A program made the position numbers and the translations under genes. 64,000 bases of DNA, taken from contig JAIOPP010000094.1 of assembly GCA_021413845.1 (NCBI GenBank), positions 62,001-126,000 of the forward strand, written 5' to 3'. Origin of the DNA: Planctomycetia bacterium. GTDB taxonomy: Bacteria > Planctomycetota > Planctomycetia > Pirellulales > PNKZ01. The notes below the pieces were generated by a model. It was given only the letters and a program-made list of their open reading frames with translations, was not told where the DNA came from and searched no databases. Positions 1-64,000 of the stretch are shown in pieces; position 1 is the stretch's first letter; every line of letters starts with the position of its first letter.

Positions 1-2
1 CA

Positions 3-791
3 TGCCATATTTCGATCATGCACGATGCGCGTGGCCCGAACAACACGATCTGCCAAGGCAACGCCTCGGGGCTTGTGGCGATCGGCGAAGCGATGCGCGT
101 CATTCAGCGCGGGCAAGCCGACGTAATGATCGGCGGCGGAGCATCGTCGCGGGCCAATGCCTACGACTTAGTCCGCTTGCAGCTCACCGAAGAGGTGACG
201 GACTGCGATGATCCCGAACGAGCCTGCCGTCCGTTCGATATCGACCGCAACGGGCAACTGATGGGGGAAGGGGCCGCCGCGCTCTTGCTGGAAAATCGAG
301 TGCATGCCGAACAACGCGGCGCACCGATTCTCGCCGAAGTACTCGGCGTAGGCACCGCCGGAGAAGCGGTCACCCCGAGCCGACCTTTCGACGGCACGAG
401 CATTCGCGCCGCGGTTCGACGGGCGCTTAATGACGCAAAGCTGAGTCCGCAAGAGATCGGCTTCGTCGTCGCGCATGGGCTCGCAACGCGCGCCGGAGAT
501 TTCATCGAAGCGACGGCTTTGGCCGAAGTGCTTCCCGGTCGACCGGTGTTGGGAATGAAAGGCTATATGGGCGGCCTCGGCCCGGCCGATGGAGCCGTCG
601 AAGCAGCCGTGGCGGTCCTCGCGCTCGACCACGGGCACGTGCCGCCGACGCTGCATTGCGATCGGCCCGACCCGAGTTGCCCTATTTCAGTCATCCACGG
701 CCGGCCCCTGACGACATTCGCCCGAACCTGCGTCTTGGTGACCTACACGCTCGCGGGCCAAGCCGCGGCCTTGGTCCTCGCGAAACGGTAA
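3..791 (+). CDS. Beta-ketoacyl synthase family protein, degenerate active site (5' partial)
   Basis: C-terminal two thirds of a thiolase-fold ketosynthase of the FabF type; the frame is open to the left edge, so the N-terminus is missing. Seen: the GHISI-like stretch followed by GPNNT, the GEGAAALLLE strand, and the AHG motif with its downstream GDFIEA. In FabF the nucleophile sits in TAC; the aligned position here reads QGN, so the catalytic Cys is replaced by Asn. The first active-site His (AHG) and the Lys (GMKG) remain, but the second His of the MTGHLLG region aligns with Gly. By analogy with polyketide chain-length factors this is probably not a self-sufficient condensing enzyme but a partner or a decarboxylase-like paralogue. 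A true KAS partner, if any, would lie upstream, outside the window. Family membership is secure, the role is inferred. Confidence 0.85.
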   Translation, partial: CHISIMHDARGPNNTICQGNASGLVAIGEAMRVIQRGQADVMIGGGASSRANAYDLVRLQLTEEVTDCDDPERACRPFDIDRNGQLMGEGAAALLLENRVHAEQRGAPILAEVLGVGTAGEAVTPSRPFDGTSIRAAVRRALNDAKLSPQEIGFVVAHGLATRAGDFIEATALAEVLPGRPVLGMKGYMGGLGPADGAVEAAVAVLALDHGHVPPTLHCDRPDPSCPISVIHGRPLTTFARTCVLVTYTLAGQAAALVLAKR

Positions 792-898
792 ACGCTGTTC
801 AATGAGCGGCCACTTTGCTACCTTGGCCCGGTTGCGAACTCTGGTGCCGATGCGCGTGTCGTTCTCATTTGGTTGACCACCGGAACTCCGAGCCGACG

Positions 899-1417
899 AT
901 GTCCGACTCTACGATGCCCTCTTCCATGCCGCATAACTCGATGTTGCCGGTCACGCTCGCCAACGGTGCCGCCGTGGCGCCGCCGTTCGATCCTCGCCGA
1001 CCTCGCCCGACGTTGGCCGAAGGACAATCGCTTTGCGATCATTGTTCGGCGAAGTGCTGCAAGTATTTCGCGTGGCCGATCGAGCGGCCGACCGAACGTG
1101 GCGACTTCGACTACGTTCGCTGGGCGATGCTGCACACGCAGACCACGTTCTTCGTCGAAGACGACGACTGGTATGTTCTCGTCCACACGACCTGTAAGCA
1201 TTTGCAGCACGACAATCGTTGCGGCATTTATGAAACGCGCCCGGAAATCTGCCGTACCTACTCGACGAACGATTGCGAGTTCGACGACCATTACGTTTAC
1301 GAAAAGTATTTCGAGACCCCCGAGCAGGTCGACGAATACATGGAAGTCGTCGTGCCGGATAAGAGTCGCAAGTCGATTCGCAGCCGCAAGCCGGCGCTGT
1401 TGCCGATTCTGGGTTGA
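899..1417 (+). CDS. YkgJ-type cysteine cluster protein
   Basis: Protein of about 172 residues with the cysteine pattern of the YkgJ/UPF0153 family, proposed to bind zinc or an iron-sulfur cluster. Visible ligands are the CDHCSAKCC cluster near residue 46 and later single cysteines in TTCKHL, NRCGIY, EICRTY and NDCEF. The function in this family is not established. The ATG at 899 was chosen because it gives a clean hydrophilic N-terminus; an in-frame ATG at 815 would add 28 residues of unrelated composition. It lies 54 bp before hisS in the same direction, so the two could share a transcript. Confidence 0.85.
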   Translation: MSDSTMPSSMPHNSMLPVTLANGAAVAPPFDPRRPRPTLAEGQSLCDHCSAKCCKYFAWPIERPTERGDFDYVRWAMLHTQTTFFVEDDDWYVLVHTTCKHLQHDNRCGIYETRPEICRTYSTNDCEFDDHYVYEKYFETPEQVDEYMEVVVPDKSRKSIRSRKPALLPILG

Positions 1418-1471
1418 GTGAACTGCTGTTGATTAGGCCTTCTTGCCTTTCCTATTTTCGGTCGGTGTATT

Positions 1472-2812
1472 TTGAGCGACGTGAAACGAATCGAGCCTCG
1501 AACGCTGAAAGGCTTTCGCGACTATCTGCCCGAGGCGATGATTCCGCGTGAACGGCTGATCGAAACGGCGCGCCGTGTCTATCGTTCTTACGGCTTCTCG
1601 CCGATCGACACTCCGGCGCTTGAGTATTTGGAAATCCTCACGGGCAAGGGGAGCGAAGAGACCGACAAGCAACTTTATAAGTTTCAAGACCACGGCGATC
1701 GCTGGGTCGGCCTGCGTTTCGACCTGACGGTTCCGCTCGCGCGCTTCGCCGCTCAGCACATCAACGTGCTCGGCACGCCATGGAAGCGGTATCATATCGC
1801 TTCGGTCTGGCGCGGCGAGAATACGCAAGCCGGCCGATTCCGCGAGTTCATGCAATGCGACTTCGACACGATCGGCACCTTGTCGCCGACGGCCGATATC
1901 GAAACGGCGCTCGTCATCAACGACTTATTTCTCGCGCTCGGCTTCGACGACTTCACGATCCGCCTGAACAATCGCTTGCTTCTCAACGGTCTGCTCGAAA
2001 AGCTCGGGCTCGCCGACCGCTCGGTGCCGGTCCTTCGCGCGCTCGATAAACTCGCGAAGATCGGCCCGGAGAAGGTTATAGAAGAGATGGCAACCACGGC
2101 CGGTGCCGGTGCCGAGCAAGCTCGCGACGTTCTCAAGTTCGCCGGTCTCGAAGGCTCGAACGACGAAGTGTTGCGGCAAGTCGACCCGCTGGTTCGCGGT
2201 AGTGAAAAAGGGGAGGCCGGCGTTCAGAAACTGCGCGACCTGCTCGCCGCGGCGACCGCTGCCGGAGTCGTCGAGAAACGCTTAAAGCTCGATGTCTCGA
2301 TCGCGCGCGGTCTCGATTACTACACCGGCGTGATCTTCGAGACCTTTCTCGGCGCGCTGCCGAAGATCGGTAGCGTCTGCTCCGGCGGGCGTTACGACAA
2401 CCTCGCCGATCTGTATACGAAGCAAGAGTTGCCCGGCGTCGGCGCTTCCTTGGGTCTCGATCGGTTGCTGGAAGCGATGCACCAGTTGAATCTCATCGAA
2501 AAGGTCTCGACCCCGGCCCCGGTCTTCATCGTCTATTTCGTAGAGAACCGACTGCATGACTATCTGAAGCTCGCGGCTCGCATCCGCGCTGCGGGGATCG
2601 GCTGCGAGGTCTACCCGGAAGCGAAGAAGATCGGCAAGCAGCTTCAATATGCCGACAAGCGGGGTTTTCGCTTGGCAGTGGTCGCCGGCGACGATGAGTT
2701 CGCTTCCGGCGATGTGAAGATCAAAGATCTCAAGTCGGGCGAGAGCGCAACGGTCAAGCTCGCCGGCGACGACTTCTTGTCGAAGTTGAGTTCGCTGCTC
2801 GCTGCGCCTTAG
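1472..2812 (+). CDS. hisS: Histidine--tRNA ligase
   Basis: Class II aminoacyl-tRNA synthetase that charges tRNA-His in the cytoplasm. At 446 residues it has normal family length. Motif 1 region FRDYLPEAMIPR is near the N-terminus, motif 2 (RYHIASVWRGE) near residue 106 and the HisRS-specific LDYYTG near residue 281. Motif 3 (GLDRLLE) is near residue 328, followed by the C-terminal anticodon-binding domain. The start is a TTG: no in-frame ATG precedes the conserved IEPRTLKGFRDYL block. Identification is secure. Confidence 0.97.
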   Translation: MSDVKRIEPRTLKGFRDYLPEAMIPRERLIETARRVYRSYGFSPIDTPALEYLEILTGKGSEETDKQLYKFQDHGDRWVGLRFDLTVPLARFAAQHINVLGTPWKRYHIASVWRGENTQAGRFREFMQCDFDTIGTLSPTADIETALVINDLFLALGFDDFTIRLNNRLLLNGLLEKLGLADRSVPVLRALDKLAKIGPEKVIEEMATTAGAGAEQARDVLKFAGLEGSNDEVLRQVDPLVRGSEKGEAGVQKLRDLLAAATAAGVVEKRLKLDVSIARGLDYYTGVIFETFLGALPKIGSVCSGGRYDNLADLYTKQELPGVGASLGLDRLLEAMHQLNLIEKVSTPAPVFIVYFVENRLHDYLKLAARIRAAGIGCEVYPEAKKIGKQLQYADKRGFRLAVVAGDDEFASGDVKIKDLKSGESATVKLAGDDFLSKLSSLLAAP

Positions 2813-2853
2813 ATTTCGTCCCGAAGTCGTCGTAGCTCGGGGTGGTTCGCTCG

Positions 2854-3378
2854 ATGTCGAAACGCTCGAATCACTACGAAGCGGCGTTCGAGGAATACTT
2901 GCGGACTAAGCGTGCGCCGTACGTCGCGATCGACGAGTCTCGCCGCAGTCTGATCCCGTTCGACTTGCCCGAAGATGCCGCCGGCTCGTTGAAAAGCCTG
3001 GATTTTCTGGTCACGTCGTCGCTCGGCATCACTTGGCTCGCCGATGTGAAAGGCCGCCGGTTTCCTTCCGGCGCTCAAAAGCGCTTCTGGAAGAATTGGT
3101 CGACGCGCGACGATATCGTGAGCATGAATCGTTGGCAAAATCTCTTCGGCGGGCGCTTCCAGAGTCTATTCGTCTTTGCGTACAATATCGTAGGTGAATC
3201 GTCTCCGCTTCCTGCCGAGCAACTGTTCGAGTTTCGCGACGCGAGGTATGCTTTCCTCGGCGTTCGCTTAGAACATTACTCGGCTTACGCGAAGTTGATT
3301 TCGCCGAAATGGGAAACCTTAGCGATGCCGACCGCGGAGTTTCGCCGCTGGGCTCAGCCGATGGACGATTTGTTGTAG
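2854..3378 (+). CDS. HYExE-type protein (predicted nuclease-like fold)
   Basis: Protein of 174 residues beginning with NHYEAAFEEYL, which fits the planctomycete-enriched HYExE family as I remember it; no function is established. A DVKGR motif near residue 66, preceded by an acidic LDFLV strand, resembles the core of PD-(D/E)xK nucleases, but this is a visual analogy only. An in-frame GTG at 2842 would add four residues; the ATG at 2854 is preferred because a G-rich tract (GGGGTGG) lies about ten bases upstream. It follows hisS by 41 bp. Confidence 0.75.
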   Translation: MSKRSNHYEAAFEEYLRTKRAPYVAIDESRRSLIPFDLPEDAAGSLKSLDFLVTSSLGITWLADVKGRRFPSGAQKRFWKNWSTRDDIVSMNRWQNLFGGRFQSLFVFAYNIVGESSPLPAEQLFEFRDARYAFLGVRLEHYSAYAKLISPKWETLAMPTAEFRRWAQPMDDLL

Positions 3379-3424
3379 AGTGCGGCCGACAGGAAGCACG
3401 TAGCGTACCTCAGGAAACAACTCG

Positions 3425-3694
3425 ATGGTTCCGACTCGAAACACCGACGATCGTTTCTTCCGACGCGGCTTTGTCGCTCGCATCGCGGCGTCGTTCGTCG
3501 TCCTACTCGCGATCACATTTCAGACGAATCCGGCACTTGCTCAGCGGGGCAAGCCGGCGCCGGAGCCCGAGCAGGTTATCAAGAGCTATACGCTGCCGTA
3601 CTTTTTCAGCGGCGTGGCGGTGTTGCTGGTCGTGATCCCGCTCTGCTTGCCTACGCTTCGCCTGTGGGAAATTCCCAAAGACGAAGACGACTAA
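3425..3694 (+). CDS. Small secreted/membrane-anchored protein
   Basis: An 89-residue protein with an N-terminal hydrophobic segment (about residues 19-35) ending in NPALAQ, which looks like a signal peptidase I site. A second hydrophobic stretch (about residues 60-77) would be a single membrane span, followed by an acidic tail ending KDEDD. This predicts an inner-membrane protein with a very short periplasmic loop. No family was recognised. It lies 46 bp after the HYExE-type gene and converges on the DegT gene. Confidence 0.6.
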   Translation: MVPTRNTDDRFFRRGFVARIAASFVVLLAITFQTNPALAQRGKPAPEPEQVIKSYTLPYFFSGVAVLLVVIPLCLPTLRLWEIPKDEDD

Positions 3695-3750
3695 GCCTTT
3701 TACTTTCACGAGACGCGCGTCTTAAGCGGCGCGCCTACCGTACTGCGGTT

Positions 3751-3770
3751 CGCTTGCGATTTCGCGGTCG
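3751..3770 (+). repeat. Intergenic repeat, copy 1 (one mismatch)
   Basis: CGCTTGCGATTTCGCGGTCG. It matches 19 of 20 bases of the copy at 5216-5235 and lies in the gap between two convergent genes, a few bases past the DegT stop codon. A 12-bp perfect palindrome (AGACGCGCGTCT, 3711-3722) lies in the same gap. Confidence 0.5.
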
Positions 3771-3775
3771 CCCCG

Positions 3776-5044
3776 CTACCGAGGCTCGCTGCTCTTCGCG
3801 CCGTCGTGAATGCGCAAAAAGTTTGGACCGCTTAAGCCGGTCTTCGACGTCGACGGTGCCGATGTCGGCTTGATCGTGCGACCGAAATACGCGCCGATCT
3901 GTTGCACGACCGTTCGCTGCTCGTCGATCGTGAGTTCCGGGAAGATCGGCAGGGCCAAAGTTTCGGTCGCGGCCCGTTCCGTCTGCGGCAGGCTGCCGAG
4001 CTTGCAGCCGAGGTAAGCGAAGCAGGTTTGCTGATGAAGCGGAACCGGATAATAGATCTCGGTTCCGACTTTACGTTCGGCCAAATACGCCCGGAGCGCA
4101 TCACGGTTTCCGCCGCGAACGCGCACGATGTACTGATTCCAAACATGGCGGCGTTCCGCTTGCACGACAGGTAGGTCGAGCACTTCGGTGAGGCCTGCCT
4201 GCGTGAACGCTTCCGTATAGCGTTGGGCTCGTTCTTGGCGCGCTTCCGTCCAAGTATCCAAGTGCGGCAGCTTGATGTTCAGTACCGCGGCTTGCAACGA
4301 ATCGAGCCGGCTGTTGATGCCGATGAGTTGATGATAGTAACGGGGCTGCATGCCATGACCGCGCAGCAGGCGAAGCTTGTCGGCCAAGGCATCGTCGTCG
4401 GTCGTGAGCATGCCGCCGTCGCCGTAGGCACCGAGGTTCTTCGTCGGATAGTAGCTGAAGCAGGCGATGTCGCCGAGCGCGCCTGTGCGCTTGCCGCGAT
4501 ATTCGGCGCCGATCGCTTGGCAAGAGTCTTCGATGACTCGCAAGCCGTGTTTCTTCGCCAGCGCGTTCAGCGGAGCCATGTCCACGCATTGTCCGTAGAG
4601 ATGGACCGGTAGAATCACTTTCGTGCGCGGCGTGAGCTTGGCTTCGATCGCCGCGACGTCGATGTTGAACGATTCCGGTTCGATGTCGACGAAAACGGGG
4701 GTCGCGCCGAGCCGCGTGACGGCCGAGGCGGTCGCGAAGAACGTATAGCTCGGGCAGATCACTTCATCGCCGGGTCCGATATCGAACGCCATCAAGGCGA
4801 GCAATAAAGCATCGCTCCCCGAGGCACACGACACGGCATGCTTCGCCTGGCAATACTTAGCGGTCGCCGTTTCCAATTCCACGCAGTCGGGCCCGAGAAT
4901 GAATTTGCCCGAACTGCAAACCTTTTGCATCGCGTCCGCGATCTCTTGTTCGAGCACCTGATGCTGCCGCGAAATATCGAACAGCGGAACCGGCTTAAGC
5001 GTGGAAGCCGAGGCGGCGGCGGACGGGTTCTGCGGAGCGTTCAT
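3776..5044 (-). CDS. DegT/DnrJ/EryC1/StrS family PLP-dependent aminotransferase
   Basis: Fold-type I PLP enzyme of the sugar aminotransferase family, which transaminates nucleotide-linked keto-sugars for glycan or surface-polysaccharide synthesis. Seen: SGSDALLLAL (phosphate-binding turn), VILPVHLYGQ, the Asp of VIEDSCQA that pairs with the pyridine nitrogen, and the Schiff-base Lys in FSYYPTKNLGAYGDGG. The C-terminal part has HVWNQYIVR and TEIYYPVPLH, both typical. The protein has 422 residues from the ATG at 5044; the frame stays open to 5146 but that extension is not family-like. A Ser/Pro-rich tail follows the conserved core. No sugar-nucleotide genes are adjacent, so the substrate is unknown. 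Confidence 0.92.
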   Translation of the reverse strand: MNAPQNPSAAASASTLKPVPLFDISRQHQVLEQEIADAMQKVCSSGKFILGPDCVELETATAKYCQAKHAVSCASGSDALLLALMAFDIGPGDEVICPSYTFFATASAVTRLGATPVFVDIEPESFNIDVAAIEAKLTPRTKVILPVHLYGQCVDMAPLNALAKKHGLRVIEDSCQAIGAEYRGKRTGALGDIACFSYYPTKNLGAYGDGGMLTTDDDALADKLRLLRGHGMQPRYYHQLIGINSRLDSLQAAVLNIKLPHLDTWTEARQERAQRYTEAFTQAGLTEVLDLPVVQAERRHVWNQYIVRVRGGNRDALRAYLAERKVGTEIYYPVPLHQQTCFAYLGCKLGSLPQTERAATETLALPIFPELTIDEQRTVVQQIGAYFGRTIKPTSAPSTSKTGLSGPNFLRIHDGAKSSEPR

Positions 5045-5215
5045 AGGGTCTCGACGATAAGCTATGTGTGAGATTTCGCCATGCGGGTACGAGGCGAAAA
5101 ACGGAAGTGACGGAAGCGAGGGCCGACTGTAGAAATTCGCCCGCAAGGGGTCAAGACGAGCCTAAGAAAGCATCGTCGTCATCGATGCAATCGCTCGCTA
5201 AACGCCTGCCGGCAC

Positions 5216-5235
5216 CGCTTGCGGTTTCGCGGTCG
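5216..5235 (+). repeat. Intergenic repeat, copy 2
   Basis: CGCTTGCGGTTTCGCGGTCG in the gap between the DegT start and the DUF4432 stop. The preceding C gives CCGCTTGCGG, which can fold as a CCG stem with a CTTG tetraloop. The same 17 bases, CCGCTTGCGGTTTCGCG, recur at 55191-55207. Confidence 0.55.
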
Positions 5236-5271
5236 CTGTCCGCTTATTGCCGGCGTTCGTAAAAGCCAATC

Positions 5272-6471
5272 TTAGAACGACAGCGGCGACCAACCGATTT
5301 GCGGTTCGCCGTGGATCGTCGGCACGGCCTGTCGCTGCAGGGCATCGATCTTCTCGCGCGTTCGCGCCACTTCGCCGGCCGAAGTGAGAACTTCCAGCCG
5401 CAAGTCGAAGCGTCGTATTTCGCCGGGTAGAAGCGTGGCTACTCTCCCTTGCGACTTCTCGAAACTTTTCGTGTTCGGCAAGTTGATGCAGGGTTCCAGG
5501 CCGGTCACGTAACCGTCGGCCGTCGGTAGCGGATTTTTCCAAAGCGTAAAGAGCGGAAACTGAGTCCGATCGAAACCGACGGCCAAGCCTTGCTCACCGG
5601 TCGGCGAACTCAGCATCGTTTGAGTCCAGCCATCGTCGCCGGCGAGCAACTCGAAGAAGAAGACGCTCTCCGGTCCGTGCCGCGGCGCAGGATACGTTTG
5701 CCAAGCCGCGAGTTCGTGGGCCGCATGAGCATCCTTAGGGATCAGCGTCTTTACGGGGGCATGAAAAGTCGCCCCTTCGCCGACGAGCGGCGTTCCTTGA
5801 TTAATGTGGTAGAGCAATTGCAACTCGCCGGCCAGAGTCGAAATGTTGGTGATCTCATCCCTGATCGAAAACTCAGCCGAGCCGAGCTTCGTGCGCAGGG
5901 TCGATGTCAGCCGGAGCTTATTGGAAAACAAGCGCGCCTCGTCGACAGTGCCGATCACCACGATCTCGCTCGTCGCGGAGTCGAAGCCGACCTCCAAGCG
6001 ATGGACCGGCAAGTTCGCGATCCGTCCGTGCAACGGATGCACGAGCTTGCCCGCCGGATCCCATTCCGGCGCACCGCACCATTCCAAGCCGCAGCGCACG
6101 AGAAACTCATCGAAGCCGCTGAGCCAACCGATGCCCGAGGCCTCGTCGACCGGCACGTTCCGCGGATTCACAGGCCCATGCACGGGCGACTGCCAACCGA
6201 GCCGCACTCCGCCGCATTCGGCTTGGTGGATCCCCATGCCCCGCGTCGGCACGATCGTGAGCCGTAGCCTGCCGTTGTCGATTTCGACGACGTCGACCCC
6301 CTCGCGCAGACCGCCGCGAAGCACTCGTTTTCCGATCGAAAACGGCATTGAGTTCGCCTGCTCGGCGTTCGCAGCAAAATCGTGAGGCCCGAGGAGGCAC
6401 GACTCTACGAAGAGGTCGCGTCCGACGTCGGTGAGAGTCCGCAAGTCGAGCGCGGGCGAATGGTTCGGCAT
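5272..6471 (-). CDS. DUF4432 family protein (aldose-1-epimerase-like)
   Basis: A 399-residue protein with the beta-sandwich features of galactose mutarotase relatives, of the DUF4432 type. Seen: VEIDNGRLRLTIVPTRGMG, the WLSGFDEFLVRCGLEWCG block, HPLHGRIANLPVH with candidate catalytic His residues, a late GLEPCINLPNTK and the LLPGEIRRFDLRLEVL ending of this fold. Such proteins act on or bind free sugars. With sugar isomerases elsewhere in the window it is probably part of carbohydrate metabolism. It is divergent from the PVC cytochrome gene at 6686, with 214 bp between the two starts. Confidence 0.85.
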   Translation of the reverse strand: MPNHSPALDLRTLTDVGRDLFVESCLLGPHDFAANAEQANSMPFSIGKRVLRGGLREGVDVVEIDNGRLRLTIVPTRGMGIHQAECGGVRLGWQSPVHGPVNPRNVPVDEASGIGWLSGFDEFLVRCGLEWCGAPEWDPAGKLVHPLHGRIANLPVHRLEVGFDSATSEIVVIGTVDEARLFSNKLRLTSTLRTKLGSAEFSIRDEITNISTLAGELQLLYHINQGTPLVGEGATFHAPVKTLIPKDAHAAHELAAWQTYPAPRHGPESVFFFELLAGDDGWTQTMLSSPTGEQGLAVGFDRTQFPLFTLWKNPLPTADGYVTGLEPCINLPNTKSFEKSQGRVATLLPGEIRRFDLRLEVLTSAGEVARTREKIDALQRQAVPTIHGEPQIGWSPLSF

Positions 6472-6580
6472 GAAGTGAATCCAAACGAGGGAACGGTCGG
6501 AGCGGGAAAGCGAGCGTCAAGCAGAATATCTCTTCGCCGGATTCCCGACAATCGGCGGCCGCTTTCGCCGTCTCGGATGA

Positions 6581-6610
6581 TTGCGAAGCGCGAGGCCTCG
6601 AAGTTACAAT
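6581..6610 (+). promoter_or_regulatory. Candidate sigma-70-type promoter for the first PVC cytochrome
   Basis: TTGCGA, 18 bp spacer, then TACAAT; four and five of six matches to the -35 and -10 consensus. It would give a leader of about 70 nt to the gene at 6686. Confidence 0.4.
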
Positions 6611-6685
6611 GGGCCGACCGTTCGTAGGCACCGCTCGCCTGACCTTATCCCGCCAGCACTTTGCCCGCTTCAAGGACTCTCCGTG

Positions 6686-9600
6686 ATGCTTCGTATCCGC
6701 TGCTTGTTCGCGTCGTTGACGATCTTCTCATCGCTGGTCTTGCCTGCCCTGGCGCAGAAGCCGCCTGAGGAAGAGTTGAAGGCGCTCGTCGTGCCCGACG
6801 ACATGGAGATCAAGCTCTTCGCCTCGGAGCCGATGATCACGAATCCTTCGGCGATCGATATCGACACGAAGGGCCGGGTTTGGGTGGCCGAGATTCAGTG
6901 GTATCGTCGGGCTGCGAAGACCCCAGGTGCCGATCAAATCAAGGTGCTTGAAGATACCGACGGCGACGGCAAAGCCGACAAGAGCACGGTCTTTGCCGAT
7001 ACGGTGTTCGCGCCGATGAGCATCTGCGTGGCCGGCGACAAGATCTTCGTTGCCACCAGCCCCGACCTTTGGATGTACGAAGACAAAGACGGCGACCTCA
7101 AGGCCGACGGCCCGCCGAAGAAAGTGTTGACCGGCTTCGGCGGCTTGAACCACGATCACGGCGCTCATAGCCTCGTGCTGGGGCCCGACCACAAATGGTG
7201 GATGGCCCACGGCGACACCGGTTACAACGTGACCGGCGTCGATGGGTCGAAGATCGAGTTTCCGGCCGGCGGTATGATCCGCGGCGAACTCGACGGCACG
7301 AAGCTCGAAAACATCGCGACGAACTTTCGCAATCCGTACGAGATCGCAGTCAGCAGTTTCGGCGAATCGTTTTGCAGCGACAACGACAACGACGGCAACG
7401 TGAGCGTGCGCATCTGTTGGATTCTCGAAGGGGGTAACTACGGTTGGTACAAACGACCGGGCCCTAAGTTCTCGTCCGGCGTCCCTTTCGCCAACACCTG
7501 GCACTTCCGCGGTGCAATCCCCGGTTTCGTTCCGAGCACGGTCGTAACCGGCTTCGGTTCACCGTGCGGGATGTGCTACTACGAAGGCTCGGCGATTCCT
7601 TCGCTCAAAAACACGCCGCTCCATTGCGACGCCGGCCCACGCGAAGTGCGCGCCTATCCGCATCAAAAATCCGGCGCAGGTTTCGAGGCGACGCAACGTA
7701 ATATCGTTACGAGCAAGGGAGACGATTACTTTCGTCCCGACGACATCTGCACCGCTCCGGACGGCACGCTGTATCTTGCCGATTGGTACGACGGCGGCGT
7801 CGGCGGACACGCGTACAACAACCCGGATCAAGGTCGCATCTTCCGCTTAAGCCCCAAGGGTGCGAAGCCGGCCCGTGTGGAAAAGCCGGGGCCGTATACC
7901 TCGCTCGCAGACGCGATCGTCGGCCTTCAGAGCCCGAACTTGGCAACGCAATACTTAGCGCGTGAGAAATTGCTGGCCGAAGGACAAGCTGCGGTTCCGG
8001 CGCTCGTCGAACTCATGAAGTCGAACACGACGAATTGCGCTCGCGCCATGTGGGTGCTCGACCGCATCGGCGGCGCGGCGCGCGACCAAGTGGTGAAGCT
8101 GTTGGAATGCGAAGATCCTGCGCTCGAAGCCTTAGCCGTACGCATTTTGCGTCGTCATGGCGACGACTCCGCGATCACCGCTCGACTCTATAAGAAGGCC
8201 GCCGGTTATCACAAGCTCGATGAAATCGGTCGCGAGTTGCTGTTGTTCTTGGCGAAGCAAAAAGGTCCGCAAGCCGAGAAGGCGATCGCTGCTTTGGCGA
8301 TGAAGTATGCCGGCGGCGATCGTTATGCGTTGGAAACGATCGGCATCGCCGCGCGAGGGCGCGAAGCCGCCGTGTACGACGCGCTCGTGAGCGCCGGCTC
8401 GACGAATTGGGAAACGCTTTCGCTGCTTGATCCTAAGCGAGGTCTTCCGGCGGTCATCGCTTTGCTGAACGATGCGTCGGCCGCTTCCGATGCACGTTTG
8501 CAGGCGCTGAATCGTTTGGCGGTCGCTCTCGACGACTCGGCATTTGCCGCAGTTGTGGCGCTAGCCGGCAATAATGACGCAGAGCCGAGCTTGCGAAAGA
8601 CCGCGGTTCATATTCTGCAAGCCAACTGCCATCCTCAAACCGGTCTATGGGCCGGCATTATCGGTCCTGCCGACGGTGCGGTAACCGCTTGGACGAAGCA
8701 TGAAACGGCCGATCCCAAGAAGGCGCGTGAGCAACTCGTCGAGTGCGCGAAGCGGATCTTGCGGAAGTCGGACGACCAAGGGGGCGTATTGAACCTCGTC
8801 GTCTCCGCAAACCTCCCGGAAGTCGGTGCGGAAGTTTTGCCGTTGATCGATTCCTCGAATCCACAGTTGGCGAACCATGCGATTTACGCCGCCTCGGCTC
8901 TTCGTCCGAAAGGTGCCGGCGAAGCGCTCTTGAAAACGCTCTCGAATAATAAAGAACCGAAGCTGCGCGAAGCGGCCCTCAACGCGTTGGTCGACATGCA
9001 GCAATGGAACGCTTTGAAGTCGCTCGTCGCTACCGGCGCACCGAAGTCGCAGGTCGAAAACGTCGTCAATCGGATGATGAGCACGACAGGTGGCGCGCTG
9101 GCGTACTTGAAATGGATCGATGCCGAAGGGCTCGACACGGAAGGTCGGAAGCTCGCGGTCGCCAAGGCGATCAACCATCCCGATGCCAACATCCGAGTGT
9201 TGTACGAACGTTTCGTGCCCGAAGGGCAACGTCCGCAGCGCCTCGGAGCCACGATGAAAGCCGAAGACATCCTGAAGCTCACCGGAAATCCCTCGCGAGG
9301 CGAGCAGGTTTACAATCAAAGTTCGGCGGCACAGTGTAAGAACTGTCACACGATTCGCGGCATCGGCAAGAATCTCGGTCCGAACCTCACGCAGATCGGC
9401 AAGAAGTACGAGAAGGCCGCGCTGCTGGAAACGATCATGGATCCCTCGAAGGCTATCTCGCACGAGTACGTCACCTACGTCGTCGAAACGGCCGACGGCC
9501 AATCGTATACCGGGTTCGTAGCCGACAAGGAAGCGAAGACGATCACGGTGCGCACGGCCGAGGATAAGCAAATCAAGATCGACGCGAAGAACATCGAATC

Positions 9601-9703
9601 GCTCACCGCATCGCCGAAGAGCATGATGCCGGAGTTGGTGCTGCGTGAAGTGACGGCGCAAGATGCCGCCGACTTGCTCGCGTATTTGATGACGCTCAAG
9701 TAA
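6686..9703 (+). CDS. Giant PVC-type c-type cytochrome (beta-propeller dehydrogenase domain, HEAT repeats, heme domain)
   Basis: Secreted protein of 1005 residues. The signal peptide ends around LPALAQ. The N-terminal half is a six-bladed-propeller, sorbosone/glucose-dehydrogenase-like domain with WVAEIQWY, KVLEDTDGDGKAD, GLNHDHGAHS, NPYEIAVSS and LYLADWYDGG. The middle (roughly residues 430-820) is HEAT-like helical repeats. The C-terminal domain has one c-type heme site, CKNCH at residues 884-888, with a Met-rich end suited to axial ligation. The family is abundant in Planctomycetes and is thought to pass electrons from periplasmic sugar or polymer oxidation. The start is the ATG directly after an in-frame GTG. 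It is paired with a paralogue 103 bp downstream. Confidence 0.93.
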   Translation: MLRIRCLFASLTIFSSLVLPALAQKPPEEELKALVVPDDMEIKLFASEPMITNPSAIDIDTKGRVWVAEIQWYRRAAKTPGADQIKVLEDTDGDGKADKSTVFADTVFAPMSICVAGDKIFVATSPDLWMYEDKDGDLKADGPPKKVLTGFGGLNHDHGAHSLVLGPDHKWWMAHGDTGYNVTGVDGSKIEFPAGGMIRGELDGTKLENIATNFRNPYEIAVSSFGESFCSDNDNDGNVSVRICWILEGGNYGWYKRPGPKFSSGVPFANTWHFRGAIPGFVPSTVVTGFGSPCGMCYYEGSAIPSLKNTPLHCDAGPREVRAYPHQKSGAGFEATQRNIVTSKGDDYFRPDDICTAPDGTLYLADWYDGGVGGHAYNNPDQGRIFRLSPKGAKPARVEKPGPYTSLADAIVGLQSPNLATQYLAREKLLAEGQAAVPALVELMKSNTTNCARAMWVLDRIGGAARDQVVKLLECEDPALEALAVRILRRHGDDSAITARLYKKAAGYHKLDEIGRELLLFLAKQKGPQAEKAIAALAMKYAGGDRYALETIGIAARGREAAVYDALVSAGSTNWETLSLLDPKRGLPAVIALLNDASAASDARLQALNRLAVALDDSAFAAVVALAGNNDAEPSLRKTAVHILQANCHPQTGLWAGIIGPADGAVTAWTKHETADPKKAREQLVECAKRILRKSDDQGGVLNLVVSANLPEVGAEVLPLIDSSNPQLANHAIYAASALRPKGAGEALLKTLSNNKEPKLREAALNALVDMQQWNALKSLVATGAPKSQVENVVNRMMSTTGGALAYLKWIDAEGLDTEGRKLAVAKAINHPDANIRVLYERFVPEGQRPQRLGATMKAEDILKLTGNPSRGEQVYNQSSAAQCKNCHTIRGIGKNLGPNLTQIGKKYEKAALLETIMDPSKAISHEYVTYVVETADGQSYTGFVADKEAKTITVRTAEDKQIKIDAKNIESLTASPKSMMPELVLREVTAQDAADLLAYLMTLK

Positions 9704-9806
9704 CCCGACTTCCCTCTGCGATCGTCAGGCGTTCTCGTCCAGCACCGATCGACGGCGCGGAGCTGCTGCGCGCTTCGTTCTCCCCTTTATCGGTAGTCAA
9801 TTCGCA

Positions 9807-12800
9807 ATGCACACATCTCCGTCGCCGGTTCGTCGCGGACTTCGTTTCGTCGTGGCTTGGGCGATGATCGGAGGATGGTCCTGCCCGGCGTTCGCTGCCG
9901 AACCGGTTATTCCTCATCGTCAGACGAAGCCGCCGAACGAGCCTCGCTCGGCCGAAGAGGCCGCGAAGAAGATGACGGTGCCCCCCGGCTTCACGGTCGA
10001 AGTCGTGGCGGCCGAGCCCGACGTCGTCAACCCGGTATCGATGACGTTCGACGAGCGGGGGAGAATCTGGATCACGGAGAGTGTCGAATACCCGCGCCGC
10101 GCGCCGGGCAAAGGGCGCGACCGGATCAAGATTCTCGAAGACACCGACGGCGACGGCCGGACCGACAAAACGACCGTCTTTGCCGATGGGTTCAATATCC
10201 CCTCGGGCATCGCCGTCGGGGCTGGAGGGGTGTGGGTGGCGAACGCGCCTGACCTGCTGTTCTTGCAAGATACCGACGGCGACGATCGTTGCGATAAGAC
10301 CGAAGTCGTCGTGACGGGCTTCGGCCGCGACGATACGCATGAGTTGCCGAACTCGCTTACGTGGGGCCCCGACGGTTGGCTCTACGGCCTCAACGGCGTC
10401 TTCAATCCTTCTCGTATTAAATATCGCGGCAAGTCGTTCGACTTCACTTGTGCGCTGTTTCGGATCCATCCGCGCACGCGCGACTTCGAGCTGTTTTGCG
10501 AAGGGACGAGCAACCCTTGGGGAGTCGCGTTCAACGGCGACGGCGATGCCTTCATCAGCGCTTGTGTGATCGACCATCTGTGGCACCTCATCGAGACGGC
10601 CTACTACCATCGCCAGGGAGGCGCGTACCCGCCGCATGTTTGGAAGCTGCAATCGATCGTCAACTATCGGCACCAGATGGCGGCCTATTGCGGCATCCAT
10701 TGGTTCGATAGCGAGGCCTATCCGGCCGAGTATCGTGAGAAGCTCTATATGGGCAACATCCACGGCGGCTGCTTGAACGTCGACCGTATCGAACGCAACG
10801 GCGCGACCTACCGCGGCAACAAAGACGAAGATTTCCTCACCGCGAACGACGCTTGGTTTATGCCCGTCGTGCAGAAGACCGGGCCCGATGGTTGCCTCTA
10901 CGTGCTTGATTGGTACGACCGGTACCACTGTTATCAAGACGCGAATCGCGATCCTAAAGGAATCGATCGACTCAAGGGGCGCTTGTATCGCGTGCGCTAC
11001 CAAAACTCGCCGCGTGCCCCGAAGTTCGATCTCGCGAAAGAGACCGACGACCAACTCATCGCTCGGCTGCATAGTCCGAACGTTTTCTTTCGCGATATCG
11101 CGCAGCGGCTCTTGTGGGAACGCCACGACCCGACCACGCGTAAGAAGCTGGAATCGCTTGTGCTTGATGAATCGGTTGCGCGAAAAGCGCGAATGCACGC
11201 CTTGTGGTCGGTCGTTGGCATGGGGCCGCTCGAAGCCGCTTTCGCAGCGAAGCTGAGTGGTCACAGCGACCATGTCTTGCGTTCCTGGTCGGCTCGGGCC
11301 CTCGGCAACGCGAAGCAAACCGGCGACGCCGAGGCCGTGCGACAAGTCGTCGCGTTGACCCGCGACGCCTCGCCCGACGTCCGGCTGCAAGCCGTGGTCG
11401 CGGCGCCCAAACTACTCGGCGACAAGTCGTATCCGGCGCTGTTCGACGCGCTGCAGACTACGGTGCTCGATCCGGTATTGCCGTCGATCGTCTGGCAGAA
11501 CCTGCTGCCGCAGTTGTCGACCAAGCGTGCGGAGATCGTCGCCGAGTTCCTCGCTCGCGAAGACGCGAAACACCCGGCCTTTTCGGAGTTGATGCCGCGA
11601 CTAGCCGCCTGGTTGCTCGCTCAAGGAGAATCCGGCGCCGCCGACGTTGCGAAGCTCGCGCTCGATACGAAGCACCCGCATACGACGTTACTGTGCCTCG
11701 AAATTTTGGCCGATCGTCTGCAAAGCGGCGAACTCGGCCCGGCCGCCGATGCCGTGCTGCGCAAGCATTTGGAAGAGCCGCTTGTCCGCATGGCGGGGGA
11801 AACGTCGGAAGCCGAAAAGCAATTCGCCGCCACGGCCGTCCTTTGCCATTGGAAGCACCCGACCGCAATCCAACTGATGCAGGGGGTCGTCGCGACGAAG
11901 GATTATCAATTGAAGCATCGGCTGGAAGCGGTCGACGCCTGGGCCTCGTCGGGCGATCCGTCGCTGGTAACCGCGATACCGAAATTGCTACCGCCGAGCG
12001 ATGTGCATCCGCAACCGCTCCGCCGCCGCGTGCTCGAGGCCTTGACGCGCTACGAAGATCCGGCGGTTGCTGCGAATACGCTCGCCGTCTATCCGCAACT
12101 CGAAGACGATCTTAAGCCCGCCGCCGTCGAGTTGCTGACGAGTCGTGTTTCTTGGAGCAACGAACTGATCGACGGGATTAAAGCCGGCAAGCTTTCGAAA
12201 GACGCCGTCAACGTCAATCAGATCCGCAAGCTCATCAAGTCGGGCGATAAGGACTTAGCGAAACGCGTCGAAGAGACGTGGGGCGCGCTACGAACCGATC
12301 GCAACCCACAGCGCGAGCAGGTGGTGAACAAGATGCGCGATCTGTTGCGCAACTCCGCCGGTGATCCGCTTGCCGGCCAAATCGTCTTCTCGAAGGTTTG
12401 CGGCCAGTGCCACAAGATTCACGGCACGGGCCAAGAGGTCGGGCCGGATATCACGGTGAACGGTCGTTCGTCGTTCGAGCAGCTTTTATCGAACGTCTTC
12501 GATCCGAGCCTTGTGATCGGCAACGCCTATCGAGCCCGAACGGTCGTGATATCGGATGGCCGCGTAATGACGGGCCTGCCGGTGGAAGAGAGTCCGCAGC
12601 GCGTCGTCTTGAAGCTGCAAGGGGGGAAGCTCGAAACGATCGCTCGCGCAGACGTCGATGAAATCGAGATCAGTAAGTTGTCGCTGATGCCCGAAGGGGT
12701 CGAAGTGCAGTTCAAGCCGCAAGAGTTGATCGACTTGTTCGCGTTTCTTAAGCTCGATAAGCCGCCGACCGATCCCCTGGCGAAGCCGCTTCCGAATTTC

Positions 12801-12836
12801 GGCGAGCTTCGCGAAGCGCCGCGTATTAAGAAATAG
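9807..12836 (+). CDS. Giant PVC-type c-type cytochrome, second paralogue
   Basis: A 1009-residue secreted protein with the same plan as its upstream neighbour: signal peptide ending near AFAAE, then a propeller domain with WITESVEYPRR, KILEDTDGDGRTD, GPDGWLYGLNGV and LYVLDWYDRYHC. HEAT-like repeats occupy roughly residues 410-830. The C-terminal heme domain has CGQCH at residues 865-869 and a VGPDIT turn. The two proteins differ too much to be a recent duplication. Co-orientation and spacing suggest co-expression; the substrate cannot be read from the sequence. Confidence 0.93.
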   Translation: MHTSPSPVRRGLRFVVAWAMIGGWSCPAFAAEPVIPHRQTKPPNEPRSAEEAAKKMTVPPGFTVEVVAAEPDVVNPVSMTFDERGRIWITESVEYPRRAPGKGRDRIKILEDTDGDGRTDKTTVFADGFNIPSGIAVGAGGVWVANAPDLLFLQDTDGDDRCDKTEVVVTGFGRDDTHELPNSLTWGPDGWLYGLNGVFNPSRIKYRGKSFDFTCALFRIHPRTRDFELFCEGTSNPWGVAFNGDGDAFISACVIDHLWHLIETAYYHRQGGAYPPHVWKLQSIVNYRHQMAAYCGIHWFDSEAYPAEYREKLYMGNIHGGCLNVDRIERNGATYRGNKDEDFLTANDAWFMPVVQKTGPDGCLYVLDWYDRYHCYQDANRDPKGIDRLKGRLYRVRYQNSPRAPKFDLAKETDDQLIARLHSPNVFFRDIAQRLLWERHDPTTRKKLESLVLDESVARKARMHALWSVVGMGPLEAAFAAKLSGHSDHVLRSWSARALGNAKQTGDAEAVRQVVALTRDASPDVRLQAVVAAPKLLGDKSYPALFDALQTTVLDPVLPSIVWQNLLPQLSTKRAEIVAEFLAREDAKHPAFSELMPRLAAWLLAQGESGAADVAKLALDTKHPHTTLLCLEILADRLQSGELGPAADAVLRKHLEEPLVRMAGETSEAEKQFAATAVLCHWKHPTAIQLMQGVVATKDYQLKHRLEAVDAWASSGDPSLVTAIPKLLPPSDVHPQPLRRRVLEALTRYEDPAVAANTLAVYPQLEDDLKPAAVELLTSRVSWSNELIDGIKAGKLSKDAVNVNQIRKLIKSGDKDLAKRVEETWGALRTDRNPQREQVVNKMRDLLRNSAGDPLAGQIVFSKVCGQCHKIHGTGQEVGPDITVNGRSSFEQLLSNVFDPSLVIGNAYRARTVVISDGRVMTGLPVEESPQRVVLKLQGGKLETIARADVDEIEISKLSLMPEGVEVQFKPQELIDLFAFLKLDKPPTDPLAKPLPNFGELREAPRIKK

Positions 12837-12866
12837 CGCAGCAAAAAATGGTGCAGGACGAAAACG

Positions 12867-13514
12867 TTACGGCAATCGGAAGAACGCCGGCCACCACTCC
12901 GCGCCGCGCGCGACGGCAAGCAGCGTCAGCCCCGCGGGCACGACTAACAGCCGCAGAGCTCGCCTCGTCTCGTTCCGCAGGGCCTTGGCGTAGATCGTGA
13001 TCTCGGCCGACGTGCGATAGAGGCGGAAGTTCGGTATGAACCGCGGCGTGCGCCGGCAGTAGGCGTCGAATGTATCCGAGCCTACGAGCTCGCGCAGAAA
13101 CGTTTCTTCTGCCGGCACGGTTACGAACGCATAGTGCAGCGCCGCCGCGAGTACGGCGATCAGCAGCGTCGCGCTGTGCAGGCAAAGGGGTGCCGACAAG
13201 CCGATCAAGAGCGAACCGACGTACAGCGGGTTACGCACGATCGAATACGGGCCGTCGACCGTGAGAGTCGCGTCGCGCCGGCCGCCGACTTTGCGTCCGC
13301 CGACATAGAGTGTCGCCCAGAAGCGCATCCCGATGCCGAGCGCGAAAGCCATCCACCCGCAAGACGATAATGCCGCTCCCAAGGCGGCATCGAACGTAAC
13401 CAACGGCGACGAGCAGGCCACGGCCGCGCCGCAGAGGCCGAGCGCCGCTCCTCCGGCGAGACCCCGCATGTGGAACCCGCGCGATTCGATATAGCGAAGC
13501 GTCTCGGTGCTCAT
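12867..13514 (-). CDS. Integral-membrane methyltransferase-like protein (ICMT/PEMT family)
   Basis: A 215-residue multi-span membrane protein. The key block is GPYSIVRNPLYVG near residue 90, the RNP-Y signature of isoprenylcysteine carboxyl methyltransferase and phospholipid N-methyltransferase relatives, followed by a hydrophobic span and AEETFLRELVG-DTFDAYCRRTPRFIP, the typical Glu/Arg-rich cofactor-binding tail. The target is probably a lipid or lipid-linked molecule. The start is the ATG at 13514; the frame stays open to 13592 without family-like sequence. It is divergent from the TIGR01777 gene. Confidence 0.8.
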   Translation of the reverse strand: MSTETLRYIESRGFHMRGLAGGAALGLCGAAVACSSPLVTFDAALGAALSSCGWMAFALGIGMRFWATLYVGGRKVGGRRDATLTVDGPYSIVRNPLYVGSLLIGLSAPLCLHSATLLIAVLAAALHYAFVTVPAEETFLRELVGSDTFDAYCRRTPRFIPNFRLYRTSAEITIYAKALRNETRRALRLLVVPAGLTLLAVARGAEWWPAFFRLP

Positions 13515-13570
13515 CGGAAGCTCGTTTCCGGTCGGGGGTCGCCACTCGTCACTTCGGGCCGGGATTGTAA

Positions 13571-13584
13571 TTCGAGCGCTCGAA
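13571..13584. promoter_or_regulatory. 14-bp perfect palindrome between divergent genes
   Basis: TTCGAGCGCTCGAA is fully self-complementary and lies in the 151-bp gap between the membrane methyltransferase and the epimerase gene. A dimeric regulator site is possible, but TCGA-rich palindromes are common at this GC content. Confidence 0.3.
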
Positions 13585-13665
13585 CGGCTCAATACGAGCC
13601 GGCCGAACCGGCGCCGTGCGCCTATAGTACTCTCGTAGCTTCAACTCTCGGAGGAGGGCCTGACG

Positions 13666-14592
13666 ATGCGAGCTTTAGTAACCGGTGCGACGGGATTCGT
13701 GGGCAAAAGGCTGTTGCAGTTCCTCGACGAACCGGTCGTGCTATCACGCAACGCGGAATCGGCGAAGCGCGTGCTCGGCGACCGAACGCGAGTGCTGTCG
13801 TGGGATCCGATGTCGGAAGCCGCGCCGCGCGAGGCGTTTGCCGGCGTCGACACGGTCTTTCATCTCGCCGGCGATCCGGTGGCCGAAGGGCGCTGGAACG
13901 AAGAAAAGAAACGACGCATTCGCGACAGCCGCGTCATCGGCACGGCGAACTTGGTGCGTGGGATCGCAGCGGCGGAGTCGAAACCGCGTGTGCTCGTCTC
14001 GGCCTCGGCGATCGGGTACTACGGCTCGCGCGGCGACGAAACGCTTGACGAAGCCGCTGCGGCGAGCGAAGGTTTTCTGGCCGAGGCGTGCGTTGCCTGG
14101 GAGCGAGAAGCCGCGGCGGCGAAGCAACTCGGAGTGCGCACGGCGATGGGGCGCATAGGCCTCGTGCTCGGCGACGGGGGCGCGCTGAAGAAGATGCTCC
14201 TGCCGTTTAAGCTGGGACTGGGTGGTCGCCTCGGCGACGGCCGGCAATGGATGTCTTGGGTTCATGTCGACGATGTCGTCGGCATGTTTCTGTATGCAGC
14301 GCGCGAGGAAGGAGTGCGAGGCCCGTTTAATGCGGTGGGACCGAAGCCGGCGACGAATATCGATTTCACGAAGGCTTTGGGTCGCGCAGTGCATCGACCG
14401 ACGATCTTACCGGCTCCGGTATTTGCGCTCCGCTTAGCGTTCGGCGAGTTCGCCGAAGTGCCGCTCGGCTCGCAACGTTGCGTTCCCAAGCGAATGCTCG
14501 ACGCAGGTTATCGCTTCCAGTACCCGACGCTCGACGAAGCGCTGGCCGCGGCGGTTGCCGGCACGTCGAAGCCGGCGGGGTTCGTTCGATGA
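13666..14592 (+). CDS. TIGR01777 family NAD(P)-binding epimerase
   Basis: A 308-residue extended short-chain dehydrogenase. The N-terminal VTGATGFVGKRL is the dinucleotide-binding glycine motif. FHLAGDPVAEGRWNEEKKR, SRVIGTANLV, SASAIGYYGSRGDE and the late WMSWVHVDDVVGMFL and FNAVGPKPATN are hallmarks of the YfcH/SulA-like TIGR01777 group. A strong ribosome site (GGAGGAGGG, 13650-13658) precedes the ATG. Its stop overlaps the start of the SRPBCC gene by ATGA; the two domains are fused in some bacteria, so they probably act together. The substrate is not known. Confidence 0.93.
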   Translation: MRALVTGATGFVGKRLLQFLDEPVVLSRNAESAKRVLGDRTRVLSWDPMSEAAPREAFAGVDTVFHLAGDPVAEGRWNEEKKRRIRDSRVIGTANLVRGIAAAESKPRVLVSASAIGYYGSRGDETLDEAAAASEGFLAEACVAWEREAAAAKQLGVRTAMGRIGLVLGDGGALKKMLLPFKLGLGGRLGDGRQWMSWVHVDDVVGMFLYAAREEGVRGPFNAVGPKPATNIDFTKALGRAVHRPTILPAPVFALRLAFGEFAEVPLGSQRCVPKRMLDAGYRFQYPTLDEALAAAVAGTSKPAGFVR

Positions 14593-15062
14593 CGGGGCGC
14601 GAGTATACGCTGCGCCGCCTGCAGAGATTACCGCTGCCGATCGAGCGCACGTTCGCCTTCTTCGCCGACGCGGGAAACCTCGAAGCGATCACGCCGCCGT
14701 TTCTGAAGTTTCGCATCGTCTCGCCGGTGCCGATCGAGATGCGCGCCGGGGCGTTGATCGAGTATCGCTTGCAACTGTTCGGCATTCCGTTCGGTTGGCG
14801 CACCGAGATCGAAGCGTTCGACGCGCCGCGGCGATTTGTCGATCGACAAATTTCCGGACCTTACGCGCTATGGCATCACACGCATGAATTCCGATCGCTC
14901 GCCGATCCTGAGACGGGCGCCCTATCGACGGAAATGATCGATACCGTGCGCTACGCGATTCGACCGGCGCTTCTCGGGCCGATAGCAGAGCGGCTTTTCG
15001 TGCGGCGAACGCTTGAGCGGATCTTCGACTATCGCGCCAAGAAGATCGTCGAGCTTATCTGA
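14589..15062 (+). CDS. SRPBCC family (START-like) ligand-binding protein
   Basis: A 157-residue helix-grip protein of the polyketide cyclase/SRPBCC group. The conserved opening [22 protein letters not shown] and the [30 protein letters not shown] block match the stand-alone partner of TIGR01777 epimerases. The ATG lies inside the upstream stop codon (ATGA), so translation is probably coupled. Its last 8 bp overlap the 3' end of the convergent cyclotransferase gene. The ligand is unknown. Confidence 0.9.
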   Translation: [157 protein letters not shown]

Positions 15063-15435
15063 CATTCCAAACGGAACCGGGAACGAGCGGAAACCGTTCG
15101 GTCCGACCTAGCCAGAGATAGGTCCATGCCGTGGTCGGGCGTGGCGCGGAACCCTCAAGCGGCAAGACGGCAACCGCGACGCGCCTATACAACGTTCCTT
15201 CGTCTTCCAGCCGGTCGAGCGTCGGAAGCAACGCTTCGACGATGCGATACAGTTCCCCTTCGATCTCGAGCGGAGCCGCGAGATGTTCGAGCATCGCGGG
15301 ATAGTCGCCGCAATCGATCAAGCGGAACCGTGACTCGGTTTTCGCTTCGCCGAGAAACTCGGCCGTCGACAGAAGTCCGTGGTTACGACCGCCGCGCTTC
15401 AACGTACCGTAGACGAACAAAAGATCGGTGAGCAT
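15055..15435 (-). CDS. Gamma-glutamylcyclotransferase family protein
   Basis: A 126-residue AIG2/GGCT-fold protein. LLFVYGTLKRGGRNHG near residue 6 is the substrate-binding YGTL loop, FRLIDCGDYPAML the next strand, and LEDEGTLYRRV supplies the catalytic Glu of the family. Members cyclise gamma-glutamyl or gamma-glutamyl-amine compounds to 5-oxoproline. The start lies directly downstream of a long hairpin that probably separates it from the small gene at 15591. Confidence 0.9.
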   Translation of the reverse strand: MLTDLLFVYGTLKRGGRNHGLLSTAEFLGEAKTESRFRLIDCGDYPAMLEHLAAPLEIEGELYRIVEALLPTLDRLEDEGTLYRRVAVAVLPLEGSAPRPTTAWTYLWLGRTERFPLVPGSVWNVR

Positions 15436-15471
15436 CGTGGCGACGCTCCTGTGGTTTTAGGCGCGCAAAAC

Positions 15472-15535
15472 AACCGCGACGCGCGAGAAACGGCTCCCGG
15501 AGTGCGGGAGCGGTCGATTCTCGTGCGTCGCGGTT
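15472..15535 (-). terminator. 64-nt near-perfect hairpin, probable terminator of the small basic gene
   Basis: Outer stem: 18 bases at 15472-15489 pair with 15518-15535 with only one G-T pair. Inner stem: GCTCCCG (15493-15499) with CGGGAGC (15505-15511) around the loop GAGTG. Read on the minus strand the stem is followed by GTTTTG, so it can act as an intrinsic terminator between the gene ending at 15591 and the cyclotransferase starting at 15435. A structured small RNA is the alternative. Confidence 0.6.
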
Positions 15536-15590
15536 CGTGTCTGGCGATGAATCTGCGAAGGCGCGCGGTTTGGAAAGCGGACGCTTCCGA

Positions 15591-15680
15591 CTAGCCCTTA
15601 CGATGACGAATACGGGCTCGCATACGGCGCTTCTTTCGGCCGACTTTGCGTCGTCCCTTTCCTGTCTTCTTGACACCCAC
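15591..15680 (-). CDS. Very small, highly basic AURKAIP1/COX24-type ribosomal protein
   Basis: A 29-residue protein, GVKKTGKGRRKVGRKKRRMR plus a short basic tail; about half its residues are Lys or Arg. It resembles the AURKAIP1/COX24 (bS22/mS38-like) peptides annotated in PVC and Bacteroidetes genomes as small ribosomal-subunit proteins, though that match is from memory. The GTG start at 15680 is supported by a perfect GGAGG Shine-Dalgarno eight bases upstream. A candidate promoter and hairpins precede it and a 64-nt hairpin follows, so it looks like a stand-alone, highly expressed gene. Its size makes automatic callers miss it. Confidence 0.75.
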   Translation of the reverse strand: MGVKKTGKGRRKVGRKKRRMRARIRHRKG

Positions 15681-15733
15681 GGCAAAAACCTCCGGCAACG
15701 CGTTTGATGGACGGGGTCGAACGCTTCGGGCCG

Positions 15734-15773
15734 GACGGCGCAAATGAAAGCGCCGTCGACGCTTGCGGTCGAC
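15734..15773 (-). promoter_or_regulatory. Leader with two overlapping hairpins before the small basic gene
   Basis: GACGGCGC (15734-15741) pairs with GCGCCGTC (15750-15757) around an 8-nt loop. GTCGAC (15755-15760) pairs with GTCGAC (15768-15773) around GCTTGCG. The stems share three bases, so they are mutually exclusive in RNA, as in attenuators or autogenous ribosomal-protein leaders. Function is inferred. Confidence 0.3.
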
Positions 15774-15787
15774 ATGAACGAGGCACA

Positions 15788-15817
15788 AGTGTAACAAATG
15801 GGGTCGGCGACAAGCAA
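15788..15817 (-). promoter_or_regulatory. Candidate promoter for the small basic gene
   Basis: On the minus strand TTGCTT, 18 bp, TACACT. It lies between the scpB stop and the leader hairpins and would give about a 100-nt leader. Confidence 0.3.
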
Positions 15818-15859
15818 GCCGGGTAAGGGCTCGGAGAACGGAAATAACCCATCTTTCCG

Positions 15860-16687
15860 TCAACCTCCCGCTACATCTTGCCCGCGCGGAAGGTCGTCGA
15901 GGCTTTCGAGCCCGAAGAGTTCGAGGAAACGCTTCGTCGTGACGAATTTAGCCTCTTTGCGCGAGGTTCCTTCGGGGCGTTCCATCCGGAGCAATTGTCG
16001 ACGGAGGAGCTGATTGAGAATCGCCGAGCTCGGATGACCGCGCAGGTTGCTTACCTCTTCCGCCGTTAAAGCCCCCTTATAAGCGACGACCGACAACGTC
16101 TCGATCGCGGCTTGGCTGAGCTTTGCGGCGCGATTGCGGCTGAAGGTTTTATCGCGAACCGACCGCAGCTCGGCGCGAAGCACGAGCCGATAGCCCGACC
16201 CCTCGGAGATGATTTCATAAGGGGCATTACGTTCGAGATACTTCTCGTTCAGCTCGCGAACGGCCGCTTCGATCTCGGCGACGCGCACCCCGCGCATCAG
16301 GCCCGCGAGCCATTGCGGCGAGATCGGCACGTTGTCGGGATCGCCGACGAAGAGCATCGCTTCGAGGATCGTGCGCGGCGAAATCTCGCAACGGTCGTCT
16401 TGGTCAGTGGCTGCGGCGCGCGGCAACTCCTCGGCTAAGGCGGCGACCGGATCGTCGGCCGGAGGTGGAGGCTCCGCGGCTTCTTCATAGGGATCGCTCC
16501 CTTTGCCGAGCATTTCTGCAAAGGCCGCGCTCAGCGAATCGAGCGACAAGCCTTCGTCGTCGGCTTCGGCGGGCTTCGTCGCCGGCATTCCGAGCGACGA
16601 AGCCACGGTTGCGGATTCATCCGAGGTGGATGGATCCGATTGCTTAAGGCGGTCGTCGGGCGTTTGCTTCGGCTTGCGCTTGGCCAT
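15860..16687 (-). CDS. scpB: Segregation and condensation protein B
   Basis: Kleisin-partner subunit of the SMC-ScpAB condensin, which binds ScpA and helps segregate chromosomes. The protein has 275 residues. The first ~100 are a low-complexity acidic and Pro-rich extension not typical of short ScpB proteins. The conserved winged-helix part follows: ILEAMLFVGDPDNVPIS, the YEIISEGSGYRLVLR strand, KLSQAAIETLSVVAYKGALT and the second winged helix with HPSSAILNQLLRRQLL. The ATG at 16687 (MAKRKPK) is chosen over an upstream in-frame start at 16726. No scpA is visible nearby. Confidence 0.9.
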   Translation of the reverse strand: MAKRKPKQTPDDRLKQSDPSTSDESATVASSLGMPATKPAEADDEGLSLDSLSAAFAEMLGKGSDPYEEAAEPPPPADDPVAALAEELPRAAATDQDDRCEISPRTILEAMLFVGDPDNVPISPQWLAGLMRGVRVAEIEAAVRELNEKYLERNAPYEIISEGSGYRLVLRAELRSVRDKTFSRNRAAKLSQAAIETLSVVAYKGALTAEEVSNLRGHPSSAILNQLLRRQLLRMERPEGTSRKEAKFVTTKRFLELFGLESLDDLPRGQDVAGG

Positions 16688-16735
16688 AACGCCTGCACTA
16701 TACGACCGTCGGTCGTGGGGCGGCAAGCTCGGATT

Positions 16736-17584
16736 TTACTTCCGCTTCGCCCATTCGGTCTTCATGAACTTCAAGCCGTCGGTCGCGAGTTGTTCTTCGC
16801 TCTCGAACATTTGCCGCCAAATCTTCGTAGCGGCGGCCAATGCCGGAAGCGCCCCGCCGAACGCTTCGACCGTGAACCAGCCTTCGTAGCCGGTTTCTTT
16901 GAGCGTATCGAACGTCTCGGCCCAACCAATGTTGCCGCGCCCCGGCGTGCTGCGATCGTTCTCCGAGATGTGGACGTGGATCGTATAGTCTTTGCAGTCG
17001 CGAATGGCCTGGGCTGCGCTCTTCTCTTCGATGTTGGCGTGGAACGTGTCGTACATCATGCGGCAACTCGGATGGCCGACGTCTTTGCAAAAGCGAGCCG
17101 TGTCGACGGCGCTGTTGAGCAAGTAGCACTCGAAGCGATTGAGATACTCGACCGCCAGCTTCACGTTCACCTTGGCGGCGTGTTCGGCGACGGCGCGCAT
17201 GCTTTCGACCGCCCAGTTCCATTCGCTCTTCGTCGGGCCGGTGCCGGTAAAGTAGCCGAGCGCGGAGTGGTAGGGACCGGCCACGAGAGTGGCACCGACC
17301 GCTTGGCAGCAATCGAGAACCCGTTTGTTGTTCTCGACGCCGAGTGCCCGAACTTTCGCGTCGGGCGAGGCGGGATTATCGTCGACGCCGCGGCACGTAA
17401 CGGCGGTCCGTTCGAGGCCGAGATCGTCGAGCCACTTGCCGACTTTGGCGTGGTGCTGAAGATCGAGGTCGAAAATCGGCAGTTCGACGCCGTCGTAGCC
17501 GATCTTTTTGAGTTTCTCAAGCAACGGGCGGTGTTCTTCCGTAACACCCGCCGTCCAAAGCAACATATTGAAGCCGAATTTCAT
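16736..17584 (-). CDS. TIM-barrel sugar epimerase/isomerase (ketose 3-epimerase / hydroxypyruvate isomerase type)
   Basis: A 282-residue xylose-isomerase-like TIM barrel. Metal and substrate residues are visible: AVEYLNRFECYLLNS (first metal Glu), MMYDTFHANIEE (Asp and His), HVHISENDRSTPGRGNI (His and Arg) and WFTVEAFGG (last Glu). The LNRFE and GENDR-like pattern is closest to D-tagatose/D-psicose 3-epimerases, though genome annotation often calls such proteins hydroxypyruvate isomerase. It acts on free or phosphorylated sugars in the cytoplasm. It lies 48 bp from scpB in the same direction. Confidence 0.88.
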   Translation of the reverse strand: MKFGFNMLLWTAGVTEEHRPLLEKLKKIGYDGVELPIFDLDLQHHAKVGKWLDDLGLERTAVTCRGVDDNPASPDAKVRALGVENNKRVLDCCQAVGATLVAGPYHSALGYFTGTGPTKSEWNWAVESMRAVAEHAAKVNVKLAVEYLNRFECYLLNSAVDTARFCKDVGHPSCRMMYDTFHANIEEKSAAQAIRDCKDYTIHVHISENDRSTPGRGNIGWAETFDTLKETGYEGWFTVEAFGGALPALAAATKIWRQMFESEEQLATDGLKFMKTEWAKRK

Positions 17585-17661
17585 GAGAGCGTCGTTCCGT
17601 TACTGATGTGATCGAAAAGTGATGTCAGGAAATTGAGACGAATACGAATCGGACTGAACGC

Positions 17662-17958
17662 TTAAGTGTGGCGCGAGTCAGCATGAGAAAGCGCGGCATC
17701 ATCCGACCAAGCCGGCTGCAGCCCATAGAAAAGCACGTCGGGATCGATGTCGGCTCCGTTAGGCCAGGCGATCGTGCCGGCTTTTGGATCGACATGAATC
17801 TTTAGAAACTCGTTGCGATCGGTGCGGAGCGGTTCGAAGATCGGACCGTGCAAGAATCGCTCCAGGTCGACTTCTTTCGCCGAACCATCTGTAAAGCGGA
17901 GTTGCACGACGAAGTCGTGAATCGGCGCGACTTCGATGATACGAATCATGATGCTCAT
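17662..17958 (-). CDS. DUF2442 domain protein
   Basis: A 98-residue protein with the DUF2442 pattern: IIEVAPIHDFVVQLRFTDGS, then KEVDLERFLHGPIFEPLR and TIAWPNGADIDPDVLF. The family is predicted to be one half of small two-gene modules, often beside DUF4160, as here, with six bases between the genes. Function is unproven; by association it may be the antitoxin. An alternative start lies three codons in. Confidence 0.88.
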   Translation of the reverse strand: MSIMIRIIEVAPIHDFVVQLRFTDGSAKEVDLERFLHGPIFEPLRTDRNEFLKIHVDPKAGTIAWPNGADIDPDVLFYGLQPAWSDDAALSHADSRHT

Positions 17959-17964
17959 AAAAAC

Positions 17965-18225
17965 CTATTTCAACGGCTCGATGGAGAGTAGTCGAGCACC
18001 CTGCCGAGCGAGTTCCCAATTTTGCATCAAAGCATCCCTGTGTTCGCTCGCCCATTCCAACACTAAGCCACGGGCAGGGCGGGGCAGAGTTCCCTTGAGT
18101 GTTTCCAGCCGATCGATCGACAATTGAATTTCGTGCTCCGCAAATTTCGCATGGAAGTGCGGGGGATTATGGTCATTGTAATACATGTAGACCGAAATCC
18201 CGAAAAACTCGCTGATGCACGGCAT
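17965..18225 (-). CDS. DUF4160 domain protein
   Basis: An 86-residue protein with the DUF4160 core PCISEFFGISVYMYYNDHNP followed by PHFHAKFAEHE and the ending VLEWASEHRDALMQNWELAR. The PPHFHA motif is the family hallmark. It is upstream of and nearly touching the DUF2442 gene, the standard order of this presumed toxin-antitoxin-like module. No catalytic activity can be assigned. Confidence 0.9.
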   Translation of the reverse strand: MPCISEFFGISVYMYYNDHNPPHFHAKFAEHEIQLSIDRLETLKGTLPRPARGLVLEWASEHRDALMQNWELARQGARLLSIEPLK

Positions 18226-18238
18226 GGACGGAGCCTTG

Positions 18239-19297
<1,059 letters not shown>

Positions 19298-19342
19298 GCC
19301 GTTTCCTAAATCAATTCGAACGTGATGAATAAGATACCGACG

Positions 19343-20104
19343 CTATTCGGCCGACTTCTTTTGAAATTCGGCCCAACGGATGCGTGCGTTTCCGACGAAT
19401 GCTCGGACGAGTTCGTTTTCGTTGACCTTCGTTACTTCTTGCATGGCGGCGTTAACGTCGTCGGAACTGAGGAATGGGAACGCAAGGCTGTTGGAAATTT
19501 CGACATACGACGAATCGTCCGTCCGGCGCAGGAAAAACAATCGCTTGCCGTCGTGCCGCCAAACCTCTTCGACGCCGATCGCCCAATAGGAAGGAAGCCG
19601 CTTGACGGAGGAACTAGTCACATCGACTTCTACGACCAAGTCCGGCGGTGGATCATTCTGCGGAGAGTATTCGAGCTTTCCTCGCACCCGCGACTCATTC
19701 CGAACGTAATAGGCTTCATCGGGTTGCAGGCTGCACTCGAAATCGTCGGACGCGAGAGTCGTCGAGCCGATGCTTTGAATGAGAATGTTCAGGTCTAAAG
19801 TCATCGCTTCAATGAAACGGCCGATGATCCGCTTGATCCAATCGTGGTCCTTTCGCGGCGACATCATTTCCAAAACTCCTTCCACATATGTGTGTCGCAA
19901 CGAAATGTCGCCGATCGCCTCGAGGAATCGGAGATAATTCTCCCACGAAAGCCCAGGGATCACGGCCCACATTTCCAATCTGCCGTGATCGAAAGTCAAG
20001 CGTGGATGACATTCGCCGAACGCCGCTGCGATATTCGCAAAGGTGTCTCGATCTATGCCGTTGAGCACGATCGTATCGTCCGAGGCGGATGTCGCGGCAC
20101 ACAT
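19343..20104 (-). CDS. Uma2 family (DUF820) endonuclease-like protein with duplicated N-terminal motif
   Basis: A 253-residue PD-(D/E)xK superfamily protein of the Uma2 type. Catalytic features: CSLQPDEAYYVRN (Asp), PPPDLVVEVDVTSSS (Asp and Glu-x-Asp), then VEEVWRHDGKRLFFLRR. The N-terminus is unusual. A segment RLTFDHGRLEMW..P (about residues 36-50) is followed by a second, typical RHTYVEGVLEMMSPRKDHDW (about residues 71-90), so the first substrate-facing strand pair appears twice. Uma2 genes are expanded in planctomycetes and cyanobacteria and their biological role is unclear. Confidence 0.88.
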   Translation of the reverse strand: MCAATSASDDTIVLNGIDRDTFANIAAAFGECHPRLTFDHGRLEMWAVIPGLSWENYLRFLEAIGDISLRHTYVEGVLEMMSPRKDHDWIKRIIGRFIEAMTLDLNILIQSIGSTTLASDDFECSLQPDEAYYVRNESRVRGKLEYSPQNDPPPDLVVEVDVTSSSVKRLPSYWAIGVEEVWRHDGKRLFFLRRTDDSSYVEISNSLAFPFLSSDDVNAAMQEVTKVNENELVRAFVGNARIRWAEFQKKSAE

Positions 20105-20118
20105 AACAAACTCGCTTT

Positions 20119-21372
20119 CTACTTCTTATAATCCCCGACCTTCGGAATGCTCGGATGCACATCCGGACCGAAGTAGCGGAGGCCGACCAGCGGTTCGCTG
20201 CCGGTGTTTTCGATCTCGACGCCGCGCGTCGCTGCTTCGTGCGAGATGAAGACTTCGTCTTCCGTTGTCTGGCCGAAGCGGATCATCGCCGGAGTTTGCA
20301 GGTTCAGCTTGCCCATGCGCCCCTTGCCTTGCACCGTGATCCAGCCGCTGGCGCCGGGATCTTGCAACTTGCACTTCGCGCCTGGTTCGAGCGTCAGTTC
20401 CTTCGAGGTGAACAGTTGCTCGCCGTCGACCGTGCCGTAGACGATCCATTTGTCGGTGTAGCCCGGCCCGCTCCGGCCTGCGTCGACGATCGGCTCTAGG
20501 TAGTTGTTGTCTTTGAAGTGCGTGTCGACGTTCTTTTCCCAGTCGAGCTGGCCGATGATGAAGTCGAGGTCTTGGTGTTTCTCCTTCGGCATGTCCTTCA
20601 CCAAGAGCGACCACGGCACGTAGCGCCCTTCGACGATCGATTGATACATGCCGAAGACGTCGCTTCCCCATTGCGGCTCGTAGGTGCAAAGCGAACCGGG
20701 GGCATGTAGCACGCCCGGCGGAATCAACCAGCCGGTGCCGCGCTTCAGACGATACGCTTTCGAGAGATCGAGAATGCCGTTGTCGCCGGCGTTCCAATTC
20801 TCCAAGCACTTGCGAAGTTGATCTTTCGTCGTGCCCGGCTCCAGGCCCATGAACGTGTAGCAAAAGTTGTTGTCGACGTTGTTCAATTGCGGAGGGAAGT
20901 AATAGCTTTCGGGCTTCCCTTCCTGACCGACCAGCTTGGCGTCGGAGAACTTTTGATGCATGTGATGCGGGATCGGACCCATGTTGTCGAAAAATTTCGA
21001 GTAGACGGGCCAGCGTTTGTATTTGCCGTGCATCTTCGCGCCGATCAACCGGTCGCCGGCTTCGCTTACGGCATCACGCAATTGGAAGTGTTGTCCTTCG
21101 TGCAGCACGTAGCTCAAACCTTCATCGACGGTGCGGTTTTCGTTCGCCGCTTCGGTCGTGCTCGCGAACCAGCGCTCGTCGATGCCGCCGCGGTCGGCTC
21201 CGAAGGCGTAGTAGTCGGCGGGATGCAGTTTGATGCGCTTGCCGGGATGCAGGAAGCTGCGTGGCACCCAGGTCGGCGTGAGTCGCAAAAGGCCTTCGCC
21301 GGCGTCGAGCGCTCCGGCCAAGATTTTACCGACGTTATCTTTCGAGACGAGTTTCGGCAGCGGAATGCTCAT
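20119..21372 (-). CDS. Cupin-fold protein resembling mannose-6-phosphate isomerase
   Basis: A 417-residue double-stranded beta-helix protein. IPHHMHQK near residue 137 looks like a metal-binding HxH pair, and GWLIPPGVLHAPGSLCTYEP near residue 213 contains the second cupin motif with another His. A later ELTLEPGAKCKLQDPGASG and a C-terminal beta-rich module suggest a second cupin domain. Type I phosphomannose isomerases share this plan, but overall the resemblance is weak. It adjoins the sugar isomerase genes, supporting a role in sugar metabolism. Confidence 0.65.
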   Translation of the reverse strand: MSIPLPKLVSKDNVGKILAGALDAGEGLLRLTPTWVPRSFLHPGKRIKLHPADYYAFGADRGGIDERWFASTTEAANENRTVDEGLSYVLHEGQHFQLRDAVSEAGDRLIGAKMHGKYKRWPVYSKFFDNMGPIPHHMHQKFSDAKLVGQEGKPESYYFPPQLNNVDNNFCYTFMGLEPGTTKDQLRKCLENWNAGDNGILDLSKAYRLKRGTGWLIPPGVLHAPGSLCTYEPQWGSDVFGMYQSIVEGRYVPWSLLVKDMPKEKHQDLDFIIGQLDWEKNVDTHFKDNNYLEPIVDAGRSGPGYTDKWIVYGTVDGEQLFTSKELTLEPGAKCKLQDPGASGWITVQGKGRMGKLNLQTPAMIRFGQTTEDEVFISHEAATRGVEIENTGSEPLVGLRYFGPDVHPSIPKVGDYKK

Positions 21373-21582
21373 GGGAGGACGACGACCTACGCGAGGGGCT
21401 TGAGTAACAAGAGGTCGTTAGTTTTATTCGCTAAAAAACAGGTTCGCAAGCGGGCGAACCGTTTCCGGGCAACGAAGCAGCGAATTGCCTTCTGCGAGCC
21501 GACGCATCGGCGCGCGAGCATGCACTTGGCGCTCCGCGCGGCTTGCCGGCAGCGAATCTAAAACCAACCTCAAGCCGATGGC

Positions 21583-23754
21583 TTAGTGCCTGAGGAGCGG
21601 CGTGCCCAAGATGTTCTCGAATTCCGAGCCGGCGTCGCCGTTTTTCTCGACGACGACCACTCCCGGTCGAACCGAGAGCAACTCATCTTGGCAGCGGCGG
21701 CGTGGGTCGCCGTCGGGTCGGCCGATGCGGAAGTAGTTGCCGTCCGGTTGCAGCACGCGCGACTTGGTATTGTCGTGAAGATATGCGGGCAGCACTTCGC
21801 TTAAGATCCGATCGCGCAGGTCGCTCGCTTCGACCGGGAACATCACTTCGACGCGGCGATAAAAGTTGCGCGGCATCCAGTCGGCGCTGGCGAGGTAAAT
21901 GCGGCAATCTTCGGCAGGCCCGAAGATGTAGAGCCGACTATGCTCCAGAAATCGATCAACGATGCTGCGCACGCGAATGTTTTCGCTCAGTCCGGGAATG
22001 CCCGGCCGGAGGCAGCAAATGCCGCGAATGATCAGGTCGATCGGCACTCCGGCTTGGCCGGCGCGATAAAGCGCCTCGATCACGCGATAGTCGACGAGCG
22101 AGTTGAGCTTGGCAAGGATGCGCGAGGGGCGACCTTCTTTGGCGCGCTTGGTTTGCTCTTCGATCAGCTCGAGCGTGCGGCGGTGCATGTCCGTCGGGGC
22201 GACGATCATCTTGCGCCACTTGTGCCCTTGCGAGTAGCCGGTCAGCAAGTTGAAAAGCGCCGAGGCGTCGGCCGTCATGTCTTCGTCGGCCGTGAACAAG
22301 CCCAAGTCGGTGTAGACGAGCGCCGTCGTCGGGTTGTAGTTGCCGGTCCCTAGGTGGACGTAGCGGCGAATCGTTTGCCCTTCTTGGCGGACGACGAGCG
22401 AAACTTTGCAGTGGGTCTTGAGGTCGAGAAACCCGAACACGACATGCACGCCGGCTCGTTCGAGCTTGCGCGCCCAACCGACGTTGTTTTCTTCGTCGAA
22501 GCGTGCTTTGAGCTCGACGAGCGCGGTGACATGCTTGCCGTTTTCCGCCGCTTGGATCAAGGCCCGCGTGACGGGCGAGTCGCCGCTCGTACGATACAAA
22601 GTCTGCTTGATGGCGAGTACATGTGGATCGACCGCTGCGCGACTGATGAATTCGACGACCGGATCGAACGAGTCGTACGGGTGGTGCAGCAAGATGTCGT
22701 GCCGACGAATCGCCGTGAAAAGATCTTCCTTGCCGCGTTGGCCTCGACCGCGCGGCGGCTGCGGCGTAAACGGAGCATCGCGCAAGTGTTCGCGACCGGG
22801 GACTTTGCCGAGTTCGGACAACGCCGAAAGGTCGATCGGGCCCGGGATGCGATAGACTTCGCTATAAGTATCGGAGCCGGAAAGCCCTTCGCGGATTTCT
22901 TCCGGTTCGACGATTTCGCGGATCAGTTCTTCATCGCCGTCGGCCGAAACTTCGAGCCGGACAGCTTGCCCGCGTTGGCGAGCTTTAAGCCGGTCTTCGA
23001 TGCTTTGCAGCATGTCGTCCGACTCTTGCTCGAGCAGCTCGATGTCGCTGTCGCGCGTAATGCGGAAGAATGTATGGTTCACGACCTCGGCACCGCCGAA
23101 TAGTTCGGCCAGCCGCATCGCCACCGCATCTTCCAGCAAGATGTAGAGTTGATCTTCCCCTTGGCTCAGCGCCACGAGCCGGGGCAAGACTTGCGGCAAC
23201 TGCACGACGCCGAACAGGTTCTTCGGCCCCAGACCCGCCTGCCGGCGCAAACGCGCGGCTAAGTACAGCCCGCGGTTGTGGAACCGGGGACTCGGATGCG
23301 CGGGATCGACCGCCATCGGAGTCAGAATCGGATAGGCTCGTTCCGCGAAGAAGCGATCGAGGATCGCGTGATGTTCGGTCGTGAGTTGCGACGGCGCGAG
23401 AATGCGAATGCGCTGCTCCGCCAACTGCGGCACGATCTGTTCGTTCCAACAGCGATACTGCGCGGCGACGAGCTCTTTCGTGCGTGTCGCGATCTTCTCC
23501 AGCTGTTGCAACGGGCGGACGCCGTCGGGCGAGTAGTCTTGCGGAGCGCCGTCTTCAAATGCTTGTTCGCGCAGGCCGGAGACCCGAACCATGAAGAACT
23601 CGTCGAGGTTCGCGCTGAAAATCGAGAGGAACTTGGCCCGTTCGAGCAGCGGCACCTCGGTCGATTCCGCTTCCTCGAGTACCCGTCGATTGAATTCCAG
23701 CCAGCTCAACTCGCGGTTGAGAAAGTGCTCGGAAAGAAACTCTTGCTCGCTCAC
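21583..23754 (-). CDS. ppk1: Polyphosphate kinase 1
   Basis: Catalyses reversible transfer of the ATP gamma-phosphate onto inorganic polyphosphate. The protein has 723 residues. The N-terminal domain carries FLNRELSWLEFNRRVLEEA and FLSIFSANLDEFFMVRVSGL. The catalytic phospholipase-D-like domains show HHPYDSF, KQTLYRTSGDSPV, the phospho-acceptor His in YVHLGTGNYNPTTALVYTDL (about residue 465), a second catalytic His region in IIRGICCLRPGIPGLSENI and ADWMPRNFYRRVE. The GTG at 23754, preceded by a GGGGG tract, places the start just before EQEFLSEHFLNREL; an in-frame ATG at 23787 is possible. Confidence 0.95.
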   Translation of the reverse strand: MSEQEFLSEHFLNRELSWLEFNRRVLEEAESTEVPLLERAKFLSIFSANLDEFFMVRVSGLREQAFEDGAPQDYSPDGVRPLQQLEKIATRTKELVAAQYRCWNEQIVPQLAEQRIRILAPSQLTTEHHAILDRFFAERAYPILTPMAVDPAHPSPRFHNRGLYLAARLRRQAGLGPKNLFGVVQLPQVLPRLVALSQGEDQLYILLEDAVAMRLAELFGGAEVVNHTFFRITRDSDIELLEQESDDMLQSIEDRLKARQRGQAVRLEVSADGDEELIREIVEPEEIREGLSGSDTYSEVYRIPGPIDLSALSELGKVPGREHLRDAPFTPQPPRGRGQRGKEDLFTAIRRHDILLHHPYDSFDPVVEFISRAAVDPHVLAIKQTLYRTSGDSPVTRALIQAAENGKHVTALVELKARFDEENNVGWARKLERAGVHVVFGFLDLKTHCKVSLVVRQEGQTIRRYVHLGTGNYNPTTALVYTDLGLFTADEDMTADASALFNLLTGYSQGHKWRKMIVAPTDMHRRTLELIEEQTKRAKEGRPSRILAKLNSLVDYRVIEALYRAGQAGVPIDLIIRGICCLRPGIPGLSENIRVRSIVDRFLEHSRLYIFGPAEDCRIYLASADWMPRNFYRRVEVMFPVEASDLRDRILSEVLPAYLHDNTKSRVLQPDGNYFRIGRPDGDPRRRCQDELLSVRPGVVVVEKNGDAGSEFENILGTPLLRH

Positions 23755-24118
23755 AGAACCCCCACGTGCCGGACGTCGTACTCGCATCGAATGGCAGTCA
23801 GCCTTAATTCTACCCGATAAGTAGCGATCGGGGTGGCCGACGTGGCGAGGTTGTCGAATCCTAATAATCCGAATGTACGGTCGCCGGCAACTGCGCCGAC
23901 GATCGACCGCCGGCAACCGGTGCTGCTGGCTGTATCCGACTGCCTCCGTTATACTTCGAGGAATACGCCGGATTTGGTTCCTCGACCTGCGATTCGAGCG
24001 CGATTCGATTAGTCCGTTTTCCGCAAAAGTTGCGACGGGCCGGGGCGAACCGAGTCAGGTTGGTTTAGCGAATCGTGGCCGGTTATTCAGATTCTTCGAC
24101 GTGCGAGACCCATTGCAA
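23755..24118. other. Divergent intergenic region between ppk1 and the alpha/beta hydrolase
   Basis: It must hold promoters for both neighbours. A TATACT hexamer at 23950-23955 with a weak TGGCTG 17 bp upstream could serve the hydrolase. The hydrolase frame stays open back to an ATG at 23873, but that part has no family similarity. No other gene is seen. Confidence 0.35.
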
Positions 24119-25039
24119 GTGAGCGACGACTGGAAACGCGAGTATCCGTTTGAGTCGCATTTCACGATGATCGGGCGGCATCGGCTCCATTATTTGGACG
24201 AAGGGCAAGCGGCCGGCGATCGGATTTCGCAGCCTGCCGGGAGGCCCGCCGAGACGCTCCTTTGCGTGCACGGGAACCCGACGTGGTCGTTCTACTGGCG
24301 GCACTTCGCGAAGGCTTTTCGCGACCGGTATCGCGTCGTCGTTCCCGACCATCTCGGTTGCGGCCTTTCCGACAAGCCGCAAGAGTACGAATATCGGCTC
24401 GGCAACCACATTGCGAACCTGCGGCACCTGATCGAAGTACTCGATCTGCGCAACATCACGCTCTTGGCCCACGACTGGGGCGGCGCGATCGGCATGGGAG
24501 CGGCCGTGGCCGAGCCGGCGCGATTTTCGAGAATCGTGCTGTTCAACACCGCGGCGTTCCGGTCGACATACTGTCCGTGGCGGATTCGCGTTTGCCGCAC
24601 GCCGATCGTCGGTGCCTGGGGGGTGCGAGGGCTCAACTTGTTCGCTCGCGCCGCGCTTTCGATGGCGACCGCGAAACCGGAGCGATTCACGAAACTCGTT
24701 CGTGCCGGATATCTGGCTCCGTACGATAGCTATGCCCATCGAGTCGCGGTGCAGCGATTCGTCGAAGACATTCCGCTCCACGAACGGCATCCCAGTTACG
24801 CGACTCTCACGCATCTCGAGCAGTCGCTGCCGCAACTGGCCGGCTTGCCGAAGATGTTCGTCTGGGGAATGCAAGACTGGTGCTTTACGCCGCAGTTCCT
24901 CGATCGCTTTCTTGAGTTCTATCCGCAGTCGGAAGTGCATCGCTTCGACGACGCCGGCCATTACGTGGTCGAAGACGCGCACGAGCGCATCGTGCCCCTC
25001 ATCGGCGACTTCATCGCCCGCCATCCCGCGGCAGGGTAA
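24119..25039 (+). CDS. Alpha/beta hydrolase, haloalkane-dehalogenase/OleB-like
   Basis: About 306 residues. HGNPTWSFYWRHFAKAF is the oxyanion-hole block, VVPDHLGCGLSDKP follows, and LLAHDWGGAIGMGAAV holds the Asp nucleophile (DWGG, as in haloalkane dehalogenases and OleB beta-lactone decarboxylases, rather than Ser). The catalytic His is in FDDAGHYVVEDAHE near the C-terminus. The reaction cannot be chosen between dehalogenation, epoxide hydrolysis and the OleB step; no oleACD genes are nearby. The GTG at 24119 is preferred because homologues start about where WKREYPF begins. It is 8 bp from the CitG-like gene. Confidence 0.8.
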   Translation: MSDDWKREYPFESHFTMIGRHRLHYLDEGQAAGDRISQPAGRPAETLLCVHGNPTWSFYWRHFAKAFRDRYRVVVPDHLGCGLSDKPQEYEYRLGNHIANLRHLIEVLDLRNITLLAHDWGGAIGMGAAVAEPARFSRIVLFNTAAFRSTYCPWRIRVCRTPIVGAWGVRGLNLFARAALSMATAKPERFTKLVRAGYLAPYDSYAHRVAVQRFVEDIPLHERHPSYATLTHLEQSLPQLAGLPKMFVWGMQDWCFTPQFLDRFLEFYPQSEVHRFDDAGHYVVEDAHERIVPLIGDFIARHPAAG

Positions 25040-25047
25040 CGAATTCG

Positions 25048-25935
25048 ATGCATATCACGACCGGCGAGCACGCGACGAGCGCCGAGAAACTTACGGTCGG
25101 TCAACGTGCCACGCTGGCATGTCTGCTCGAAGCGACGATTCCTAAGCCCGGCAACGTGCATCGCGGGGCCGATTTCGAAGACCTCACGTTTACCGACTTC
25201 GTCGCCGCCGGCGTAGCGATCGGTCCGGCGATGCAACGGGCCTCGGAGGGGGCTGCGCTCGGCACGACCGTGCTCGAAGCGATTCGCGCGACGCGCGCGA
25301 TCGCCGCTACGAACGTGAATCTCGGGATCGTGCTGCTGCTTGCGCCCTTGGCATGCGCGTCGCAAGCAGTCGACCTGCGCCAGGGAGTGGCCGACGTACT
25401 GAGCCGCCTGACGCCTGCCGATTGCGCCGACGTCTACGAGGCGATTCGCCTCGCCACTCCCGGCGGCTTAGGACGCGTCGACGATGCCGACGTCGCCGGG
25501 CCTCCGCCGAGCGATTTGTTGCACGCGATGCGCTTGGCCGCCGAGCGCGATACGATCGCGCGACAATACGTCACCGGTTTCGCCGAGCTGTTCGACTTCG
25601 TTGTGCCGGACCTTCGAGCAGGGCTTGCACGAGGCTGGAGCCTCGGCGATGCCGTCATCCGGACGCATCTCCGGACGATGCAAGCGATCCCCGATTCGCT
25701 CATTGCGCGAAAATGCGGGAGCGCCGTGGCGGGAGAAGTCGCGGTGAATGCGGGCGCGGTTTTGAACGTCGGCGAACCGGACGACGAGAATTATTTGGAA
25801 GCGCTTGCCGATTTCGACTTCTGGCTGCGGAGCGACGGGCATCGCCGGAACCCCGGCACTACGGCCGACCTGCTGGCCGCGGCGCTCTTCATGGTTCTCA
25901 GTGAAGGTTCCGTTCCGTTGCCCCTCAAGTGCTGA
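25048..25935 (+). CDS. CitG-like triphosphoribosyl-dephospho-CoA synthase family protein
   Basis: A 295-residue protein with the CitG/MdcB fold signature: LLEATIPKPGNVHRGADFED near residue 28, TNVNLGIVLLLAPLACA, the VYEAIRLATPGGLGRVDDAD block and NPGTTADLLAAALF at the end. Classical CitG makes the citrate-lyase prosthetic group, but no citrate lyase genes are present. Divergent CitG homologues occur in archaeal-type C1-transfer (methanopterin) gene sets of methylotrophs and planctomycetes, and the pterin-type neighbour immediately downstream points the same way. That role is inferred. Confidence 0.85.
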   Translation: MHITTGEHATSAEKLTVGQRATLACLLEATIPKPGNVHRGADFEDLTFTDFVAAGVAIGPAMQRASEGAALGTTVLEAIRATRAIAATNVNLGIVLLLAPLACASQAVDLRQGVADVLSRLTPADCADVYEAIRLATPGGLGRVDDADVAGPPPSDLLHAMRLAAERDTIARQYVTGFAELFDFVVPDLRAGLARGWSLGDAVIRTHLRTMQAIPDSLIARKCGSAVAGEVAVNAGAVLNVGEPDDENYLEALADFDFWLRSDGHRRNPGTTADLLAAALFMVLSEGSVPLPLKC

Positions 25936-25954
25936 GAGCATGAAGGAAGTTCGC

Positions 25955-26446
25955 ATGACGACGGAAAGCTATTTCGTTCGCGTGAAGAAGACGGAACTCG
26001 TCTTTTCCGCGGCCCATTTCATTACCTTCAACGGCAACATCTGCGAACGACTGCACGGCCACAACTATCGCGTCGCGGCGGAAGTATTTGGGCCGCTAGA
26101 TGAAAACCAATACGTCGTCGACTTCATCGCCTTGCGCGACGAACTGAAAGCGATCGTCTTGTCGCTCGACCATCACATGCTGCTGCCGACGTTGCATCCG
26201 ACGATCCAAGTCGTCGCGGACGCCAAGAGCGTCGAGGTGACGTTCGAGGAGCGGCGCTGGGCGTTTCCGCGCGAAGATTGCGTTTTGCTGCCGCTTATTC
26301 AAACGACAGCGGAGCTATTGGCGAAGCACATCGGCAGCGCGCTTTCCGATCGCTTGCTGACTCGCACGGGTACTCGCCCCGGCAGGCTCCGCATCTCGGT
26401 CGATGAATGCGAAGGCCAAGAAGGGATCTACGATCGCTGCGAATAA
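25955..26446 (+). CDS. 6-pyruvoyl-tetrahydropterin synthase / 6-carboxytetrahydropterin synthase homologue
   Basis: A 163-residue T-fold enzyme. Zinc ligands are visible as the His of FSAAHF and the HGH of CERLHGHNYRV, with the catalytic Cys in the CxxxHGH motif. VVDFIALRDELKAIVLSLDH carries the second catalytic Asp/His region, and VDECEGQEGIY supplies the substrate-binding Glu. QueD-type enzymes are usually near 120 residues; this one is longer. It could serve queuosine or pterin synthesis; adjacency to the CitG-like gene favours a methanopterin-like cofactor. The ATG at 25955 has AGGAAG seven bases upstream; an ATG at 25940 is an alternative. Confidence 0.88.
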   Translation: MTTESYFVRVKKTELVFSAAHFITFNGNICERLHGHNYRVAAEVFGPLDENQYVVDFIALRDELKAIVLSLDHHMLLPTLHPTIQVVADAKSVEVTFEERRWAFPREDCVLLPLIQTTAELLAKHIGSALSDRLLTRTGTRPGRLRISVDECEGQEGIYDRCE

Positions 26447-26460
26447 GGCTCGGCCTTATT
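26442..26460. terminator. Bidirectional hairpin containing both convergent stop codons
   Basis: AATAAGGC, loop TCG, GCCTTATT: a perfect 8-bp stem. The stop of the pterin gene (26444-26446) is in the left arm and the stop of the PilZ gene (26456-26458) in the right arm. The arms are AT-rich outward, ending TTATTTG on the plus strand, which suits termination in both directions. Confidence 0.5.
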
Positions 26461-27526
26461 TGTCGGCGAAACCGTTGACGATTTGCTGTTGCTCAGGCGT
26501 GAGCACCGCCATGCATTTCGCTCTCGCATGATCGAGATAGCCGAATGCCGAGGTCAAGAGCTCGTCTTCCTTCGGTCCACCCTTGGATTGCCGGTAGAGC
26601 GATTCCGACTTGTCGAGAGCTTCGTCGATGATCTGACGAATCGCCCGTAGTTGCTGTTCGTTCAAACGCAGGTGTTCGGCCATTTGCGGCAAAGCGAGGG
26701 CGGGAGCCCCCAGCCGACGATAAAGTTCTTCGGCATCGGCGGTCGGCCAATATTGCATGACCAGCTTTTGCAGCAAGTCGGTGGCGCCGATCGTGTGCTC
26801 GACGAGCGATTCCAAGCGATACACTTGTTCCGTGTCCAGCACGCCGAGCATCGCCATCTGCGTGATGTAGAGAATCGCCGCTTGTTGCGACTTCGGTACG
26901 TTGGCGCGAAGCACCGAATTCTTCGCCGCGATCACGCTGCGAATCTTCGTTTGTTGTTCCGGTCGTAAATGCAGGAGGCCGATCACTTCCGGTTCGTCGA
27001 AGAGATCGATATCGAAGCTTTCACGAAGACGCTGGCGAATGCTGGCGCTCACCTTCGTGACGACCGCACCCGAACTCTTCTCTTCGACAGCCGGAAACAG
27101 CTTTCCTAGTACCGGCACTTTCGAGAGCTGCTTGCGAATCGGTTCGGCCTGGGCGACGAAACCGATCGTCAGGCCGATGCCCGCGATGATCGCGACGCGC
27201 AGCATCTTCTGCGACGGACGTTCGACCTTCGGCGCAATCGATTTGCCGGCATGCGTCAGGGTTTCCAAACGCTTCAAACCCATCCGAGCGCACAAGCCGC
27301 GTTGCACGATGTGCATGACTTGCACACGGTAGGTGTCGCCGTCGTCGGTCTCGAATTCCGCGACCGTCCCTTCGCCGAATTGCGGCATCGATTCCGACGC
27401 CACGTTCATGCCGCCGGCCGATTCATCGATCAGACGGACGCGCAATTCCACGCCGGCTACGATAAGCGTCCCTTCGCGTGTACCCGCTACGGGCGAACGA
27501 AAGTTTCTGCGACGTTCGGAAAACAT
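26456..27526 (-). CDS. PilZ-domain membrane protein
   Basis: A 356-residue protein. The N-terminus has the c-di-GMP-binding PilZ signatures: the arginine cluster ERRRNFRSP near residue 4 and DESAGGMNV near residue 34 (the D-x-S-x-x-G motif). A single hydrophobic segment (about residues 108-126, MLRVAIIAGIGLTIGFVAQ) would anchor it in the membrane. The rest is helical and hydrophilic, with a repeated LxxEQxxxIR-type pattern (LRPEQQTKIRSVI, LNEQQLRAIRQII, LTPEQQQIVNGF) like the LTAxQ/Spy family. It is divergent from fliG, so a link to motility is possible but unproven. Confidence 0.8.
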   Translation of the reverse strand: MFSERRRNFRSPVAGTREGTLIVAGVELRVRLIDESAGGMNVASESMPQFGEGTVAEFETDDGDTYRVQVMHIVQRGLCARMGLKRLETLTHAGKSIAPKVERPSQKMLRVAIIAGIGLTIGFVAQAEPIRKQLSKVPVLGKLFPAVEEKSSGAVVTKVSASIRQRLRESFDIDLFDEPEVIGLLHLRPEQQTKIRSVIAAKNSVLRANVPKSQQAAILYITQMAMLGVLDTEQVYRLESLVEHTIGATDLLQKLVMQYWPTADAEELYRRLGAPALALPQMAEHLRLNEQQLRAIRQIIDEALDKSESLYRQSKGGPKEDELLTSAFGYLDHARAKCMAVLTPEQQQIVNGFADK

Positions 27527-27934
27527 GGGGAATCCGGATCTGGGTAATAACGAGGCACGAACCGTCGCACGCTTGCCGAGCGGTGTCCGTAGTGAAACGT
27601 AGCTTGCAACAAGCGGGGAGCGAAAAAATTTGAGAACCTATTCCGACGCTTTCTTGCCGTTGCGAAAACAGGCCTCAAAACCGGCCCGATCGTTGCGAGC
27701 GAGCCGATTTCGCGTTCGTCTCCGTGCGTCGACGCTATATCGGCCTAGGTAATAAAGTCTCGAGGTGTCCGAGTTGCGAAATCCTAGATTCGCTCAAGTC
27801 TCCCGCGTCCGCCGGTCGATACGCCTGCCGAGGACGTCGTATTTCATGACGATTACGTCGACTCTGACGGAAACGCAGGCTGGGCCGTCGCTCATGCCGG
27901 CGTCGGGTCGCCGCTTGCAGGGAGTGCTCGCACG
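27527..27934. other. Divergent intergenic region between the PilZ gene and fliG
   Basis: No gene of its own is seen; a 185-codon frame beginning at 27765 runs out of frame into fliG and is a shadow. It holds a possible sigma-54 site (27683-27697) and an AGGGAG ribosome site before the fliG ATG. Confidence 0.4.
27683..27697 (+). promoter_or_regulatory. Possible sigma-54 promoter upstream of fliG
   Basis: GGCCCGATCGTTGCG: GG and GC are 12 bp apart and TTGC is exact, with one mismatch in GGCACG. It lies 238 bp before fliG, so the transcript would have a long leader. Confidence 0.3.
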
Positions 27935-28930
27935 ATGGCATCTACCGAAGTACGCAAAGCGGCCGTCTTATTGGCGAGCATGCCGGAAGAGGAAGCGGCA
28001 CTGCTTCTCTCCAAGCTGCATCCTAAGCAAGTCGAACTCGTCTCGATCGAGATTGCGCGGCTCGGCCATATCGGCGGCGAAGAGCAGTCGAACGCCATCC
28101 GTGAGTTCGCCGACGTCAATCCGCAATCGTTCGGCACCAGCACCGGCGGCCTCGACCTCGCGAAAAGCCTGGTCGAAAAGGCGCTCGGAAAAAACGCCAA
28201 TAGCACCCTCGAAAACGTCCGGCAGCAGATCGAAGCCCTGCCGTTCGCCTTCGTGCAGAAAATCGATGCGACGCACCTGCTCACGTTTATTATGGATGAG
28301 CATCCGCAAACGATTGCGCTGATCCTTTCGCATTTGCAGCCGCAAAAAGCCGCTCAGGTGATCGCCGGCCTCCCGAGCGATCGCCAATTGTCGGTCGTTC
28401 GCCGTATTGCGCGGATGGGCCAAACCAATCCGGAAATCATCCAAGAAGTCGAACGGGGACTCGAGCACCGCATGTCGAGCATCACGAGCCAGTCGTATGA
28501 AACGGCCGGCGGCGTGGAATCGGTCGCCGAGATCCTCAACGTCACCGATCGCGCGACCGAGCGTGGTTTGCTCGAGAACCTAGCCCAGGAAGATCCGGAC
28601 TTGGTCGAAGAAATTCGCCGCCGGATGTTCGTCTTCGACGATATCTCGAAGTTCGCCACGAAAGACATCCAAACGGTCCTCAAGAACGTCGAGAGCGGCC
28701 AATGGGCTTTGTCGCTCAAAACCGCGAGCGAAGAGCTCAAGCAGAAGATCCTCGGCAATATGTCGAGCCGTGCGGCGGAAATGCTCAAAGAGGAAATGGA
28801 TTACCTCGGCCCGGTCAAGCGCTCGGCCGTCGAGCAAATGCAGCAGCAAGTCGTCGATATCGTCCGCCGCTTGGAAGACGCGGGCGAAATCACGGTCGCC
28901 GCCGGCGAGGAAGTCGAAGAGATGGTTTAA
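27935..28930 (+). CDS. fliG: Flagellar motor switch protein FliG
   Basis: Rotor protein that couples the MS ring to the C ring and interacts with MotA. The 331 residues match the family. The N-terminal domain begins with VRKAAVLLASMPEEEAALLL, the middle domain carries the diagnostic EHPQTIALILSHL, and the C-terminal torque domain has the charged helix RRRMFVFDDISKFATKDIQ. It stands alone, about 4.8 kb before the main flagellar block and separated from it by mutS, a ComF-like gene and hemC. Confidence 0.96.
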   Translation: MASTEVRKAAVLLASMPEEEAALLLSKLHPKQVELVSIEIARLGHIGGEEQSNAIREFADVNPQSFGTSTGGLDLAKSLVEKALGKNANSTLENVRQQIEALPFAFVQKIDATHLLTFIMDEHPQTIALILSHLQPQKAAQVIAGLPSDRQLSVVRRIARMGQTNPEIIQEVERGLEHRMSSITSQSYETAGGVESVAEILNVTDRATERGLLENLAQEDPDLVEEIRRRMFVFDDISKFATKDIQTVLKNVESGQWALSLKTASEELKQKILGNMSSRAAEMLKEEMDYLGPVKRSAVEQMQQQVVDIVRRLEDAGEITVAAGEEVEEMV

Positions 28931-29025
28931 GCCCGGCGGCGCAAAGCGGGTGCGGTGGCTGGCGCTCGGTGGGATAATGCCGCCCCCTGGCCTCCCCCCC
29001 CGGTTTTCTGCTAGCATCGGACGCC

Positions 29026-31620
29026 ATGTCGACGTCCCCCATGATGCAGCAGTATTTCGATGCGAAAGCCGCCTGTCCGGGGGCCGTGCTGTTCTTTCGC
29101 ATGGGAGACTTCTACGAACTCTTCCACGACGACGCCAAGCTCGTCGCGCGGGTTCTCGGCCTCGCCCTGACGAGCCGCGACAAAGGGGAAAACCCCGTCC
29201 CCATGGCGGGCTTCCCCCATCATCAACTCGACGGCTACCTGCGCAAAATGATCGCGGCCGGCTACCGCGCCGCCGTCTGCGAGCAGATGGAAGATCCGAA
29301 GCAAGCGAAAGGGATCGTCAAACGCGAGGTGACGCGGATCGTCTCCCCCGGCACCGTGACCGACGACGCGCTGCTCGACCCGCGCGAGAGCAACTTCCTC
29401 GTCGCGATCGCCTCCGGCGAACCGGTCGGGGTCGCGTGGATCGATCTCTCGACCGGCCGCTTCTACGCCGCCGATGTTCCGTCGGGCCGGCTCGTCGACG
29501 AACTGGCGCGGATCGGTCCCGTTGAAATTCTGGCAGCCGAGGAAGCGGAACTTCCGCCGGGCTATGCCGATGGTCGGGTGCCGGTCACGCGCCGGCCGCC
29601 GTGGGCCTTTGCCCATCACTCTGCTCAAGAAACTCTCTGCAAACATTTTCAGACTCGCTCGCTCGAGGGCTTCGGCTTCCACGACGACGATAAGGCCGGC
29701 ATCCGCGCCGCCGGCGCGATCCTCGATTATCTGGCGGAAACGCAGAAGACGTCGCTCGGCCATATCGACAAGCTGATCCCGTATCGAACCGCCTCGACGC
29801 TCGAACTCGACGAAGCGACGCGCCGCAGTCTTGAGATTACCCGGAGCATGCGCGAAGGAAAGCGGGAAGGGACATTGCTCTCGGTGCTCGACCGCGCCGT
29901 CACGGCGATGGGCTCGCGTCAGTTGGGGGAGTGGACGAACAATCCTTTGGTCGACTTGAATGCGATCCAAGCGAGGCTCGATGCCGTCGGCGAACTCGTC
30001 GCTCACGAAGCCCTCACGACCGACCTCCGCGAGTTGCTCAAGCAAGTTTACGATGTGCAGCGCTTGCTCGCGCGCGTCAGCACCAATCGGGCCACGCCTC
30101 GCGATCTCTGTTTTCTCGGCCGGACGCTCCGAATTCTGCCGACGATCAAAGCGAAGCTGACGGCCCGATCGTCGGCGTTGCTCAACGCGATGGAAGGGGC
30201 GCTCGATCTCTGCGCCGAGCTTCGCGCGCTATTGGAAGGGGCCCTGGAAGACGATTGCCCGCTGGTTGCGAAAGAGGGGGGCTTCATCCGCGCCGGCTTT
30301 CATGCTCCCTTGGATGAATTCCGCGAGCTCGCCGGAGGCGGCAAGCAATGGATCGCGCGCTATCAAGCCGACGAAGCGGCCCGCGCGGAGATTCCGAGCC
30401 TGAAGGTCGGTTTTAATAGCGTGTTCGGATACTTCATCGAGGTGACGAACACGCATCGCGAAAAAGTTCCGGCCAATTACATCCGTAAGCAAACGGTGAA
30501 GAACGCCGAGCGTTACATCACGCCGGAGCTGAAAGAGTATGAAGAGAAGGTGCTCACGGCCGAGCAGCAGTCGCAAGACTTGGAATACGAGCTGTTCCTA
30601 AAACTACGCGATGCCGCGGCCGGTGCCTCGCGCCGGCTCATGGCGACGGCCGGAGTGCTCGCCGAAATCGACGCCCTCTGTTCGCTTGCCCAAACGGCAC
30701 GCGAGCGAGGCTATTGCCGGCCGAAGATCACGGAAGAACCTCGGTTGCGCATCGTCGCGGGGCGTCATCCCGTCTTGGATGCGTCGCTGCCGCAAGGCAA
30801 GTTCGTGCCGAACGACGTCGTGATGGGAGGAGCCGATGGGCTGATGATGCTCATCACCGGGCCGAACATGGCGGGCAAGAGCACGTATATCCGGCAGGCC
30901 GCGCTACTAACGCTGATGGCGCAGATCGGCAGCTTCGTGCCGGCGCGCGAGGCCGAGATCGGGATCGTCGACCGGATCTTCGCGCGTGTCGGAGCGAGCG
31001 ACGAGCTTTCGCGCGGCCAAAGTACGTTCATGGTCGAGATGACCGAGACGGCCAGAATACTGAACGGTGCCACCGCGCGCAGCTTAGTCATTCTCGATGA
31101 GATCGGCCGCGGCACCAGCACCTACGACGGCGTCTCGCTTGCTTGGGCCGTCGTGGAATATTTGCACGACAACATCGGTTGCCGCACGCTGTTCGCCACG
31201 CATTATCACGAGCTGACCGACCTGCGCGAGTCGTTGGCCGATGTGCGCAATCTGAATGTCGCCGTGCGTGAATGGCAGGACGAAGTCGTGTTCCTGCATA
31301 AGATCATCGAAGGGGCGGCCGATAAGAGCTACGGGATTCATGTTGCCCGACTGGCCGGAGTTCCTAGGCAAGTCCTCGATCGGGCCAAGCAAATCTTATC
31401 GCATCTAGAACAGGAGCATGTGGACGAAGAAGGGAAGTCGAAACTCTCGAAGCGCAACCGAGCGAAAGTTCGTAAGGGAGATCTCCAACTCACGCTTTTC
31501 GCCGCCGCCGATCATCCGTTGGTCGAGGAAATCCGCCGAGCCGACATCGACAACCTCTCGCCGATGGCCGCGTTGAACTTGCTGCGCGATTGGCAGAAAT
31601 CTTTAGATAGTTCACGCTGA
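29026..31620 (+). CDS. mutS: DNA mismatch repair protein MutS
   Basis: Mismatch-recognition ATPase of 864 residues, normal for MutS1. The mismatch-reading Phe and Glu are in FFRMGDFYELF near residue 24. The clamp and lever domains follow, with NSVFGYFIEVTNTH. The ABC-type ATPase has Walker A GPNMAGKST at residues 612-620, the SRGQSTFMVEM signature and Walker B SLVILDEIGRGTSTYDG. The C-terminus contains QLTLFAA, the usual tail motif. No mutL is in the window. Confidence 0.97.
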   Translation: MSTSPMMQQYFDAKAACPGAVLFFRMGDFYELFHDDAKLVARVLGLALTSRDKGENPVPMAGFPHHQLDGYLRKMIAAGYRAAVCEQMEDPKQAKGIVKREVTRIVSPGTVTDDALLDPRESNFLVAIASGEPVGVAWIDLSTGRFYAADVPSGRLVDELARIGPVEILAAEEAELPPGYADGRVPVTRRPPWAFAHHSAQETLCKHFQTRSLEGFGFHDDDKAGIRAAGAILDYLAETQKTSLGHIDKLIPYRTASTLELDEATRRSLEITRSMREGKREGTLLSVLDRAVTAMGSRQLGEWTNNPLVDLNAIQARLDAVGELVAHEALTTDLRELLKQVYDVQRLLARVSTNRATPRDLCFLGRTLRILPTIKAKLTARSSALLNAMEGALDLCAELRALLEGALEDDCPLVAKEGGFIRAGFHAPLDEFRELAGGGKQWIARYQADEAARAEIPSLKVGFNSVFGYFIEVTNTHREKVPANYIRKQTVKNAERYITPELKEYEEKVLTAEQQSQDLEYELFLKLRDAAAGASRRLMATAGVLAEIDALCSLAQTARERGYCRPKITEEPRLRIVAGRHPVLDASLPQGKFVPNDVVMGGADGLMMLITGPNMAGKSTYIRQAALLTLMAQIGSFVPAREAEIGIVDRIFARVGASDELSRGQSTFMVEMTETARILNGATARSLVILDEIGRGTSTYDGVSLAWAVVEYLHDNIGCRTLFATHYHELTDLRESLADVRNLNVAVREWQDEVVFLHKIIEGAADKSYGIHVARLAGVPRQVLDRAKQILSHLEQEHVDEEGKSKLSKRNRAKVRKGDLQLTLFAAADHPLVEEIRRADIDNLSPMAALNLLRDWQKSLDSSR

Positions 31621-31627
31621 GCATCCC

Positions 31628-32434
31628 ATGCCGTCGCGACGTCTGATCGACTGGCTGCGGCGTTTGCGACAAGGCCTCTCGACGCATTCCATCGCCGGTC
31701 TGGATTCGCTGCGCGGCTTGGTGTTGCCGTCGATTTGCTCGTTTTGCGAAGTCGACCTCGAAGAAGAACCGGGTGCGAAGGTCGACGCGGATCGCAGGCT
31801 TTGCGCCGGCTGTCGCACGACGCTGGCGCAAGAGCGAGCGCATCGCTGCGTGAAGTGCGCCGCTGCCGTCGCACCGACTTTTCAAGGTGCCGATTGTCCT
31901 TGGTGTCGCCATCGCGACTTGCGCTTCGATCGCGCTTTCACCCTCGGCACTTATCGCGATGAGCTGCGCGACGCCGTCCTCCGGCTCAAGCATGCGAATC
32001 AGGAATCGCTTTCCACGGCGCTCGCGGATATCTCTTGGGAACGGAACGCCGAAGCGGTGCGTGCGGCCGGGGCCGATCTCGTCGTGCCGGTGCCGATGCA
32101 TTGGCTACGGCGTGCCATGCAGGGGCACAACGGGCCCGACCTCGCGGCTTCGTTTTGGGCCGCACGTCTCCAAGTCGACGACTATCCGCGGCTGTTGGTT
32201 CGCAATCGGCGCACCCGTCCGCAGGCAGGGCTTTCGCCCAACGAGCGGCTCAGCAATGTCCGCAATGCGTTCGGAGTTCGTCGCGGCTACCGCGTCGACG
32301 GCGCTCGGGTACTCCTCGTCGACGACATTCTTACGACCGGCGCGACTTGTTCCGAAGCGGCCCGCATCTTGAAAAAGGCCGGAGCGAAGAATGTCGCCGT
32401 CGTCGTCGTCGGACGAGCGCAAGGCGAGGTTTAA
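31628..32434 (+). CDS. ComF-like phosphoribosyltransferase-fold protein
   Basis: A 268-residue double-zinc-finger plus phosphoribosyltransferase protein. Two CxxC pairs (CSFC and CAGC, then CVKC and CPWC) occupy the first 90 residues. DLVVPVPMHWLRRAMQGHN and the PRPP-binding VLLVDDILTTGATCSEA follow. ComF homologues are needed for DNA uptake in naturally competent bacteria, but the family is broad and competence cannot be inferred from one gene. It starts 7 bp after mutS and probably shares its transcript. Confidence 0.9.
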   Translation: MPSRRLIDWLRRLRQGLSTHSIAGLDSLRGLVLPSICSFCEVDLEEEPGAKVDADRRLCAGCRTTLAQERAHRCVKCAAAVAPTFQGADCPWCRHRDLRFDRAFTLGTYRDELRDAVLRLKHANQESLSTALADISWERNAEAVRAAGADLVVPVPMHWLRRAMQGHNGPDLAASFWAARLQVDDYPRLLVRNRRTRPQAGLSPNERLSNVRNAFGVRRGYRVDGARVLLVDDILTTGATCSEAARILKKAGAKNVAVVVVGRAQGEV

Positions 32435-32475
32435 CTCCGGCTTTCGAGAGTTCGTCGCTGAGATATACTAGGTGC

Positions 32476-33429
32476 ATGAGCAAAACCAAACTACGACTCG
32501 GAACCCGTGGAAGTCCGTTGGCCCGCTGGCAAGCGGATTGGACCGCGGGGGAATTGCGCCGCCTCGGTTACGACGTCGAACTCGTGCCGATCACGACCAG
32601 CGGCGACCGGGAACAAACCACTTCGATCGGCGGTCTTGGTGTGCAAGGAGTCTTCACGAAGGAGCTTCAGCGCGCGCTACTGGACCATGCGATCGACTTC
32701 GCCGTGCATAGCCTCAAGGATCTGCCGACGGAGCCGACTCCCGGACTTTGCCTGACCTCGGTTCCGGCGCGCGGTCCGTTGGGTGATTGCATCGTGTCGG
32801 CGAAGTATCGGTCGTTGGATGAGTTGCCGCAGGGGGCCGTCGTCGGCACCGGCAGCCTGCGTCGAAGGTCGCAGCTGTTGCATGTCAGGCCCGATCTGAA
32901 GATGGAAGATGTCCGCGGCAACGTCGATACGCGACTCCGAAAACTCCATGAAGGGCAGTACGCCGCGATCGTCTTGGCCGAAGCGGGGCTGATTCGGCTC
33001 AAGCTCGGCGAGCATATTGCGCAGGTGCTTCCAAGACATGTCATGATCTCGGCCGTCGGGCAGGGGGCTCTCGGCATGGAATCGCGCGAAGACGACCCGG
33101 CGACGCGCGCGGCCCTGGCTCGGCTCGACGACGTCGATACGCATCGCGCGGTTGTCGCGGAGCGGCATCTGTTGCATTCGCTGCGCGGCGGTTGCTTGGC
33201 TCCCATCGGGGCCTGGGGGCGCGTCGAGCCGGACGGCCGCCTGCATCTTAGCGCCGTAGTGTTGCGTTCGGATGGTTCGGAGCGGCTCTTCGCCCATCAA
33301 TCGTCCGAGCCGAACGCGGCACTGGAACTCGGGCAACGAGTCGCCGACGAACTGCTGGCACACGGTGCAGCGCGGCTCATCGCCGGCTCGCGCGAGGGGG
33401 CGATGGGGCACGTCGCACCAGCGAAATAA
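32476..33429 (+). CDS. hemC: Porphobilinogen deaminase (hydroxymethylbilane synthase)
   Basis: Polymerises four porphobilinogen units to hydroxymethylbilane in heme synthesis. The protein has 317 residues. Seen: LRLGTRGSPLARWQA, GVQGVFTKELQRALLD, DFAVHSLKDLPTEPTPG, the Arg-rich GTGSLRRRSQLL, and the dipyrromethane-cofactor Cys240 in LRGGCLAPIG. The ATG at 32476 is preceded by AGGTG; upstream open frame belongs to the ComF region in another frame. Heme supply fits the cytochromes in the window. Confidence 0.97.
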   Translation: MSKTKLRLGTRGSPLARWQADWTAGELRRLGYDVELVPITTSGDREQTTSIGGLGVQGVFTKELQRALLDHAIDFAVHSLKDLPTEPTPGLCLTSVPARGPLGDCIVSAKYRSLDELPQGAVVGTGSLRRRSQLLHVRPDLKMEDVRGNVDTRLRKLHEGQYAAIVLAEAGLIRLKLGEHIAQVLPRHVMISAVGQGALGMESREDDPATRAALARLDDVDTHRAVVAERHLLHSLRGGCLAPIGAWGRVEPDGRLHLSAVVLRSDGSERLFAHQSSEPNAALELGQRVADELLAHGAARLIAGSREGAMGHVAPAK

Positions 33430-33644
33430 CACTCTCGACGAGCCCGTTCGTCAGCGAAGTGCTGCGACTGCCGGCAGCCGATATTGCGCACCGCGACACG
33501 CCGAACTCGCCGCAGGCATTGCGAACCGGCTCGATCGGCATCGTGCGAAGGAATCGCGACCGGACGCATCGCACCTTGGAATACGCCGGAAATCACGACT
33601 TCCCGTGTCGATCTTCGGCATTTCTTTTTCGCAATGCATTTCGC

Positions 33645-33659
33645 GGCATGAGCCTTGCT
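33645..33659 (+). promoter_or_regulatory. Sigma-54 promoter of the flgF flagellar block
   Basis: GGCATGAGCCTTGCT. It agrees with GGCACG-N4-TTGCW at all but one position, with the invariant GG and GC 12 bp apart. It lies 59 bp before the flgF ATG and is preceded by a T-rich tract (33621-33630). No activator site was recognised. Confidence 0.65.
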
Positions 33660-33717
33660 AAATGTCGGTCGTCGCGCAGGGGGGCAACCTGCAACGACCA
33701 GCGTCGTCGGATTTAGC

Positions 33718-34464
33718 ATGGCATACGGAATGTACATCTCGGCCGAGGGTGCGCTCGCGCAACAAACCCGGCTCGAGACGATCACGAACAATATCGCGAA
33801 CGCCGACACCGCAGGCTTCAAGCGCGATCTCGCCATCTTCCAAGCGCGCAATGCCGAGGCGATCGATCAAGGTCTTGCCCAGCCGCACGCCGGCACCGTC
33901 AACGACGTCGGCGGCGGTGTGATGGTCAAGCAAAACCAAACCGACTTCTCGCAAGGCCCGTTGAAGAGCACGAACATTCCGACCGATTTCGCGATCAAAG
34001 GTCGCGGCTTCTTTGTCGTCGAGAAAGACGGCGAGAAGATGCTGACCCGCGCAGGAGGCTTTCAGCCGTTGCCCGACGGCACTCTGGCTACGAACGACGG
34101 CTATCCGGTTCTCACCGAAGAAGGAGAGCCGATCGTGATCGCGGGCCCTTGGCAGTTCAGCGAAGACGGCACGATCACTTCGGAAAACGGCGTGGCACGG
34201 ATGGCAATCGCCGAACCGGCTTCGCTCGGCGACTTGGTAAAAACCGGCGAGAACCTGTTTCGCCCGCTCGGCCCGGTTGCCGCCTTGGCGAACGAATTTC
34301 GTTCGGTCGCGCAAGGCATGCTTGAAGGTTCCGGCACCACGGCCGTGAAGGAAATGGTCGAGATGATCGAAACGACGCGGGCCTATGAAGCCAACGTCAA
34401 CATGATCAAGAACCACGACTCGATGTTCGGCACTCTGATCAGTCGTGTCCTGAAGGTCGGCTAG
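33718..34464 (+). CDS. flgF: Flagellar basal-body rod protein FlgF
   Basis: Proximal rod protein of 248 residues. The N-terminal rod motif NNIANADTAGFKRDL, the central DFAIKGRGFFVVEKDGEKML and the C-terminal MVEMIETTRAYEANVNMIKN are conserved across FlgF/FlgG. It is assigned to FlgF by shorter length, the TxAGGF-type middle and position before flgG. It is the first gene after a sigma-54 site. The start is the ATG at 33718; an in-frame start at 33655 would add unrelated sequence. Confidence 0.92.
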   Translation: MAYGMYISAEGALAQQTRLETITNNIANADTAGFKRDLAIFQARNAEAIDQGLAQPHAGTVNDVGGGVMVKQNQTDFSQGPLKSTNIPTDFAIKGRGFFVVEKDGEKMLTRAGGFQPLPDGTLATNDGYPVLTEEGEPIVIAGPWQFSEDGTITSENGVARMAIAEPASLGDLVKTGENLFRPLGPVAALANEFRSVAQGMLEGSGTTAVKEMVEMIETTRAYEANVNMIKNHDSMFGTLISRVLKVG

Positions 34465-34506
34465 TAGAAACGGATTTCTCTCTCTCTTCGAGACGTGAGC
34501 TAAGAC

Positions 34507-35313
34507 ATGAGCGTTCAATCGTTGTACACCGCCGCGACCGGCATGCAGGCCATGGAGACGAAGCTCGACGTCGTCGCCAATAATCTGGCGAACATCAATA
34601 CGACGGCGTTTAAGAAGGCCCGCGCGAACTTCGAAGACCTGTTCTATCGCCAAATCAAGCTCCCCGGTGCGCAAGACGCGCAAGGCAACTTCACGCCGAC
34701 GGGCATCGCGGTCGGGCTCGGTACGCGCGTGGAAAGCACGCAGACCGACTTCTCGCAAGGAGCCTTCGCCACGACGAACGCCCCGCTCGACATCGCGATC
34801 GAAGGTCGCGGCTTCTTTATGGTGCAAGATCCATCGACGGGCCAGAACGTCTACACGCGCGCCGGCAACTTCTCGCTCAATTCGCAAGGAGTGCTCGTCA
34901 CCGGCTCCGCTCAGACCGGCCGCACGGTGCAGCCGCAGATCACGATTCCGCAGGATGCCTTGAACGTCGTGATCAGCCCGGAAGGGGTCGTGTCGTACAA
35001 CCAAGTCGGCAACCCGCAGTTCCAACAAGCGGGCCAGCTGCAACTCGCGACGTTCATCAACCCTGAAGGCTTGATCAAGCAAGGGGAAGGGATCTACCTC
35101 GAGTCGCAGTCGTCGGGCTCGGCCAATCTCGTGAACCCCGGGCAACAAGGAGCCGGCGTGATGCGGCAAGGTGCTTTGGAGCAATCAAACGTCGAACCGG
35201 TCCGCGAATTGATCGACCTGATCACGACGCAGCGTTCGTTCGAATTGAATTCGCAGGCCGTGCAAGCCGGCGATCAAGTGTTGCAACTCGTAGCGAATCT
35301 TCGCCGGTTCTAG
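34507..35313 (+). CDS. flgG: Flagellar basal-body rod protein FlgG
   Basis: Distal rod protein of 268 residues. SLYTAATGMQAMETKLDVVA, NNLANINTTAFKKARANFED, LDIAIEGRGFFMVQDPSTGQ and VRELIDLITTQRSFELNSQA are typical. It follows flgF by 42 bp. Cysteine-free, as expected for an exported axial protein. Confidence 0.96.
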   Translation: MSVQSLYTAATGMQAMETKLDVVANNLANINTTAFKKARANFEDLFYRQIKLPGAQDAQGNFTPTGIAVGLGTRVESTQTDFSQGAFATTNAPLDIAIEGRGFFMVQDPSTGQNVYTRAGNFSLNSQGVLVTGSAQTGRTVQPQITIPQDALNVVISPEGVVSYNQVGNPQFQQAGQLQLATFINPEGLIKQGEGIYLESQSSGSANLVNPGQQGAGVMRQGALEQSNVEPVRELIDLITTQRSFELNSQAVQAGDQVLQLVANLRRF

Positions 35314-35328
35314 AAAGCAGCCTATTAA

Positions 35329-36432
35329 ATGACCAATCGAACTACGACGCTCGCGGCCTTCCTCTTCGCTTCGCTCGCGATCTTCGCTTGCGCAGCGGAC
35401 GGAGCCGAAGTTCGCTTAAAGGCCCAAGCCCGCTGCCGCACCGGCGTCGTGTTGCTCGGCGACATCGCCGAAGTATTCGCGGCCGAAGCTTGGCAAACCG
35501 AACAATTGCGGGCCATCGAACTCGGCCCGGCTCCTTCGACCGGCGGCCGGCGCTTTATTCGAGCGCGTGAAGTGCAAGACGCTCTGTGGATGCGCGGCAT
35601 CAATCTCTCGTCGCACCAAATCAGCGGAGCCGATCGAATCGAAGTCACCGGGCCCGGCGAAGCGGTCGCCGCCGTCGATAAGCCGACGTTTCGTCCAAGC
35701 AGCACGCAACGCGAACGGGCCGAGAAAACGGTGAGCGAGTTCGTCCTGCGTTACCTCCGCACGCAAACGACCGGCCGCGAACCTTATACCGTGACCGCAA
35801 CCTTGAGCGACGAGCAAGTCGACACGGTGCTCACGTACGGGAGTCGCTTGCAAGTCGCCGGAGGAATGCAACCTTGGACCGGCAAGCAACGATTTACTTT
35901 GGCGACCGAAGAAGGAGCCAAGCAGATTCGCTTCGACGTCGACGCGGAAGTCGGGCTGCCGCCGGGCGTGGTCGTGGCGCTGAAGAGCCTACCTGCCGGA
36001 TCGATCATTCATGCCGGCGACGTGGCGTTGAAGCCTGTGACTTCCGTGAACGAAGGAGCGCAGCCCTTCTATAACTTGGAAGACGTCATCGGACATGAGA
36101 CGACATGGTCGATTCCTGTGGGAACGATTCTCGGACGAAACGGCATCCGCCGACCGCAAGTCGTACGACGCGGCGACGCCGTGACGCTCTACGCTCGGAG
36201 CGCGGGCCTGCGAGTGCGCACGACCGTGCGAGCCCGCGAAGACGGCAGCGTCGGCGACTTGATCACGGTGGAAGCCCTAGGCAATCGCGAACCGTTTTAC
36301 GCTCGCGTGACGGGAGTTCAAGAAGCGGAAGTATCGGCCGATCCGGCAGGTGCGGTGCCGCAAGGTGCGGCCACGCCGGAGCCGCGTGCGGCGATCGCCG
36401 GTCGTCCTGGTTTCCGAGGAGAGGTCCGATGA
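35329..36432 (+). CDS. flgA: Flagellar P-ring assembly chaperone FlgA
   Basis: Periplasmic chaperone for P-ring (FlgI) assembly. At 367 residues it is longer than the ~220 of enterobacterial FlgA. The N-terminus is a signal peptide ending near ADGAE. A long middle region precedes the conserved C-terminal SAF/ChapFlgA domain: VVALKSLPAGSIIHAGDVAL, EDVIGHETTWSIPVGTIL and RRGDAVTLYARSAGLRVRTT. The last codons overlap the flgH start by ATGA, which suggests coupled translation. Confidence 0.92.
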   Translation: MTNRTTTLAAFLFASLAIFACAADGAEVRLKAQARCRTGVVLLGDIAEVFAAEAWQTEQLRAIELGPAPSTGGRRFIRAREVQDALWMRGINLSSHQISGADRIEVTGPGEAVAAVDKPTFRPSSTQRERAEKTVSEFVLRYLRTQTTGREPYTVTATLSDEQVDTVLTYGSRLQVAGGMQPWTGKQRFTLATEEGAKQIRFDVDAEVGLPPGVVVALKSLPAGSIIHAGDVALKPVTSVNEGAQPFYNLEDVIGHETTWSIPVGTILGRNGIRRPQVVRRGDAVTLYARSAGLRVRTTVRAREDGSVGDLITVEALGNREPFYARVTGVQEAEVSADPAGAVPQGAATPEPRAAIAGRPGFRGEVR

Positions 36433-37100
36433 TTTATCGAGTGATGAGCATAGTCGCCCTATCGATGTTCGCCGTTCTCGGCGGCGGAAAAGTCGCCCAA
36501 GCGCAGCGTGCGAGCTTGTATCAGCAGCAAGTCGCCGGCCGGCCGTTGACGCTCGAAGGGAATTCTTGGCTCTACGTGCAAATGCCCCCGGCGCGCGAGA
36601 TTCAGGTCAACGATCTGATCACGGTGCTCGTCAAGCAGAAGCAACAATCGCAGAGCGAAGGTCAGGTGAATCGGATCCAACAATCCGGTATCGACGCGCG
36701 ATTGCGCGATTGGGTGCAACTCGACGGCCTCGGAATCAAGCTCGCTCCGCAAACGGCCGGCGATCCTCGGGCCCGTGCTTCTCTCGACAGCACACTCCGC
36801 ACGAATGCGGAATTGGAGACGGCATCGTTCATCCAATTCAACATCACGGCGACCGTCGTCGACATTCGCCCCAACGGCAACCTCGTGCTGGAAGCACACG
36901 GCTCCGTTAAAGATAACAACGAAGTCTGGGAAGCATCGCTTTCGGGCATCGTGCGTCGGCAAGACGTTCAGCCCGACAACACGGTCTTCAGCGAGAAGAT
37001 CGCCGAGTTGAGCGTTCACAAGCGAGAGACGGGACATATTCGCGATGCCTATAAGCGTGGCTGGGCTTTGCGAGCCTACGACGCCTTTAAGCCGTTCTAA
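36429..37100 (+). CDS. flgH: Flagellar L-ring protein FlgH (no lipobox)
   Basis: Outer-membrane L-ring subunit of 223 residues. SLYQQQ, VNDLITVLVKQKQQSQSEG, FIQFNITATVVDIRPNGNLV and LEAHGSVKDNNEVWEASLSG are characteristic, and the ending RDAYKRGWALRAYDAFKPF is intact. Enterobacterial FlgH is a lipoprotein; here the leader ends KVAQAQRAS with no cysteine anywhere near it, so it looks like a plain signal peptidase I substrate. It overlaps flgA by four bases. Confidence 0.93.
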   Translation: MIYRVMSIVALSMFAVLGGGKVAQAQRASLYQQQVAGRPLTLEGNSWLYVQMPPAREIQVNDLITVLVKQKQQSQSEGQVNRIQQSGIDARLRDWVQLDGLGIKLAPQTAGDPRARASLDSTLRTNAELETASFIQFNITATVVDIRPNGNLVLEAHGSVKDNNEVWEASLSGIVRRQDVQPDNTVFSEKIAELSVHKRETGHIRDAYKRGWALRAYDAFKPF

Positions 37101-37157
37101 AGAAGGTCGCTCCGTCTGGTTTTGTTCTTCACGTCGAACATAAGTAAGGTCCTCGCG

Positions 37158-38207
37158 ATGTCTAAAGTAATCGCTCTCCTGATCGTCGCCGCTCTCGCCG
37201 TCGCACCAAGCGACTTGCATGCGGCGGTTCGATTGAAGGACGTCGCTCGCGTGAAAGGGCAAGAAACGAACTCGCTGCAAGGCCTGGGATTGGTCATCGG
37301 CCTCAAAGGCACCGGCGACGGAGGTAAGTATCTCCCGACGATTCGCAGCCTTGCGACCGTGATGCAATACATGCGCAGCCCGTTGCTGGAAGGGCCCGGC
37401 GAGTTGCGCGATGCGTCGAACGTGGCGCTGGTAATGGTCACGGCGACGGTTCCCGCCGGTGGGGCACGGCAAGGAGACCAACTCGATTGCCAAGTCAGCT
37501 CGATCGGTGCGGCGAAGAGCTTGGTCGGGGGCCGGCTGTTCCTCGCCGCGTTGCAAGGGCCCGACATCGATAGCCCGCGAATTTACGCCTTTGCGGAAGG
37601 GTTGATTCATATCGACGATCCGCAAGTCCCGACGGTCGGTCGGATCCGCGACGGCTGCCGTTTGGAAGAAGACTTCTTCAATCCGTTCATCGATCACGAC
37701 CGGATGACGCTCGTGCTCGATCGGAACCATGCCGACTTCGAAGTGGCGCAAGAAGTAGCCGAAGTCATCAATAGCCAATTGAGCATCCAATCGGGCGAGC
37801 CGACCCCGGCGAAAGCGTTGAACTCGCAGAACATCGTCGTCAACGTGCCGGCGCAGTATCGAGACGACTATGTCTTGTTCGTGAGTCAGATCATGAGCCT
37901 AACGATGTCGGAGCCTGCTACCGAAGCGCGAGTCGTGATCAACGAACGGGCGGGAAGCATCGTGATCGGAGCCGACGTCGAGATCGGCGCGGTCGTCGTG
38001 AGCCATAAGAACATCGTGATCGAAACGGAAAACAACTTGCCGAACGATCGTTTCATTCCGATCGATCCGGCCGGGACGCAAACGACGAAGCTCCGCTCGC
38101 TCGTCGCGGCTTTGCAAGCGGTCAAGGTGCCGAACGCGGACATCATCGAGATCATCAAAGGACTCGATCGCAACGGCAAGCTGCATGGGCGGTTGATCGT
38201 CGAGTAG
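37158..38207 (+). CDS. flgI: Flagellar P-ring protein FlgI
   Basis: Periplasmic P-ring subunit of 349 residues. The signal peptide is cleaved near DLHAA. The mature part begins VRLKDVARVKGQETNSLQGL and continues with GLVIGLKGTGDGGKY, VALVMVTATVPAGGARQGD, RVVINERAGSIVIGADVEIG and ending IIEIIKGLDRNGKLHGRLIV. A TTG at 37122 would add 12 residues; the ATG at 37158 gives a standard signal peptide. An outer-membrane ring set confirms a Gram-negative-type envelope. Confidence 0.96.
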   Translation: MSKVIALLIVAALAVAPSDLHAAVRLKDVARVKGQETNSLQGLGLVIGLKGTGDGGKYLPTIRSLATVMQYMRSPLLEGPGELRDASNVALVMVTATVPAGGARQGDQLDCQVSSIGAAKSLVGGRLFLAALQGPDIDSPRIYAFAEGLIHIDDPQVPTVGRIRDGCRLEEDFFNPFIDHDRMTLVLDRNHADFEVAQEVAEVINSQLSIQSGEPTPAKALNSQNIVVNVPAQYRDDYVLFVSQIMSLTMSEPATEARVVINERAGSIVIGADVEIGAVVVSHKNIVIETENNLPNDRFIPIDPAGTQTTKLRSLVAALQAVKVPNADIIEIIKGLDRNGKLHGRLIVE

Positions 38208-38270
38208 GGACTTATACGAACCGGTTTGGTCGTTACTTAGTATTCGTTCGAGTTGAAAAAGGAATATCGC

Positions 38271-38606
38271 ATGTCGTCCGCCATCAGCGCTCTCGGGGGC
38301 AAAGCTTCGACGTTCGACGCCATCGCGGGAAAGAACGATGTGACGCGGCTTAACGCAAAGGCTTCGACCGCCGATAAGTCGGAGTTGCGTACGGCGTTCG
38401 ATTCGTTCGTCGGCGAAGTGTTCTTCGGCCAGATGATGGAGAGCATGCGGAAGACGGTCGGCAAGCCGGCGTATATGCACGGCGGTCGCGGGGAAGAAGT
38501 CTTCACGAAGCAACTGGATCAAATGTTTTCCGAGCAGATGAGCAAAGCCTCGGCCTCGCAATTCACCGGCCCGATGTTCGATTTGTTTTCGCTGAATCGT
38601 AGTTAG
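38271..38606 (+). CDS. Rod-binding protein, FlgJ N-terminal type
   Basis: A 111-residue cytoplasm-to-rod protein matching only the rod-capping half of FlgJ: FDSFVGEVFFGQMMESMRKT, HGGRGEEVFTKQLDQMFSEQ. The peptidoglycan-hydrolase half is absent, as in many non-enterobacterial genomes, so a separate enzyme must open the wall. Position directly after flgI supports the call. The ATG at 38271 is chosen over a TTG at 38253. Confidence 0.9.
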   Translation: MSSAISALGGKASTFDAIAGKNDVTRLNAKASTADKSELRTAFDSFVGEVFFGQMMESMRKTVGKPAYMHGGRGEEVFTKQLDQMFSEQMSKASASQFTGPMFDLFSLNRS

Positions 38607-38678
38607 TAGAACTCGTCCGCTGGTTCGAATTCCGCCGCTCGAAAGTAGTTTCGCTTCGCAAATAAGGACGTTTGCCGC

Positions 38679-39170
38679 ATGTCGCTCGATACCTCGTGGG
38701 AAGCGGAATTGGCTGAGTATCTGAACGAGCTCTCCGTTGCGCAAGACGAACTGCTGGGTGTATTGAACCGTAAGCTGGCCTTGCTCGGCGCTGCCGACAC
38801 GGCGGGCCTGCAAGCACTCGGCGAGGTCGAGCTCGCGCTCAGCGCGCGATTGAACGCGTGCTATCAACGTCGCAGCGAAATGCTCGGTCGAGCAGGAGCG
38901 CAAGGTCTTCCGTCGGACAGCTTGCGGTCGTTGACGGGATCGTTGCAAGGCAAGCAACGCCGGCAACTCATCTCCGAGGTTTCGCAAGCCGAAGAGAAGT
39001 CGCGTCTATTACAACATCAAAGCCTTACGAATTGGGTAGTAACGCAACGCGCGCTCTTACATCTCTCACATTTGTTAGAGATTATCGCGACCGGCGGCCG
39101 GTTACGTCCGACATATGGAAAGGAGGAGCCGGCGGCGGTAAGTGGTGCGTTGTTAAATCGCGCCGTTTAG
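38679..39170 (+). CDS. FlgN-like flagellar export chaperone
   Basis: A 163-residue, almost entirely helical protein. It begins AELAEYLNELSVAQDELLGV and has long heptad-like stretches, then NWVVTQRALLHLSHLLEIIA at the C-terminus, matching the FlgN pattern. FlgN binds the C-termini of FlgK and FlgL before export, and here it stands directly before those two genes. Sequence similarity alone is weak; context makes the call. Confidence 0.8.
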   Translation: MSLDTSWEAELAEYLNELSVAQDELLGVLNRKLALLGAADTAGLQALGEVELALSARLNACYQRRSEMLGRAGAQGLPSDSLRSLTGSLQGKQRRQLISEVSQAEEKSRLLQHQSLTNWVVTQRALLHLSHLLEIIATGGRLRPTYGKEEPAAVSGALLNRAV

Positions 39171-39301
39171 GAAACGCTTACGGTTCTTCGTCAGGCGAGG
39201 GACCGCTTGAGGATGCTGCGAGATCGACGGTGCGCTGCGCCGTTTGATTTCGTTCGGCATTGCGGTCGGCTCGCCGGCACCATTCATGGGTGACGAGACC
39301 G

Positions 39302-41002
39302 ATGTCGCTATTCAGCAGCTTACAACTGGCGAGCAATGCGCTTCAGGCGCAGTCGATCGGCCTACAGGTCGTCGGCCAGAATATCGCCAACGTCAACACG
39401 CCCGGCTATAGCCGCGCGGAGTTGAATCTTACTCCTGCGGCCACGCAGCGAGTCGGCCGGCTGTTGCTCGGGCTCGGGGTCGATGTCGAGTCGATCAAGC
39501 AACGGATCGACGAGCATCTGAACGAGCGCCTCCGATCGGCCTCGGCCGATCGCGTCGGCGGTGATGTGCAACAGCAGGCGTATTCGCAACTCGAAGGAAT
39601 CATCAACGAACTGTCGGACACCGATCTCAGCACGTCGATGAACGCGTTTTTCGGCGCGATCTCGCAGGTGCTGAGTCAGCCGGCTTCGGTTTCCGTACGA
39701 AATCTCGCGGTGTTGCAGGGGCAGACGCTCGCCGGCGATATCAATCGCTTGGCCTCGCGCGCCACGGAAGTGCGCGACGATTTGAACGATCAAGTGATCG
39801 AGTTGGCGCCCGACGTGAACCGGCTGCTGACCCGCATCGCGGACTTCAACGTGAAGATCGCGACCGCGGAAGGAGGGGGCTCGCTCGGGAGCGATGCCGT
39901 CGGTTTGCGCGATCAGCGTAGCCAGGCTTTGGAGCAACTCTCGCAACTCATCGACGTGCAGACTCAGGAACAACCGAGTGGCGCGATCAACGTGTTCGCC
40001 GGCGGCGACTTTCTCGTCTTCGAAGGGGTCCATCGCCAAGTCAAAGTCGAGAATACCCAAGAAAACGGACTCAACGTCGCCAAGCTCTTGATCACGGAAA
40101 CCGATTCGCCGATCCAATCGGCATCGGGCAAGTTGGCCGGCTTGGTCGACGCTCGCGACAACATCATCGGGGGCTTTCTCGGCAAATTAAACGACTTCAC
40201 GAAGTCGTTGGCGTTCGAGTTCAACAAGGTGTTCTCGTCGGGGCAAGGGCTCAGCGGCTACAGCCAAGTTACCGCCGACCAACCGGTCTTGAACAAAGAC
40301 GTAGCGCTCGACGCGGCGGGGTTGGCGTATCGACCGGTCAGCGGCTCGTTCAACGTGCTCGTGCATGACAAGCAGACGAACCTGACGCACACGACGCGTA
40401 TCAACATCGACCTCAACGGACTCGACGACGACGACACCACGCTGACGAAACTCGCGGTCCAACTGAACGGCGTCGACGGTATCGCGGCATCGATCGATGC
40501 GAACGGGAAGCTAATCTTGAAGAGCCAGTCTCCCACGTCGGATTTCTCGTTCGGCGACGACACTTCCGGCGTCTTAGCGGCGCTTGGAATCAATACGTTC
40601 TTCACCGGCACGAGTGCCGCTACGCTCGGCATCAATGCCGTGGTGAAAAGCGATCCGTCGAAGTTCGCGGCCAGCCGTTCGGGCATCGACGGCGACACGG
40701 CAAACGCCGTCGATTTGGCGAACTTCAGCGATCGACTGCTCGATTCGGCCAATGGCCGGTCGATCTCGCAATACTACGAACAGCTCGTCGGTGACGTGAC
40801 GCAAGGCTCCGCGGTCGCGAAATCGGTGGCGACCGGGTTTCAGACGTTCGAAGACACGTTGCGCGGACAGCAGCTGGCCGTGAGCGGTGTGAATATCGAC
40901 GAAGAGACGATCTCGATGCTCGGTTATCAGCGTGCTTATCAAGCCTCGGCTCGCTTCATCAAAACTATCGACGACCTGTTGAACCTGCTCAGCAACTTAT
41001 AG
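39302..41002 (+). CDS. flgK: Flagellar hook-associated protein 1 FlgK
   Basis: Hook-filament junction protein of 566 residues. The N-terminal SLQLASNALQAQSIGLQVVG with QNIANVNTPGYSRAEL is diagnostic, as is the C-terminal VSGVNIDEETISMLGYQRAY with QASARFIKTIDDLLNLL. The middle (about 300-480) is a variable surface domain. The ATG at 39302 places the conserved helix at the very N-terminus; an upstream in-frame start at 39260 is less likely. Confidence 0.95.
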   Translation: MSLFSSLQLASNALQAQSIGLQVVGQNIANVNTPGYSRAELNLTPAATQRVGRLLLGLGVDVESIKQRIDEHLNERLRSASADRVGGDVQQQAYSQLEGIINELSDTDLSTSMNAFFGAISQVLSQPASVSVRNLAVLQGQTLAGDINRLASRATEVRDDLNDQVIELAPDVNRLLTRIADFNVKIATAEGGGSLGSDAVGLRDQRSQALEQLSQLIDVQTQEQPSGAINVFAGGDFLVFEGVHRQVKVENTQENGLNVAKLLITETDSPIQSASGKLAGLVDARDNIIGGFLGKLNDFTKSLAFEFNKVFSSGQGLSGYSQVTADQPVLNKDVALDAAGLAYRPVSGSFNVLVHDKQTNLTHTTRINIDLNGLDDDDTTLTKLAVQLNGVDGIAASIDANGKLILKSQSPTSDFSFGDDTSGVLAALGINTFFTGTSAATLGINAVVKSDPSKFAASRSGIDGDTANAVDLANFSDRLLDSANGRSISQYYEQLVGDVTQGSAVAKSVATGFQTFEDTLRGQQLAVSGVNIDEETISMLGYQRAYQASARFIKTIDDLLNLLSNL

Positions 41003-41063
41003 CAATACCCGAACGCTCGAACCGGACCACGCTCGTCACGCTACGCACTAGTTAGATCAAGCC

Positions 41064-44000
41064 ATGTGTGCCATCAGTTCCACACCCACCTCGCGACTCA
41101 GTAACGCGTACATCTCTGCGCAGATCTTAGCGCAGATCCAGACGAATCAGGCGAACCTGTTCACGGTTCAGCAGCAGTTGGCGAGCGGTCGTCGGGTGTT
41201 GGCGCCGAGCGACGATGCGCAAGCCGCTGCCCGCGCGATCACGCTGCAAAGCTTGTTGGAGCGCAAAGACACGGTTTCGTCGAGCCTGAGCACGAATCAA
41301 TCGTATCTGAGCGCGTCGGACGATGCGCTCGGCAGCGTTGCCGATATGTTGAGCGAGTTGCGTGCCACGGCTCTGTCGGTAACGGGCAATAACGTCAGCT
41401 CGCAGGAACGACAAGCCGCGCTCGCCGAGGTCGATCAAGCGGTCAGCCGGCTATTGGTTACGGCCAACCAGACGTTTCGCGATCGTTATTTATTCGCAGG
41501 TTCTCAGGCATTATCGGCGCCCTTTCAGCGAACCACGAACGGCATCGCGTACGTCGGCAACGATAATAGCTTGTCGGCCCTCTCCGACATCAATCAGCTT
41601 TTTTCCACGAACGTGACGGGAAATCAAGCTTTCGGGGCGTTTTCGCAAGCCGTGCTCGGCATCGCCGATCTAAACCCCGTGGTCACGCGAGATACGCGGC
41701 TCGTCGATCTCAATGGCGGCGCCGGAGTGAGAACCGGAAGCATCAAAGTTTCCGACGGCACGAAGACCAGCGTCGTCAACATCGCCGGCGCGGCGACGTT
41801 GGGAGACGTGGCTCGCTTGCTCGAATCGAATCCTCCTCCCGGCCGAACCCTGACGGCACGCGTCACGAACGAAGGGTTGCAAATTACGTTGAGCGGCGGC
41901 AACCTGACCATCGATGAAGTCGGCGGCGGTACGACCGCGGTTTCGTTAGGGATCAAACGCACGCTGGGGACGGGGGCAGGTCCGTTCGTCGGGGCTGATT
42001 TGAGCCCGCGCCTTTCTCTCGTTACGCCGGTTCGCGATATCTTGGGCACTCGCGCCCAAGGGTATGTGACGGCGACCGGCGCGAACAACGATCTGCTCAT
42101 CGAAGCCAATCGGTCGGGTGCCGACTTCAACGGCGTGAAGGTCAAATACGTCGACGACAATTGGTTCCAGGCCGATCCGGGAATCACCTCCGGTAACGAG
42201 TTCGCGCAGTATCTGACGACGCCGACGAACGCTTCCGCGGTGCTCAAGTTCCCCGGCCGGCCGGGGGTCGATAACGGAATTCAACTGACGGCAGTGACGG
42301 CCGGAACCGCATACAACGGCGTTGCCGCGTCGGTGCAGGTTCGTGCGATCGATGGTCTCGGCACGCAAACGACTTACGATGCGAACGCGAAGACTTATGT
42401 GATCTCGGTGGAAACGGGAACGACGGTCGGGGCGGCGTTGTCGGCGATTAACACCGGCGGCGGCCCCTTCACGGCGACGACCACTTCCTACGGCAGCGGT
42501 TCGTATGTGTTGACCGCGGCCGACACCGGCGGCGCGGGAAACACCTACGCGACGGCAAGCGATGCCTCGACTTTGGTCGTGCATATCCAAGCGGGCAAAA
42601 CGACGGCGAATCAAGCCGCCGCTGCAATCAACGCCGAGGGAACGTTCAGCGCGAAATCCGATCCGAGCGAAGCAGGAAACGGCAAGGGAACGTTGCTCGA
42701 CTCCTATAGCGATACCACGGCCGTGGCGACGATGAGCGGCGGCTCCGGTGAGAATCTCGACTTACAGCACGGCTTGCAGATCGTGAACGGCGGGCAAACC
42801 TTCACGATCGATCTGAGCAATGCGACGACCGTCGAAGATGTGCTGAACGCCGTCAACGGTTCCGGCGCGCAAGTCTTGGCTTCGTTGAATGCGACCGGAA
42901 CCGGAATCGATATCCGTTCGCGTCTGAGCGGCTCGAAGTTCTCGATCGGTGAGAACGGCGGCACCCTGGCGACGCAACTCGGCGTTCGTACCTCGACCAC
43001 TTCGACGGCGCTCAACTCCTTGAACAACGGCAAAGGGGTCGATGTCGCCACGGTCGGAGACGACTTCGCGATCTCCAGCCGCGATGGCACGACCTACAAC
43101 GTCAACCTGACGAACGGAAATGCGGCCGCGGGGCGGGTCGCAGGAGTCGGTGCGAATAGTGCGTTGCTGTTTAGTCGCGTGGCGCCGGGTCTGAGCGGAA
43201 ATCAATTCAGCGTCCAGATCGTCGACAGCGGCACGGGCGGCGGCAACACCGTCTCACTCGTCGGGAACACGTTGCGGTACGATGTCGATCTCGCGGCCGG
43301 CTTCACGGCCCAACAAGCGAGCGACTTGCTGTCGCAAAACGCGACTTTGAGCGCCCAGTTCGCCGTCCGTCTCGACAAATCGAGCGACAATACGAACGAC
43401 GGGAGCGGGAACCTTGCCGCTACGGGCGTCGTGGCGTTCGACGGTGGGAAAGACGTGGCACGCACGATCGGCGACGTGCTCGATCTGATCAACAACAACG
43501 CCGCCAATCGGGCGAGCAGTGCGCCGGTCGTGGCAAAATTGGCCGACTTCGGCAATGGGATCTCGCTCTTAAACGACGGGCCGTTGGGATCAGCGACCTT
43601 TTCGATCACCCGGCTCGGCACCAGCTCCGCCGCGCAAGATCTCGGGCTGATCCCCAATAGCGACACGACGAACAGCTCGGCGGTGGTCGGCACTCCGGCA
43701 TCGATCGCGATCGCGTCGGCCGGCTCGAACAACAATCTGATTATTTCGTCGGCCCAAAGCGGGGCGTCGCTCAACGGCGTAACTGTGCGGTTTGCGGACG
43801 ACGGCGTGAGCGGCAACAATTCCGCGAGCTACAACGCCTCGACGCGCGTCCTCACGCTCGACGTCGACCCCGCGACGACGACGGCGCAAGACATCGTCGA
43901 TCTGTTGGCCGGCGACCCACGCTTCCGCGCTTCGCTTGCCCCGACGGACGGAGGCGTGACCAACAACGGCTCCGGCACGCTGGGAACCTTGCCCGCCGAT

Positions 44001-44393
44001 GCGATTCTGGCGGGGGGAACCGCGGACGTTCTCACGGGCATCGATAGCAACTTGCAACAGGTCGACGGCGTGTTTACGTCGCTGATGCAATTGCGCGCTG
44101 CGATCCAAAGCGGCAACCTCGATCAGTTGCAGAGTGCGATCGGCGTGCTGGATGCTTCGGCCGATAAACTTGGGTATTCGCGTGCCGATCTCGGAGCGCG
44201 GATGAAAGCGATCGATGCTCTGCAGAGCCGCGTTTCGCTCGAGAGCATCTCGCTGAAGAGCGCGGTCTCGACGGAAATCGAAGTCGACGTCGTCGGCGCG
44301 ATTTCGGAAATGGCGACGCGACAAGCGGCGTACGAAGCTTCGTTGCGGGTCTCGGCGGCGATGACCAAGTCGACATTATTGGATTTTCTTTAG
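41064..44393 (+). CDS. flgL: Very large flagellar hook-associated protein 3 FlgL
   Basis: A 1109-residue flagellin-like junction protein; FlgL is usually 300-500 residues. The N-terminus (SNAYISAQILAQIQTNQANL, then QQQLASGRRVLAPSDDAQAA) and C-terminus (ALQSRVSLESISLKSAVSTE, then MATRQAAYEASLRVSAAMTK) are FlgL-like. The 850-residue insert contains Flagellin_IN-type modules, for example LVDLNGGAGVRTGSIKVSDG with GDVARLL near residues 212-295 and FTIDLSNATTVEDVLNAVNG near 580-600, plus several Thr/Ser/Gly-rich beta segments. The same module type recurs in FliD, suggesting a decorated hook-filament junction and cap. Confidence 0.93.
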   Translation: MCAISSTPTSRLSNAYISAQILAQIQTNQANLFTVQQQLASGRRVLAPSDDAQAAARAITLQSLLERKDTVSSSLSTNQSYLSASDDALGSVADMLSELRATALSVTGNNVSSQERQAALAEVDQAVSRLLVTANQTFRDRYLFAGSQALSAPFQRTTNGIAYVGNDNSLSALSDINQLFSTNVTGNQAFGAFSQAVLGIADLNPVVTRDTRLVDLNGGAGVRTGSIKVSDGTKTSVVNIAGAATLGDVARLLESNPPPGRTLTARVTNEGLQITLSGGNLTIDEVGGGTTAVSLGIKRTLGTGAGPFVGADLSPRLSLVTPVRDILGTRAQGYVTATGANNDLLIEANRSGADFNGVKVKYVDDNWFQADPGITSGNEFAQYLTTPTNASAVLKFPGRPGVDNGIQLTAVTAGTAYNGVAASVQVRAIDGLGTQTTYDANAKTYVISVETGTTVGAALSAINTGGGPFTATTTSYGSGSYVLTAADTGGAGNTYATASDASTLVVHIQAGKTTANQAAAAINAEGTFSAKSDPSEAGNGKGTLLDSYSDTTAVATMSGGSGENLDLQHGLQIVNGGQTFTIDLSNATTVEDVLNAVNGSGAQVLASLNATGTGIDIRSRLSGSKFSIGENGGTLATQLGVRTSTTSTALNSLNNGKGVDVATVGDDFAISSRDGTTYNVNLTNGNAAAGRVAGVGANSALLFSRVAPGLSGNQFSVQIVDSGTGGGNTVSLVGNTLRYDVDLAAGFTAQQASDLLSQNATLSAQFAVRLDKSSDNTNDGSGNLAATGVVAFDGGKDVARTIGDVLDLINNNAANRASSAPVVAKLADFGNGISLLNDGPLGSATFSITRLGTSSAAQDLGLIPNSDTTNSSAVVGTPASIAIASAGSNNNLIISSAQSGASLNGVTVRFADDGVSGNNSASYNASTRVLTLDVDPATTTAQDIVDLLAGDPRFRASLAPTDGGVTNNGSGTLGTLPADAILAGGTADVLTGIDSNLQQVDGVFTSLMQLRAAIQSGNLDQLQSAIGVLDASADKLGYSRADLGARMKAIDALQSRVSLESISLKSAVSTEIEVDVVGAISEMATRQAAYEASLRVSAAMTKSTLLDFL

Positions 44394-44572
44394 GCCTTTC
44401 GCTTAAGTAGTCGGGTGCGATCGAGTCGGCCTGCGAAGTGGTTGTAATGACTCGACCAATCGCACCGGTATTCCTATCGAAAGAGTTCGCAGCCGGCCGA
44501 AACAAGACAAGGTAGCGAGGTACGGCGCTTCGATTTCGCCCGTCATTCGCCGTCGTTGTGGAGGATCTCGAG

Positions 44573-45016
44573 ATGATGCAAATTCGCACGACCCGATTCG
44601 GCACTCTGACGGTGGAACCGGAAGATATTCTGACGTTTCGGACCGGCTTCGTCGGACTGGAAGATTGCCGGCAATGGATTCTCTTGGCCGATGCTTCGAA
44701 CGAGGCGCTCGGCTGGTTGCAATGCACGACGCGCTCGGAGACCGCCTTGGCGGTCGTGAGCCCGCGTCGATTCGTACCCGACTACCGATTTCGGACGTTT
44801 CGCAGCGAAATGGCCTCGATCGATCTGGTCAACATGGAAGAGTCGCAGGTGTTGGTGACGGTCTCGCGGCATGACGGAAGCTTGACGTTGAACTTGAAGG
44901 CACCGATCGTGATCAATGTGCGCACGCGCCATGGTCGCCAGGTCGTGGCGAACGACGATCATCCGTTGCAATACCTACTGCCCGCAGCGCCGTCGCTTTT
45001 GAAGAAGAGTGCATAA
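44573..45016 (+). CDS. fliW: Flagellar assembly factor FliW
   Basis: A 147-residue beta-barrel protein that binds both flagellin and CsrA. TRFGTLTVEPEDILTFRTGF and VGLEDCRQWILL are typical, with the later NLKAPIVINVRTRHGRQVV and the ending DHPLQYLL. It has a GGAGG ribosome site eight bases before the ATG at 44573. In the Bacillus/Campylobacter model, free FliW sequesters CsrA until flagellin accumulates; the neighbouring csrA and downstream flagellin fit that circuit. Confidence 0.95.
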   Translation: MMQIRTTRFGTLTVEPEDILTFRTGFVGLEDCRQWILLADASNEALGWLQCTTRSETALAVVSPRRFVPDYRFRTFRSEMASIDLVNMEESQVLVTVSRHDGSLTLNLKAPIVINVRTRHGRQVVANDDHPLQYLLPAAPSLLKKSA

Positions 45017-45159
45017 TCGCTCATTCTTTCTCCCCCCTTAACTAAAGACGATTGTTCTGCCGAACACGACCTGTGAGCTACGCTTGCGTCGCCGGCAAGT
45101 TCTGCCGCTCGACGAAGCCGTAAAGTTTAATGGGTTGATGTCCCAGGAAGGAGCCGACG

Positions 45160-45387
45160 ATGCTTGTGCTTTCGAGACAACGCGACGAGAGCATCATCAT
45201 CGGTGATAACATCGTTATCACGATCGTCGATATACGTGGAGATAAGGTACGGCTTGGTATCAACGCGCCGACCGAGATCACCGTGCATCGGCAAGAGGTC
45301 TACGAGGCGATCCAACGCGAAAACCTTCGCGCCAGTCGTCTTGAGCCCAAGGATGCCCGCAACGTCGGTCGAACCGACGTAAAATAG
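45160..45387 (+). CDS. csrA: Carbon storage regulator CsrA
   Basis: A 75-residue RNA-binding translational regulator. The N-terminal [20 protein letters not shown] and the RNA-contacting [20 protein letters not shown] are conserved. It usually blocks ribosome sites containing GGA. Its own ribosome site reads AGGAAGGAG (45145-45153), with two GGA triplets, so autoregulation is possible. It lies between fliW and the flagellin, the standard FliW-CsrA-Hag arrangement. Confidence 0.97.
45362..45380 (+). other. Hairpin at the csrA 3' end
   Basis: ACGTCGGT, loop CGA, ACCGACGT: a perfect 8-bp stem inside the last csrA codons, followed by AAAATAG. There is no T tract, so termination is doubtful; an mRNA 3'-end or processing role is possible. 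Confidence 0.3.
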
Positions 45388-46074
45388 CGCCGCCTCGGCG
45401 TTACCGATCGTGAATGAAGAGGGACGCGCAAGCGTTTTGCCTGTTCTCGTCTTTGGCTGCGCGCTACTTTGATCATCGCGCAGGTCGATGTAGTTATTCT
45501 TCGGCTCGGCGACATGTCTTTGCTTGTCGCACTCTCACGAGCCGCGTGGCCGTGGCTTGCGGGCGACCGATCCAGTAGTTAGCGATCGAGTTGCTACTCG
45601 GCAGCCGATCCGACTCGTCTTGGCGGTTCACGAGTATTTAACCAAGCACGCTACTGTGCGAAGCGGGTTCGGCTCCTCTCTCGTCGGCCTCGGATGCGTG
45701 CCGGCAAAATGCAAATTGCCGTGGGTTTACTGCTGTTTAGCGTGCGCATGCACCGCGGTTCGTTCCTCGACGGCTCCTAAGCGTTCACGATTATTCCGGC
45801 TGTATCGCTTAGGCCAGATCGAGCAGAAAAAGAAAATTACTCCGTGCTAAATCACGACCTATGGTATCAGTGACATGCAAGTCCCGGCAGCGTTTCGGCG
45901 GCAACAGGCCGCGAAAATCGCTCCCCGCGGACAAGCGATGATACAGAAGTGTGAGTCGCGGCCTTGAGAGGTCGAGGACGCGACAAAAATAGCAAGTCGA
46001 ATGGGCGCTCTCCCCGCATCCGGATCGGCTTGAAGTAAAAAAACCGAGTCTCTTTTATTTTAGGGGTGTCCGGC
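45388..46074. other. 687-bp intergenic/leader region before the flagellin
   Basis: No supported gene; the 108-codon frame at 45524-45850 has no family features and its Cys-rich composition looks random. The region must carry the flagellin promoter, but no convincing sigma-28 or sigma-54 site was found. AGGGG (46062-46066) is the flagellin ribosome site, and ATCCGGAT just upstream (around 46018-46025) is a palindromic GGA-containing element that CsrA might bind. Confidence 0.35.
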
Positions 46075-46205
46075 ATGACGCGCATTAACACGAATCTCAG
46101 TTCGCTCACAGCGCAGCACAGTTTGCAGCGTGCGAACGACTCGTTGGGGACGGCGTTGACGCGTCTCTCCACGGGCTTACGAATCAACAGCGGTAAGATG
46201 CTGCG

Positions 46206-49031
46206 TTGGGCGAAGTGAGCTCGCTGCTCTCCGACGTCCGTACGCTCGTGCAATCGTCGGCGAATAAGGGTGCGGTCTCCGCAGCCGAAATCGCGGCGAA
46301 TCAAGTTCAAGTCGATAACGCTCTCGACGCGATCACTCGTATCTCGCAGACCACGGTCTTCGCCGGGCAGAAACTGCTCAACGGCTCGAAGAGCTTCTCG
46401 GTCTCGGGTAGCTTGGGCTCGTTCAACAGCCCGACCGACATCACGATCAACTCGTTCGATCCATCGCTCCACACCGCGAGCGCCGCGAACGACGTTGCCT
46501 TGAACGTCACGCAAGAAGCCACGAAGAAATCGGTCAGCTTCAAGGGCACCGACTTCAACACCGGCGCCGCAGGCAGCTTGCTCGACCTCTCGGTCGGCAC
46601 CTCGACCCGCACGACGACCACGGTCGTCACGAACGACTTCGATCTCTCGACCGCGACGAGCAGCTTGAACTCGCTGTCGACCGGTTCGACGAAGTTCAGC
46701 CGCGTGATCGAAGGTGGGGCGACCGGCTTTGCCGATTTGAACGGCACCAGTGCGAACACCATTACGTTCGACGTCACGGGCAACCTCGGCACGCAATCCA
46801 TCTCGGTCAACGTCGCTGACGCTAAGGCCGACACGTCGGTCTTGACCACGGCGATCAACGCCGTCGCGTCCCAAACGGGTGTCATCGCGTCGGGCTCCGG
46901 TGCCGGTGGCGATCTCACCTTGACGACGAGTCGTGTCGGTACGACTTCGACGATTGCCACTTTGAATGCCACCGCCGGAAGCTACGCCGGTACGATCTCG
47001 ACCGCTTCGATCGAGGGCTCGGGCTTCACGGCCATCGCCGCCGCCGCCGCCGAAACGATTACCTTCGATATCACGGGTAACCTCGGTACTCACTCGATTT
47101 CGGTCTCGGCCGCCGCTTTGAAGGCCAATAGCACTGCCTTGCAGACGGCGATCAACGCATGGACCGGTTCGACCGGCGTGACTGCCTCTACGGCCGGCGG
47201 TGCGGGTGCCGACATCAGCTTAACCAACAGCGCCGTCGGTAACACGGCGATCGCGATCTCCAACGTCGGCGGTACTGCGGTTGCGGGCGATCAAACGATC
47301 TTCAGCACCGGTGTCTCGACCGGTACCAACACGGCCGGCACGAACACCGACGTCGCGGAATTCAACGCCGCGATCAGCGGTTCGACGGCCAGCGCCGCCG
47401 GTAGCAACGGTGCGTTGAGCACGAAGACCACCGTGTTCACGATCACCGGCAACAAGGGCAGCGCGACGGTTTCGACCGCCGCTCTCTCCGCCGGTGGCCT
47501 CACCGGTAACGACGTGATCATCAACAACAACTTCACCGGCAATGCGGGCATCACCGCCTTCGCCGACTTGATCAACACCCGTACCGATAGCACGGGCGTC
47601 GTGGCGACGGTCAGCAACACCGGTAACTTGGTGCTCACGTCGCAAGGGATCGGCAGCACTTCGACCGCCGGCCTTTCGGTTGCGGCCTCGGGTGCCGATC
47701 AAACGTTGCTCAACAACGCCGGCACCAAGTCGACGGTCACCGGTCAAGACGGCACGTCGAACACGACGACGCTCGAACTCATCGGCGACCTCGGTCGTGC
47801 GGTGATCACGTTCAACAACGATGCCGTCATCAACGATTCGACGGCCTTGAAGAACGCGATCAACAGCGTGAGCACGCAAACCGGGCTCACCGCGACCGGC
47901 TCCGGTTTCGGTGCCGACGTGAAACTGAGTGCTTCCAAGTTCGGTAGTGCCGGTGTCGTGACGATCAACGCCTTGGCTGCGTCGAACTCGTCCGATATCT
48001 CGCTGCTCAACAATGCGGCATCGCGTACCGTCGTCGCCGGGAAGGACGCCGCGGGTACGATCTCGACCTCGGCTTCGACCGGTTCCTTCACCGCGATCGG
48101 CGAAAAGATCAGCTATACCGACAGCTCGATCAGCCTCGACGCTCAAGTCGATCCGACGCTCACCCCGTCGGTCACCGCGACGACGACGTTGAAGTTTGCC
48201 GCGACCGGCTCGGGTGGTTTGGGCAACTTGACCGGCACCGGAACCGACACCATCAGCTTCACGCTGACCGGCGTCGTCAACGGTTCGCAAGTTACGACCT
48301 CGATCACCGGCGTCAACGCTGCCGCCCTCAAGGGCGACAGCCGCGTCTTGGTCGACCTCATCAACAAGAGCAGCACGACTTCGGGTGTAACCGCCACGAC
48401 GACGGGAGCGACCGGAGACATCGTGTTGAGTTCGACGACCGCCGGCAGCAGCGGGGCCGTGAGCATCATCGCTTCGGCTGCGACGCAAGCCGCCGACGTG
48501 ACCGCGTTCAACAACTCGGGAACCTACACGGCGACCGTCGCCGGTGCGAACCCGAACGTGTCGAACAGCTTCGATGTGACCGGTGGTGCCTTGTTCCAAA
48601 TCGGCCCTTCCGTCAACTACGCGAACCAAGTGAATATCAACATCACTTCGCTCGACCTAGAGACGCTCGGACGGGATTACACGACGACGGGGAACAAGGG
48701 CCTGTCGTCCTTGCGAACCGGCGGAACCGATTCGCTCGACAAGGCCGATCTGTCCGACGCCGCTTCGCTCGTCGAACAAGCGATCAGCCAAGTCGCTACG
48801 CTCCGCGGTAAGCTCGGTGCGGTGCAGAAGAACGCGATCGACAGCAACATCCGCAGCTTGCAAACGTCGCTCGAACAAGTGACGTCGGCTCAGAGCAGCA
48901 TCCGCGATGCGGACTTCGCTCAAGAAACCGCCGCTCTCACGCGGTCGCAGATTTTGGTTCAAGCCGGTACTAATGTGCTGGCTCTGTCGAACCAAGCTCC
49001 GCAAAGCGTGTTGTCGCTGCTCGGACGTTAA
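46206..49031 (+). CDS. Flagellin 3' portion with five tandem repeat domains
   Basis: Open frame of 941 codons beginning at a TTG that is probably not a real start. Residues 1-60 are flagellin ND1 (ALDAITRISQTTVFAGQKLL appears here as DAITRISQTTVFAGQKLLNG). Residues ~185-780 hold five ~100-residue repeats built as TITFDVTGNLGTQSISV, then a TAIN helix and TGV-A-GSGAG-DL-LT. The C-terminus has the canonical QVATLRGKLGAVQKNAIDSN and IRDADFAQETAALTRSQILV with QAGTNVLALSNQ. It would make an exceptionally thick or decorated filament. It carries no Cys or Trp-rich segments apart from one Trp in repeat 2. Confidence 0.7.
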   Translation: MGEVSSLLSDVRTLVQSSANKGAVSAAEIAANQVQVDNALDAITRISQTTVFAGQKLLNGSKSFSVSGSLGSFNSPTDITINSFDPSLHTASAANDVALNVTQEATKKSVSFKGTDFNTGAAGSLLDLSVGTSTRTTTTVVTNDFDLSTATSSLNSLSTGSTKFSRVIEGGATGFADLNGTSANTITFDVTGNLGTQSISVNVADAKADTSVLTTAINAVASQTGVIASGSGAGGDLTLTTSRVGTTSTIATLNATAGSYAGTISTASIEGSGFTAIAAAAAETITFDITGNLGTHSISVSAAALKANSTALQTAINAWTGSTGVTASTAGGAGADISLTNSAVGNTAIAISNVGGTAVAGDQTIFSTGVSTGTNTAGTNTDVAEFNAAISGSTASAAGSNGALSTKTTVFTITGNKGSATVSTAALSAGGLTGNDVIINNNFTGNAGITAFADLINTRTDSTGVVATVSNTGNLVLTSQGIGSTSTAGLSVAASGADQTLLNNAGTKSTVTGQDGTSNTTTLELIGDLGRAVITFNNDAVINDSTALKNAINSVSTQTGLTATGSGFGADVKLSASKFGSAGVVTINALAASNSSDISLLNNAASRTVVAGKDAAGTISTSASTGSFTAIGEKISYTDSSISLDAQVDPTLTPSVTATTTLKFAATGSGGLGNLTGTGTDTISFTLTGVVNGSQVTTSITGVNAAALKGDSRVLVDLINKSSTTSGVTATTTGATGDIVLSSTTAGSSGAVSIIASAATQAADVTAFNNSGTYTATVAGANPNVSNSFDVTGGALFQIGPSVNYANQVNINITSLDLETLGRDYTTTGNKGLSSLRTGGTDSLDKADLSDAASLVEQAISQVATLRGKLGAVQKNAIDSNIRSLQTSLEQVTSAQSSIRDADFAQETAALTRSQILVQAGTNVLALSNQAPQSVLSLLGR
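46758..48546 (+). repeat. Five tandem ~100-codon repeats in the flagellin variable region
   Basis: Units begin at about 46758, 47055, 47427, 47766 and 48246. Each opens with a TI(T)F-x-TG-NLG strand, then a short (S/T)ALKxAIN helix, then TGV-A with GADI-LT and a final Gly/Ala-rich strand. They are diverged at the DNA level, so they are old duplications. Confidence 0.7.
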
Positions 49032-49060
49032 GCCTCGTCGTAACCCGACGTTTTATACTG

Positions 49061-49099
49061 CGGCAGGCGAGGGATTCGTTCCTCGCCTGCCGTTTTTTT
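49061..49099 (+). terminator. Strong intrinsic terminator after the flagellin
   Basis: CGGCAGGCGAGG (49061-49072) pairs perfectly with CCTCGCCTGCCG (49081-49092) across an 8-nt loop, followed by seven T. It is the best terminator in the window and separates flagellin from fliD transcription. Confidence 0.92.
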
Positions 49100-49181
49100 G
49101 TTCCCGTAGGTCCGAACCGTCGATAAGTAAGGAAGAGTCGCCGCAGACTAACGGCGTGCTAGCATTGCACGGCCGGTTCGT

Positions 49182-51839
49182 ATGCGTGTGATCGCGGTCG
49201 AGAAGCAGCCGGTGACGTTGCTGACCAGCGATCTTACGAACCGCAAAAGTCAGCAGGCCGCTTATACCGGAATCTCGGCGAGCCTGGTTTCGCTCTCGTT
49301 GTCGGTAGCTCAGTTCGGCAAGGCGAGCGTGCTGAATTCGCGCGTCGCGTCGAGCTCCAACTCGGCGGCGCTCCAAGCCACCGCGACCTCGGCGGCGGTC
49401 GTCGGCTCATATAGCTTTCGGCCCGTGAGGCTTGCTCAGAGCCAGCGGTTCACTTCGGCCGGTTACAGCGACGCCACGACCGCTGCGGTCGGCGCCGGGA
49501 CGATCTCGGTCAAGCGCGGCGGCTTCGTCGATACGGACGTCTCCCTCGATGCGCTCAACGGCGGGGCGGGAGTCGCACGCGGAAAGATCCGCATTATCGA
49601 TCGGAGCGGAATCGCCGCGGTCGTCGATCTGAGCGCCACGCAATCGATCGGCGACGTCGTGCGGGCGATCAACGAAAACGGCGTGGCCGCCGTCACCGCT
49701 TCATTGCAAGGCGATTCCTTGGTCATCACCGACCAATCGGGCCAAACGACGGCGAACCTCACGATCCAAGAAATCGGCGGCGGCAAGACCGCGACCGATC
49801 TCGGAATCGCCGGTTCGTTCAATGCTTCGCAAAAAATCGGCAGCGACATCGTCAAGCTCGGGCCCGATACGAAGCTTTCGACGCTCAACGACGGGCTCGG
49901 GGTTCGACGTAGCGGCAGCCAAGATGATTTTCGCATCGCGTTGAAAGACGGCACGACCGTCGACGTCAACATTTCGACGACCAAGACCATTCAAGATGTG
50001 CTGACCGCGATCAACGGCGACAGCGAAAACTCCGGCAAAGTGACCGCTGCGATCAGCGCCGACGGCGACAAGCTCGTGCTGACGGACAACACCGGCGGTG
50101 GGGGTACGCTGTCGGTAAGCGAACGAAACGGCAGCAAGGCCGCGCGCGATCTCGGAATCCTCGGCACGGAACAAGCCGGCGGCGTGCTTACGGGAACCCG
50201 CACGCTCGCCGGTCTCGGCTCCGTGCTCGTCAAGAATCTCAACGGCGGCCAGGGGGTTGCGACTCCCGGCTCGATTCAGCTCACCGATCGTAGCGGAGCG
50301 ACGGCGACCGTCGCTCTCTCGACGGCCCAGAGCCTGAGCGAAGTCGTTACGGCGATCAACGGCGCAGGCCTAGGAATCAAAGCCGCGATCAATACCCAAG
50401 GGCACGGCCTCACGATCTCCGACACGACCGGCTTGTCGGCATCCAACCTAATCATCGCCGATGTCGGAGGGGGAACCTCCGCGACCGATCTACATATCGC
50501 GGGCGACGTCGCACTGGCGAGTATAAAGACCGGCGATCTCCATGCCGCCTACATCAACGACAACACGGCGCTGTCCGGTCTTAACGGCGGCGCGGGAATT
50601 TCCGCCGGCCAGTTTAAGATCACGGACAAGTCCGGCACTTCGACGGTCCTCAATATCTCGGGAACCTCGTATAAGACGATCGGCGACGTGATCCTCGGCA
50701 TCAATGCCGGGGCCGCGGATGTGACGGCGTCGTTGAACGCAACCGGCGACGGAATCCTCTTGACCGACAATTCCGTCGGCAGCGGATCGCTGAGCGTTAC
50801 CGATTTGCTGGGCGGCAAGACCGCGGCCGACTTGCATCTGCGCGGAACCGGGACCCCCACGATCGACGGCGCGTTCGTCGACAAGATCACGATCGATGCC
50901 GACGACACCCTCAACGACGTCGTGCAAAAGATCGGTGCGGGAAGCGCGCCGATCTCAGCCTCCGTCTTCAATACGGGGGGATCCGAAGGTTACAAACTCC
51001 TCGTCGGTACGAAGCAGGGGGGAGCGGCCGGACGGGTCGTCATCGACTCCGGAACGACGGGGCTCAACCTCACGCAGTCGCAAAGCGGGCTCGACGCCGT
51101 GTTGCAATTGAGCGGCAACGGTTCTTCGCCGGTCGTGTTTTCGTCGTCGTCGAACACGTTTACCTCGGTCGTCGCCGGGGTGTCGATCGACATCACGGCC
51201 GCTTCGGCCTCGAACGTTACGGTCAACGTTACGGAGAACGGCGACTCGCTCGTGGCCGCGATCAACAACTTCGTGACCGGCTACAACTCGATCTCGAGCA
51301 ATCTTAAAGACCAGACCAGCTTCGATTCGGAGACGACCACGGCCGGCTTGCTCCAAGGAGATCAGGTCGCCGTCGGCTTGCGTTCGATGCTGCAAGATCT
51401 CGCGGGCCGGCGCTACGGCGGCGGCTCCATCAACAATTTGACGCAAATCGGCCTCAAGCTTACCGGGGGGCAGCTCACGTTCGACGAATCCGTGTTGCGT
51501 GCCAAGCTGGCATCCGACCCTGACGGCGTGAAAGACTTTTTCGGCTCGACGGATACCGGTGTAGCCGCCGCCGTCGGCAAGTCGATCAAGAGCTACGTCG
51601 ACGCAGCGAACGGAATTCTGTTCCATAAGATCGATGCACTCGATGCGCAGCAAACCTCGCTCCAGTCGCGGATCGACGATTTGAACGTGCTCATCGAGAG
51701 CAAACGAACTCGCTTAGCGAATCAGTTTCTCTTGTTGGAAAAGACTCTGGCGACGTTGAAGTCGCAACAAAACTCCTTGGCGAGTCTCACGAGTTCCAGT
51801 AGCTCCAGCAACTCCAGTTCTTCGAGTTCCAGCTCGTAA
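49182..51839 (+). CDS. fliD: Flagellar filament cap FliD, shortened N-terminus
   Basis: An 885-residue cap protein. It begins RVIAVEKQPVTLLTSDLTNR, which in other FliD proteins lies about 25 residues in; an in-frame TAA at 49149-49151 prevents a longer start, so the first D0 helix residues are missing. Four Flagellin_IN-like modules span about residues 121-210, 231-328, 349-440 and 462-556, each with LNGGxGV, a SIGDVVxAIN helix and GGGxxATDLGI. The FliD C-terminal domain follows: AAINNFVTGYNSISSNLKDQ, LKLTGGQLTFDESVLRAKL and a coiled coil. It ends in a run of about 15 Ser/Asn residues. Confidence 0.9.
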   Translation: MRVIAVEKQPVTLLTSDLTNRKSQQAAYTGISASLVSLSLSVAQFGKASVLNSRVASSSNSAALQATATSAAVVGSYSFRPVRLAQSQRFTSAGYSDATTAAVGAGTISVKRGGFVDTDVSLDALNGGAGVARGKIRIIDRSGIAAVVDLSATQSIGDVVRAINENGVAAVTASLQGDSLVITDQSGQTTANLTIQEIGGGKTATDLGIAGSFNASQKIGSDIVKLGPDTKLSTLNDGLGVRRSGSQDDFRIALKDGTTVDVNISTTKTIQDVLTAINGDSENSGKVTAAISADGDKLVLTDNTGGGGTLSVSERNGSKAARDLGILGTEQAGGVLTGTRTLAGLGSVLVKNLNGGQGVATPGSIQLTDRSGATATVALSTAQSLSEVVTAINGAGLGIKAAINTQGHGLTISDTTGLSASNLIIADVGGGTSATDLHIAGDVALASIKTGDLHAAYINDNTALSGLNGGAGISAGQFKITDKSGTSTVLNISGTSYKTIGDVILGINAGAADVTASLNATGDGILLTDNSVGSGSLSVTDLLGGKTAADLHLRGTGTPTIDGAFVDKITIDADDTLNDVVQKIGAGSAPISASVFNTGGSEGYKLLVGTKQGGAAGRVVIDSGTTGLNLTQSQSGLDAVLQLSGNGSSPVVFSSSSNTFTSVVAGVSIDITAASASNVTVNVTENGDSLVAAINNFVTGYNSISSNLKDQTSFDSETTTAGLLQGDQVAVGLRSMLQDLAGRRYGGGSINNLTQIGLKLTGGQLTFDESVLRAKLASDPDGVKDFFGSTDTGVAAAVGKSIKSYVDAANGILFHKIDALDAQQTSLQSRIDDLNVLIESKRTRLANQFLLLEKTLATLKSQQNSLASLTSSSSSSNSSSSSSSS

Positions 51840-51879
51840 CGTCTCGATTTCGATATTTCCCTTTCGACCTTAAGCAGCT

Positions 51880-52335
51880 ATGTCGCACACCGCCGGCAAC
51901 ACCTATTTCGAAAACCAGGTTCAAACGGCGTCGCCGCAAAAGCTGCACTGGATGCTCGTCGACGCGGCGTTGCGCGACGCCCGGCGTGCGGAAGAGTCTC
52001 TGTTGAAGAACTCTCCCATTCAAGCCAGCGCGGATCTCGCTCATGCCGAAGCGATCATCGCCGAGATTCTGTGTGCCATGCGCCGCGATTTGGCGCCGGA
52101 GCTGGTGGACAAGTGCCAAGCCATTTACGGCTTCATCTTGCGATCGCTCTCCGATGCGCATCTGAAAGACGATCTCGGAGCGCTGCAAGGGGCCATTCGC
52201 GTGCTGGCGGTCGAACACGAAACCTGGCGCATGGCGGTAGAAAACGCCGCCGCTAAAAAGCCGAGCAGCGCGCCGGCGCCCCATCTTGCTTTCGATTCGA
52301 GTGCCGTCTCCAGCGGCTTCTCGTTCGAGGCCTAG
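51880..52335 (+). CDS. fliS: Flagellar export chaperone FliS
   Basis: A 151-residue four-helix protein that keeps flagellin monomeric before export. The conserved opening NTYFENQVQTASPQKLHWML and the amphipathic helices (AHAEAIIAEILCAMRR, VDKCQAIYGFILRSLSDAHL) fit FliS. A Ser/Ala/Pro-rich tail of about 25 residues is extra. It is the last gene of the flagellar block, 40 bp after fliD. Confidence 0.9.
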   Translation: MSHTAGNTYFENQVQTASPQKLHWMLVDAALRDARRAEESLLKNSPIQASADLAHAEAIIAEILCAMRRDLAPELVDKCQAIYGFILRSLSDAHLKDDLGALQGAIRVLAVEHETWRMAVENAAAKKPSSAPAPHLAFDSSAVSSGFSFEA

Positions 52336-52376
52336 TCGCGAAAGCGTTCGGTCACGCTTCGTTGATCGCGCTGAAA

Positions 52377-53087
52377 TCAATTGGCGCTGAAATCCGGCGG
52401 CCAACGCAAGCCGCGGCTAGACCCCCCGGCTTTTCCTTTGCCGGTCGGCTGTTCCGCCATCAGCTTCAAGAGCATCTCGCAGCGTCGATCGACGTTCGCT
52501 TCTCGCAGCAGCAGCTCTTTCGTTTCGATCGGGAGTTGCATCGTGTAGGAAATCAAATCGGTCAGCATCCCGAGCGAGACGTCCGTACAGAGCAGTTCTT
52601 CGAGTTGCTGATGCACCTCGGGCATGTTCGGCAGCAAGCGGCGAAATTGCTCGAGCAGCCGATGCTGAGCCGCGGGGCGTTCCGAGGCGAACTCGGCCGG
52701 ATAAGCGTCGTCGAGCAGTTCCACGTCGGCTTCGCGAAACATCTTCTCCGGGGGCAGCTCGCGAACGATCCGCACGCGCCGCAAGCCGGCCAGCAGGATG
52801 TTGTATCGATCGCCCTCGACGCGCTGATGCGTAAGCACCCGGCCGAGGCATGCCGTCTGTCGGAGCTTCGGTCGGCCTTCGTAATGCTTCTCCCACCCGG
52901 GAGATAAAACCGCCATCGCAATGAGCCGGTCGTCTTCGAGGGCTTCTTCGAGCAAGGCCCGATAGCGGGGCTCGAAGATGTGCAACGGTTGCAAGACGTG
53001 CGGGAACATCACCAAGTTCGGCAACGGAAACAGCCTCACCTTTCCGGCGAAGGTTTCGGCGTGAAACGACATGGCGTCGTCGGACAT
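52377..53087 (-). CDS. LON substrate-binding domain protein
   Basis: A 236-residue protein made only of the Lon N-terminal (PUA-like plus helical) domain, without the ATPase or protease parts. VRLFPLPNLVMFPHVLQPLH and IFEPRYRALLEEALEDDRLI are diagnostic, followed by ACLGRVLTHQRVEGDRYNIL. Stand-alone proteins of this kind are widespread; their role is unknown. The ATG at 53087 is chosen; an internal ATG at 53072 is possible. Confidence 0.9.
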   Translation of the reverse strand: MSDDAMSFHAETFAGKVRLFPLPNLVMFPHVLQPLHIFEPRYRALLEEALEDDRLIAMAVLSPGWEKHYEGRPKLRQTACLGRVLTHQRVEGDRYNILLAGLRRVRIVRELPPEKMFREADVELLDDAYPAEFASERPAAQHRLLEQFRRLLPNMPEVHQQLEELLCTDVSLGMLTDLISYTMQLPIETKELLLREANVDRRCEMLLKLMAEQPTGKGKAGGSSRGLRWPPDFSAN

Positions 53088-53119
53088 GGTGGCTCGTCGC
53101 CTCGGATACGATCGTCGGT

Positions 53120-53533
53120 CTAAGAGGCTTCTTCCGTTTCGGCTACGACTGGCGGCGGATCGAGATGAATCTCGGGAATCAGCTCGGGATCGATCTCGAC
53201 TTTCGGAAACTCTTCGGTGCTCGCCACGATGGGAGCGAAGCAAGTCTTCAACTGAGTAACGAATTTATCGACATCGAGCCCCAGGTAAGTTGGGCGATAC
53301 GGTTCGAGATACCCGCAACTTCCGTAAAAAACCTTCTTAGCGCCGCGGATGTTACCGTTGCCGAAGTGATGCAACGCCACGGCTGCTTGAATCAAGCCCT
53401 GATAGAACTTGCGCGACGCTCCGAACTCTTCCTGCCAGATTTCTTCCCAGGCTTCGTGGCTTTCGAAGAAATCGCAGGCGTTGAACAGCTCGATCCCTTG
53501 TAGATAGAGCGGGTTGTATTCTGCGCCATCCAT
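53120..53533 (-). CDS. DUF309 family protein
   Basis: A 137-residue protein with the DUF309 motif: GIELFNACDFFESHEAWEEI, then W and FYQGLIQAAVALHHFGNGN. The HExWE-type cluster could bind metal, but no activity is established. The ATG at 53533 begins directly before the conserved region; a GTG at 53620 would add 29 residues. It is followed on the same strand by the LON-domain gene. Confidence 0.88.
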   Translation of the reverse strand: MDGAEYNPLYLQGIELFNACDFFESHEAWEEIWQEEFGASRKFYQGLIQAAVALHHFGNGNIRGAKKVFYGSCGYLEPYRPTYLGLDVDKFVTQLKTCFAPIVASTEEFPKVEIDPELIPEIHLDPPPVVAETEEAS

Positions 53534-53788
53534 AGATGCGGTCCCGACGTCCCGTGATTTGGCATGCTCGGCCGAGTCTTGCGGCGGCCGACTTGCGATC
53601 GGGAGAAAAAGGGGTTCCACGATCGTCCTCGAATCGAACCTAACACGTTACGGCGACATGGTCAAACACGTCCGTCGCGATCCTGCGCCATGAATCGCAA
53701 TTCTTGACAGCCTTCCCCCTTCACGGAGAATGACGGCGTTCCGCAACCGACCACGACCCTGCACTCCTTCTACCGCACAGGATCTTGG

Positions 53789-54565
53789 ATGGCCGTCACT
53801 GCCGCCGCCAAACAGAAAGCGATGGCTGTAGCCTCGAGCCTGGCGGCATTGTATCCCGAAGCGCATTGCGCTTTGAATTTCCATAGCCCGCTGCAACTGC
53901 TCGTGGCGACGATCCTCTCCGCCCAATGCACCGATGTGCGGGTGAATATCGTGACGCGTGATCTGTTTCGCCGCTATCGCACGGCGCAAGACTTCGCCGA
54001 CGCTCCCCTCGCAGATCTCGAACAGGCCGTGCGCACGACCGGCTTCTTTCGCAACAAAGCGAAGAACATCAAAGCCTGCTGTTGCGAATTGGTCGAGCGC
54101 TACGGCGGCGAGGTGCCGCAAGACTTGGCGGCGCTGGTCGTTCTCGCCGGCGTCGGGCGCAAGACCGCCAATGTCGTGCTGGGAACGGCCTTCGGAATTC
54201 CTTCCGGAGTCGTCGTCGATACGCACGTCACCCGTCTCACGCATCGCCTCGGGCTCACGAAGCAAACCGATGCCGTGAAGATCGAGAAAGACCTGATGCA
54301 GAAGTTGCCGCCGGAAGAATGGATTGATTTCAGCCACCGGTTGATCTGGCACGGACGCCTTGTCTGCCAATCGCGTAAGCCTCGTTGCGAAGCATGCGTG
54401 CTGGCCGAGATTTGCCCGAAGATCGGGGTCGCTAAGCCGGTATTGAAGGTGTCGAAGAGCAAGCCGAAGCAGTCGGTAAAGCAGAGGAGTCCGCAGTCGA
54501 AGCGAGCCGCCGAAGCGCGAGCGTCGGTCCGTAACGCCGAACAGTCACCAGGAAGATTCCGATGA
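53789..54565 (+). CDS. nth: Endonuclease III
   Basis: Base-excision-repair DNA glycosylase/AP lyase for oxidised pyrimidines. The protein has 258 residues, including a ~45-residue basic tail that the E. coli protein lacks. The helix-hairpin-helix GVGRKTANVVLG holds catalytic Lys125, and Asp144 lies in VVDTHVTRL. The 4Fe-4S ligands follow the CX6CX2CX5C spacing in CQSRKPRCEACVLAEIC. The ATG at 53789 fits the family start. The stop overlaps the dcd start (ATGA). Confidence 0.96.
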   Translation: MAVTAAAKQKAMAVASSLAALYPEAHCALNFHSPLQLLVATILSAQCTDVRVNIVTRDLFRRYRTAQDFADAPLADLEQAVRTTGFFRNKAKNIKACCCELVERYGGEVPQDLAALVVLAGVGRKTANVVLGTAFGIPSGVVVDTHVTRLTHRLGLTKQTDAVKIEKDLMQKLPPEEWIDFSHRLIWHGRLVCQSRKPRCEACVLAEICPKIGVAKPVLKVSKSKPKQSVKQRSPQSKRAAEARASVRNAEQSPGRFR

Positions 54566-55140
54566 TCCTTTCAGGTCTTGAGATTCGTAAGCAACTGGGA
54601 ACGAAGATCGTCATCGAGCCGTACGATGAACGGAATCTGAACCCCAACAGCTACAACATGACGTTGCACGACGAACTGATGACCTACGAGGAGGTCGTGC
54701 TCGATATGCGCAAGGCCAATCGTGTGCGCCGGCTAACGATTCCCGCCGAGGGCTTGGTGCTGAGCCCGCATCAGTTGTACTTGGGGCGCACGATCGAGCG
54801 GACGGAGACGTACGACTTGGTGCCGATGATCGAAGGGCGCTCGTCGATCGGCCGGCTCGGGTTGTTCGTGCATGTCACCGCGGGCTTCGGCGACGTCGGT
54901 TTTCGCGGCTTTTGGACGTTGGAAATGTTCGCCGTGCAACCGGTGCGGATCTATCCCGGCGTGCCGATCTGCCAGATCTTCTACCACCAGATCGTCGGCG
55001 AGTATGCGAACTACGTCAGCGACAAGTATCAGAACAACCACGACATTCAACCGAGCTTGCTCTTCAAAGAGCTGAACCCGGAGTGCGAAGAAGACCCGCA
55101 ACTCAAGCTCGATTTCGGCATCGAGCGCTCGCACGCTTGA
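54562..55140 (+). CDS. dcd: dCTP deaminase
   Basis: Trimeric enzyme that deaminates dCTP to dUTP (or, in bifunctional forms, to dUMP). The protein has 192 residues. ILSGLEIRKQLG, NLNPNSYNMTLHDEL, the EGRSSIGRLGLFVHVTAGFG loop and FRGFWTLEM with catalytic Glu121 are all present. The C-terminal tail carries YQNNHDIQPSLLFKEL. Its start overlaps the nth stop, so the two repair/nucleotide genes are probably co-translated. Confidence 0.95.
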   Translation: MILSGLEIRKQLGTKIVIEPYDERNLNPNSYNMTLHDELMTYEEVVLDMRKANRVRRLTIPAEGLVLSPHQLYLGRTIERTETYDLVPMIEGRSSIGRLGLFVHVTAGFGDVGFRGFWTLEMFAVQPVRIYPGVPICQIFYHQIVGEYANYVSDKYQNNHDIQPSLLFKELNPECEEDPQLKLDFGIERSHA

Positions 55141-55190
55141 TGCAGTGGTCGGTGGTCAGATAGAAATCGTGACCGAGACGCATCCTAGTG

Positions 55191-55207
55191 CCGCTTGCGG
55201 TTTCGCG
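55191..55207 (+). repeat. Intergenic repeat, copy 3
   Basis: CCGCTTGCGGTTTCGCG, identical over 17 bases to 5215-5231. It lies in the 92-bp gap between the convergent dcd and AAA+ ATPase genes. Confidence 0.55.
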
Positions 55208-55232
55208 AGCCACCCAACACCGCCGCGACGAA

Positions 55233-56750
55233 CTACATCACCGCGAAGTAGTTTTCCACTGCGAAGTCGAACGTCGCCGGCGACATCACGGTCGGCGTCC
55301 GCTCGAAGAGGCACAGGTTCTTGATCTGCAGCAGCAGATCGCGCGGTTGGCAGCAGCGGAACGGTCGCTTGACACGTTTGTAGTGCTTCTCGACGAGATA
55401 GTCGACCGCCGACTCGACGTACTCGAAGCCGAGCTTCTCGGCCATGAGCGCCATCAGGTCGCGGAACTCTTGCTCCGTCGGATCTTGTACTTCGATCTTG
55501 TAAGGGATACGTCGCAAGAACGCGTCGTCGACGAGTTGTTTCGGTTCGAGATTCGTCGAGAAGATGATGAGCTGATCGAAGGGAACCTGAATCTTCTTGC
55601 CGTTCGGCAAATTCAAGAAGTCGTAGCGCTTTTCCAGCGGCACGATCCAGCGATTCAACAACTCGTCGGTGCTCATCCGTTGCCGGCCGAAGTCGTCGAT
55701 GACGAGCGTGCCGCAGTTGCTCTTAAGTTGCAGCGGGGCTTCGCTGATGCCGGTCGAGCGGTTGAGCGTCACTTCCAACGAGTCCATCGTCAGCTCACCG
55801 CCGGCGATGATCGTCGGGCGTTGAATGCGGATCCAGCGACGATCGACGTTGATGTTGTTGATCAATCCGTCGCCTCGATCGAGTGGCGCCGATTGATGGT
55901 TGCTCGGGTCGAAGAGTCGGATGATTTCGCCGTCGATACTGATCGAGCGCGGAATCCAGATCGTGTCGCCGAAGGCGCGCGTGATGCGTTCGGCGATGCT
56001 CGTCTTGCCGTTACCCGGAGCGCCGAAGAGGAACAGCCCGCGCCCGGAGTTGATCGCCGGCCCGAGCCGTCGGAGCATCTTGTCGTTCACCTTCAAGTCG
56101 GAGAACGCGCGGCTCAAGTCTTCGCAGGAAGGTTGTCGCTTCGTCAACGATTGCAGCCCGACGCTGGCGACATAATCGCGCAGGCTCACCGGAGCCGAAC
56201 CGTAATAGGTGCAATGTTCGGTTAGTCTCTTGGCCTTCTCACGGCCCATGTCCGTGAGTTGGTATTGATAGTCGCCGGCGACCGCGGAGTTTCGATAGAT
56301 GACGAGTTGATCGGACTTCAATTGGAAAAGCATCTCGTCGACCATCTTGAACGAGAGCTTCATCTGGTCTGCGACCTGCCGTCCCGAGGCCGATCCGCAC
56401 GACAGCAAATACTTAAGCGCGATATTCTCCGCTTCGGCTTCGTTCAGCATTGCCTCGCGAAACGTCTCGGGCTCGCGCGGAACGAACAGATCAACCTCTT
56501 CCGTCGAGGGCACGGTTGCGGCGTCGGCAGACTTCGCTCCGGTTGAAGCAGGCGTTGCGCCGGCGGTCGGGCCGGTCTGCTTCGCAGCCGTGTCGACCGC
56601 GGCGGGAGATGCTGTGGCCGAACCGTTCGTCTTGGCCGCCAGGGCCTTGATGCGGCCGAGCAATTCATCGAGTCGGACGTCGGTCGTAGGCGCAGGAGTT
56701 GCGCCTCCCGCCGAAGCATTTCCGCCCGAAGATGGTTGCGTTACTGGCAT
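55233..56750 (-). CDS. AAA+ ATPase with low-complexity N-terminus and winged-helix domain
   Basis: A 505-residue protein. Residues 1-85 are Ala/Thr/Pro/Ser-rich and probably disordered. Residues ~105-175 look like a winged helix ([36 protein letters not shown]). The ATPase follows with Walker A GAPGNGKT at 243-250, Walker [10 protein letters not shown] near 348, [11 protein letters not shown] (sensor 1) and [20 protein letters not shown] with candidate arginine-finger residues. I do not recognise the pathway; similar ATPases are common in planctomycetes. It is divergent from acnA with 490 bp between the starts. Confidence 0.8.
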
Positions 56751-57240
56751 AGGAAGTCATGGACCGGAAGCAGGAACTCGGCGCGGCATGCGTCGAGGCA
56801 TGCGCGTTCGATGTGGCGCGACCTCCCCGTTCGGGTTTAGACCCTCGGAAATGTCAGTTCACGCAGAAAACGTACGTCGCCGGGCGAAGCGGTCAAATTC
56901 GCGATATCGGGTCGGGCTGCTTCGGCGTCGGTTTGATGGTCGCAGAAAGACCGATTGTGCGATCTTTACGGCCTGTAACGACACGGAGCGACGTCAATCC
57001 GAATCTTGCGGAATCCGCGGCTTTTTATACCTGAGCCGCTTAAGCATTCTTCATTCGTCGGTGCATGGAATAACGGGGCTCCATCCATTAGAATCTGCGT
57101 GCCGCGGCAAGCGATTGCCAAGTCCTTGTCGTTCGGCGAACGGGATTGAGATCACACCCGCGCAGTACCTCCCGGCACGTCGCCTGTTGCCCAGCGCAAG
57201 GCGGCGTTTCCCTTCGGCTCAGCAGTAAAGGACCGTTTGC
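56751..57240. other. Intergenic region between the AAA+ ATPase and acnA
   Basis: 490 bp with no convincing gene; the short frames here lack family features. AAAGGA about ten bases before 57241 is the acnA ribosome site. A TTTTTATACC stretch near 57021 is the most promoter-like part, without a clear -35 partner. Confidence 0.35.
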
Positions 57241-59964
57241 ATGTCGTCTTCGGCTCGTCCTCGCGATCCCTTCGGTGCCCGCGATACATTCTCACTTTCC
57301 AGCGGCCCGGTCGGTATTTATCGTCTTTCGAAGCTGGAGCAACTCGGCCTTTGCAAATTGTCGACGCTGCCGTATTCGATTCGCATTCTGCTCGAAGCCG
57401 TGTTGCGCAACTGCGACGGCTACCAAGTCACCGAAGACGATGTACGCGGCATGGCCTCGTGGAAGGCCGAAAAGACGACCGAAACGGAAATTCCGTTTAA
57501 GTGTGCGCGCGTCGTGTTGCAAGACTTCACCGGCGTCCCTTGCGTGGTCGATTTGGCCCACATGCGCAGCGCGATGGACCGGCTCGGCGGCGACCCGAAC
57601 AAGATCAATCCGTTGATTCCGGTCGATCTCGTGGTCGACCATTCGGTGCAGGTCGATCGTTTCGCGACGGACGCCTCGCTCGAAGAAAACGAAGAGCTCG
57701 AATTCGAGCGCAACGGCGAACGCGACGAATTCCTCCGCTGGGGCCAAAAGGCGCTCGACAACTTCCGCGTCGTCCCGCCGGGGCTCGGCATCGTCCACCA
57801 AATCAATTTGGAGTACTTAGCCAAATGCGTCTTCGTGCGCGACGACGGGCTCGGCCCTTGCGCGCTGCCCGACACCCTCGTCGGCACCGATAGCCACACG
57901 ACCATGATCAACGGTCTCGGTGTGCTCGGCTGGGGGGTCGGCGGGATCGAGGCCGAAGCGGCCATGCTCGGTCAACCGATGTACATGCTCTTGCCCGACG
58001 TCATCGGCGTCGAGCTCTCCGGCGAATTGCCGGCCGGCACCACGGCGACCGACCTAGTGCTTACCGTGACGCAGATGCTTCGCAAAGAAGGGGTCGTCGG
58101 GAAGTTCGTCGAGTTTTGCGGCCCCGGCGTAACGAAGATGAAGCTCGCCGACCGCGCGACGATCGCCAACATGGCTCCGGAATATGGCGCCACGATGGGC
58201 TTCTTCCCGATCGACGACGAGACGCTGAGCTTCCTCCGCCGCACCGGTCGCACCGCCGCCGAGGTCGAGCTGGTCGAGCGCTACATGAAGGAGCAAGGTC
58301 TGTTCCGTACCGATGCGACGCCGATTCCCTCGTTCACGAAGCTGCTCAAGATGGATCTCTCGACGGTCGAGCCGAGCCTCGCGGGCCCGAAGCGGCCGCA
58401 AGATCGGGTGGCGCTCAAGAACGTGAAGAGCGAGTTCGCCGCATCCCTTAAGGCTTCGGTCGATAAGCGAGGCTTCGCGCTCGACGATGCCGCACTTAAG
58501 CGGATCGGCAACGTCGTCGACAACGGCCACTCGGCCGAAATCACGCACGGAGCGGTTGTGATCGCCGCGATCACGAGCTGCACGAACACCAGCAATCCGT
58601 CCGTGATGCTCGGGGCCGGCCTCTTGGCTCGCAACGCCGTTGCCAAAGGCTTGAAGGTAAAGCCTTACGTGAAGACGAGCCTCGCTCCCGGCTCGCGCGT
58701 CGTCGCCGATTACCTCGAGCGGGCCGACGTGATGAACGACCTCCGCGCGCTCGGTTTCAACATCGTCGGCTACGGCTGCACGACCTGTATCGGCAATAGC
58801 GGGCCGCTGCCCGATGCCGTCGCCAAGGCGGTGGTCGATAGCAACTTGGTTGCCTCGGCTGTGATCAGCGGCAACCGCAATTTCGAAGGGCGTGTCAATC
58901 CGCACGTCAAGGCAAACTATCTCGCCAGCCCGCCGCTCGTCGTGGCGTACGCTCTGGCGGGCTCGACCGATATCGATCTGACGACCGAGCCGCTCGGCAT
59001 CGGCAACGACGGCAAGGCGGTCTACTTGAGAGACATTTGGCCGACCGCCGCCGAGGTAAGCGAAGTCGTCGAGCGCTGCGTCGTGCCCGAGATGTTCCGA
59101 ACTCGCTATTCCGACGTCTTCAACGCCAACCCTCGTTGGAACGCGATCAAGATCACCGAAAGCGATCTCTTTGCCTGGAACGAAGCGAGCACCTATGTCC
59201 AAGAGCCGCCGTTCTTGATCGACCTCCCGAAAGAAGCCTCGCCGATTAAAGCGATCCACAGCGCTCGGGTCTTGGCCGTCCTCGGCGATTCCGTGACGAC
59301 GGACCATATCTCGCCGGCCGGCAACATCGCGAAGAATAGCCCCGCGGGGCGGTTCCTCATGGAGAAGGGGGTCCAACCGGTCGACTTCAATAGCTACGGC
59401 GCTCGCCGCGGCAACGACCGAGTCATGACGCGCGGCACCTTCGCCAACATTCGGATCCGCAACCACATGGTTCCCGGCGTCGAAGGAGGCGTGACGCGCT
59501 ACCTTCCGGACGGCGAACAACTCTCGATCTACGACGCTGCGATGCGCTATAAGGCCCAGTCGGTCCCGCTCGTGATCCTAGCGGGGGCCGAATACGGCAC
59601 CGGCAGCAGCCGCGATTGGGCCGCTAAGGGAACCTACCTGCTCGGCGTTCGCGCCGTGATCGCGACGAGCTTCGAGCGCATTCATCGGAGCAACCTCGTC
59701 GGCATGGGAATTCTGCCGCTCGAATTCACCGGCGGCCACACCTGGCAAACGCTCGGCCTGACGGGGGAGGAAATCTTCGACTTCGCCGGTCTCGACGACA
59801 ACCTTCAACCGCGGAGCATCCTCAAGGTCCACGCGACCACTCCGGCCGGCAAGGCGATCGAGTTCGAAGCCCGCGTGCGGATCGATTCGCAAGTCGAACG
59901 CGACTATTATCGCAACGGCGGCATCCTCCAAACCGTGCTCCGCAAGCTCTTACTGGAATCGTAA
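57241..59964 (+). CDS. acnA: Aconitate hydratase A
   Basis: TCA-cycle enzyme that isomerises citrate to isocitrate through a 4Fe-4S cluster. The protein has 907 residues, the usual AcnA size. Cluster ligands are Cys447 in [11 protein letters not shown] and Cys513/Cys516 in [47 protein letters not shown] and [14 protein letters not shown] (swivel domain) confirm the IRP/AcnA class. It is transcribed alone and converges on the sulfotransferase gene. Confidence 0.97.
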
Positions 59965-59976
59965 AGAGCCACGAAG

Positions 59977-60011
59977 CTCGCCTCGGAGGCGCTATCGCGC
60001 CGCCGAGCGAG
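59977..60011. terminator. Imperfect hairpin between convergent acnA and sulfotransferase
   Basis: CTCGGAGGCGC (59982-59992) pairs with GCGCCGCCGAG (59997-60007), one mismatch, loop TATC; CTCG and CGAG extend it with a one-base bulge. It spans the sulfotransferase stop. Neither side has a T tract, so efficiency is uncertain. Confidence 0.35.
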
Positions 60012-61227
60012 TGCCCGGTGCGAGGTTACGAATCGACGAAGCCGCTTCGGCCGGGCGTGGCATCGCAGCGACGTTCCGAATCCGAGCGATCTTCGCCGTT
60101 TTGCGGCCGATGACCGTCGTCGAATAGTTCCATTCCTCGAACGTCCGTCGCCAACGGGCCGCGATCTCGCGGCGCACCGGTTCGGAGAGCGGTGCGTGGT
60201 TCCCCTTCTCGTACGTTCCCAGGCTCGCGATGTAACGTTCCACGGCCGGCCGCGCCTCGCTGAAGTCGGGGAGGTCGAGCTCTTCGTAGATCCGGCCGAG
60301 TTGGCCGGTCGGGTCGCTCTCCAAGTCGTCGTAGGCGACCTCGGCAAAACAACCGGCGGGAATCAACTTCTTCTGCTCGAAGTAGGCCTCGTACATTTTC
60401 CCGTACATCGAAAGAATTCTTTCGTGGTCGTCGTATTCGCGCTGCTGCATGCTGAAATACTGTCGCGAATTCGACTGCAGATGCTTCGTCGAACGATACA
60501 CCGAGAACGGGTGGCGATGAATATGGACGAACTTCGCATCCGGGAAGAGCTCCAGCAACATGCGGATTCGCGCCGTGTGCGGAGGGGATTTAAACACCAT
60601 CCGTTTGCCGTATTTGTACGTCACCTTCCGAGCGAACAGCATCATCGCCTCGGCCCACAGCCGCCGTTCCGCTGCCGGGGCGTCGTCGAGGGTAACGTAG
60701 CGATCGTAACGCTCGGCGTGCTCCGGAAATGCCCAACTCAGGTAGGGGGAGAGTCCCGTCATGATCGCCAGTGCGAACTCGTCTTCGTACGGCGCTTCCG
60801 CCTTGAAGGGGATGTTGTCGAGTTCGAACCGCGTGCTGGGAATCATCCGGCCGAAGGTGTTGGAAACCAGCGCTCCCGACGTCAGAAACGTGTGCGGCGA
60901 CATGGTGTCGAGGAACTGTGGGTAAGCGAATCGCTCGTCGACGGAGAACAAGTTTTGCAGATGAGTGGTGCCGCTGCGCCAATGCCCGAGCACGAAGATC
61001 GGCTTCTCGACCGACAATGCGCGAACCCGCTGCCCGACGAACGCTTCTTCCGTCAGCCGGCCCAGCGAGGTCGACAGCGACAGCGCCGTACTCACGCCGG
61101 CCTTGAGCCAAGACCGCGGCGCGACTCGAAACCGATTCGCTTCGAGTGCCGACAGCCAGGCGCCGAACGTCGCTCCCGAAAACATCCCGGGCCCGACATG
61201 CTTGAAGAAGCTTTCTCGCCAACCCAT
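59992..61227 (-). CDS. Sulfotransferase family protein
   Basis: A 411-residue PAPS-dependent sulfotransferase-fold protein. The 5'-phosphosulfate loop is PIFVLGHWRSGTTHLQNLFS near residue 76, and the 3'-phosphate-binding motif is FVHIHRHPFSVYRSTKHL near residue 230. YKYGKRMVFKSPPHTARIRM and AYDDLESDPTGQLGRIYEEL are typical of the bacterial Sulfotransfer_3 type. Planctomycetes have many of these, probably modifying glycans or lipids. The acceptor is not predictable. Confidence 0.9.
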   Translation of the reverse strand: MGWRESFFKHVGPGMFSGATFGAWLSALEANRFRVAPRSWLKAGVSTALSLSTSLGRLTEEAFVGQRVRALSVEKPIFVLGHWRSGTTHLQNLFSVDERFAYPQFLDTMSPHTFLTSGALVSNTFGRMIPSTRFELDNIPFKAEAPYEDEFALAIMTGLSPYLSWAFPEHAERYDRYVTLDDAPAAERRLWAEAMMLFARKVTYKYGKRMVFKSPPHTARIRMLLELFPDAKFVHIHRHPFSVYRSTKHLQSNSRQYFSMQQREYDDHERILSMYGKMYEAYFEQKKLIPAGCFAEVAYDDLESDPTGQLGRIYEELDLPDFSEARPAVERYIASLGTYEKGNHAPLSEPVRREIAARWRRTFEEWNYSTTVIGRKTAKIARIRNVAAMPRPAEAASSIRNLAPGTRSAAR

Positions 61228-61568
61228 GATCGTTCCTAAGTCAATGGCAGCGTTTGGTTGATCGAAACCCGCTCACCGGTGGATCAGACGTAGTTGCGAT
61301 CGCTGAAATCGGCTCTGTCGACTACTTCGACATTCACGATCAAGCGGTCGTTAAAGTTGATATAACTTTGCCCGTCGGCACCAAGGCCCTGTCGTTCGCG
61401 TCTAATGAAGTCTGACACACAATTCGCGAACCGCCTCGAACACGGCGACACGATAGTAAACGCAAACACCATGCCTAAAGCCGGCGCAATCTAAACGCCA
61501 CGACTCTTTCTACGCACGAACCGGCATCGTCGGCATCGTGCGAAGGTTACGAAACGGAGAACTCGGTA
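61228..61568. other. Divergent intergenic region
   Basis: 341 bp between the sulfotransferase and NUDIX starts. A 62-codon minus-strand frame at 61284-61472 ends in a moderately protein-like GQSYINFNDRLIVNVEVVD; it could be a remnant of a larger gene, but it has no clear start or family. Nothing else is recognised. Confidence 0.3.
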
Positions 61569-61967
61569 ATGCGCAAAGGGGCTGTCGCCGTGATCGTCGC
61601 CGACGGTCGGTTCCTCGTGATTCGTCGCGCGGCCGGCGTCGCCGCTCCCGGCAAACTTTGCTTCCCCGGCGGCGGTATCGAACTGGGCGAGACGGACGAG
61701 CAAGCCGTCGTGCGCGAGCTGCGCGAAGAATTGAACCTAACGGTCGAGCCGGTGAAGCTGCTCTGGCGCAGCGTGACCCCCTGGCAAGTCGAGCTTTCGT
61801 GGTGGGCCGTTCGTTGCGATCGTTTGGCGGATCTGCGCTTGAACGAAGCGGAAGTCGCCGAGGTCTTCTGGTTTGCGCCTGCCGACTTGGCCGCGCATCC
61901 GGACTTGCTGGCCGGCAACATGGAGTTCCTGCTGCGCCTCGCCGCCGCCGAGTTCACGCTGGATTAA
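61569..61967 (+). CDS. NUDIX hydrolase
   Basis: A 132-residue nucleoside-diphosphate-linked-compound hydrolase. The NUDIX box is complete: GGGIELGETDEQAVVRELRE followed by ELN (G-x5-E-x7-REUxEE). The preceding LVIRRAAGVAAPGKLCFPGG is the substrate-side strand. The substrate is unknown. Its TAA stop overlaps the stop of the convergent RND pump gene within TTAA. Confidence 0.93.
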   Translation: MRKGAVAVIVADGRFLVIRRAAGVAAPGKLCFPGGGIELGETDEQAVVRELREELNLTVEPVKLLWRSVTPWQVELSWWAVRCDRLADLRLNEAEVAEVFWFAPADLAAHPDLLAGNMEFLLRLAAAEFTLD

Positions 61968-64000
61968 ACTTCGGCTTCCGTCGGATAACGCACAGCCCGC
62001 GGCTCGAACCAGCGGTAGATCGCCGGGACGACGAACAGCGTCAGCAGCGTCGACGTCACGAGCCCGCCGATCACGACCGTCGCCAGCGGCTGTTGCACTT
62101 CCGCCCCGGAGCTCGTCGCAAAGGCCATCGGGATGAACCCGAGCATCGCGACCAGCGCCGTCATGAGCACCGGGCGAATCCGAGCGATCGCCGCGTTGAA
62201 CACCGCCTCGGCCTGCGGTTCGCCCCGGCGTCGATGTTCCAAGATCGACGTCAACAACACGACGCCGTTCAGCACCGCCACGCCGAAGAGGGCGATGAAG
62301 CCGACGCCGGCCGAGATCGAAAACGGCATCCCTCGCAGCCATAGCGCCGACACGCCGCCGGTCACCGCCATCGGCACGTTCAGAAAGATCAGGAGCGCCG
62401 CCTTCGAAGAATCGAACGTCAGATGCAACAGCGCAAAGATCAACAGCAGCGCGGCCGGCACGGCGATCATCAACCGCAGGCTGGCCTCTTGTAAGTTCTT
62501 GAATTGACCTCCCCAGGCGATCCGATAGCCGTCGGGAAGTTTCACTCCCGCCTCGACGGCTCGCTGCGCTTCCGCGACGAAGCCCGCGAGATCGCGCCCG
62601 CGGACGTTGGCTTGTACCAATATGCGGCGGCTGCCCCCGTCGCGGCTGATCTGCGCCGGCCCTTCCTCCAGCGTTAGGTCAGCCAGTTGTTCCAGCGGAA
62701 TCTGCCTCCCCTGCGGGTCCGCGATCTTCAATTGTTTCAAGCCGTCGAGATCTTCCCGCCACTCAGGAGCTAGGCGAATTTGCAACGGGAAACGCTTTTG
62801 ACCCTCGAAGACTTGGTCGACCGCATGCCCGCCGATGGCCGAGACCGCAGCGAGCACGTCGCTCGCATTGATTCCGTAGCGGGCCATGTCTTGCCGACGA
62901 ATCTTCACCCGCAAGGTCGGTAAGCCGGCCGTATGTTCGACCTGCACGTCGGCCGCGCCCGGCACCTTGCCGACGACCTCGGCGATTTTGTCGGCCGTCG
63001 CTTTCAGCTTCGCTAAGTCGTCGCCGTAGAGGCTGATGCCGACATCGCTCCGCACGCCCGCCACGAGCTCTTGCACGCGCAGCTCGATCGGTTGCGTAAA
63101 GCTGAAGCTGTTGCTGTTCGGCAGCGCCTCCTTGAGCGCGGCTTCCATCTGCTCGACGAGAACCTCCTTCTTAATTGGCTCGGGCCATTCCGCCGTGGGC
63201 TTCAGCGTGATGAGCACGTCGGTGAGGTTGACCGTCATCGGATCGTTGGCGATCTCCGGCCGGCCGGTTTTCGAAACGACCGACGTCACCTGCGGGAAGC
63301 CCATCAGAACCTTTTCGAGCGTGGTCGTCATCTGCGTCGAGGCTTCCAGCGAGACGCTCGGCAGCCGGATCGCTTGGATCGCGAGCGAACCTTCATCGAG
63401 CCGGGGCACGAACACGGCCCCCAACTGCAACGCCGCGACGACGCTCAGCCCGAATATCACCAACGCAATCGCCACGACCTGGCCGGGATGTGCGATCGCC
63501 TTCGCAAGCAACGGCCGATAGAGGCGCTTCGCCCAGCGAATCAGAAACGTCTCTTTCTCTTTCACGTTCGAGCGTAAGAAGATCGAGCCTAAGACGGGCA
63601 TCAGCGTGAGCGCCAGAATGAGCGACGTAAGCAGCGCGAAGATCACGGTGAACGCCATCGGCCGAAACATTTTTCCTTCGAGTCCGCGCAGCGAAAGAAT
63701 CGGCAAATACACGATCATGATGATGCCGACGCCGAACACGACGGGCCTTGCCACTTCATGGCATGCCTCGCGAATCAAGCTCCGCGGCACGCGCTCGCCC
63801 GGATGTGCGTGCGAATGTTCCGCCGCCCGGCGCACGATGTTTTCGATCAACACGACCGAGCCGTCGACGATCAGCCCGAAGTCGATCGCGCCGAGGCTCA
63901 TGAGGTTGCCCGAGAGTCCGGTCAGCACCATCCCGATGCACGCCCCGAGCATCGACAACGGCACGGCGAGCGCCACGATCAGCCCCGCGCGCACGCTGCC
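61964..64000 (-). CDS. CzcA/CusA-type heavy-metal RND efflux pump (5' partial)
   Basis: Inner-membrane proton-driven efflux subunit; at least 679 residues are present and the N-terminus lies beyond the right edge. Seen: the transmembrane GAIDFGLIVDGSVVLIENI with the Asp/Glu of the CzcA proton relay, RPMAFTVIFALLTSLILALT, periplasmic porter segments (DVGISLYGDDL, VEHTAGLPTLRV), and the final transmembrane bundle VGFIALFGVAVLNGVVLLTS and ATVVIGGLVTSTLLTLFVVP. This is the HME subgroup, exporting divalent or monovalent metal ions together with CzcB/CzcC partners, which would be transcribed upstream, outside the window. Confidence 0.93.
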   Translation of the reverse strand, partial: GSVRAGLIVALAVPLSMLGACIGMVLTGLSGNLMSLGAIDFGLIVDGSVVLIENIVRRAAEHSHAHPGERVPRSLIREACHEVARPVVFGVGIIMIVYLPILSLRGLEGKMFRPMAFTVIFALLTSLILALTLMPVLGSIFLRSNVKEKETFLIRWAKRLYRPLLAKAIAHPGQVVAIALVIFGLSVVAALQLGAVFVPRLDEGSLAIQAIRLPSVSLEASTQMTTTLEKVLMGFPQVTSVVSKTGRPEIANDPMTVNLTDVLITLKPTAEWPEPIKKEVLVEQMEAALKEALPNSNSFSFTQPIELRVQELVAGVRSDVGISLYGDDLAKLKATADKIAEVVGKVPGAADVQVEHTAGLPTLRVKIRRQDMARYGINASDVLAAVSAIGGHAVDQVFEGQKRFPLQIRLAPEWREDLDGLKQLKIADPQGRQIPLEQLADLTLEEGPAQISRDGGSRRILVQANVRGRDLAGFVAEAQRAVEAGVKLPDGYRIAWGGQFKNLQEASLRLMIAVPAALLLIFALLHLTFDSSKAALLIFLNVPMAVTGGVSALWLRGMPFSISAGVGFIALFGVAVLNGVVLLTSILEHRRRGEPQAEAVFNAAIARIRPVLMTALVAMLGFIPMAFATSSGAEVQQPLATVVIGGLVTSTLLTLFVVPAIYRWFEPRAVRYPTEAEV

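Follow-up and report, generated by a model that had tools for sequence, protein, structure and literature searches.

Inactivated or lost flagellar genes are known in non-motile lineages. As far as the titles and abstract openings of the papers go, convergent loss of flagella-related genes has been described in Pseudomonadota (PMC13063649), and in Chlamydia pneumoniae the orthologues of FliI, FlhA, and FliF are treated as remnants of flagellar export in a bacterium without a flagellum (PMC2830194). Here, we analyzed a stretch of 64,000 nucleotides, referred to as the window, from the genome of a Planctomycetia bacterium of the order Pirellulales (G000). To the extent that the openings of these papers allow comparison, the locus resembles the losses in Pseudomonadota and other non-motile lineages (PMC13063649) in that structural flagellar genes are broken or lost in related lineages, and it differs in its planctomycete host and in that the lesions, which appear young, affect the two filament genes of an otherwise unbroken cluster. 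The likeness to C. pneumoniae, within the same limits (PMC2830194), is that FlhA occurs without flagellin in a congener (G003) and in further relatives; unlike C. pneumoniae, the window genome has the other cluster genes, and G003 keeps a canonical fliG. In the titles and abstract openings returned by a literature search, we found no report of the fliC/fliD locus described here, and no paper in that search joined Pirellul-, flagell- and FlhA.

Flagellin and cap genes of the window

The flagellin loci of the window genome were aligned with those of two congeneric genomes, G001 (loci L030 and L037) and G002 (loci L031 and L036). The positions of the features are given in Table 1.

Table 1. Features of the flagellar cluster, in positions of the window.
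Feature	Position	Strand	Remarks
fliG	27788..28930 (stop-to-stop frame)	+	All three FliG Pfam domains; orthologue kept in G003
flgK	39302..41002	+	Whole length aligned with G002
flgL	41064..44393	+	Whole length aligned with G001 and G002
fliW	44576..45013	+	Whole length aligned with congeners
csrA	45160..45387	+	Whole length aligned with congeners
fliC, 5′ fragment	46075..46218	+	41 flagellin residues (46075-46197), 6 frameshifted residues, and TGA; Flagellin_N 1-38 of 139
fliC, deletion joint	46196..46198	+	109 bp absent relative to G001/G002, right after GGTAA (46192-46196); one G assignable to either side
fliC, remainder	46197..49031	+	944 codons in the other frame; Flagellin_C; 73.6-74.5% identity to congeners G001/G002
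fliD	49182..51839	+	Inferred original start and 22 N-terminal residues absent; FliD_N match begins only at profile position 13
fliD, second deletion joint	49187..49189	+	~93 bp (5′ leader and 22 codons) absent relative to G002
fliS	51880..52335	+	Residue 7 to end aligned with G001 (48% identity); FliS 2-114 of 115

The window fliC is divided between two reading frames. The frame opened by the ATG at 46075 codes for 47 amino acids, of which residues 4-41 correspond to positions 1-38 of the Flagellin_N profile, and it is closed by the TGA at 46216-46218. The downstream frame (46197-49031) carries a Flagellin_C match near its end. A second Flagellin_N match in this remainder was drawn back across the joint, with one stop inside at the joint; the point at which the match begins, profile position 60, is therefore inexact. 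The alignment with G001 and G002 revealed that 109 bp (36 codons and one base) are absent from the window gene. In terms of the G001 flagellin, the window gene retains residues 1-41 and 78-1024 and lacks residues 42-77. Since one base beyond the 36 codons is also missing, the frame is broken. The same site is open in one frame in G001 and G002, and in G006, which belongs to the same family, so that intact orthologues exist in close relatives. The stretch missing from the window is present in all 15 relatives that were readable at this position among the 30 examined. Moreover, one gene in two frames on one contig with Flagellin_N was observed in G000 only, among 57 genomes searched. The uninterrupted frame in the congeners and the splitting in this genome alone argue that the break is not due to chance. 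The order fliW-csrA-fliC-fliD is also found in G001 and G002, which, together with the identity of the remainder, identifies the gene as FliC. With Flagellin_N in two frames and 36 residues missing, Flagellin_N and Flagellin_C do not lie in one frame, and the gene as assembled is a flagellin pseudogene, not an intact flagellin.

The first-pass annotation had described a flagellin N-terminus that starts at 46075, stops at 46216, and resumes in another frame, and this was confirmed by the reading frames, the profiles, and the congener alignment. Its view that a deletion with frameshift explains the break, leaving the filament gene dead as assembled, also holds. The size it gave for the gap, about 120 bp or 40 residues, has to be replaced by the 109 bp and 36 residues measured against the congeners. 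The variable part of fliC (window 46758-47866) contains diverged direct repeats, with three 104-nt copies of which the other two are 71% and 61% like the first, and Flagellin_IN motifs occur in both fliC and fliD.

The adjacent cap gene, fliD, carries a second lesion, which the first reading had not noticed: the start codon and the first 22 residues are absent. The window fliD opens with MR-VIAVEKQP, and 22 residues stand ahead of the equivalent of V3 in G001, G002, and G006, whose starts are inferred. FliD_N is matched from position 13 of 97. The leader aligns with G002 to 49187 and the coding sequence resumes at 49189, with 93 bp of G002 in between. The fliC and fliD lesions are thus of similar size (109 and ~93 bp) and lie 3 kb apart. 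Eleven other flagellar genes (flgF, flgG, flgA, flgH, flgI, flgN, flgK, flgL, fliW, csrA, and fliS) align end to end or nearly so with a congener, the weakest alignments being those of flgA (residues 7-335 of 367) and fliS (48% identity). As assembled, the genes for the filament subunit and the cap are both damaged, and the rest of the cluster is unbroken. Between fliG and the flg genes lies mutS (window 28978-31617), in which all five MutS domains are present.

We consider it reasonably probable that these lesions are genuine and reflect a recent inactivation of the filament module (fliC and fliD) by an ordinary pseudogene event. An out-of-frame deletion of 109 bp in the sole flagellin gene found would have left a 47-residue peptide and a headless remainder of 944 codons, and a second short deletion would have deprived fliD of its start and N-terminal segment. 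The role of the D0/D1 core in the flagellin filament is well established. With a piece of the N-terminal half of this core missing and the frame disrupted, a filament would not be buildable, and the window strain probably builds none, unless the assembly is in error. That the split fliC still works, either by a -1 frameshift at GGT AAG or by an internal start at TTG 46206 giving a shortened flagellin, is scarcely credible. A -1 slip at AAG would indeed read into the open downstream frame, and this frame is conserved. However, the 36 N-terminal core residues, which the congeners and all the readable relatives possess, would still be absent, and the cap gene is damaged too. To our knowledge, GGTAAGA is no classic slippery heptamer, which also counts against a working frameshift.

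The fliC joint and the search for a donor

The first-pass annotation had suggested that the deletion arose by recombination between GATGCTGCG-like runs. In the congeners, the borders of the segment absent from the window have 1 bp (G) in common at the observed joint. Pairing of the aspartate codons would delete 108 bp in frame; to reach the observed 109, an additional base would have to be lost. Direct repeats of at least 8 bp and spaced by about 109 were looked for around the site in G001 and G002, and none bracketing it was found. On these three grounds, repeat-mediated recombination is unsupported, with the congeners' sequence serving as a proxy from which the ancestral sequence of the window species may differ. 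In the window itself, no repeat bracketing the joint was found among the 20 of 30 repeat families listed. Hairpin-driven slippage was also considered and rejected, as the folding of the congener DNA over the two sites was either marginally better than that of shuffled sequences (z -1.59, 12 of 200 as good) or similar to it (z 0.06).

The window genome comprises 7.08 Mb in 167 contigs and is 99.6% complete. Searching it with Flagellin_N gave three matches, namely flgL and the two pieces of fliC, and Flagellin_C matched fliC, with flgL below the cut-off. The search for a second flagellin, proposed in the first reading, therefore revealed none besides flgL in the assembled genome. Equally, no copy of the missing fliC stretch was found there with a 261-base congener query spanning the gap: the known downstream part was recovered at E 7e-22, and the remaining 39 of the 40 scored matches were short, with E values of 0.003 or weaker. 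G000, G001, G002, and G005 each have one flagellin besides flgL, and both halves of the window fliC are nearest to the same relatives. On this basis, a collapse of paralogous flagellins during assembly, one of the options raised at first, was rejected.

The other option was phase variation, that is, a recombinational flagellin switch reversible from a silent copy. Flagellins do vary by phase or recombination in some bacteria. In the present case, the assembled genome yielded neither a second flagellin nor a donor sequence for the deleted part, and no direct repeat brackets the segment, either in the intact genes of the congeners or among the window repeat families listed. We regard such switching as very improbable.

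Age of the lesions and state of the assembly

Lineage-specific amino-acid changes were counted at sites where the outgroups G005 and G010 agree. In the case of the fliC remainder, 24 changes were specific to G000 and 33 to G002 at 464 sites (26 and 33 with G001 as the congener), and the N-terminal 41 residues gave 0 versus 1 at 30 sites. For fliD, the counts were 40 versus 35 of 386 with G002 and 39 versus 44 of 433 with G001. Other genes spanned the range from 28 versus 13 of 254 (a phosphoribosyltransferase-like gene, with outgroup G005 only) to 15 versus 26 of 296 (flgK). The balance of fliD with G002 is somewhat above those of flgK and flgL and lies within the range of the other genes. No clear excess of amino-acid change in fliC or fliD, and no sign of long decay or of relaxed constraint after inactivation, was seen in these comparisons of G000-only with congener-only counts. 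This indicates that the lesions are either recent or artefactual.

If real, the lesions would thus be young. The alternative is a locus-specific artefact of assembly or strain mixture, in which fliC and fliD are whole in all or most of the cells and two pieces of about 100 bp are missing from the contig alone; we hold this to be rather unlikely, although it deserves serious weight. The perfectly kept frames outside the lesions and the lack of clear excess change are as compatible with an artefact as with a young mutation, and two lesions of 109 and ~93 bp that lie 3 kb apart could have a common technical cause. Both gaps are close to short-read length. In addition, the related records are metagenome-assembled genomes, so the window genome may be one too. 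On the other side, the fliC joint shares only about 1 bp, and a de Bruijn path would presumably need reads carrying the joint. No repeat that could explain a collapse was found at the fliC site, nor did a leftover fragment carrying the missing part of fliC turn up in the rest of the assembly.

The frames of two gene families in the same genome also speak against an artefact. All 73 PSD1 matches in G000 were without an internal stop, and five split-match pairs each lay in one open frame; seven of the 73 covered the profile partly, two of them at contig edges. The best 91 of 119 DUF1501 matches, covering at least positions 1-365 of 390, were likewise free of internal stops. These controls reveal frame breaks and are blind to deletions that keep the frame and to missing starts. 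Among the window genes, Pfam domains were nearly whole in polyphosphate kinase, CitG, PTPS, MutS, DNA glycosylase, and dCTP deaminase, and partly matched in FlgH (21-172 of 172) and the phosphoribosyltransferase-like gene. A screen for frame breaks flagged 22 of 74 queries, most of them antisense or off-frame shadows as judged by coordinates alone; read in this way, fliC would be the only gene broken in its own frame among the 74. A synteny control against G003 was poor, with only 11 and 6 orthologues, of which two of the 11 were flagged (one of 10 and one of six in the reverse direction). These two, a DNA glycosylase gene and a gene for 907 amino acids, were rejected as lesions, as the stop or second frame lies upstream of their own starts.

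Judged by its reading frames, the assembly shows no general breakage. A single assembly of the species was used, and reading frames are given as assembled; a search for a second assembly found none, the genome contigs giving three relatives (records of the own genome may be excluded) and the viral contigs none. The occurrence of lesions in two partner genes argues for a biological cause.

Flagellin-less relatives and the flhA locus

Flagellin_N was matched in 38 of the 57 genomes and FliD_C also in 38, and a comparison of both tables showed that the same 19 genomes lack both. One of the 19 is G003, a member of the same genus with 99% completeness. The genome-wide searches of G003 covered Flagellin_N, FliD_C, FlgK_D1, FHIPEP, and FliG_C; the first three gave no match, and matches to fliG (FliG_C) and flhA (FHIPEP) are kept. 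Its fliG orthologue is canonical, with 86% identity. The genes flanking the window flagellar block (contig C94 of G000, 83.6-122 kb) lie on contig C10 of G003, about 147 kb apart, and none of the 13 block genes from flgF to fliS, nor mutS, was matched in the 655 kb examined of the ~6.9 Mb of G003. If the inactivation in the window is real, it may represent an early stage of a filament loss that is further advanced in G003.

The flhA gene of G003 is accompanied by genes for an SRP54-type GTPase, a ParA-type ATPase, and a sigma factor. A sigma-70-family gene that is 76-88% identical to the one of G003 was observed near FlhA in the 17 other flagellin-less genomes with a FlhA match (loci L072 and L134-L150, including G003). 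A second, divergent FliG_C-like gene (~23-82 bits) is present in many genomes, for example at G000:C124:15086-15400, and in at least nine cases it lies on the flhA contig, about 10-50 kb away.

FHIPEP (FlhA) was matched in 55 of the 57 genomes. Of the 19 flagellin-less genomes, 18 have a match, with much lower scores in several. In G054, the two FlhA matches are in different open frames, which suggests that this flhA is broken. The FlhA tree was built from 39 rows, comprising all 18 flagellin-less ones and 21 of the 37 others. It requires five changes of the flagellin label, at least four of which are forced by well-supported branches. In G003, the FlhA branch measures 0.048, against 0.066 in the flagellated sister G001, and thus shows no acceleration. 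Many other flagellin-less rows have long branches, with lengths of up to 1.29, and this argues against FlhA having kept the same function in them. A broader reading, in which the filament genes were lost more than once in the order while the flhA locus and the sigma-factor gene were kept for a filament-independent job of FlhA, with the window genome early in this transition, is speculative, and we consider it doubtful.

Taken alone, the lesions in fliC and fliD are ordinary gene decay, a known kind of event. If real, they would offer a snapshot of flagellar loss, with the filament and cap genes broken and the rest unbroken, beside a congener, G003, in which no filament, cap, or hook-junction genes were found. 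The persistence of flhA in 18 of the 19 flagellin-less relatives, split in one of them, poses a better and testable question than the loss of fliC and fliD.
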